Positions 1-28,370 are shown, counted from the first letter of the stretch. The stretch is DNA of 28,370 nucleotides from a bacterium (GCA_020061125.1 JAGUYV010000196.1:1-28370); one strand, 5' to 3'. Program-made: numbers and translations. The notes: generated by a model from the sequence alone, not told the origin.

Positions 1-769
1 CCACGGCCGTGACGGCCGCGGGCACGAAATTCACCTTGCCGAAGAATCCGGCCACGAAACGCGAGGCCGGCCGCTCATAGATTTCGCGCGGCGACCCCTG
101 CTGCTCGATGCGCCCGGCGCGCAGCACCACGATGCGGTCGCTGATGCACACCGCCTCTTCCTGGTCGTGGGTCACATATACGCTGGTGATGCCGAGCGTG
201 GTCTGCACGCGACGGATTTCCTCGCGCATCTGCACGCGCAGCCTGGCGTCGAGGTTGCTCAACGGCTCGTCGAACAGTAGCACGGACGGCTCGTTCACCA
301 GAGCGCGGGCCAGGGCCACGCGCTGCTGCTGCCCTCCGCTCAACTGCCCGGGCGTGCGGCTCTCCATGCCCCCGAGGCCCACCACGCCCATGATGTCCAG
401 CACCTTGGCCTTAATCTCCGCGGCCGGCATTTTCTTGAGCCGCGGGCCGTAGGCCACATTGTCGAACACCGTCATGTGCGGGAACAGGGCGTAGCTCTGG
501 AACACCATGGAGGTGTTGCGCTTGTTCGGGGGCGTGAGGCCGGCACTCTGTCCGTCAATGAAAATCTCGCCCCGGGTCTGATGCTCGAATCCGCCGATCA
601 TGCGCAGCAGCGTGGTCTTGCCGCACCCGCTGGGTCCGAGCAGAGTCACCAGTTCGCCGCGCGGCACGGTGAACGACACATTGTCCGCGGCCACAACCTC
701 GCGGCCCTGCGGGTCCTGGAATATTTTTGTGATGCTGCGCAACTCCACGCCGGGAACGGGCTGGCTCAT
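1..769 (-). CDS. ABC transporter ATP-binding protein, PotA/FbpC-like (C-terminus cut by window edge)
   Basis: ATPase subunit of an ABC importer; it would energise uptake of a small solute through a membrane permease pair. The 256 visible residues hold the full nucleotide-binding core: Walker A GPSGCGKTT (about bases 611-640), Q-loop in VFQSYALFPHMTV, signature LSGGQQQR, Walker B VLLFDEP and switch histidine in VTHDQEEA. The sequence around the Q-loop and the switch region resembles the polyamine/iron/2-aminoethylphosphonate group (PotA, FbpC, PhnT) that carries a C-terminal TOBE-type domain, which would lie beyond base 1. The ATG at 769 follows AGAGGTGA closely. The epimerase gene ends 51 bases upstream on the same strand, so the two may be cotranscribed although their functions are not obviously linked. 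The substrate cannot be told without the permease and binding-protein genes. Confidence 0.9.
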   Translation of the reverse strand, partial: MSQPVPGVELRSITKIFQDPQGREVVAADNVSFTVPRGELVTLLGPSGCGKTTLLRMIGGFEHQTRGEIFIDGQSAGLTPPNKRNTSMVFQSYALFPHMTVFDNVAYGPRLKKMPAAEIKAKVLDIMGVVGLGGMESRTPGQLSGGQQQRVALARALVNEPSVLLFDEPLSNLDARLRVQMREEIRRVQTTLGITSVYVTHDQEEAVCISDRIVVLRAGRIEQQGSPREIYERPASRFVAGFFGKVNFVPAAVTAV

Positions 770-820
770 GGCTCACCTCTCAAGCTGGCGGTTCTTCGGA
801 CAAAGCGCCGGATTTGCACA

Positions 821-1816
821 CTATTCCGCGGGCAGATAATGCTCCAGATTCGCGCGGTAGAAGTCGAAAGTCTTGCGCAGGCCGTCTTCGAACGCCGTCG
901 AGGGCGACCAGCCCAGCACGGTTTGCGCTTTGGAGATATCGTACGCGAAATCGCCGACCTCGATTTTTTTGTACTCGGGCGGCCAGGGTACAAGCTCGTA
1001 CTCGCCCTGCCCGGCGATTTCAATGAGCGTTTTTACCATGTCCAGGAAACGGATCTGCGTGGTTGCGCCGATGTTGAAGACCTGGCCTAGGGCGTCTTGC
1101 TTCATGCCCGCGAGCAGGAACGCCTCGATGAAATCGTCCGCGAAGGTGTAGTCGCGCAATTGCGCGCCGTCTCCGAAAATCTTGATTTTCTGGTTGCGCA
1201 GGATCAGTCCTACAAACCAGTTCAGAATGCCGAACTTGGGATGCTCGATCTGTGCGCGGGGGCCGTAGCCGTTGCTGCAGCGCAACACCGTGATAGGGAT
1301 GCCGTGGGCGCGGTGATAGATCATGTGGTAGGCCTCGCCCGCGTACTTGTTCACGCCGTAGATGTCCGTGGCGTTGGGGCGCACGGCCTCGGTCACGGGC
1401 ACGGTTACGGGTGCGCCGTAGATAGCGCGGGTGGAGGCGTACACCACGCGCGCTTCGGGATTGTGTTTGCGCACGGTTTCGAGGAACACCATGTTGCCGC
1501 GGCAGTTGATGTCAATGTCCAGAAAAGGGTCGGTCATGGAATCCGTGTGGCTGGTCTGGCCGGCGATGTGGAAGATGGTCTGCTTGTCCGCGACCATGCG
1601 CGCCATGGCGTGCTCGTCGCGGATGTCGCAGAGGTTCACTTGCACGCTGCCGCGAATTTCCTCGATGTTGCGCCAGTTGGCGCCGTGGCCCGGAAGAAAC
1701 GCGTCCACGAGCGTGACCCTGGCGCCCAGCCTGTCCAGCCGCAGCGCCAGGTTGCTGCCCAGAAAGCCCAGCCCGCCGGTGATGAGCACATTGCGATCCT
1801 TGTAGAATTTCTCCAT
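821..1816 (-). CDS. NAD-dependent epimerase/dehydratase (extended SDR family)
   Basis: A 331-aa extended short-chain dehydrogenase/reductase that most likely modifies a nucleotide-activated sugar (UDP-glucose 4-epimerase, CDP-paratose epimerase or UDP-glucuronate decarboxylase type). The Rossmann NAD motif GGLGFLG is at residues 14-20, with an acidic ribose-binding Asp38. The catalytic set is visible as the Ser/Thr of YASTRAIYG (about 126-134) and Y153-xxx-K157 in YGVNK. The C-terminal half (NGYGPR, the DYTFADDF segment) is the usual sugar-nucleotide part. The start at 1816 is chosen because GGAGGAA lies 11 bases upstream; an open frame continues further upstream but has no such support. The exact substrate is not readable from sequence. 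A glycosyltransferase at the far right of the window is compatible with surface-polysaccharide metabolism but is not linked by operon. Confidence 0.9.
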   Translation of the reverse strand: MEKFYKDRNVLITGGLGFLGSNLALRLDRLGARVTLVDAFLPGHGANWRNIEEIRGSVQVNLCDIRDEHAMARMVADKQTIFHIAGQTSHTDSMTDPFLDIDINCRGNMVFLETVRKHNPEARVVYASTRAIYGAPVTVPVTEAVRPNATDIYGVNKYAGEAYHMIYHRAHGIPITVLRCSNGYGPRAQIEHPKFGILNWFVGLILRNQKIKIFGDGAQLRDYTFADDFIEAFLLAGMKQDALGQVFNIGATTQIRFLDMVKTLIEIAGQGEYELVPWPPEYKKIEVGDFAYDISKAQTVLGWSPSTAFEDGLRKTFDFYRANLEHYLPAE

Positions 1817-1939
1817 GCCGGAATCCGTTCCTCCATGTTTGTGTGCTGACATTATGGCACGAACCGCGCGCGGCGGGCAACAGGCGCGCCGCCGTGATAT
1901 AATCGTGCCGCATGGCATCGAGTGCAACGGGAGGGCGAT

Positions 1940-3007
1940 ATGACCCGCAAAGAGCGCGTGCTGCGCGCCATCGAGTTCCGGGGGCCGGACAGGGTTCCGT
2001 TCCTGGCCTACGCCCCCGGCATGAGCGACATCTTCATCATGGCGGCGATGCCCGCACGGGACTGGCAGCCGGACGATGCCTACTACCCGCACATCTACCC
2101 CGAGGCCTACTATCTGGGCGGATGGAAGTACAAAAAACCGTTTCCGCGGGATCTCATGTCCCAGGGCCGCGAGCGCCAGGACGAGTTCGGCTGCATCTGG
2201 AAAAGCCCGGTGGGCGAGGGCATCGGCGAGGTGGTGGGCCACCCGCTCGCAAGCTGGGACGATCTGGAATCGTTTCCCCTGCCGGACCCGCATGCGCCGG
2301 GCCGCCTCGAACGCTTCACGCTGTACCGCAAGCTGTTCGCGGGGGACAGCTTTGTGCTCGGCGCCCTGGAGAACGGTATTTGGGAGCGTTCACATTTTTT
2401 GCGCGGGTTCAGCAACATGCTCATGGATACCGCGGCCGAGCCGGACAGGGCCGCGCGCCTGGCGGACCGGCTGTGCGACGAGTGGATCATCCCACTCATT
2501 AATAGGTATGCGGACGCGGGCGCGCACGGCGTGATCATGACCGACGACTGGGGCATGCAGAGCGGCCTGCTGATCAGCCCCGCTTCGTGGCGCGCCATCT
2601 ATAAGCCCCGGTACGCGCGCCTGTTCGCCGCCGCGCACGCGCGCGGCATGAAATTCTTTCTGCATTCGTGCGGCGACATCCGCGCCATCATGGACGACCT
2701 GCTCGAAACCGGCCTGGATGTGTTTCAGAAGGACGACATTGCGTTTATGGGCCTGGAGCAGATCGCGGAGCGGTACTCGGGCCGGGCGTGCTTCATGGGG
2801 TCGCTGGACATGCAGCGCACGATGCCCGGAGCCGGACGCGAGAAATTATATCGTGAGACGCACCGGCTGCTGCGCCTGCTCGCCAGACAGGAGGGCGGAT
2901 ACATCGGCATGTTTTACGGCCAGCCCGGCGCAGCGGGCCTTACCTGGGCGCAGCAGTTCTTCATGTACGCGGCATTCCGACGCTATGGCCGATATCCGAT
3001 CTTCTGA
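1940..3007 (+). CDS. Uroporphyrinogen decarboxylase (URO-D) family protein, methyltransferase-like
   Basis: A 355-aa TIM-barrel protein of the URO-D superfamily. The motif FLHSCGDI (His242, Cys244) matches the His-x-Cys zinc site of corrinoid-linked methyltransferases such as MtaA/CmuA rather than true HemE. TDDWGMQ (201-207) is the usual family strand. No second clearly placed C-terminal zinc cysteine is evident, so catalytic zinc binding is uncertain. True HemE is unlikely: the N-terminal motifs are absent and the gene is not in a haem cluster. The ATG at 1940 follows GGGAGG by five bases; a GTG at 1922 in frame is less well supported. A TATAAT at 1898-1903 may be the -10 box, but its -35 is poor. 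Many anaerobes carry several such proteins of unknown substrate. Confidence 0.85.
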   Translation: MTRKERVLRAIEFRGPDRVPFLAYAPGMSDIFIMAAMPARDWQPDDAYYPHIYPEAYYLGGWKYKKPFPRDLMSQGRERQDEFGCIWKSPVGEGIGEVVGHPLASWDDLESFPLPDPHAPGRLERFTLYRKLFAGDSFVLGALENGIWERSHFLRGFSNMLMDTAAEPDRAARLADRLCDEWIIPLINRYADAGAHGVIMTDDWGMQSGLLISPASWRAIYKPRYARLFAAAHARGMKFFLHSCGDIRAIMDDLLETGLDVFQKDDIAFMGLEQIAERYSGRACFMGSLDMQRTMPGAGREKLYRETHRLLRLLARQEGGYIGMFYGQPGAAGLTWAQQFFMYAAFRRYGRYPIF

Positions 3008-3104
3008 AACCCGTATTCCCGCCCCGGGTGCGCCCGGCATGGCTATGGTGTAGAATATCATCCGGCGGCAGTTGCCCCGGAATCGCAAACCACTGGAGGG
3101 CCTA

Positions 3105-3749
3105 ATGGAAATCTTCACCAAGAAGAAGCACCTGAACCAGGCGCTCGACAGTTATTGCCAGGAACTGGACATGACCATTGACGCGCTGATCGAGTGCATG
3201 GACGAGTTTTTCGCGGGCAAGAGCCTGGACGATGTGGAGAAGATCGCCAAAAAAGTGCGCAAGGCCGAGTCGCGGTGCGACAGCCTGCGGCGCGAGATCG
3301 AGCAGCAGTTGTTCGCGGGCGCGCTCATGCCCGGCGCACGCGGCGACATCTTCATGCTCATCGAGGCGCTGGACAAAGTGCCCAACAAGGCAGAGGACCT
3401 GGCCAACTTCGTGGCCCTGGTGGGGCCGCAGATACCCGATGAACTGCACGAAGACATCCGCGAAATCCTCTCGCTCACCGTGAAGTGCACAAGGGCGCTG
3501 TCCGAGTCCGTGATCAAGCTGTTCAAAAACCTGGCCAAAGCGGGCGAGCAGGCGCAGGAAGTGGAAATCATCGAAACGGAAATTGACAAGCTCGAGCGGC
3601 GCCTGATCCGGCGCATCTTCCAGCTCGAACTGCCGTACGGGCACCGCATGATGCTCCGCGAGATGGTCACCACCATGTGCGCCATCACGGACCGGGCCGA
3701 GAACGCGTCGGACCGCGTCGAGATTATTGCTGTCAAGCGCAAGACCTGA
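3105..3749 (+). CDS. DUF47 / PhoU-like phosphate transport accessory protein
   Basis: A 214-aa, almost entirely helical, charged protein of the DUF47 (PhoU-related) family. It has the repeated helical layout, with acidic patches such as EAESRCDSLRREIEQQL-like segments near residues 50-65 and DRAENASDRVE near the C-terminus, where PhoU relatives bind metal clusters. Members are usually encoded beside a PiT-type phosphate transporter and modulate it; here the transporter starts 27 bases downstream on the same strand. The start at 3105 is preceded by GGAGGG. The C-terminal sequence around EMVTTMCAITDRAENASD is the best-conserved family block. The role as a regulator or chaperone of the transporter is known for the family and inferred here. 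Confidence 0.9.
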   Translation: MEIFTKKKHLNQALDSYCQELDMTIDALIECMDEFFAGKSLDDVEKIAKKVRKAESRCDSLRREIEQQLFAGALMPGARGDIFMLIEALDKVPNKAEDLANFVALVGPQIPDELHEDIREILSLTVKCTRALSESVIKLFKNLAKAGEQAQEVEIIETEIDKLERRLIRRIFQLELPYGHRMMLREMVTTMCAITDRAENASDRVEIIAVKRKT

Positions 3750-3775
3750 TTCAAAGGAAAGGGCGGAATTGACTT

Positions 3776-4747
3776 TTGGTGTCGTGGGGCTGGTTGTTCG
3801 GAGGCGCGTTTCTGGGCTGGTCGCTTGGGGCCAATGACGCGTCCAATGTGTTTGGAACGGCCGTGGCCACGCGCGCGGTGCGGTTCCGCACGGCGGCTTT
3901 TTACCTCTGCGTTTTCGTGGTCCTGGGCGCGTTCCTCCAGGGATCCCAGGGCATTCACACCCTGTCCAAATTAAGCACCGGCGTCACCATTCAATCCGCG
4001 TTCACAACCACATTCACCGCCGCGCTCACTGTGGCGGTCCTCACGGTTCTGAAGCTGCCGGTCAGCACCTCGCAGGCCGTGGTCGGCTCCATCATCGGCA
4101 TCTCCCTGGCGATCGGCCACTCGCCCAACTGGAGCAGCCTGCCCAAGATCGTGGCGTGCTGGGTGGGCACCCCCATCGGCGCCATGGTCATTTCCGTGAT
4201 TCTGTATCTGGTTGTGGGCCGCGCGTGGGACTGGCTCACGGACCGCATCGGGCTGCACATGATTGACACGCTGCTGCAGTACATGCTGATCGCGGCGGGC
4301 GCTTACGGGGCCTATGCGCTCGGGGCCAACAACATCGCCAATGTGGTGGGCGTGTTTGCGCCGTTCGAGCCGTTCAAGAGCCTTGGCACGCAGTGGCTCG
4401 GCGCCGTGGGCGCGGCCGCGGTGTGCCTGGGCGTGGTCACCTACAGCAAGCGGGTCATGTTCACCGTGGGCGCGGACCTGGTGCCCCTGGAGCCGTTCAC
4501 CGCGTTCATCGCCGTGCTGGCCCAGGCCGTGACCGTGCACATCTACGCCATGGTGGGCGTGCCCGTGAGTTCATCCCAGGCCATCGTGGGCGCGGTGCTG
4601 GGCATCGGCATCATCAAGGGCATGCAATCCGTGAACACCAGGGTGCTGGTCCGCATCGTAATCGGCTGGTTGAGCACGCCCTTGTGCGCCGGCCTCGTGG
4701 CGTTCATCTTCTACAAAGTCGTGTTTATGTGGATTCTGCCCGCATAA
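3776..4747 (+). CDS. Inorganic phosphate transporter, PiT family
   Basis: A 323-aa integral membrane permease that moves inorganic phosphate (often as a metal-phosphate complex) across the inner membrane, driven by an ion gradient. The two inverted PHO4 repeats are plain: GANDASN at about 18-24 and GANNIAN at about 183-189, each followed later by a paired re-entrant motif, PVSTSQAVVG (95-104) and PVSSSQAIVG (about 262-271). About ten hydrophobic segments are visible. The start is a non-ATG codon: TTG at 3776 or GTG at 3779, with GCGGAA upstream. It forms an operon with the DUF47 gene. Length is short compared with E. coli PitA but usual for the DUF47-linked subgroup. Confidence 0.93.
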   Translation: MVSWGWLFGGAFLGWSLGANDASNVFGTAVATRAVRFRTAAFYLCVFVVLGAFLQGSQGIHTLSKLSTGVTIQSAFTTTFTAALTVAVLTVLKLPVSTSQAVVGSIIGISLAIGHSPNWSSLPKIVACWVGTPIGAMVISVILYLVVGRAWDWLTDRIGLHMIDTLLQYMLIAAGAYGAYALGANNIANVVGVFAPFEPFKSLGTQWLGAVGAAAVCLGVVTYSKRVMFTVGADLVPLEPFTAFIAVLAQAVTVHIYAMVGVPVSSSQAIVGAVLGIGIIKGMQSVNTRVLVRIVIGWLSTPLCAGLVAFIFYKVVFMWILPA

Positions 4748-4814
4748 GGCGCAAAACAAACCATCAAGGCCAATTCTGAATAAAATTTAGCTGATAAGCA
4801 AGCCGCCGCAACTG

Positions 4815-5594
4815 TTATTTGGATGCGCGGTCGAAGGCGATGAGCGCGGCGCCCAGGGCGCCGTTGACCTGCGGGCGGGGCGGCACGAGCAGGGCGCGGC
4901 CCGAGACCTTTTCGATGGCGTCCTTGACGCCGCCGTTTTTGGCCACGCCGCCCGTGAGGGCCACGGCGTTTTCCACGCGCAGCCGGTTGCTCAAGGCGAA
5001 CACGCGCCGGGCGATGCTGGCGTGCAGGCCCGCGATGATGTCCTCGCGGCTCTGCTTGCGCGCAATGAGGCCGATGACCTCGCTCTCGGCGAATACGGTG
5101 CATGTGTTGCTGATCTGGATGGCCTCGGAGCTGCGGCGCGAGAAATCCGCGAACTCGTTCAGGGGCACGCCCAGCGCCTGGCTCATGACCTCCAGAAACC
5201 GGCCCGTGCCCGCGGCGCACTTGTCGTTCATCACAAAGTCCAGGGCGCGGCCGTTGTCCGCAAGGGTGATGACCTTGCTGTCCTGCCCGCCGATGTCAAT
5301 GACCGTCCGGGCTTCGGGAATCTGGAAGTGCGCGCCGCGCGCGTGGCAGGTGATCTCGGACACATCCGCGTCCGCCAGCGTGCAGCTCACGCGCCCGTAG
5401 CCCGTGGCGATGACATGCGCCACGGCCGCGCGCGCGATTCCGGCCTCCGACAGCACCGTGTCCACCACCTGCTGCGTGATGGCGTCCAGGTCGTGCCCGG
5501 TCTTCTCCACGCGCGCCGCCAGAATGTCCCTGCCGTCTTTAAGAGCCACGGCCTTGACCGTGTTCGACCCCATGTCAATTCCGAGTGTTATCAT
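4815..5594 (-). CDS. 2-hydroxyacyl-CoA dehydratase activator ATPase (HgdC/BadF-BcrA family)
   Basis: A 259-aa archerase: a homodimeric [4Fe-4S] ATPase that uses ATP to push one low-potential electron into a 2-hydroxyacyl-CoA dehydratase or benzoyl-CoA reductase. The acetate/sugar kinase-type fold shows as the phosphate loop GIDMGSNTVKAV, DIGGQDSK and the late TGGVAKNGG. The cluster cysteines Cys126 (NDKCAAGTG) and Cys165 (SNTCTVFAES) sit almost exactly where HgdC has Cys127 and Cys166. The start at 5594 is chosen because AGAGGA precedes it at correct spacing; an upstream in-frame ATG at 5663 lacks support. Its natural partners are the two subunits at 6853-9231 on the same strand, but an AT-rich block with other genes lies between them, so it probably needs its own promoter. 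Confidence 0.93.
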   Translation of the reverse strand: MITLGIDMGSNTVKAVALKDGRDILAARVEKTGHDLDAITQQVVDTVLSEAGIARAAVAHVIATGYGRVSCTLADADVSEITCHARGAHFQIPEARTVIDIGGQDSKVITLADNGRALDFVMNDKCAAGTGRFLEVMSQALGVPLNEFADFSRRSSEAIQISNTCTVFAESEVIGLIARKQSREDIIAGLHASIARRVFALSNRLRVENAVALTGGVAKNGGVKDAIEKVSGRALLVPPRPQVNGALGAALIAFDRASK

Positions 5595-5708
5595 TGGCAT
5601 TCCTCTGCAATGGCGTCCGGAACCGGCATAAACGCCATTGTCCTCTGTCATGATATTCCGCAATCAGCCCCAGGCCGCGGCGGGCCGGAGAATGTGTTAC
5701 AATTATAT

Positions 5709-5868
5709 ATGCCTACGGTTTTGAGGGATGGAAAATACCGGTTCTTTTTCTCTTCAACTGGCGAAATCTACAGGATACAACTCGAAGGAGCTGAACGCCA
5801 TAAGGAAACTGGTCCAGGAATATGTGGGCCTTTTCGAGGAGAAATGGCATGAGTATTTTGGAGAATAG
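5709..5868 (+). pseudogene. DUF4160 gene remnant with internal deletion and frame change
   Basis: The ATG at 5709 opens a reading frame that begins exactly like DUF4160 proteins (MPTVLRDGKYRFFFS). From about 5749 the family's C-terminal half continues in the next frame (LAKSTGYNSKELNAIRKL, then EEKWHEYFGE and a stop at 5866-5868). The middle of the domain, which normally carries the PPH(I/V)HV and FWL segments, is missing, so a deletion of roughly 25 codons (estimated from memory of the family) with a net frame change has fused the ends near TTTTCTCT. Left in the first frame, the product would be a short nonsense protein ending at 5852. DUF4160 genes usually sit directly before a DUF2442 gene and are suspected to form toxin-antitoxin-like pairs; the same arrangement is seen here in decayed form. 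Confidence 0.8.
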
Positions 5869-6085
5869 AACAAAAGACGCTTTGGCGGCAGACATATGGT
5901 TTGACGCCGACATGATGCACATACGGCTGATTGACGGCCGGGAAATTGGGATCCCCTCGAACGGTTTCCCAAGCTTCGCGATGCCAGTGAGATAAACAAG
6001 AATGAAATGGCGCCTGATTGGAAAAGGAACAGGCATCCACTGGGAAGAACTGGACGAAGACATTTCAGTCAGCGCATTGTTGTAA
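5849..6085 (+). pseudogene. DUF2442 gene remnant with two compensating frameshifts
   Basis: The ATG at 5849 (GAGGAG eight bases upstream) overlaps the end of the DUF4160 remnant, as in intact pairs. It reads MSILENRTKDALAADIWFDA and then RLIDGREIGIP. At the C-run 5953-5956 one base seems missing, because the family sequence continues in another frame as LERFPKLRDASEINKNE. At the A-run 6005-6007 one base seems extra, and the original frame resumes as WRLIGKGTGIHWEELDEDIS to the TAA at 6083. IHWxELDEDISV is the DUF2442 hallmark. The net length is unchanged (78 codons plus stop). Both indels are in homopolymers, so sequencing error cannot be ruled out for this gene alone, but its partner's internal deletion argues for true decay. 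Confidence 0.78.
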
Positions 6086-6208
6086 GCAACAAATATACGG
6101 CTGATATTCATTCGATAAAATCTCCGTAATCATCAGAACTCTCAATACGGCATACTGAAAACCCTGCGCTTCACGGTATTTTTGTATGCTGTCCCCACAA
6201 TCCCAATA

Positions 6209-6637
6209 TTACACCCATGGATTCTCATATATTGTCCTACGCAACACTTTTGCCGCAAAGAAAGCCATGTCCTCCAGTTCCTTCTCAAATTGCTCGGGTG
6301 TTCCCAGTAGTTTTTCATCATCCCACGGATCGTCAACATGAACCCATTTGTTTCGATATTTGCGAAGCGTGTGTAAATCCATTTGCAAACTCTCTTCTAT
6401 GGGAGATTGGTTGATTAAATCAAAAAGAGAGATTCTTTTGCACGAGCTGTATTCGGATCGAAGATAAGTTTCGATGCCAGAAACAGCAGTAAGAATGGAT
6501 GCAAGGAAAGAGCCACAAGCGAATGCGGTATCAAATTCTCTCACTATGAAGCTACACCACTCGGAAAGTATAACTCCTCCTTTGAGCAGTTCTTCATCAA
6601 GTGCTAATAAATGCTCCCATCGTTTTTCTTCATCCAT
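6209..6637 (-). CDS. Orphan HEPN-like hypothetical protein
   Basis: A 142-aa, mainly helical, acidic protein. I do not recognise a named family, but KYRNKWVHV carries an R-x4-H motif (Arg95, Asn96, His100) at the start of a late helix, which is the catalytic signature of HEPN-domain RNases and HEPN toxins. The upstream helices (about 10-60, containing an IETYLRSEY segment) fit the four-helix bundle. No MNT nucleotidyltransferase antitoxin or other partner is adjacent. Base composition is distinctly more AT-rich than the flanking dehydratase genes, which suggests horizontal acquisition together with the broken DUF4160/DUF2442 pair. The start at 6637 has a weak GGTGA upstream. It could also be a non-catalytic HEPN protein; function is not established. 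Confidence 0.65.
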   Translation of the reverse strand: MDEEKRWEHLLALDEELLKGGVILSEWCSFIVREFDTAFACGSFLASILTAVSGIETYLRSEYSSCKRISLFDLINQSPIEESLQMDLHTLRKYRNKWVHVDDPWDDEKLLGTPEQFEKELEDMAFFAAKVLRRTIYENPWV

Positions 6638-6852
6638 GAGTCACCATAAGTAGTGTCCATTATTATTTAAATATCCATTAAGTTAGTATTTCTATTTTTC
6701 TAATATTATCAAGTAACAAACAGCTAATTCCGCACCGTTCCCACTGAAGATTAGTAAGTAATGCCCCTCACCGGTGTGAACAATCATGGCAAGCGCGGTG
6801 GGTGGCCCTGTGCTGTTTTGATTATTGTTTAATTTGCGGACCCGTTGCTTGC

Positions 6853-8076
6853 TTATTCCATGGTTTCCATAAACGCCTGGATGCGGTTGTCAATCTGCTC
6901 GTCGGCGTAGGAGCGCTGGTCGGTCATGTCGGCCTCGATGATGAGGCCGGGCACGCCCATGCGGCGCTGCACCTCGTCCTTGATGTCGTACTGGCCGAAG
7001 CTGTAGGGCTTGCAACTGCGGTTGCTGTGCATGACGAAGCCGTTGGCGTCGTACTGCTTGATGAGCTTGCAGAGGTTCTCGATCTTGCTCTCGATGTTGC
7101 GGTTCAGGAAGATGGTGGAATAGCCGCGGGCCAGTGAGCGCATGGGGTCGTCGGCGGTGATTTCGTTGTCGGCCCAGGCGTTGGTGTAGGTGTCGGCCAC
7201 CAGGCACGCGCCGTATTTGGCGAAGGTTTTGCTCAACTTGCGCACGCGGTACCAGATGGGCAGGTTGTCCCACACGAGCCGGTATTTCTCGTTTTCGATG
7301 ATACCCTCGTTGCGGTCCACCAGGTCCTGGAGGGTTTCGATGAGTTCGCTGTAGAAATCCACCACGATCTGCTCGCCGCGCAGGGTGACAATCGGGGCCA
7401 GGAAGAAGAACGCGTCGAAGCAGCTTATGGGCGAGGGTTTGTGTTCGCACATGTGCAGCACCTCGGACCACTTCTGGATGCCGGCCTGGGCGATCTCCGC
7501 GGTCTTGACGAACTTGTCCATGTCCCACTTGCGGCGCGTGGCTTTCTCGATCTGCGGAATGAGTTCCTCGAACTGCTCCTGCACATAGTCAATGAGGTGG
7601 TCGAGCGGGCCGTCGAAATTGTAGGGAGTGTCCAGGAAGATGAGGGGCACATTGAAGTAGCGGGCCTGGACCTCGTACCACTTGGTGACAGTGCCGCAGA
7701 TGTTGTTGCAGAGCATGAGCATGTGGGGCCTTGGCAGGCCGGGCTTTGCGAGCACGGGCACGCCGGGGATGGGGCTTTTGGAGTCCACCACATGGCCGAC
7801 ATCGGCGCGGAAGTACGAGCACAGATCGCGGCTGTAGCCCAGGGCCTCGGCCGTGTCGCTCAATTCGGCGCCCATTTTGCGCGCGCCGATCATGGCGCCG
7901 TGGTTCTCGGGATACACCGGGATGATGCCCATGGAGATGAGCGGTTCCACGGGGCCGCCGCTGGTGATCCAGGCAATTTTCTTGAAGGTGTATTTGCCCA
8001 GCTTCGCGCCTTTGTAATACTTGGCCATGAGGTTGCGCATTTTTATTGCGATTGGTTTCAGGTCTTCTTCAGCCAT
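6853..8076 (-). CDS. 2-hydroxyacyl-CoA dehydratase / benzoyl-CoA reductase subunit (407 aa)
   Basis: One of two homologous iron-sulfur subunits of the dehydratase component, which removes water from a (R)-2-hydroxyacyl-CoA (or reduces an aromatic acyl-CoA) by a ketyl-radical route after electron injection by the activator. Family features: the early WITSGGPVEPLISMGIIPV segment (accessible acyl-CoA fold), cysteines at 86, 123, 127 (LCNNICG) and 355, and the C-terminal MHSNRSCKPYSFGQYD block. GAGGAG lies ten bases before the ATG at 8076. It follows the 371-aa subunit by 39 bases, so the two form an operon. Which acyl-CoA is used cannot be told: no CoA-transferase, hydroxyacid dehydrogenase or ring-hydrolysis gene is in the window. 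Confidence 0.92.
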   Translation of the reverse strand: MAEEDLKPIAIKMRNLMAKYYKGAKLGKYTFKKIAWITSGGPVEPLISMGIIPVYPENHGAMIGARKMGAELSDTAEALGYSRDLCSYFRADVGHVVDSKSPIPGVPVLAKPGLPRPHMLMLCNNICGTVTKWYEVQARYFNVPLIFLDTPYNFDGPLDHLIDYVQEQFEELIPQIEKATRRKWDMDKFVKTAEIAQAGIQKWSEVLHMCEHKPSPISCFDAFFFLAPIVTLRGEQIVVDFYSELIETLQDLVDRNEGIIENEKYRLVWDNLPIWYRVRKLSKTFAKYGACLVADTYTNAWADNEITADDPMRSLARGYSTIFLNRNIESKIENLCKLIKQYDANGFVMHSNRSCKPYSFGQYDIKDEVQRRMGVPGLIIEADMTDQRSYADEQIDNRIQAFMETME

Positions 8077-8115
8077 GGGCGTGTCTCCTCGGCGGGATGG
8101 CGTTCGGGTGTTGCG

Positions 8116-9231
8116 TCAGAGCGTTTCGATGAACGCCTGGAGCTTGGTGCGGGTCTGGCCGCTGGGCGCGCTGCTCTGCTCGATTTCCATGTGCAGGCTG
8201 CGGATGCCGGCTTTGTCCAGCATGTCCTTCATGTACGGATAGTCGAAGGCGTGGGGGTCGCAGAATTTCAGGTACAGGAACACCACGCCGTCGGCCTGTG
8301 ACTTTTTGGCAAGTTCGGTGAGGTAGCGGCCGCGGCTGGTGAGGTCGCGGTGCTTGGCCGGGCAGTGCGCGCGGTCGAAGTAGCGGCGCAGCAGGGCCTC
8401 GTCGTTGGGCGCTTCCACTTTTCCGTCGAAGTAGCGCCGGCCCGTGCAGATGTCGTCGTCCACGATCATGGCCCCGTATTCGTCGGCGGCGTTGTACACA
8501 TCCTCGTTCACATTCACGCTGCCCACCAGCATGAGTTTCTTGCGCCCGGCCGCGGGGCCGCCGTTGGCGCCGAACTGGTTCACGAATTCCTCGAGCAGCT
8601 TGTTGATGTCCTTCTTGTCCATGAACATCGAGGCCATAACCGCGTGCAGAAGGGTCACGCTCGGGATTTTGTCCGGGTTGGCCGCGTGGGCCATGTACAG
8701 GCGGTCCAGGAGGTCGCGGTTGCGGTTGTACACGCGCACGGCGTTGTTGAGTTCGTCGCGGCCGATGGGGTTGCCCGCGAATTTTTCGAGTTCCGCGCGC
8801 ACGCGCGCCAGCTCGGCCCGCGCGTATTTGAACGCCGCATCCCCGCTCACCTTGCAAGGAAAATTGAAATTGAACGAAAACATGTCCGGGAAGTTCTTTT
8901 TGAAAATGTCGTAGAAGCTCTGCATGGTGTCGCAGGTCTGCGCGAAGAGCACGCCTTCGAGGTCCTTGTACTCGTTCTGGAGGTAGTCTTCCATGAACGC
9001 GCGCACCTGGGAGCAGCAGTAGGCCTGCAGGTGCTTGTCGGCCAGGGAGATCTGCGTGGCGCGGCCCAGCAGGCGCAGGGGGATGAACCCGGCGGCGTAC
9101 ACCAGCTCCTCGGGCACATAGCTGCACAGGAAGCCCATGAGGCGGCGGTTTTTCTCCTTGTACCGGGCGATCTGGCCCAAGGGGTTGCGCGCGGCCTCGG
9201 CCGCGAATTCCTGGAAATCTATCTTGCTCAT
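8116..9231 (-). CDS. 2-hydroxyacyl-CoA dehydratase / benzoyl-CoA reductase subunit (371 aa)
   Basis: The second, homologous subunit of the same enzyme and the first gene of the transcript. Recognisable family pieces are VPEELVYAAGFIPLRLLG (39-56), a CC pair at 72-73, QTCDTMQ (Cys100), VGSVNVNEDVYN and the late LKFCDPHAFDYP (Cys324); Cys36, Cys100 and Cys324 are plausible ligands of the [4Fe-4S] cluster. GGGAG precedes the ATG at 9231. A promoter-like sequence and an intrinsic-terminator-like hairpin lie in the upstream leader. The pairing of 371- and 407-aa subunits plus an HgdC-type activator is the usual composition of this enzyme class. Confidence 0.92.
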   Translation of the reverse strand: MSKIDFQEFAAEAARNPLGQIARYKEKNRRLMGFLCSYVPEELVYAAGFIPLRLLGRATQISLADKHLQAYCCSQVRAFMEDYLQNEYKDLEGVLFAQTCDTMQSFYDIFKKNFPDMFSFNFNFPCKVSGDAAFKYARAELARVRAELEKFAGNPIGRDELNNAVRVYNRNRDLLDRLYMAHAANPDKIPSVTLLHAVMASMFMDKKDINKLLEEFVNQFGANGGPAAGRKKLMLVGSVNVNEDVYNAADEYGAMIVDDDICTGRRYFDGKVEAPNDEALLRRYFDRAHCPAKHRDLTSRGRYLTELAKKSQADGVVFLYLKFCDPHAFDYPYMKDMLDKAGIRSLHMEIEQSSAPSGQTRTKLQAFIETL

Positions 9232-9293
9232 GAGGTCACTCCCGTGTGCCGCGGCGCGTGCCGCGCGGCCTGTGTGCTGCGGGTCTCAAGCGG

Positions 9294-9318
9294 AAAAACG
9301 GCAGGCCGGAAGCCTGCC
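9294..9318 (-). terminator. Intrinsic-terminator-like hairpin in the dehydratase leader
   Basis: On the minus strand GGCAGGC / GCCTGCC form a 7-bp GC-rich stem with a five-base loop, followed after one G by TTTTT. It lies about 25 bases downstream of a predicted promoter and about 63 bases before the dehydratase start codon. There is no upstream minus-strand gene for it to terminate, so it may act as an attenuator. Confidence 0.55.
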
Positions 9319-9346
9319 CGGACGCTTTCAGATTGATCCATAAAAT

Positions 9347-9375
9347 AACATAAGGGAGCGTAGGGCGCAATTCAA
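9347..9375 (-). promoter_or_regulatory. Predicted sigma-70-type promoter for the dehydratase operon
   Basis: Minus strand TTGAAT, 17-base spacer, TATGTT. The start of transcription would be near 9340, just before the terminator-like hairpin. Prediction from sequence only. Confidence 0.45.
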
Positions 9376-9451
9376 TTTGAAGGGGGCGCCATCCTGGAGA
9401 GCGGAGCGCCGCCAAAGCCAAACAGATCATAACGGGTGTGCGCAACATGGG

Positions 9452-9873
9452 CACATCCCCCTTGATCCCCCTTTGCTAAGGGGGACCTGAAGAAGGGCCG
9501 CCACAACGCCCGAAGGCGCGATCAAATTGAGTTGGCGGAATGAATGAATTCCTCTTGAAACTGTTTACTAAGCCTAAACAAAGCAGGGCGACAGACTATT
9601 AGGAGCGCTTTCAGAGGGAAATGGGCCAAAACAGGATGTCGTTTTACTTTCGTTCTCCTCTGCAATCTGATTGAAGGAGACGCATGTCATGCGATGGTTT
9701 TCTCTGCTGTTAAGAGTTTTTGCTTTCATAGTCACCTAACGACGGGAATTCAATTTTTCAATTGTCAGCGCCTAAACGCGGATAATCCGCGAATAGAGGC
9801 CTGGATCTTTCAGGCGATAACCGGGTTCAGGGTTAAGGTTCCCCCTTAGCAAAGGGGGATCAAGGGGGATGTG
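9452..9873. repeat. Element bounded by 37/38-bp near-perfect inverted repeats
   Basis: The left arm is 9452-9488 and the right arm 9836-9873; they are reverse complements except for one extra base. Each arm holds its own palindrome (CCCCCTTTGCTAAGGGGG). The interior 9489-9835 holds no convincing gene; only very short open frames are present. Palindromes of this CCCCTTTGCTAAGGGG type are, to my knowledge, widely dispersed between genes in many bacterial genomes. The pair could be a MITE-like unit or two independent insertions in opposite orientation. Confidence 0.7.
9489..9835. other. Gene-free interior of the inverted-repeat element
   Basis: I see no supportable gene. Base composition drops around 9535-9775. 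The only translated signal is a 16-codon frame with GAAGGAG before ATG 9689, ending at 9739, hydrophobic (MRWFSLLLRVFAFIVT); it is too short to trust. Confidence 0.4.
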
Positions 9874-10035
9874 TGGGGCTGTTGAAAAACTCGTTATTTG
9901 CTTTCTTCGCATTGTTTCCAAGTCGCACAAATGAGCAAAAGTGAGGAAAAACACCGGGACTGGGTGCGTTTTGCGACAGCAAAACCATGCCTGTCCCGCG
10001 TTTTTTCCGGCGCCGGGGCTTTTTCAACAGCCCCA
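9874..10035. repeat. 162-bp MITE-like element with 16-bp terminal inverted repeats
   Basis: TGGGGCTGTTGAAAAA (9874-9889) is repeated inverted at 10020-10035. The interior contains a further imperfect inverted pair (GGAAAAACACCGGGAC and GTCCCGCGTTTTTTCC), so the whole unit can fold back. It begins exactly where the preceding inverted-repeat element ends. No transposase is encoded. Thirteen bases of the same end (GGCTGTTGAAAAA) recur alone at 18089-18101. Confidence 0.6.
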
Positions 10036-10213
10036 TGTGTCACAGTTACGCATGTTGCAGCAGTATACTGTTGACAACACGCACAAAGGCGCAGTCGGGG
10101 AGTCATTCGGTTCCCTCACGGATGACCGGGCAATGAAAAGAGCCGCATTTCCGGCGCCCGTGTTTTTGTGATTATATTCTTGCGCGCGCCGCCTTGCGCG
10201 GCCGGTGGCGATC

Positions 10214-10242
10214 TTGACTTGCCTCCGGGCTTTTCCTATGCT
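10214..10242 (+). promoter_or_regulatory. Strong sigma-70 promoter upstream of the putative 6S RNA
   Basis: TTGACT, 17-base spacer, TATGCT. Transcription would start at about 10249-10250, at the beginning of a long structured non-coding stretch. The close match to consensus and absence of an open reading frame downstream favour a stable RNA promoter. Confidence 0.7.
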
Positions 10243-10248
10243 CTAGTT

Positions 10249-10444
10249 GGAAGTGCAAAAGGATAAGAAACCCTGCTGCGTGCGTGATGTCATGCATTGC
10301 TGAGCCAACGTTTACGAACAGGGAGTCCACATCCTGCGCTTGACCCGCAGGCCCCCTCGAGGGGAAGCGGCGATTCCTGGGCGGACACCCACCTGTCAGA
10401 GACAGGTTCACGAGAATCATGGCACACGGCCTGGCGGGGTTTTT
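10249..10444 (+). ncRNA. ssrS: Probable 6S RNA
   Basis: About 195 bases lie between the promoter and a T-run (10440-10444), the usual 6S length. The ends can pair into a long interrupted closing stem (CCCTGCTGCGTGCG... with ...CACACGGCCTGGCGGGG), which also serves as terminator. Next to it the 5' side of the central bubble reads GCTGAGCCAACGTTTAC, close to E. coli CUGAGCCGAUAUUUCAU. Internal hairpins follow: CCTGCG/CGCAGG, CCCCTCGAGGGG, and ACCTGTC/GACAGGT in the 3' bubble strand, matching E. coli's small 3' hairpin in the CACCUUG region. 6S RNA mimics an open promoter and sequesters sigma-70 RNA polymerase in stationary phase. The assignment is from recalled consensus and hand folding, not a covariance search. 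Confidence 0.7.
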
Positions 10445-10539
10445 CATTGGGCGAAAACCCGCGGGCGGCACCGATCCACTCATAAAACGCCGCGCGCCGC
10501 GGGACATGTAACGACACAGTTCGCGAGGTGGCTGCCGCC

Positions 10540-10866
10540 ATGACCGAAATTCAAGACGCAACATTCGAGGAAACCGTGCTTCAATGCAAAAAGCCGGCGC
10601 TGCTCTATTTCTGGGCGCCCACCTGCAAGCCCTGCAAAATCATGAAACCCGACATTGACGACATCGTGGCCGAACTCGGAGACCGCATCGCGTTCACGCA
10701 CACCGACGCCGTGGCCAACGACGACATCTGCCAGAAATGCGGCGTGTTGAGCACGCCGACCCTCATTATGTTTCACAACGGCGAGCCGGTCATGCGCATC
10801 GTGGGCTATGTGACCCGCGAAGACCTGCGCACCCGCATCATGGACCAGCTCAACAAAATCGCGTGA
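10540..10866 (+). CDS. Thioredoxin-like protein with CKPC active site
   Basis: A 108-aa thioredoxin-fold protein, probably a cytoplasmic thiol-disulfide reductant; there is no signal peptide. The redox motif is WAPTCKPCK (Cys29, Cys32), so the usual CGPC is CKPC, and the cis-proline loop is STPT (Pro73). A second CxxC, CQKC at 64-67, sits before the cis-Pro strand and is not part of the canonical fold. GAGGTGG precedes the ATG at 10540. The dehydroquinase gene follows 17 bases later. Thioredoxins with altered CxxC often have dedicated partners; none is visible here. Confidence 0.85.
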   Translation: MTEIQDATFEETVLQCKKPALLYFWAPTCKPCKIMKPDIDDIVAELGDRIAFTHTDAVANDDICQKCGVLSTPTLIMFHNGEPVMRIVGYVTREDLRTRIMDQLNKIA

Positions 10867-10883
10867 GCGCGGAGGACGCCGGC

Positions 10884-11330
10884 GTGCTGAAAATCCTGGT
10901 TCTTCACGGCCCCAACCTGAACATGCTCGGCACGCGCGAGCCGGGAACCTACGGCAGCGCAACCCTGGCGCACATCGAGACCATGCTCTCCGCCTGGGGC
11001 GAGGCCAACGGCGCGCACATCGAGTCGTTCCAGTCCAACGACGAAGCCGCGCTCGTGGGCCGGATCCAGGACGCGCCCGCGGCCGGGTTCGGCGGCATCG
11101 TGATCAACCCCGCCGCGTTCACGCACTACAGCATCGCCCTGCGCGACGCCTTGCTCGCCGCAGCCCTGCCCGCGGTCGAGGTGCACATCAGCAATGTGCA
11201 CAAGCGCGAGGCCTTCCGCCGCCATTCGGTCACCGCTCCGGCATGCTCCGGCCAGATCGCGGGTTTCGGCCCCCACAGCTACATCCTCGGCCTCGAAGCC
11301 CTCAAAACCATCCTTTCCGCCAACGGCTGA
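10884..11330 (+). CDS. aroQ: 3-dehydroquinate dehydratase, type II
   Basis: Third step of the shikimate pathway: anti-elimination of water from 3-dehydroquinate, in the cytoplasm, by a dodecameric enzyme. At 148 aa the length is standard. Signature pieces are HGPNLNMLG (8-16), the mobile-loop Arg18 and catalytic Tyr23 in REPGTYG, the NPAAFTHYS block (Asn75, His81), the catalytic His101 in EVHISN, and Arg112 in REAFRRHS. The start is GTG at 10884 with GGAGGA seven bases upstream. A GTG at 10863 overlapping the thioredoxin stop would add seven residues and is less likely. It is probably cotranscribed with the thioredoxin-like gene. Confidence 0.95.
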   Translation: MLKILVLHGPNLNMLGTREPGTYGSATLAHIETMLSAWGEANGAHIESFQSNDEAALVGRIQDAPAAGFGGIVINPAAFTHYSIALRDALLAAALPAVEVHISNVHKREAFRRHSVTAPACSGQIAGFGPHSYILGLEALKTILSANG

Positions 11331-11431
11331 TTCCATCTTTCCGCACGACCCGTTTCGCGTGGGAACATTATTCCCGCACGGCCGTTTGTTTTGGTACGAA
11401 TCAAACCCAATCCAACGGAGGCGAATCCGTC

Positions 11432-11911
11432 ATGAAGATAGACACGCAGGGAGACACCATCAAGATTTATGATTTCAACGCCGAGGAATGTTACCGCATC
11501 GCCCGAAGGCTGGAGAACGAAAGCCTCGAACTTTATCAGGGCGTCAAGGCCGCAATTAAAGATGCGGACATCGCCGCCGCGCTCGACATCCTGATCGTCG
11601 AGGAGTTGTGCCACCTGGCGTATTGCGAAAAGGCGCTTATTGACATGGGTGTGGAGGATATTAATGCCGAGCACCTGGTGGAGGTCGTGGACACGGGCGT
11701 GGTGACCCCGCTCGCGCAGGCGGACATCGAGCGCGTGCTGTGCAACCGCGAGGAAGCGCTCAAGCTGGGCGTAGCCCTCGAAAAGCGCGCCATCGCATTC
11801 TACGAATCCATCCTCGCGGAAACCAGCAACGAGCAGGGCCGCATCGCGCTCGGCAACATCATCGAGCAGGAGCGCGGCCACCGCGCCAGGCTTCAGGCCC
11901 TGATTTCGTAA
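11432..11911 (+). CDS. Ferritin-like / rubrerythrin-type diiron protein without rubredoxin domain
   Basis: A 159-aa four-helix protein with the ferritin-like ligand pattern: Glu30 in helix 1, E58-xx-H61 (EELCHL) in helix 2, a glutamate in helix 3 (EKRAIAFYE, 117-125), and E147-xx-H150 (EQERGH) in helix 4. This suits a rubrerythrin-like peroxide-scavenging or iron-handling role in an anaerobe. No C-terminal CxxC rubredoxin module is present, so electrons would have to come from another protein. GGAGG lies ten bases before the ATG at 11432. The adjacency to a thioredoxin-like gene is suggestive of redox defence but is not proof. Confidence 0.8.
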   Translation: MKIDTQGDTIKIYDFNAEECYRIARRLENESLELYQGVKAAIKDADIAAALDILIVEELCHLAYCEKALIDMGVEDINAEHLVEVVDTGVVTPLAQADIERVLCNREEALKLGVALEKRAIAFYESILAETSNEQGRIALGNIIEQERGHRARLQALIS

Positions 11912-11933
11912 AACCCGGCAGCGGGAACCTTCT

Positions 11934-11961
11934 TACGCAACAAAATCCCTTTTTGTGCGTA
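11934..11961. terminator. Possible hairpin terminator after the ferritin-like gene
   Basis: TACGCA(A)CAAAA pairs with TTTTGTGCGTA around a five-base loop, 11 bp with one bulged A. No T-tract follows the stem, so it is not a canonical intrinsic terminator; the position 23 bases after the stop codon is what suggests the role. Confidence 0.35.
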
Positions 11962-12094
11962 GCCGAATTGTTACAGCGTGGCCACCGCCTCACTGTGCAC
12001 TGCTTGGTTCGTCGTATTCCACGGATCTTTTTTTCGGCATAAAAACAGGAAAATTTCGCGGCGAAGCTCCCGGTTCATGAGCAGTGTTTTCATG

Positions 12095-12110
12095 TGGCAG
12101 GGAAATTGCA
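12095..12110 (+). promoter_or_regulatory. Sigma-54 (RpoN) promoter, module 1
   Basis: TGGCAGG-GAAA-TTGCA: the -24 GG (12096-12097) and -12 GC (12108-12109) are separated by exactly ten bases. It lies 40 bases before the start codon of the small membrane protein. An equivalent promoter precedes the paralogous gene at 18279. No enhancer-binding activator gene is in the window. Confidence 0.72.
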
Positions 12111-12149
12111 TTTTCATGGGCCAGCAAGGCGATATGGAGGTGCGATGAC

Positions 12150-12509
12150 ATGAACACAAAATCCGGGCGCGAACAAATCGAAACCCCTGTGGGAAGCAAT
12201 GCGCCGCTCACGACGCGCACAAGAAAACCGCTCCCTTCTCCCAAACAAAAAACATTGCGCACGCTCGGCTTCATGATCGGCATTGTGACGATGACCATGC
12301 TGCTTCTCATGGGCTTTCAGCAACCCGCGGCCACATCCATGGAACAGGCCATGGCCGCGCCCGCGCCGGGCGCCGAGTCCGCCATGTGGCTCAACTCCAT
12401 GTCCGACTATCTCTTCATTATCGCGCTCCCTCTGGTTCTTGCCATTTTCGGCTCGCAGATCTTTCTTCTCAAGCAAATCAGTTCCCGCATCGGCCGCAAG
12501 GCCAGGTGA
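12150..12509 (+). CDS. Small two-helix membrane protein A (module 1)
   Basis: 119 aa, no family recognised. Layout: a basic cytoplasmic N-terminus (about 1-38), membrane segment 1 (about 39-58, FMIGIVTMTMLLLMGF), an Ala/Pro-rich outer loop of about 25 residues, membrane segment 2 (about 86-106, DYLFIIALPLVLAIF) and a short basic tail LKQISSRIGRK. GGAGGT precedes the ATG at 12150. The second half is clearly paralogous to the protein at 18279-18650: 17 identities over 29 residues from DYLF to RI. Both genes sit between a sigma-54 promoter and a PAS histidine-kinase gene, so a role in signalling to or from the kinase, or in membrane placement, is inferred. There is no lipobox and no obvious ligand-binding motif. 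Confidence 0.75.
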   Translation: MNTKSGREQIETPVGSNAPLTTRTRKPLPSPKQKTLRTLGFMIGIVTMTMLLLMGFQQPAATSMEQAMAAPAPGAESAMWLNSMSDYLFIIALPLVLAIFGSQIFLLKQISSRIGRKAR

Positions 12510-12554
12510 CATACGCAAGGCGTCCGGCAAGCTCCGATCTTCATCTATTGCAAG

Positions 12555-12592
12555 AATGCGACAGTGTAGCGGCAACGCTGCACTTGCGCATT
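12555..12592 (+). promoter_or_regulatory. Stable hairpin with GNRA tetraloop between small protein A and kinase
   Basis: AATGCG / CGCATT outer stem, a two-by-two internal loop, then AGTGTAGCG / CGCTGCACT capped by GCAA. No T-tract follows, so it is not a simple terminator. It could stabilise or process the mRNA and separate expression of the small protein from the kinase. The rest of the gap (12593-12824) shows nothing I can name. Confidence 0.45.
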
Positions 12593-12824
12593 GTGATCGG
12601 AATTCTCATGTATCGGGACTCGCGGCGGATTATTCCCGGCAATAAAGCATTTTTTGCGCCATTATGCGAGTTGCGGAAAATGTGTTGTCGTTTTGACCGG
12701 GCGCAAAATCGGCATGGTCCGGAAATTGAACGGAACTTTGTTACTGGCGCGCCGCGTGGATTGTCGCGCGGTTGCGAACGAATCAAACACCAGTTTTCGC
12801 CAAACCGGGCCAAGAAACAGGGGT

Positions 12825-14114
12825 ATGGGGGCCTCGCAAGTGACATCGGAAATTGCAGACAACGAAACGCACATGACGCCAGAACAGATGCGCGCGCGCA
12901 TTGCGGAGCTTGAAGCTGCTGTCCGGGAGCTAGAGTCCGCGCAGGCGCATGAACGCGGCCTGGCCGACGGCGCGGAGCTGCGCACCGGGCAGCTCGAAAT
13001 GGCCAACTCGAATCTGCGCATGGAAATTGCCATGAACCGGCGCCCCGCCGGCGAGTTCCATGTGCAATGGCGCAATCTTCTGGCCGTGCTGGACAACTTC
13101 ACGGAAATTCTTTATGTTTCCGATCCGAGAACCCACGAGATCATTTTCGTGAACCGCGCATTCTGCAAGCAGCTTGGCGGCGACCCCGTGGGCGGCAAGT
13201 GCTTCGAGCAGTTCCAGGGTTTGGATGAACCCTGTCCCTTCTGCAACAACGAAACGCTTCTCCAAACCCGACGCCCCTGTATCTGGGAGCACTACAATCC
13301 CAGACTGAACCGGCATTTCATGATCAATGATCAGTTGATCGTATGGCCCGACGGGCGCGAGGTGCGTTTCGAGCTGGCCATTGACATTACACAACAGAAG
13401 CTGGCTGAAATCGAGCAGTCACGCCTTATGGCCGAACTCGAACGATCGAACAGAGAGCTGGAGCGGTTCGCGTATGTGGCTTCGCACGACTTGCAGGAGC
13501 CGCTGCGCATGGTGGCCAGCTACACGCAACTGCTCGAGCGGCGCTATGCGGACAAGCTGGACGAGGACGCTCGGGACTTCATTCAATTCGCTGTGGACGG
13601 CGCCGCGCGGCTTCAGAGGCTCATAAATGACCTTCTGGCGTACTCGCGCATCGGCAACCGGCGCGCCGCGTTGCGGAGCATGGACCCGCACGAAGCCCTG
13701 GGCGCGGCGCTGGCCAATCTTCAGGCCGCCATCCAGGAGTCAGGCGCGGTGATCAGCACAACCGAACTGCCCCTCGTGACCGCGGACCCCACGCAAATCA
13801 CGCAATTGTTCCAGAACCTGATCGGCAACGCTATCAAGTTCCGCGGCCCCTTGCGGCCGACCGTGCATGTCTCCGCGGAAATCCGCGGCGGCATGGCCGA
13901 GTTCTCGGTGCGCGACAACGGCATCGGCATAGACCCGCAGTACGAGGACCGGGTCTTCGAGATCTTCCAGCGTTTGCACTCCCGGTTCGAGTATCCGGGC
14001 ACGGGCATGGGGCTGGCCATTTGCAAACGCATCGTGGAGCGCCACGGAGGCGCCATCCGCGTGGAACCTTCCGAAGGCGGCGGCGCCGCCTTTATCTTTA
14101 CTCTGCCACTGTGA
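12825..14114 (+). CDS. PAS-domain sensor histidine kinase (module 1)
   Basis: A 429-aa cytoplasmic kinase with no membrane segment. Order: a coiled coil (about 16-75), a PAS domain (about 82-190) with Cys126 in GKCFEQF and C137-PF-C140, a linker helix, HisKA with phospho-acceptor His221 in [11 protein letters not shown], and an HATPase with NLIGNAIKF (N box), DNGIGID (G1), EIFQRLH (F box) and GTGMGLAIC (G2). The HDLQEPLR type is the one found in phytochrome-like kinases that pair with Rcp1-type receivers; such a receiver follows 13 bases downstream. The start is uncertain: the ATG at 12825 has AGGGG upstream, while the frame is open back to 12654 without support. The PAS cysteines might bind a metal or cofactor. 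Confidence 0.88.
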
Positions 14115-14127
14115 AAAGGAGGCCCGC

Positions 14128-14586
14128 ATGGATTTTTTCAATCAGGCCAAACCCATCGAAATCCTGCTCGTGGAAGACAACCCCGGCGACGCACGCCTGG
14201 CCAGGGAAGCGCTCAAGGACAGCAAGGTCAAAAACAATCTGGCCATCGTGGACGACGGCGTCAAGGCGCTCGAATACCTGCGCAAGCAGGGCGAATTCGC
14301 CAGTGCGCCTTCGCCCGATCTCATCCTTCTGGATCTGAATCTTCCCAGAAAGGACGGCCGCGAAGTGCTCGCGGAAATCAAGGGCGACGGCATGCTCAAG
14401 CGCATTCCCGTGGTGGTTCTCACCACATCGCGCGCGGAGCAGGATGTGCTCAAATCCTACAATCTGCACGCAAACTGCTACATCACCAAGCCCATTGATC
14501 TGGGCCAGTTCATCACGGTAGTCAAATCCATCGAAGATTTCTGGCTGACCATCGTCAAGCTGCCGCCGTGCGAAGAATGCCCGTGA
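14128..14586 (+). CDS. Single-domain response regulator (Rcp1/CheY-like)
   Basis: A 152-aa stand-alone receiver. Acidic pocket Glu16-Asp17 ([12 protein letters not shown]), phospho-acceptor Asp69 ([11 protein letters not shown]), Thr99/Thr100 and Lys121 (ITKPID) are all present. The sequence is of the Rcp1 group, the normal partner of HDLQEPLR kinases. AAAGGAGG precedes the ATG at 14128. There is no output domain, so it would act by protein contact or hand the phosphate on; the next gene encodes a hybrid kinase with two more receivers, so a phosphorelay is possible. The C-terminus ends in a CEECP tail of unknown meaning. Confidence 0.93.
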
Positions 14587-14619
14587 CCCGCGGCGCAACC
14601 ATTGCCAACAGAGGACCCC

Positions 14620-16515
14620 ATGAGCGACATCTTTTTCGAAATCCTTCTCATCGAAGACAACCCCGGCGACGAGCGCCTGATCCGGGAGTTGCTGTCCGAG
14701 ACCCGGTATCTGCGCGCGGACATCACGGCCGCGCCCACTCTGCGAGATGCCCTGGACCTGGTGTCCGCACGGCGGTTCGATGTCATCCTGCTGGATCTGA
14801 ATCTCCCGGATTCCGGCGGCATGGGCACGGTGATACAGGCGCACGCGGCCGCCCCCGACATTCCGATCCTTGTGCTCACCGGCCTGGACGACGACGCCAT
14901 GGGCGCCGAAGCCGTGCGCCGCGGCGCACAGGACTACCTGGTGAAGCGCAACCTGGATCCGGATGCGCTCGCACGGCTTATCTTCTATGCGCATGAGAGA
15001 CACAAGTCAAAACGCGATCTTATGCGCAGCGAGTTCCGGCTGCGCCGCCTCATCCAGAGCAACGCCGACGGCATGCTGGTGCTGGACTCGCGCGGCGAGG
15101 TGCTTTTCGCCAACATCGCCGCGGAATTCCTGCTTGGAAAATCCAGCGACAAGCTGCTGAACAGCCGGTTCCCGGTTCCCATGTCCGGAGAGCGCTTTGC
15201 CGAGATCGTGGTCCAGGATTCCAACGGGCAGGACGCGCACATCGAAATGAGCGTGGGCGTGGATTTCGAGTGGGAAGGCAAGAGCGCGGTCATCGTGTCT
15301 CTGCGTGATGTGTCCGAGCGCATCTCCGCCATGCAGGAGCGCAAGCGCCTGGAAATGCAGCTTCAGCAGGCGCAGAAAATGGAGGCCATAGGCATGCTGG
15401 CGGGCGGCGTGGCCCACGACTTCAACAACATGCTCACCGCCATCAACGCCAACGCGCAGCTCGCCCTGCGCAACCAGAAAAGCGGCAAGCCCGTGGACAT
15501 GGAACTCAAGGAAATTCTGGCGGCCGCGGACCGCGCGGCCGACCTCACGAAAAAGCTGCTTACATTCGCGCGCAAGGAAAAGCTCAACGCCCGTCCCGCG
15601 TCTCTTGCGGACATCGCCGACAGCGTGGCCAATCTCCTTGAGCGCACCATTTCCAAAAAGATCAAAATCACCCGCAGCTACGCCCCGGACGCGCCTGCGG
15701 TCAAGGCCGACGCCAACCAGATGCACCAGGCCATCTTGAATATCTGCACCAACGCCTGCGACGCCATGCCCGCCGGCGGTGAACTGGGCGTCGCAATAGA
15801 GATTCAAACCCTGGATGCCGAGGCTTGCGCAAGAAAAGGACTGCGCACGCCCGGCGAGTTCGTCGCGCTCCACATCACCGACTCCGGCGCGGGCATCGCC
15901 CCGCAGATGCTGGACAAGGTTTTCGAGCCGTTCTTCACAACCAAGGGCGCGTCCAAGGGAACGGGCCTCGGGCTTGCCGTGACCCTGGGCATCGTGCAGA
16001 ACCACGAGGGAGCGATCGAGGTGTCGAGCGAGCAGGGGCGGGGAACCAGGTTTTCCATGTTTCTGCCCGCGTCCGCGGATGCGCCGGACGCCCTCGCCGC
16101 GCAGCCCCGGCGGGAAGACCTACTGCAGACCGGATCCGAAACCATTCTCATTGTGGACGATGAAGTCTCGGTGCTGGAGTCCATATCCCGTCTGCTTGAG
16201 GCGCTCGAATATAAGGTGATTACTGCATCGTCGGGACGCGAGGGCGTGCAGGCCTTTATTGACAACATGAAAAGCATTAATCTTGTGCTGCTGGATTTCA
16301 TGATGCCGGAGATGGACGGCCGGGATGTGTACAATGCCATCAGCAAGCTGCGGGATGATGTGCCCGTGCTGCTGTGCACGGGCTACAGCACGGACGGCGC
16401 GGCCGGTGAACTGCTCCAGCGCGGGGTGCGCGAGGTTATTGCCAAGCCGTTCAATCTGCCCGAGCTGTCGCGCGCCATCCGCCGCGCGCTGGACTCGCGC
16501 CCGGTCCCAGCATGA
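14620..16515 (+). CDS. Hybrid histidine kinase: REC-PAS-HisKA-HATPase-REC
   Basis: A 631-aa soluble hybrid. Receiver 1 (about 5-120) has Glu12-Asp13 and Asp59 ([12 protein letters not shown]). A PAS domain (about 135-235) follows. HisKA has His266 in GGVAHDFNNML, the HDFNN type. The HATPase shows NICTNACDAMPAGG, DSGAGIAPQ and GTGLGLAV. Receiver 2 (about 507-625) has Asp559 (LLDFMMPEMDG) and Lys609 (AKPFNLPEL). An input receiver in front of the PAS suggests it is switched by an upstream kinase, most simply the HK encoded at 12825. GAGG precedes the ATG at 14620, 33 bases after the previous stop. The gene converges with the patatin gene, 12 bases away. No DNA-binding output is encoded in the operon. 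Confidence 0.92.
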   Translation: MSDIFFEILLIEDNPGDERLIRELLSETRYLRADITAAPTLRDALDLVSARRFDVILLDLNLPDSGGMGTVIQAHAAAPDIPILVLTGLDDDAMGAEAVRRGAQDYLVKRNLDPDALARLIFYAHERHKSKRDLMRSEFRLRRLIQSNADGMLVLDSRGEVLFANIAAEFLLGKSSDKLLNSRFPVPMSGERFAEIVVQDSNGQDAHIEMSVGVDFEWEGKSAVIVSLRDVSERISAMQERKRLEMQLQQAQKMEAIGMLAGGVAHDFNNMLTAINANAQLALRNQKSGKPVDMELKEILAAADRAADLTKKLLTFARKEKLNARPASLADIADSVANLLERTISKKIKITRSYAPDAPAVKADANQMHQAILNICTNACDAMPAGGELGVAIEIQTLDAEACARKGLRTPGEFVALHITDSGAGIAPQMLDKVFEPFFTTKGASKGTGLGLAVTLGIVQNHEGAIEVSSEQGRGTRFSMFLPASADAPDALAAQPRREDLLQTGSETILIVDDEVSVLESISRLLEALEYKVITASSGREGVQAFIDNMKSINLVLLDFMMPEMDGRDVYNAISKLRDDVPVLLCTGYSTDGAAGELLQRGVREVIAKPFNLPELSRAIRRALDSRPVPA

Positions 16516-16527
16516 CGGTCATGGTTC

Positions 16528-17883
16528 CTATTGCAGTTTGGGGAAGGTTTCCCGCGCAATCTGCCTGTAGCGTTCGTACCGGCTCTTCTTGAACTTGAAC
16601 CGGTTCAGGTTCTTGGCTTCCAGGATTCCCACGGTCTTGTATTCCTCGAGTTTTTCGAACCCGTGCAGGGGCATGATTTCATTGGTGATGGAGTAGCCGA
16701 TGTTGATCAGCTCGCGCGTGGAGTAGGGCAGGATGTTGAAGTGGTCCACGAAGAAAATTTCATTGGGCGACGGGATGTAGATGTACTTGCGGTCCTTGTT
16801 GAAGTTGAAGAACCCTGCGAGGTCGGCCACCATTTCCTCGTGCGTTTCCTTGGACAATTTGTATTTGTTTCGGAACTGGGGCGAGCGCACGAACGCGAAA
16901 AGCTCTTCCTTCTGCTCGCGCAGTTTCGCGGGTTCCCGGATCTTCTGGTACATGGCCGTGTTCATGGCCTGGAGAACGAGCGAGTACAGCCCGAGTTCGG
17001 TGATGGACCCCATGTTCTCGTCGCGCACATAGGGCGTGAAGGTGTGGGACACGAAGATGAGGTCCGCACCCATGTCCGCGGCCACATGCACGGACAGGCA
17101 CTGCTTGACTTCGCCGTCGTAGTAAATATGGCCGTCAATGGACACGGGTTTGAACAGCCCCGGCACGCAGCACGAGGCATGCACCGCGCGGCTGATGGGC
17201 GCGGTGTTCAGATACCGGTCCCGGTAGTAGGTGTCTTCGTCGGTGCCGATCCAGTCGGACATGTCCTTGCCGAAGATGGCCTTGCGCGGGTAGTCAATCT
17301 CCGTGGCGATCACGCTCAAGTCCACCTGCTTGCGGATGTAAAGTTCCTCGAAGTCGTTGATGGGCAGCACATCTTCGAGATATTTTTCCAGGCGTTCGAG
17401 GGTGAACAGGCCCATGACGGGCATGATCTCGCGCATGATGGCCTCGATGCCCGTGCCCGGTCCGTACTTGTTCTGCATGTAGGGGAGTTTGGCCAGGCGC
17501 TTGAGGTATTTCATCATGATGCGCGGCGGGGGCAGGCGCAGGGAAAAGATGTCGGCGTAGGAGAAGCCCGTGAGGTCGCCGTGCATGCGGCGGTCCGGGC
17601 TGGTGAAATAGCTGGACAGGGATTTGGCTTCGAGGCGGCTTTCGATGGTTTCCTCGTCGAAGTCGTTGACCATGAGGGCGCCGAAAATGGAGCCGCCGCT
17701 GCTGCCGATGATGTGCTCGATGAACACGCGCTCGGGGTTGCGCTGTGCGCGCGGCGCGTTGGCGATCTCGATGCCGTACTCCTTGAGCGCGAGCGTGACC
17801 CCGATGTGGTAGAACATGGCCTTGGCCGCGCCCCCGCTGGCCACGAACGCTATCCGGTTGTATTGCTTGAGCTTATCCAGCAT
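16528..17883 (-). CDS. Patatin-like phospholipase/acyl hydrolase
   Basis: A 451-aa serine hydrolase of the patatin family, expected to cleave acyl esters of phospholipids or neutral lipids. The oxyanion-hole region is SGGAAKAMFYHIG (16-28). The nucleophile elbow is GSSGG at 60-64 (Ser62), and the catalytic aspartate is Asp256 in YYDGEV, where most relatives have DG[AG]. No signal peptide or membrane segment is seen, so it is probably cytoplasmic or peripheral. The C-terminal 150 residues are unlike the core domain and carry many charged residues (ERYRQIARETF end). The ATG at 17883 follows GGGGGA by eight bases; an in-frame ATG at 17916 is an alternative. It lies between two sensory modules on the opposite strand, so a functional link is only conjecture. 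Confidence 0.88.
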   Translation of the reverse strand: MLDKLKQYNRIAFVASGGAAKAMFYHIGVTLALKEYGIEIANAPRAQRNPERVFIEHIIGSSGGSIFGALMVNDFDEETIESRLEAKSLSSYFTSPDRRMHGDLTGFSYADIFSLRLPPPRIMMKYLKRLAKLPYMQNKYGPGTGIEAIMREIMPVMGLFTLERLEKYLEDVLPINDFEELYIRKQVDLSVIATEIDYPRKAIFGKDMSDWIGTDEDTYYRDRYLNTAPISRAVHASCCVPGLFKPVSIDGHIYYDGEVKQCLSVHVAADMGADLIFVSHTFTPYVRDENMGSITELGLYSLVLQAMNTAMYQKIREPAKLREQKEELFAFVRSPQFRNKYKLSKETHEEMVADLAGFFNFNKDRKYIYIPSPNEIFFVDHFNILPYSTRELINIGYSITNEIMPLHGFEKLEEYKTVGILEAKNLNRFKFKKSRYERYRQIARETFPKLQ

Positions 17884-18110
17884 GAATGCATCCCCCGCGC
17901 GCGGTACTGCTTCCATTATATGAAATATCGGGCCGCGGCGCGCGGCCGCGCGGGAAAAAGCAACGGCCGCGCACGGCGATTCCATTGGCCGGAAAAATCG
18001 TTTGCCGCCATTGTCTGCACACGGGATTTCGAATGGTCGCCTGCGGCGGTGTTGAAAAAGCCAAGCGGCTGTAAAAAGCGGACAGGAGGGCTGTTGAAAA
18101 AGCGCGGGGG

Positions 18111-18133
18111 GCGAAAAAATCCGGTTTTTTCGC
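18111..18133. terminator. Bidirectional hairpin in the patatin/module-2 divergent gap
   Basis: GCGAAAAAA / TTTTTTCGC form a perfect 9-bp stem around a five-base loop. It could shield module 2 from read-through. The remaining gap 17884-18110 holds GTTGAAAAAG repeats (at 18050 and 18089-18102) and no gene. Confidence 0.4.
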
Positions 18134-18160
18134 AGCCTTGCGCCAACACGAGCCAACTTT

Positions 18161-18190
18161 TTGACTTGCGAAAGTTATTTAGCATAAATT
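18161..18190 (+). promoter_or_regulatory. Possible sigma-70 promoter upstream of module 2
   Basis: TTGACT, 18-base spacer, TAAATT. It lies just upstream of the sigma-54 promoter, so basal and inducible transcription could coexist. Weaker evidence than the sigma-54 match. Confidence 0.35.
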
Positions 18191-18219
18191 TTTCGCCCCT
18201 CTCGGTTTCCAACGCACTC

Positions 18220-18235
18220 TGGCACGAGTCTTGCA
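18220..18235 (+). promoter_or_regulatory. Sigma-54 (RpoN) promoter, module 2
   Basis: TGGCACG-AGTC-TTGCA is a full consensus match, with -24 GG at 18221-18222 and -12 GC at 18233-18234 and exactly ten bases between. It lies 44 bases before the ATG of the small membrane protein at 18279, the same position as in module 1. Confidence 0.85.
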
Positions 18236-18278
18236 TAACACTGCGTCAAAACCTTAAGTTGCGGGGGAGTTGATTATC

Positions 18279-18650
18279 ATGACAAACGCCATCGAGTGGA
18301 AAGCAAACGCAAACCGGGAATTCAGCGCCGGCATGCGCACCGTGGCCTTGGAGCGGTGCCGCATCATCGGGCTGGACAGCAAGCAGAGAAAACGGAAAAA
18401 AACCACAGTTACGGTGGTCATGACCATGACACTGGCCGTGGTTCTGCTGGGCCTTTTCTCGTTTTCAGGCCCCGCGCTGTCCGCGCAAACCGTCTCGGCG
18501 CAGATTCCGGCGCAGACCCAGAATCAGAAACCCGCGGCCCTCAACGAGCATGCGGATTTCCTGTTCATCCTGGCCGTGCCCCTGGGTTTCGCGGCCCTGC
18601 TTTCACAGTGTGTTACACTGAAGCAAATTTCCGACAGGATCAGGAAGTGA
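18279..18650 (+). CDS. Small two-helix membrane protein B (module 2), paralogue of A
   Basis: 123 aa, no family recognised. Basic N-terminus (about 1-42), membrane segment 1 (about 43-62, with VVMTMTLAVVLLG), a Gln/Ala-rich outer loop, membrane segment 2 (about 92-112, DFLFILAVPLGFAAL) and basic tail LKQISDRIRK. The tail and second helix match protein A at 12150-12509; the N-terminal parts and loops differ. GGGGAG lies nine bases before the ATG. An isoform choice (TTG at 18270) would add three residues. A signal-peptide reading (ALSA-Q after segment 1) is possible, but the long basic N-terminus and the clear second helix argue for a two-pass protein. The sensor kinase gene follows 144 bases downstream. 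Confidence 0.75.
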   Translation: MTNAIEWKANANREFSAGMRTVALERCRIIGLDSKQRKRKKTTVTVVMTMTLAVVLLGLFSFSGPALSAQTVSAQIPAQTQNQKPAALNEHADFLFILAVPLGFAALLSQCVTLKQISDRIRK

Positions 18651-18680
18651 GCCGTAAAAAATAAGACAGGGGAGCAATTT

Positions 18681-18733
18681 TCACGGCGTAGCGGGTATAA
18701 TAAAAGCCAACATAAAAATCCCCGACGCCGTGA
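18681..18733 (+). promoter_or_regulatory. Palindrome enclosing a TATAAT box between small protein B and kinase
   Basis: TCACGGCGT and CGGG on the left pair with CCCG and ACGCCGTGA on the right (13 bp with a two-base bulge), enclosing a 25-base AT-rich loop that contains TATAAT at 18696-18701. It may be an mRNA hairpin, an operator over an internal promoter, or both. No good -35 box is visible. Confidence 0.45.
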
Positions 18734-18794
18734 TTCGCAACACAAGCCACGGCTGCCGCCTGCGGGCGGGGGCATTCACACAGGGGAGCGGGGC

Positions 18795-21599
18795 ATGGAC
18801 AGCAAGCAAGCCGCGGAATGCGGCCCGAGCAATCTTTTCGACACCATCGGCGTGCCCGTTGTCATCATCGGGCGTGATTTCACGGTCGAGCAAATCAACC
18901 AAGCTGCGGCGAAAGCCCTGGGCCTGGCCCCGGAGCAGGCTGCGGGCAAGAAGTGCCACGAGATATTTCATGGCACGGGCGCGCCCATGTCCGAATGCCC
19001 CATGCGCCTGATGCTTGGCGGCATGCCCGTGGAAAAGAGCGAAGCCGTGCTGGACATGCTCGGCGGCACATATTTGGTCACCTGTTCTCCAGAGTTGGAC
19101 GAGCAGGGCAATCTCTTGCGCATCATCCACACTCTGGTTGACATTTCCCGGCAAACGGAATCCGAAACCCAGGCGCGCACTGCGCTTCGGGAATCGCGGC
19201 GGCGCGAGCTTGAGGTGTCGTCCCTGCTTGAAGGCGCGCGCGCCGTGCTGGACACCACAAGTTTCGAGCAGGCTGCGCGCAGTCTGTTCGACTGCTGCCG
19301 CAGCGTGACCGGCGCGCAGAGCGGCTATGTGGCGCTGCTTTCCGCGGACGGACACGAGAACGAAGTGCTGTTCCTGGAATCCGGGGGGCTGCCGTGCACC
19401 GTGGATTCCTCACTGCCCATGCCCATCCGCGGTCTGCGCGCCGTGGCATATGAAACGCGCCGTCCCGCTTATGACAACAATTTCGCCAACAGCAAGTGGA
19501 TGGCGTTCATGCCCGATGGGCATGTGCAACTGCACAATGTGCTGTTCGCTCCCATTATGCACGGGGGCGAGGCCGTGGGCCTGATCGGGCTGGCCAACAA
19601 GCCGGGCGATTTCACGGATCACGACGCGCGCATTGCGGGTGCGTTCGCCGAGCTTGCCGCCATTTCCCTGCTCAATTCCCAGACCCGCGACCAGCTCGAA
19701 CACGAACGCGTGCGCGCGCAGCAATATTTCAACCTGGCGGGCGTGGCGTTCGTGATTCTGGACGCCAACGAAACCGTGGTCATGGCCAACGCCGCCGCGG
19801 GCAGGCTGCTCGAATGCAGCGAACAGGACATCGCGGGAAAGAACTGGTTCGACAATTTCATTCCTGAAAACGAACGCGAGCGAACGCGCGCGGTGTACCG
19901 GGATCTGATGCTGTCGGATTCCAGCCTTGTTCAGGATTTTGAAAACGCTGTGCTCACGAAAACGAACAGGGAGCGGATCGTGTCCTGGCGCAACGCCGTG
20001 CTCAAGGACGACCAGGGCGTGATTGTGGGCGTTCTGGCCTCGGGTGAGGATGTCACGGACCTGCGCCGCGCCATGCGCTCCGCGGACGAAGCCGCGCAGA
20101 AGTACAAAAAGCTTTTTGACGCATCCAACGAAGCGTTGCTGATACTGGACGAGAATTTCAAAGTCGTTGAAGCAAATCCCGCGGCAGAGGAACTTTACGG
20201 CTATGACCGCAAAGAACTTATCGGCATGCACCCGAGGGATTTCACCGCCGAGGAACAAAACACGGAAACAGGTCTCAAGCAGTTGGCGGACGAAAAAACC
20301 ATAATGGTGCCCCGGCGCAAACAGAAGCGCAAGCACGGCGGCATCATTTACACAAGTTTTTACAGCCAGGCTTTCGACTTCGGAAATCAATCCTATTATT
20401 TGTCCCAGATCCGGGACATCACCGAGCATGTGCTGGCCGAGGAACAGGGCAAGAGGCTGGAGCAGCAGCTATTCCAGTTGCAGAAGCTCGACACCGTGGG
20501 GCGGCTGGCCGGGGGCATCGCGCACGACTTCAACAACATGCTCACCGTGATCATGGCCAGCGCGGCGCTCATGAAGCTCAAGATGGAAAAAGAATCCCCG
20601 TTCCAGGAACAGGTGGCTTCAATCATCCAGGCCGTGGAGCGGTCCAAAGATCTCACCATGAAGCTGCTGTCGTTTGCGCGCAGGGAAAAGATCAATGTGC
20701 GGGATGTGTGCCTGGGCGAGATCCTGGGCAGCCTCAAGGGCATGATCGAGCGGGGTATACCCAAGAACATCCGCGTGGCGCTGGATGCGCCCGGAGAGCA
20801 GGTGATCAATGCGGACGCCGTGCAAATCCAGCAGGCGCTGATGAACATCTGCACAAACGCCGCGGACTCCATGCCGGGTGGAGGCACGATCACCATCGCA
20901 ACAGAGGCCGTGGATTACGGAACCGTGCTGTGCGCCACCTGCGGCAAGGTGTTCGACGGCCCCTATTGCGTGATTTCAGTGAGCGACACCGGAAGCGGCA
21001 TTGACAAAGAAATCATAGACCGGGTGTGCGAGCCGTTTTTCACCACCAAAGCCGCGGGCAAGAACGCGGGCCTGGGCCTGTCCGTGGCCCACGGCATCGT
21101 CTCCAACCACCGCGGGCATCTGCACATCTACAGCGAACCGGGCAAGGGCGCGTGCGTCAAGGTGTATCTGCCCCTGGCCGCAACACCGGACAAGGAGCGC
21201 AAACCCGAACCGGCCACCACGGAACTCAAGGGAACGGAAACCATTCTGATCGTGGATGACGAACCCGCGATTCTGTCCATGGCCGGAAGAATCATTCAGG
21301 AATATGGGTACCGCGCGTTGTTGGCCGCGTCGGGCGTCGAGGCCGTGGAGATCATGCACAGGGAAAAGCAGTCCGTGGCGCTTGTGGTTCTGGACATGAT
21401 CATGCCCGGAATGGACGGGAGGCAGACCTTCGAGGCGCTGAAGACGGTCCATCCGGGCGTGAAAATATTGATTTCTTCGGGATACAGCATTGACGGCGAC
21501 GCGCGGGCGCTGTTGAAGAAAGGCGCCGCCGGATTCGTGCAAAAACCCTACAATTTCGCGGATTTGCTTAAGGCCATGCGCGAGGCACTGGACGCGTGA
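18795..21599 (+). CDS. Hybrid histidine kinase: PAS-GAF-PAS-PAS-HisKA-HATPase-REC (module 2)
   Basis: A 934-aa soluble hybrid sensor. PAS1 (about 12-120) has a Cys/His motif: Cys54 and His59 in KKCHEIFHG, then Cys68-Pro. GAF is at about 145-295, PAS2 about 305-425, PAS3 about 435-545. HisKA has His577 in GGIAHDFNNML. The HATPase shows NICTNAADSMPGGG, DTGSGID and NAGLGLSVAHG, with a cysteine insert LCATCGKVFDGPYC (712-725). The terminal receiver (about 815-930) has Asp867 (VLDMIMPGMDG) and Lys917 (QKPYN). AGGGGAG precedes the ATG at 18795. With four input domains and no membrane helix, it probably integrates cytoplasmic redox, gas or metabolite signals. Its kinase core resembles that of the hybrid at 14620, suggesting common origin. 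Confidence 0.93.
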   Translation: MDSKQAAECGPSNLFDTIGVPVVIIGRDFTVEQINQAAAKALGLAPEQAAGKKCHEIFHGTGAPMSECPMRLMLGGMPVEKSEAVLDMLGGTYLVTCSPELDEQGNLLRIIHTLVDISRQTESETQARTALRESRRRELEVSSLLEGARAVLDTTSFEQAARSLFDCCRSVTGAQSGYVALLSADGHENEVLFLESGGLPCTVDSSLPMPIRGLRAVAYETRRPAYDNNFANSKWMAFMPDGHVQLHNVLFAPIMHGGEAVGLIGLANKPGDFTDHDARIAGAFAELAAISLLNSQTRDQLEHERVRAQQYFNLAGVAFVILDANETVVMANAAAGRLLECSEQDIAGKNWFDNFIPENERERTRAVYRDLMLSDSSLVQDFENAVLTKTNRERIVSWRNAVLKDDQGVIVGVLASGEDVTDLRRAMRSADEAAQKYKKLFDASNEALLILDENFKVVEANPAAEELYGYDRKELIGMHPRDFTAEEQNTETGLKQLADEKTIMVPRRKQKRKHGGIIYTSFYSQAFDFGNQSYYLSQIRDITEHVLAEEQGKRLEQQLFQLQKLDTVGRLAGGIAHDFNNMLTVIMASAALMKLKMEKESPFQEQVASIIQAVERSKDLTMKLLSFARREKINVRDVCLGEILGSLKGMIERGIPKNIRVALDAPGEQVINADAVQIQQALMNICTNAADSMPGGGTITIATEAVDYGTVLCATCGKVFDGPYCVISVSDTGSGIDKEIIDRVCEPFFTTKAAGKNAGLGLSVAHGIVSNHRGHLHIYSEPGKGACVKVYLPLAATPDKERKPEPATTELKGTETILIVDDEPAILSMAGRIIQEYGYRALLAASGVEAVEIMHREKQSVALVVLDMIMPGMDGRQTFEALKTVHPGVKILISSGYSIDGDARALLKKGAAGFVQKPYNFADLLKAMREALDA

Positions 21600-21615
21600 G
21601 CCGCGCCTGCGGCGG

Positions 21616-21942
21616 TCACTGGCGGATCATGATCAGAAGCATTTTGAACCGCTTTTCCGCCTGCAGCGCGTGGGGGATGCCCGCGGGCATGATGATGGCC
21701 TGTCCCGCGGCCACGGCGTGCTGCTCTCCCCCCACGGTGATGGCCGCTTCCCCGTCGAGTATGTGAACCATGGCGTCGAACGGCGCGGTGTGTTCGCTCA
21801 ATCCCTGGCCCGCGTCGAACGCAAATACGGTCACCGTGCCGGTTTTCTGCTTCACGATCTCGCGGCTCACCGTGGACCCGTCCTGGTAGGATACGAGATC
21901 CGCGAGCGTTAGCGCCGTGCCCTTGAGATTGTCTGCCGTCAT
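21616..21942 (-). CDS. Small cupin-domain protein
   Basis: A 108-aa single cupin. Motif 1 is around SEHTAPFDAMVHILDGEA, with His and a following Asp/Glu set, and motif 2 is PAGIPHALQA. The metal-site histidines are only partly conserved, since HxH is reduced to a single His in motif 1. Such small cupins are often quercetinase-like or ligand-sensing proteins of unknown substrate. The start at 21942 is supported by AAGGGTGA; GTG at 21951 in frame is possible. The gene converges on the module-2 kinase with 16 bases between stops and has no evident operon partner. Confidence 0.8.
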   Translation of the reverse strand: MTADNLKGTALTLADLVSYQDGSTVSREIVKQKTGTVTVFAFDAGQGLSEHTAPFDAMVHILDGEAAITVGGEQHAVAAGQAIIMPAGIPHALQAEKRFKMLLIMIRQ

Positions 21943-22033
21943 GAGAATCACCCTTTCTTTTTACGCGCTAAAAACAAACAACAACCGGAGGCCGCGGGTT
22001 CCGCGCCCGCGCGGTTTGCGATGAAGTTGCGGT

Positions 22034-22225
22034 TCAGGGAATCAGCCGCACGGCGTCCGCGTGAAGCCACCATTCGCGCCCGGCCGCGTCTTTAACGAAC
22101 AGGCCGGTGTGCCCGGTTTCGAGGCGCACGCTCGCGCTCACGGTTCCGCGGATGCGCGCGCCGCCGTTCTCCTCGTATTCGAGCAGGCTTTCCACGGTGT
22201 CGCCGGGTTGCGGAAGTGTGTCCAT
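22034..22225 (-). CDS. Small hypothetical protein (63 aa)
   Basis: No family recognised. It looks like a small all-beta protein: alternating hydrophobic residues in ARIRGTVSASVRLETG, then LFVKDAAGREWWLHADAV, reminiscent of an OB or SH3-like barrel, but this is a guess. The ATG at 22225 has GAGG nine bases upstream. It begins 25 bases after the DUF2804 stop on the same strand, so the two are probably cotranscribed. Confidence 0.6.
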   Translation of the reverse strand: MDTLPQPGDTVESLLEYEENGGARIRGTVSASVRLETGHTGLFVKDAAGREWWLHADAVRLIP

Positions 22226-22250
22226 GCCGTGAGGCCTCGCGCACGCGCTC

Positions 22251-23306
22251 TCAATAATGCGCGTCAAAGTGTTCGGTGACGCCGAAGGCGTCCTTGACCG
22301 CAATGGCCTCTCCCGCGGAGGTGGTGAGGGTTCCGTTGAAAAGGCCCATGGGCTGGCGGTAGTCGGTGCGGATCAGCACGGCGTTGGTGTCGTCGGTTTT
22401 CACGGCGAGAGGCGTGAAGTCGAGTTGCACGCGGCCTTCGAGGTCGCGGATCCGCCAGGGTTTCATCACGGCCGCGCGGTCGTATTCGAACCGCATGGGG
22501 CCGAGCAGGTCTGTGGCGTCCGGGGTGAGGATTGCGTTTTCGTTCCACGCATGCTGGTCCTTGACCAGGTTGTCCGTCATGTTGGCGGCCACGATGCGGC
22601 CGGCGGCGTCCACGAAGGCCAGGGACGCCCATTTCCAGTAAGTATGCCTCGGGTAAAAGGCCTTGTGTTCGTCCATGAACGCGGTGTCGCGCGCGGGGTC
22701 GAAAAGGATCTGTTCTCCATCCAGGGACAGGGTTCCGGACACGGTTCCGGCCTGTTTGGTGGAGTACATGAACCGGCCCGGGCGCACGGGCATGCACACG
22801 CTCACGGGGCGCGTGCCTCCGGGGTTCTGATGCACGGTCAGTTCGCCGCTCACGCGCGGCCCGCCGCCCTGCAAATCCAGGGCGATCCGGTGCGTTCCCT
22901 GCTCCAGCCGGTTTCGGATTTCAATGGAGTAGTTTTTCTGCTTGAACACGCAACGGCCGTCCCAGAGGTTGTCGGCCAGTTTCACGCCGCGGTCCAGGGT
23001 GAGGCGCTTGCGGGGCCACAGTTTGCTCGCGCCGCGGTCGAACACATACAGGAACGAACTCGCGCAGAAGCCCAGGTCAATGATGACCATGCCCAGAGCC
23101 AGGCGCGGGTGGGTGAAAAGATAGAACTGCCATTGCTTGAGGCGCAGGGCCTTGAGCGCCGGAGGCGCGGGCAGGCCGGGCCGCAGCTCGTAGCGCGCGT
23201 CCATGATGTTGGCGTTGCGCGGGGGCGCGGCGAACACCCCGAATTGGGGTTCGCCGTTCCGGACCAGAAATTCCGGCGCCGGAAGAATGGTTCGCGGATT
23301 GGTCAT
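22251..23306 (-). CDS. DUF2804 family protein
   Basis: A 351-aa protein whose overall sequence fits DUF2804, a beta-rich, lipocalin-like domain of unknown function related to tocopherol-cyclase/AttH folds. Recognised pieces are the N-terminal LKQWQFYLFTHPRLALGM segment, the Trp-rich HTYWKWASLAFVD block and the C-terminal QPMGLFNGTL. No signal peptide or lipobox is seen. Function is unknown; a role in lipid-like ligand binding is only implied by the fold. AGGAG is 13 bases before the ATG at 23306, rather far, so the start is moderately sure. The 63-aa gene follows, and the M23 peptidase lies 29 bases upstream on the same strand, suggesting a three-gene unit. Confidence 0.8.
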   Translation of the reverse strand: MTNPRTILPAPEFLVRNGEPQFGVFAAPPRNANIMDARYELRPGLPAPPALKALRLKQWQFYLFTHPRLALGMVIIDLGFCASSFLYVFDRGASKLWPRKRLTLDRGVKLADNLWDGRCVFKQKNYSIEIRNRLEQGTHRIALDLQGGGPRVSGELTVHQNPGGTRPVSVCMPVRPGRFMYSTKQAGTVSGTLSLDGEQILFDPARDTAFMDEHKAFYPRHTYWKWASLAFVDAAGRIVAANMTDNLVKDQHAWNENAILTPDATDLLGPMRFEYDRAAVMKPWRIRDLEGRVQLDFTPLAVKTDDTNAVLIRTDYRQPMGLFNGTLTTSAGEAIAVKDAFGVTEHFDAHY

Positions 23307-23335
23307 GGCGGGTGTGAGGCTCCTGTGGCGGCGCG

Positions 23336-24532
23336 TCAGAAATAGTTCATGGGGTTTACGGCCACATTGTTTTTGAACACGGAGAAATGCAGATGGTTGC
23401 CGGTGGAAACGCCGGTGCTGTCCGCGTACATGACGACCTGCCCCTTGCGCACGGTTACGCCCGAGGCCATGCCCGCGGGGAAGCCCTGGCCGTGGGCGTA
23501 GAGCGTGACCAAATCGCGGCTGTGGGCCACCATCACGGTTTTGCCGTATCCGCCCTTGCGGCCTACAAAGATCACCGTGCCCGAGGCCACCGAGCAAATG
23601 CTCTGTCCGTAGCCGGCGCCAAGGTCTATGCCCTTGTGCCATGAGGAAGCCCCCCGGGTCGGGCTGCGGCGCGGCCCCCAGTTCGAGGTTACGCGCCACG
23701 AGCCGTTGCACATGGGGTTGCCGAACGAACCGGAAAATGTGGGCGCCAGGTTCTTTGCTCCGCCCGATTTGCGCATGGCCTCGGCGATCATGCGGTCAAT
23801 CTGCTTCTCGATGCGCGCGGTTTCCTGTTCCAGAATGCGTTCCTTGGCTTCGAGCGCGTCCTCGTCGGCCTCGATGGCCTTGAGCTGTTTGCGCTTTTCC
23901 TCCTGGATGGACTTGATCTGCGCGGCTTCAAGCTCCTGCATTTCGCGGTTGATGGCCACTTCCTGCTGCTTTTTGGCAACCGCCGTTTTCTTGATGTCCA
24001 GGGTGTCGCGCTTGTCGCGCAGCTCGGAGACCATATCCTTGTCGCGGCTGGCCAGAACGCGCAGATAGTGCATGCGGCTGATGAAGTCGGAGAAGTTACT
24101 GCTCTGGAGCAGGATTTCGAGATAGCTGACATCGCCGGCCTTGTAGTAGGCCACGAGGCGGATACGGTACCGGTCGCGATGGTCGCGGAAGTCCTCGCTG
24201 GCGATCTCGAGTTCGCTCGCCAGGCGCTCGTGCTGCGCCCTGATGGTGGCTTCCTCGCGCCGGATCTGGTTGAGCCGCGCGGTGGCCTGATCCACTTCCC
24301 GATCCACCTGGGCCACGATTTTCTGCATGTCGCCCTTGCGCATACGCAGTTTTTTCAACTCGCTCCGGATTTGAGACAACTGCGCGCGGTTGTTCTTTTT
24401 CTGGCGCTCCAGCTCTTTGACGGATTTTGAAATCGCCATCTGGGACACCGGGCCGGGCGCCCATAAAAGCATTATGCTGAATACGGTGAATACGGCGACC
24501 GCTGCGATGGATTGGCGGACCAGCTTTGACAT
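23336..24532 (-). CDS. M23 (LytM) murein endopeptidase with coiled coil, EnvC-like
   Basis: A 398-aa secreted or membrane-anchored cell-wall protein. An N-terminal hydrophobic signal/anchor (about 8-27) is followed by a long charged coiled coil (about 35-250) and a LytM domain. The zinc ligands are intact: His299 and Asp303 (HKGID), His347 (LYAHG) and His380/His382 (GNHLHFSV), so the enzyme is probably active, unlike E. coli EnvC, which only activates amidases. The start at 24532 gives the best signal peptide; ATG at 24571 is in frame, and the open frame reaches 24664. Ribosome-binding evidence is weak for all. It likely cuts peptidoglycan cross-links during division or growth. Confidence 0.9.
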   Translation of the reverse strand: MSKLVRQSIAAVAVFTVFSIMLLWAPGPVSQMAISKSVKELERQKKNNRAQLSQIRSELKKLRMRKGDMQKIVAQVDREVDQATARLNQIRREEATIRAQHERLASELEIASEDFRDHRDRYRIRLVAYYKAGDVSYLEILLQSSNFSDFISRMHYLRVLASRDKDMVSELRDKRDTLDIKKTAVAKKQQEVAINREMQELEAAQIKSIQEEKRKQLKAIEADEDALEAKERILEQETARIEKQIDRMIAEAMRKSGGAKNLAPTFSGSFGNPMCNGSWRVTSNWGPRRSPTRGASSWHKGIDLGAGYGQSICSVASGTVIFVGRKGGYGKTVMVAHSRDLVTLYAHGQGFPAGMASGVTVRKGQVVMYADSTGVSTGNHLHFSVFKNNVAVNPMNYF

Positions 24533-24708
24533 GAATACGAACAGGTCCCGGAACGCGCTCCCGGACTGCATCTCCAGAAATTTAATAAATAAGATAATAA
24601 CACAAAAAACCAAGTGTGTGAAATTTTCAAGAAAAAAAACGGGATTATGACCAACAAAAACCACTCAAAAAGAACGATTGCGCACAATGCAGTTTTTTTG
24701 AAACAGAG

Positions 24709-24735
24709 AAAACCACGCAGACAAACGCGGTTTTT
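24709..24735. terminator. Likely terminator after the receiver gene
   Basis: AAAACCACG pairs with CGCGGTTTT (one mismatch) around an eight-base loop, with T-runs on both sides. It is downstream of the receiver gene that ends at 24783 on the minus strand and upstream of the M23 gene. Confidence 0.4.
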
Positions 24736-24782
24736 CTGAAAATTCAAGGCAAAATGGATGGTTGCGCGGCCTGCTGCGCGGA

Positions 24783-25241
24783 TTACACGGACGGCGAATC
24801 CGGTGGCGGGCCGTAATCGTTGTTCAACTGGTTGAGCCTGATGTTCTGCTGGCGCAGCACGGCGCGCACACATTCATCGAGTTCAGCCAGCTCGAAGGGT
24901 TTGCACAGATAGCGCTGGCCGCCGGAGATGTAGCCCGCGAGCTTGTCGCTCAAGCCGGTTTTGGCGGTCACGAAAATGATGGGGATGTCGGCTGTGTCGG
25001 CGTTGGATTTGATGTCGCGGCATACATCGTAACCGTTCTTGTTGGGCATCATCACATCGAGCAGCACTAGGTGGGGCCTGTATTTTCCCAACAGATCCAG
25101 GGCCTCCTCGCCGCCTTCGGCCTGAAGCACCTGAAAGCCTTCGCCTTCCAGGTAGGCGGCTATAAAGTCCCTGAAATCTTCCTGGTCGTCAATGACCAGG
25201 ATGGTGATTCTGTCCGTGGCGCGGTTCATGACGGTCTCCAT
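24783..25241 (-). CDS. Single-domain response regulator
   Basis: A 152-aa receiver: Asp18-Asp19 (VIDDQEDF), phospho-acceptor Asp62 (LLDVMMPNKNG), Thr92 and Lys114 (LCKPFEL). A 25-residue C-terminal extension (RLNQLNNDYG end) has no recognised output domain. GGGGGGA is seven bases before the ATG at 25241. It is preceded on the same strand by an 83-aa gene, 94 bases away. No cognate kinase is adjacent; the hybrid kinases in the window are candidates but nothing ties them to it. Confidence 0.9.
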   Translation of the reverse strand: METVMNRATDRITILVIDDQEDFRDFIAAYLEGEGFQVLQAEGGEEALDLLGKYRPHLVLLDVMMPNKNGYDVCRDIKSNADTADIPIIFVTAKTGLSDKLAGYISGGQRYLCKPFELAELDECVRAVLRQQNIRLNQLNNDYGPPPDSPSV

Positions 25242-25335
25242 TGCTAAATCCCCCCTTTGCGGTGAAGCGCGGAAAAACTGCCGGGCGGGAAGCGCGGGTG
25301 CGTGGGCGGGGGAAAGCCCGGCAGTCGCGCGCCGG

Positions 25336-25587
25336 CTATGACAGGCGCCGGGGCGCCCTGTTCTCGGGCGCAAGCGGGATCACCAGCACATGCATGCCGC
25401 CGCTTTCGCCGATTTCCACAACGGTGTGGTCCAGTGACCGCGCCAGTTGCTCCAGCCTGTCGCCGGACTTGCTGCGCACGCTCAACAGCGGGCCGACATG
25501 GTCGCGTTCGCTTTTAATGATGCTGATTTCCGAATCCGGCCAGAAGGCCTTGATATCTTTCGAGATTTTCTCGATATGCTTGTCCAT
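25336..25587 (-). CDS. Small hypothetical protein (83 aa)
   Basis: No family recognised. An amphipathic N-terminal helix (MDKHIEKISKDIKAFW) is followed by alternating strands (EISIIKSE, LLSVRSKSG, HTVVEIGESG, MHVLVIPL), a small alpha/beta pattern. AAAGGAG lies 12 bases before the ATG at 25587. It precedes the receiver gene on the same strand, so it may modulate that regulator, but this is a position-based guess. Confidence 0.6.
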   Translation of the reverse strand: MDKHIEKISKDIKAFWPDSEISIIKSERDHVGPLLSVRSKSGDRLEQLARSLDHTVVEIGESGGMHVLVIPLAPENRAPRRLS

Positions 25588-25694
25588 GGAACAGACCGCT
25601 CCTTTGACGGGATCGGGAGCGCCGCCGTATTTGTAGTGCGGCGCGCCGGTGAAACAGGGGGCCGGTTCCGATGCAGCGGGGCGTGGCGTCAAAC

Positions 25695-25733
25695 CAAAAA
25701 AGCCTTCCGCGCCCTGTTGTGCGCAGAAGGCTT
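25695..25733 (-). terminator. Strong intrinsic terminator of the ANTAR gene
   Basis: On the minus strand AAGCCTTCTGCGC pairs with GCGCGGAAGGCTT over 13 bp (one G-T pair), loop of eight bases, then a T-run. It lies about 90 bases after the ANTAR stop codon and separates it from the 83-aa gene. Confidence 0.75.
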
Positions 25734-25820
25734 CGTCGCCTCGAGTCCGCCGTCGTCGGCGGGGATTATGCTTGCCGCCATTGGCAAATGCTGTGCGCCG
25801 CGGCGCGCGTCAGGCGCGCG

Positions 25821-26453
25821 TCACAGCAGATCCTGCATCATCACCAGAGTGCGCGCTATCTCGGCCATGGGTTTGTTCTGCTCCTGGCTCTTGCGTCGCA
25901 GCCAGGCGAACGCTTCCCGCTCGGTGAGCTTCTTTTTCTCCATGAGCAGCCCCTTGGCCTGTTCAATCACCTTGCGGTTGGCCAGGGTTTCCCGCATGTC
26001 GTCCAGCGTGGCCTTGAGCGTGACCATCTCCCGGAACCGGTCAATGGTGAGCACGATGGATGGAATCAGCTCTTTGAGCATCACGGGCTTCACCAGGTAA
26101 GTGATCACGCCGGATGTCTTGGCCCGCTCGATGTACTCCCCGTGCGTGTATCCGGAGAGCAACAGGATGGGCCGCGGCTCCTGGTCGTTGATCAGCTTGG
26201 CGAGCTCGATGCCGTCCAGGTCAGGCTCTTTGAGATCGATGTCCATGATCACCAGGGCGGGATCCAGGTCTCTCGTCATCGAGAGGGCGTCGTGGGCGTT
26301 GGTGGCGATGCCCACCACATCCATTCCCGAGTCCTCTATCTGCTTGCGAAGGATTTGCGCTTCGTCAACTGCGTCGTCAACGATAAGAATGCGCTTGCCT
26401 TCGAGGTCTTTGGGAATCCTGACCATGTCGTCCGGGCATGTGTTTCCGCTCAA
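25821..26453 (-). CDS. REC-ANTAR response regulator (RNA-binding antiterminator)
   Basis: A 210-aa regulator. The receiver (about 20-140) has Asp26-Asp27, phospho-acceptor Asp71 (IMDIDL), Ser100 and Lys122. The C-terminal ANTAR domain (about 150-208) has the characteristic NRKVIEQAKGLLMEK and REAFAWLRRKSQEQN segments. ANTAR proteins bind a two-hairpin RNA with hexanucleotide loops and prevent formation of an overlapping terminator. The start is TTG at 26453 with GGAG ten bases upstream; the first ATG (26426) has no ribosome site. A near-perfect sigma-70 promoter precedes it and a strong terminator follows, so it is monocistronic. The kinase and the RNA target are not identified here. Confidence 0.92.
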   Translation of the reverse strand: MSGNTCPDDMVRIPKDLEGKRILIVDDAVDEAQILRKQIEDSGMDVVGIATNAHDALSMTRDLDPALVIMDIDLKEPDLDGIELAKLINDQEPRPILLLSGYTHGEYIERAKTSGVITYLVKPVMLKELIPSIVLTIDRFREMVTLKATLDDMRETLANRKVIEQAKGLLMEKKKLTEREAFAWLRRKSQEQNKPMAEIARTLVMMQDLL

Positions 26454-26506
26454 GATGTGCGCACTCCAAAAGTTCAGTAATCGGCGCCATGTGAACCGTA
26501 AGAATC

Positions 26507-26534
26507 ATTATATGTTGGGGGATAGGGCTGTCAA
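26507..26534 (-). promoter_or_regulatory. Consensus sigma-70 promoter of the ANTAR gene
   Basis: Minus strand TTGACA, 16-base spacer, TATAAT: both hexamers perfect. Transcription would start near 26500, giving a leader of about 47 bases. Confidence 0.78.
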
Positions 26535-26597
26535 GACACGGATTTGCGCCGTGGCGGGGCGGAGCGTTCGTGAAACTTTTCACTTGCGCGCGGGCGG

Positions 26598-26627
26598 TTG
26601 TGCGCCTGCGCCGCGCGGCGTTATAAT
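26598..26627 (+). promoter_or_regulatory. Possible promoter of the VOC-family gene
   Basis: A perfect TATAAT at 26622-26627 with a weak TTGTGC 18 bases upstream. The start codon is about 54 bases downstream of the box. Confidence 0.4.
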
Positions 26628-26680
26628 GAAGCCCGCGCCGGCCGTGCGCCCGCGCATGCCGCTCAAGGAGGCTTTGGCCC

Positions 26681-27208
26681 ATGATCCGTTCCCTGGCGCA
26701 GGTCGGCGTCACCTGCAAGGATTTCGACAGGTCCCTGAATTTCTACTCCGGGCTGCTGGGACTGCCCATCCTGGCCGTGGAGGAGATCCCCCGCGATCAG
26801 ATCAACGACCTGTACGGCCTGGAGCCGGACAGCGTCAAGGTGCGGCTGGCGCTGTTGCGGACCGGCAACGGCGCTTTTGTGGAGCTGTTCGAGTTCAAGC
26901 CCCTGGGCGGCGATCACCAGGCCGTGGTGTGGGAGCGGCCGGGCATCACGCATTTCTCGTTCAATGTCAAGAACCTGCCCGCGGTCAAAAAACGCCTCGA
27001 AGACGCGGGGGTGACATTCGTCACCCAGGTGCACACGAGCCTGGGTACGGATTTCGTGTTTCTGCGCGATCCGGACGGCAACCGGGTGGAGCTGCTGGAC
27101 ATGAAGGCGCTGTACTGGCCCGGCCAGTTGCTCGGCGGTCTGCTGGCGCGCATGAACATGAAAAAGAAGTATGCGGGAATGGTGGGGCGCTGGAGCGGCC
27201 GCACCTGA
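26681..27208 (+). CDS. VOC-superfamily (glyoxalase/dioxygenase-like) protein
   Basis: A 175-aa protein with two beta-alpha-beta-beta-beta units (about 4-70 and 88-140), as in glyoxalase I, methylmalonyl-CoA epimerase and extradiol dioxygenases. Candidate metal ligands are Gln7 (where His is common), Glu68 (VELFEF), His91 (THFSFNV) and Glu137 (NRVELLD). The remaining 35 residues form a basic amphipathic tail (ARMNMKKKYAGM) not part of the fold. AAGGAGG is nine bases before the ATG at 26681. The substrate cannot be told. It converges on the glycosyltransferase gene, 15 bases away. Confidence 0.87.
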   Translation: MIRSLAQVGVTCKDFDRSLNFYSGLLGLPILAVEEIPRDQINDLYGLEPDSVKVRLALLRTGNGAFVELFEFKPLGGDHQAVVWERPGITHFSFNVKNLPAVKKRLEDAGVTFVTQVHTSLGTDFVFLRDPDGNRVELLDMKALYWPGQLLGGLLARMNMKKKYAGMVGRWSGRT

Positions 27209-27223
27209 CGCCGTCCTCTGCGT

Positions 27224-28370
27224 TCAGTCTGAAGCCAGGGTCTGCTCGTAAATGCGGAGCAGCCGGTGCGCGTTTTCTTTCAGAGAATAATTATTCATAA
27301 CGAACTCCCGCGCGTTGCGGGCGATGCGGGCGCGCAGGTCCGGATCGTCAATCAGCGATTTGACGGCCGCGCGCCATTCCTCGGGATCTTCGGTGAGCGC
27401 GAGCAGGCCCGTGCGGCCGTGTTCCACGCAGGACCTGTATGGCGCGACCGCGGAATATACCCCGGCCGCGCCCGCCGCCGAATACTCCAGAAACTTAATG
27501 TTGCTTTTGCAGGAATTGAACAGGTTGTCCTTGAGCGGCGCCAGAACAATGTCGAATCCCGCGCCGCACAGCAGGCGCGCATACACATGATACGAAGCGG
27601 CGCCGGGAATGAAGCGTGAGCCGGGCGTTTCACGCAATTCCCGCGGCATATATCCCAGAAACACGAGCCGGATGCGGTCTTTATACTCGCGGGCCAGGCT
27701 TTGCAGGGCGGCCGCGGCCGCGCGGAACTCGTAGTCGTGCGTTTCCGTGCCCGCGTATCCGATTGTCACCGGCCCGCCGGTTCCGGCCGCGGGTTCGCGC
27801 GGCTCAAACAGTTCCGTGTCAATGTAATTCGGAAATACGCTCACGGTTTGCGACAGCCCAGTTTCGAGGATGTAGCTCTTGAGATTCTCATTCGTGACGA
27901 TCACGCCGTGGGTTTCCTTGATGAACGCCTGCATGCGCTCGTTGTTGCGGCCCGGCTTGTGGAACATGTGCTCTTCGGGCAGTTCGAACAGGTTATCGTC
28001 AATTTCGAACAGAATCTTTTTGCCCGCGGCCTTGGCGCGGCGCATGAGGTTGCGGTATCGCGTGTCGCGCACGCGCTGGAACACAAGGATATGGGCGCGG
28101 TCCACGAGTTCTTGCGGAATCATGGCGCCGCGCTCCACGAAATGGCAGCGGACGGAAACGGAATTGCGGTTCAGCTCCGCGTTTGGGCTGATGATCCGGA
28201 TCTGGGAACACGCGTTGGCTTCCGCGGTGATGAGGGTTGCGTTGATCCGCGGAGGGGCCTCGGACGCAGGCTCTGTTCCGGGCGCAGCCGCGCATTTTCG
28301 GCGGAAGAGGAAGTGCCGGTTGTCCTCGCCGTGCAGGGCGCGCATCAGCCCGGCCAGGTCCGCGGCCGCG
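27224..28370 (-). CDS. Glycosyltransferase, GT4/GT1-type (5' end beyond window)
   Basis: At least 382 residues; the frame is still open at the right edge, so an ATG at 28345 is probably internal and a further domain may precede it. The C-terminal half has the GT-B nucleotide-sugar site: SCKSNIKFLEYSAAG, then HGRTGLLALTEDPEEW, and a terminal helix LKENAHRLLRIYEQ. VTIGYAGTETHDYEF is the start of the second Rossmann domain. KILFEIDDNLFELPEEHMF is the usual acceptor-side block in large polysaccharide or protein-glycan transferases. It probably adds sugars to a surface glycan. Donor and acceptor are unknown; no partner genes are in view. Confidence 0.87.
   Translation of the reverse strand, partial: AAADLAGLMRALHGEDNRHFLFRRKCAAAPGTEPASEAPPRINATLITAEANACSQIRIISPNAELNRNSVSVRCHFVERGAMIPQELVDRAHILVFQRVRDTRYRNLMRRAKAAGKKILFEIDDNLFELPEEHMFHKPGRNNERMQAFIKETHGVIVTNENLKSYILETGLSQTVSVFPNYIDTELFEPREPAAGTGGPVTIGYAGTETHDYEFRAAAAALQSLAREYKDRIRLVFLGYMPRELRETPGSRFIPGAASYHVYARLLCGAGFDIVLAPLKDNLFNSCKSNIKFLEYSAAGAAGVYSAVAPYRSCVEHGRTGLLALTEDPEEWRAAVKSLIDDPDLRARIARNAREFVMNNYSLKENAHRLLRIYEQTLASD

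Follow-up and report, generated by a model that had tools for sequence, protein, structure and literature searches.

The two small membrane proteins encoded in the window (the whole 28,370-nucleotide stretch of DNA analysed, contig C71 of G000) belong to a membrane-hairpin family that is, judging from sequence, lineage-specific, previously unnamed and restricted to a single order of uncultured bacteria. The reading that we tentatively favour, as a real possibility somewhat short of probable, is that this sigma-54-controlled family belongs to a fibre/signalling regulon and acts from the membrane on soluble PAS hybrid kinases, as their partner or in feedback. The small gene's membership of a regulon that includes a putative surface fibre is well supported, and the action of its product as partner or feedback element of the kinases, which we infer, is the weaker step. 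G000 is a 4.1-Mb draft genome in 513 contigs (78.8% complete), and its order comprises only six other genomes, G001–G006, with G003, G004 and G006 making up genus g3, and G001, G005 and g3 being the other three lineages that carry the small gene. The nearest relatives beyond these six lie in other parts of the domain, indicating that the lineage is small and uncultured.

The preliminary description had pointed to an order that recurs in the window, in which a sigma-54 promoter is followed by a gene for a small membrane protein and then by one or more PAS kinase genes, and both modules were confirmed in place (Table 1). The small proteins are paralogous (BLASTP E 2e-10, 37% over 75 aa) and each carries two hydrophobic helices, and a hydropathy scan gave no convincing membrane helix in kinases P0002, P0004 and P0005 (at most one borderline segment, in P0005), all of which agrees with what had been claimed. 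The kinases of module 1 are likewise as described, but a single-domain response regulator also lies inside the module, making it a trio of PAS kinase, response regulator and hybrid kinase. Since such trios are common, the kinase part of module 1 is unremarkable on its own.

Table 1 Features of the two modules, with positions counted from the first nucleotide of the window
Feature	Position	Strand	Remarks
Sigma-54 (-24/-12) promoter, small gene 1	12095..12110	+	TGGCAGGGAAATTGCA; 55 bp 5′ of ATG; score 15.4; relatives share position
Small two-helix membrane protein 1, P0007, 119 aa	12150..12509	+	Paralogous to copy 2
Gap hairpin, module 1, no terminator	12545..12599	+	z -3.78 on trimmed stretch; T-run absent
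Cytoplasmic PAS histidine kinase P0002	12840..14114	+	HisKA 7e-13, HATPase 2e-28
Single-domain response regulator P0003	14128..14586	+	Response_reg 2.6e-20
Hybrid kinase P0004	14620..16515	+	REC-PAS-HisKA-HATPase-REC
Patatin-like phospholipase gene, unrelated, between modules	16528-17883	-	
Sigma-54 (-24/-12) promoter, small gene 2	18220..18235	+	TGGCACGAGTCTTGCA; perfect consensus; 59 bp 5′ of ATG; score 18.2
Small two-helix membrane protein 2, P0008, 123 aa	18279..18650	+	Paralogous to copy 1
Gap hairpin, module 2, long loop, no terminator	18681..18733	+	z -3.64 on trimmed stretch
Cytoplasmic hybrid kinase P0005	18795..21599	+	PAS-GAF-PAS-PAS-HisKA-HATPase-REC

Homologues of the small proteins were sought by a protein search in G000, a profile search in the order and a promoter-first search, in which the DNA around every perfect -24/-12 consensus site in the seven genomes was fetched. 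Nine family members were aligned (A5), of which four are from G000, namely the two window genes with their promoters (W1 and W2, encoding P0007 and P0008), a copy on contig C238 and a weaker one on contig C389, the least certain member, and one each from G001, G003, G004, G005 and G006, so that the family occurs in six of the seven genomes of the order. The G005 protein is homologous to that of G001 (E 3e-9) and to those of g3 (E 5e-4), and the G000 members were joined to the G005/g3 group by profile comparison (P 1.4e-5, probability 80%, 24 columns). Across the nine members the initial Met and one aspartate and one proline at the start of helix 2 are invariant, and the family is, to judge from the alignment, diverging fast. 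A search of 386 genomes with the nine-member profile found no member outside the order of the window, the matches listed being the profile's own rows; searches of genome contigs gave nothing with P0007 alone and only G005's own record (JAKLIR010000034.1) with the A4 profile. A weak match of P0008 in G095 was rejected as a helix of a PilC-like protein.

The helices of P0007 span residues of about 38-56 and 88-106, and both window proteins have a basic N-terminal tail (net charge +6 in P0007 and +7 in P0008), a slightly acidic 31-residue loop and a basic C-terminal tail, from which an N-in/C-in hairpin is predicted by the positive-inside rule. An AlphaFold model built on an alignment of three sequences shows two long helices at pLDDT 60, too poor for fold matching, and a Foldseek search with it returned nothing. 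P0007 and P0008 match no family in Pfam or NCBIfam and no PDB family was matched by the small protein. The phage-shock proteins PspB/C/D/G are also small inner-membrane proteins made from sigma-54 promoters, but the window family has no Psp match in Pfam or NCBIfam and its neighbours differ; Psp-type and other known small-protein families were rejected for want of a match in these libraries.

The sites that had been read as RpoN promoters of the window genes are the two best-scoring -24/-12 sites in the window, 55 and 59 bp 5′ of the ATG, and about 0.3% (for the 12095 site) and 0.2% (for the 18220 site) of random 110-nt stretches score as high. Strong sites precede six of the nine members (W1, W2, G003, G004, G005 and G006), a seventh site in G001 is degenerate, with the GG kept and the GC changed to GA, and all seven stand 55-59 bp before the ATG, so that the proposed check of homologues for GG-N10-GC came out in favour of the promoters. 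No -24/-12 site was found for the C238 and C389 copies. Pooled over the seven genomes, the exact consensus is no commoner than a reversed control (17 and 18 sites, respectively; in G000 alone, 7 and 1), so that the evidence for the promoters is a fixed position conserved in relatives; the window sequence by itself is not proof of them. Of the 17 perfect sites, four are located 57-59 bp 5′ of a gene of the family, and RpoN is encoded in all seven genomes (PF04963 over cut-off). No activator site common to W1 and W2 was found, and W2 gave no strong activator site.

The homologue search outlined in the preliminary description thus gave a divided result, in that the family and its sigma-54 site recur but the adjacency to kinases does not. 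The next gene on the same strand is a kinase gene at two of the nine loci, both in the window, which does not support a conserved module of small gene then PAS kinase; as the other seven loci have no downstream kinase, the placing of a kinase gene immediately 3′ of the small gene is peculiar to this window. The small gene of G001 is followed by a terminator (z -2.7) and a convergent glycosidase-like gene, and that of G005 by a terminator (z -3.67) and a convergent gene for an NtrC-type regulator. In g3 a promoter of its own precedes the small gene and a terminator-like hairpin with a T-run follows it, and a 1545-aa hybrid kinase is encoded about 400 bp upstream. There is no kinase beside the C238 copy, which has a radical-SAM gene upstream and a convergent membrane protein gene downstream, or beside the C389 copy, which has a gene for a Tex-like S1 protein upstream and a convergent STAS gene downstream (family member L113:969-1370 (+), STAS gene 1381-1773 (-)). 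Two-component genes are still nearby in g3 (the hybrid kinase), G005 (the NtrC-type regulator) and G001 (the orthologue of P0005, at the same locus). Between the small gene and the fibre operon, G003 (L139:8670-11564 (+)) and G006 (L140:6634-9528 (+)) encode a hybrid kinase for which two helices are predicted, and this kinase is absent from that place in G004.

These neighbourhoods bear on the alternative that the arrangement is a true operon module of this genome only, with the small protein as a dedicated membrane sensor or tether of the kinase encoded by the next gene. Such a module would fit two paralogous small genes that are each followed by kinase genes, with no terminator found between small gene and kinase in either module, and soluble kinases adjoining a membrane protein. 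The hairpins described in the gaps are present in both, but their stems are mutually unrelated and have no T-run, so that they were rejected as terminators and as a common RNA element, and the whole gaps fold no better than shuffles (z -1.15 in module 1 and -0.85 in module 2). The P0002 reading frame is open from 12654 and its start is uncertain; translation probably starts near 12840, at a GTG with a Shine-Dalgarno-like GGGGG, which would make the module-1 gap about 330 bp and not 145. A gap of that size argues against an operon, as do the lack of the layout at all seven other loci and the distant relationship of the two kinase sets, whose HK cores are about 39% identical and are not sisters in the tree, and we consider an operon module of this kind improbable.

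The kinases themselves were then compared across the order. The G001 orthologue of P0005 is 52% identical to it over residues 11-551 and is its sister in the tree with support of 83/89; it flanks the fibre/small-gene locus there, which makes a functional tie to signalling still plausible; neither a small gene nor a sigma-54 site was found directly upstream of this orthologue. The best match of P0004 in G003, G004 and G006 is the kinase adjoining the small gene in those genomes, in the HK core only. A single clade of small-gene-linked kinases was rejected, as the tree groups only the module-2 kinase and its G001 counterpart. Hybrid kinases abound in these genomes (in G000, P0005 has 20 matches at E <= 1e-60), so some adjacency of small gene and kinase is to be expected, and a rough binomial estimate for kinase adjacency at three of seven independent loci is about 1%. 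The tie of small protein to hybrid kinase has support for a single kinase type, in two lineages, and elsewhere amounts to mere adjacency.

Linkage of the small gene to the putative fibre locus is steadier than its linkage to kinases. This locus encodes secreted pilin-like proteins and a chaperone-like secreted protein (A6), together with a STAS protein in G001 and G005 and, in G005 and g3, also a minor secreted protein and a ~955-aa barrel-like protein. In each of the five other carriers (G001, G003, G004, G005 and G006) about 1.8-5.1 kb separate the small gene from the gene for the fibre chaperone. The small gene is outside the fibre operon in every genome, and there are at least three arrangements, with order and orientation differing among G001, G005 and g3, which indicates that the proximity is more than one frozen arrangement. 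In G002 (97% complete), where the profile search found no small gene, no fibre chaperone was found either. In G000 the pilin-STAS-chaperone-minor operon is on C334, a separate contig from all four small genes; it runs at L137:79-2361 (-), is cut by the contig end and has a weak TGGCATGCATCTTGTC site and a GATACAGTGTAACA palindrome upstream. A STAS gene, as seen beside the C389 copy, is also within the fibre operons of G000, G001 and G005.

Small gene and fibre operon are alike in promoter type. In G005 and g3 the fibre operon is preceded by a -24/-12 site of its own, and the small gene and pilin gene of G001 carry near-identical degenerate sites, TGGCAAGAATATTGAT and TGGCATGAATATTGAT (GG-N10-GA). 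The G001 sites lie in the small-gene/pilin intergenic region at L112:3400 (-) and L112:3687 (+), and the pair gives the impression of a joint change of the -12 element in the two genes. A palindrome, TTACA-N-TGTAA, is located 110-129 nt 5′ of the promoters of the fibre operons and of the small gene in G005 and may be an activator (enhancer) site; it is only suggestive, since it was derived from some of the same sequences.

The locus resembles chaperone-usher loci in its secreted pilin-like proteins, periplasmic chaperone-like protein and large barrel-like protein. Unlike those loci, it matches no known chaperone, usher or pilin family: the pilin-like and chaperone-like proteins had no match in Pfam, NCBIfam or PDB, and neither PapD-like chaperone nor PapC-like usher families were matched in the locus in the same libraries. 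A single-sequence model of the fibre chaperone reached pLDDT 38, too poor to use. The term fibre is therefore taken from secretion signals, size, order and sequence character.

Given this linkage, the small protein might instead be an assembly or anchoring part of the fibre, an inner-membrane accessory of a chaperone-type secretion locus, with the window kinases as bystanders. Its co-occurrence with the fibre locus is more constant than with kinases, and in G001, G005 and g3 the small gene forms a transcription unit by itself, closed by a terminator, as would suit such a part. On the other hand, the small gene is never inside the fibre operon, the known chaperone-usher pathway needs no inner-membrane hairpin, and the window copies stand beside kinases and away from the fibre operon of G000. 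A fibre part is judged somewhat unlikely, and a kinase-partner role is slightly favoured over fibre assembly because of this position of the window copies. The more specific proposal that the hairpin family is a membrane partner of soluble PAS hybrid kinases controlling a new chaperone-type surface fibre is held to be unlikely.

Under the favoured reading of a kinase partner in a fibre/signalling regulon, an NtrC-type activator would jointly induce the small gene and the fibre operon, and the small protein would insert in the inner membrane as an N-in/C-in hairpin whose long basic cytoplasmic helix could contact, or feed back on, the soluble PAS hybrid kinases of the regulon. In G000 two copies have ended up immediately 5′ of such kinases, so that small gene and kinase could be co-expressed by read-through. 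Modulation of sensor kinases by small membrane proteins is known in only a few cases, mostly in enterics, and the family would, if this is correct, be a testable non-enteric example, sigma-54-controlled and tied to signalling genes and an unclassified fibre locus. It would also help to name a surface-fibre system missed by present family libraries, and, should the kinase link fail, what remained would be a protein family still without a name but with a clear regulon. A precedent for a small membrane protein acting on a sensor kinase is MgrB-PhoQ (PMC2789325), and the window family perhaps works in a similar way without belonging to the MgrB type. The likeness is that of a small membrane protein which may be made within a two-component regulon, its action on a kinase being proposed here; MgrB, however, has 47 aa and inhibits a transmembrane kinase, whereas the window family has about 120-140 aa, two helices and soluble kinases, and no sequence relation to MgrB was shown.

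PEP-CTERM proteins are encoded mostly in single-gene units with sigma-54 sites, under control of a kinase and an NtrC-type regulator (PrsK/PrsR) (PMC1569441). The small protein could by analogy with this PEP-CTERM/EpsH system be located at the surface or in the envelope and end in a sorting-type tail of short motif, membrane helix and basic end. The members have a common C-terminal plan, with the conserved D and P near the start of helix 2 followed by the helix and a basic tail, and the own sigma-54 promoter and the NtrC-type neighbour in G005 parallel that published description. However, alignment A5 has no Pro-Glu-Pro before the C-terminal helix in any of the nine members, a basic tail of 28-60 residues precedes the first hydrophobic segment, unlike a normal signal peptide, and the proteins are two-helix members of one homologous family confined to one order rather than many unrelated proteins with a common tail. 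A sorting-tail protein is thus quite improbable. Elsewhere in the window, a 6S RNA is present at 10267-10444 (+) (RF00013, 77 bits), and a rubrerythrin-like/ferritin-like protein with a weak match to EncB (encapsulin cargo) is encoded at 11432-11911 (+), just 5′ of module 1.
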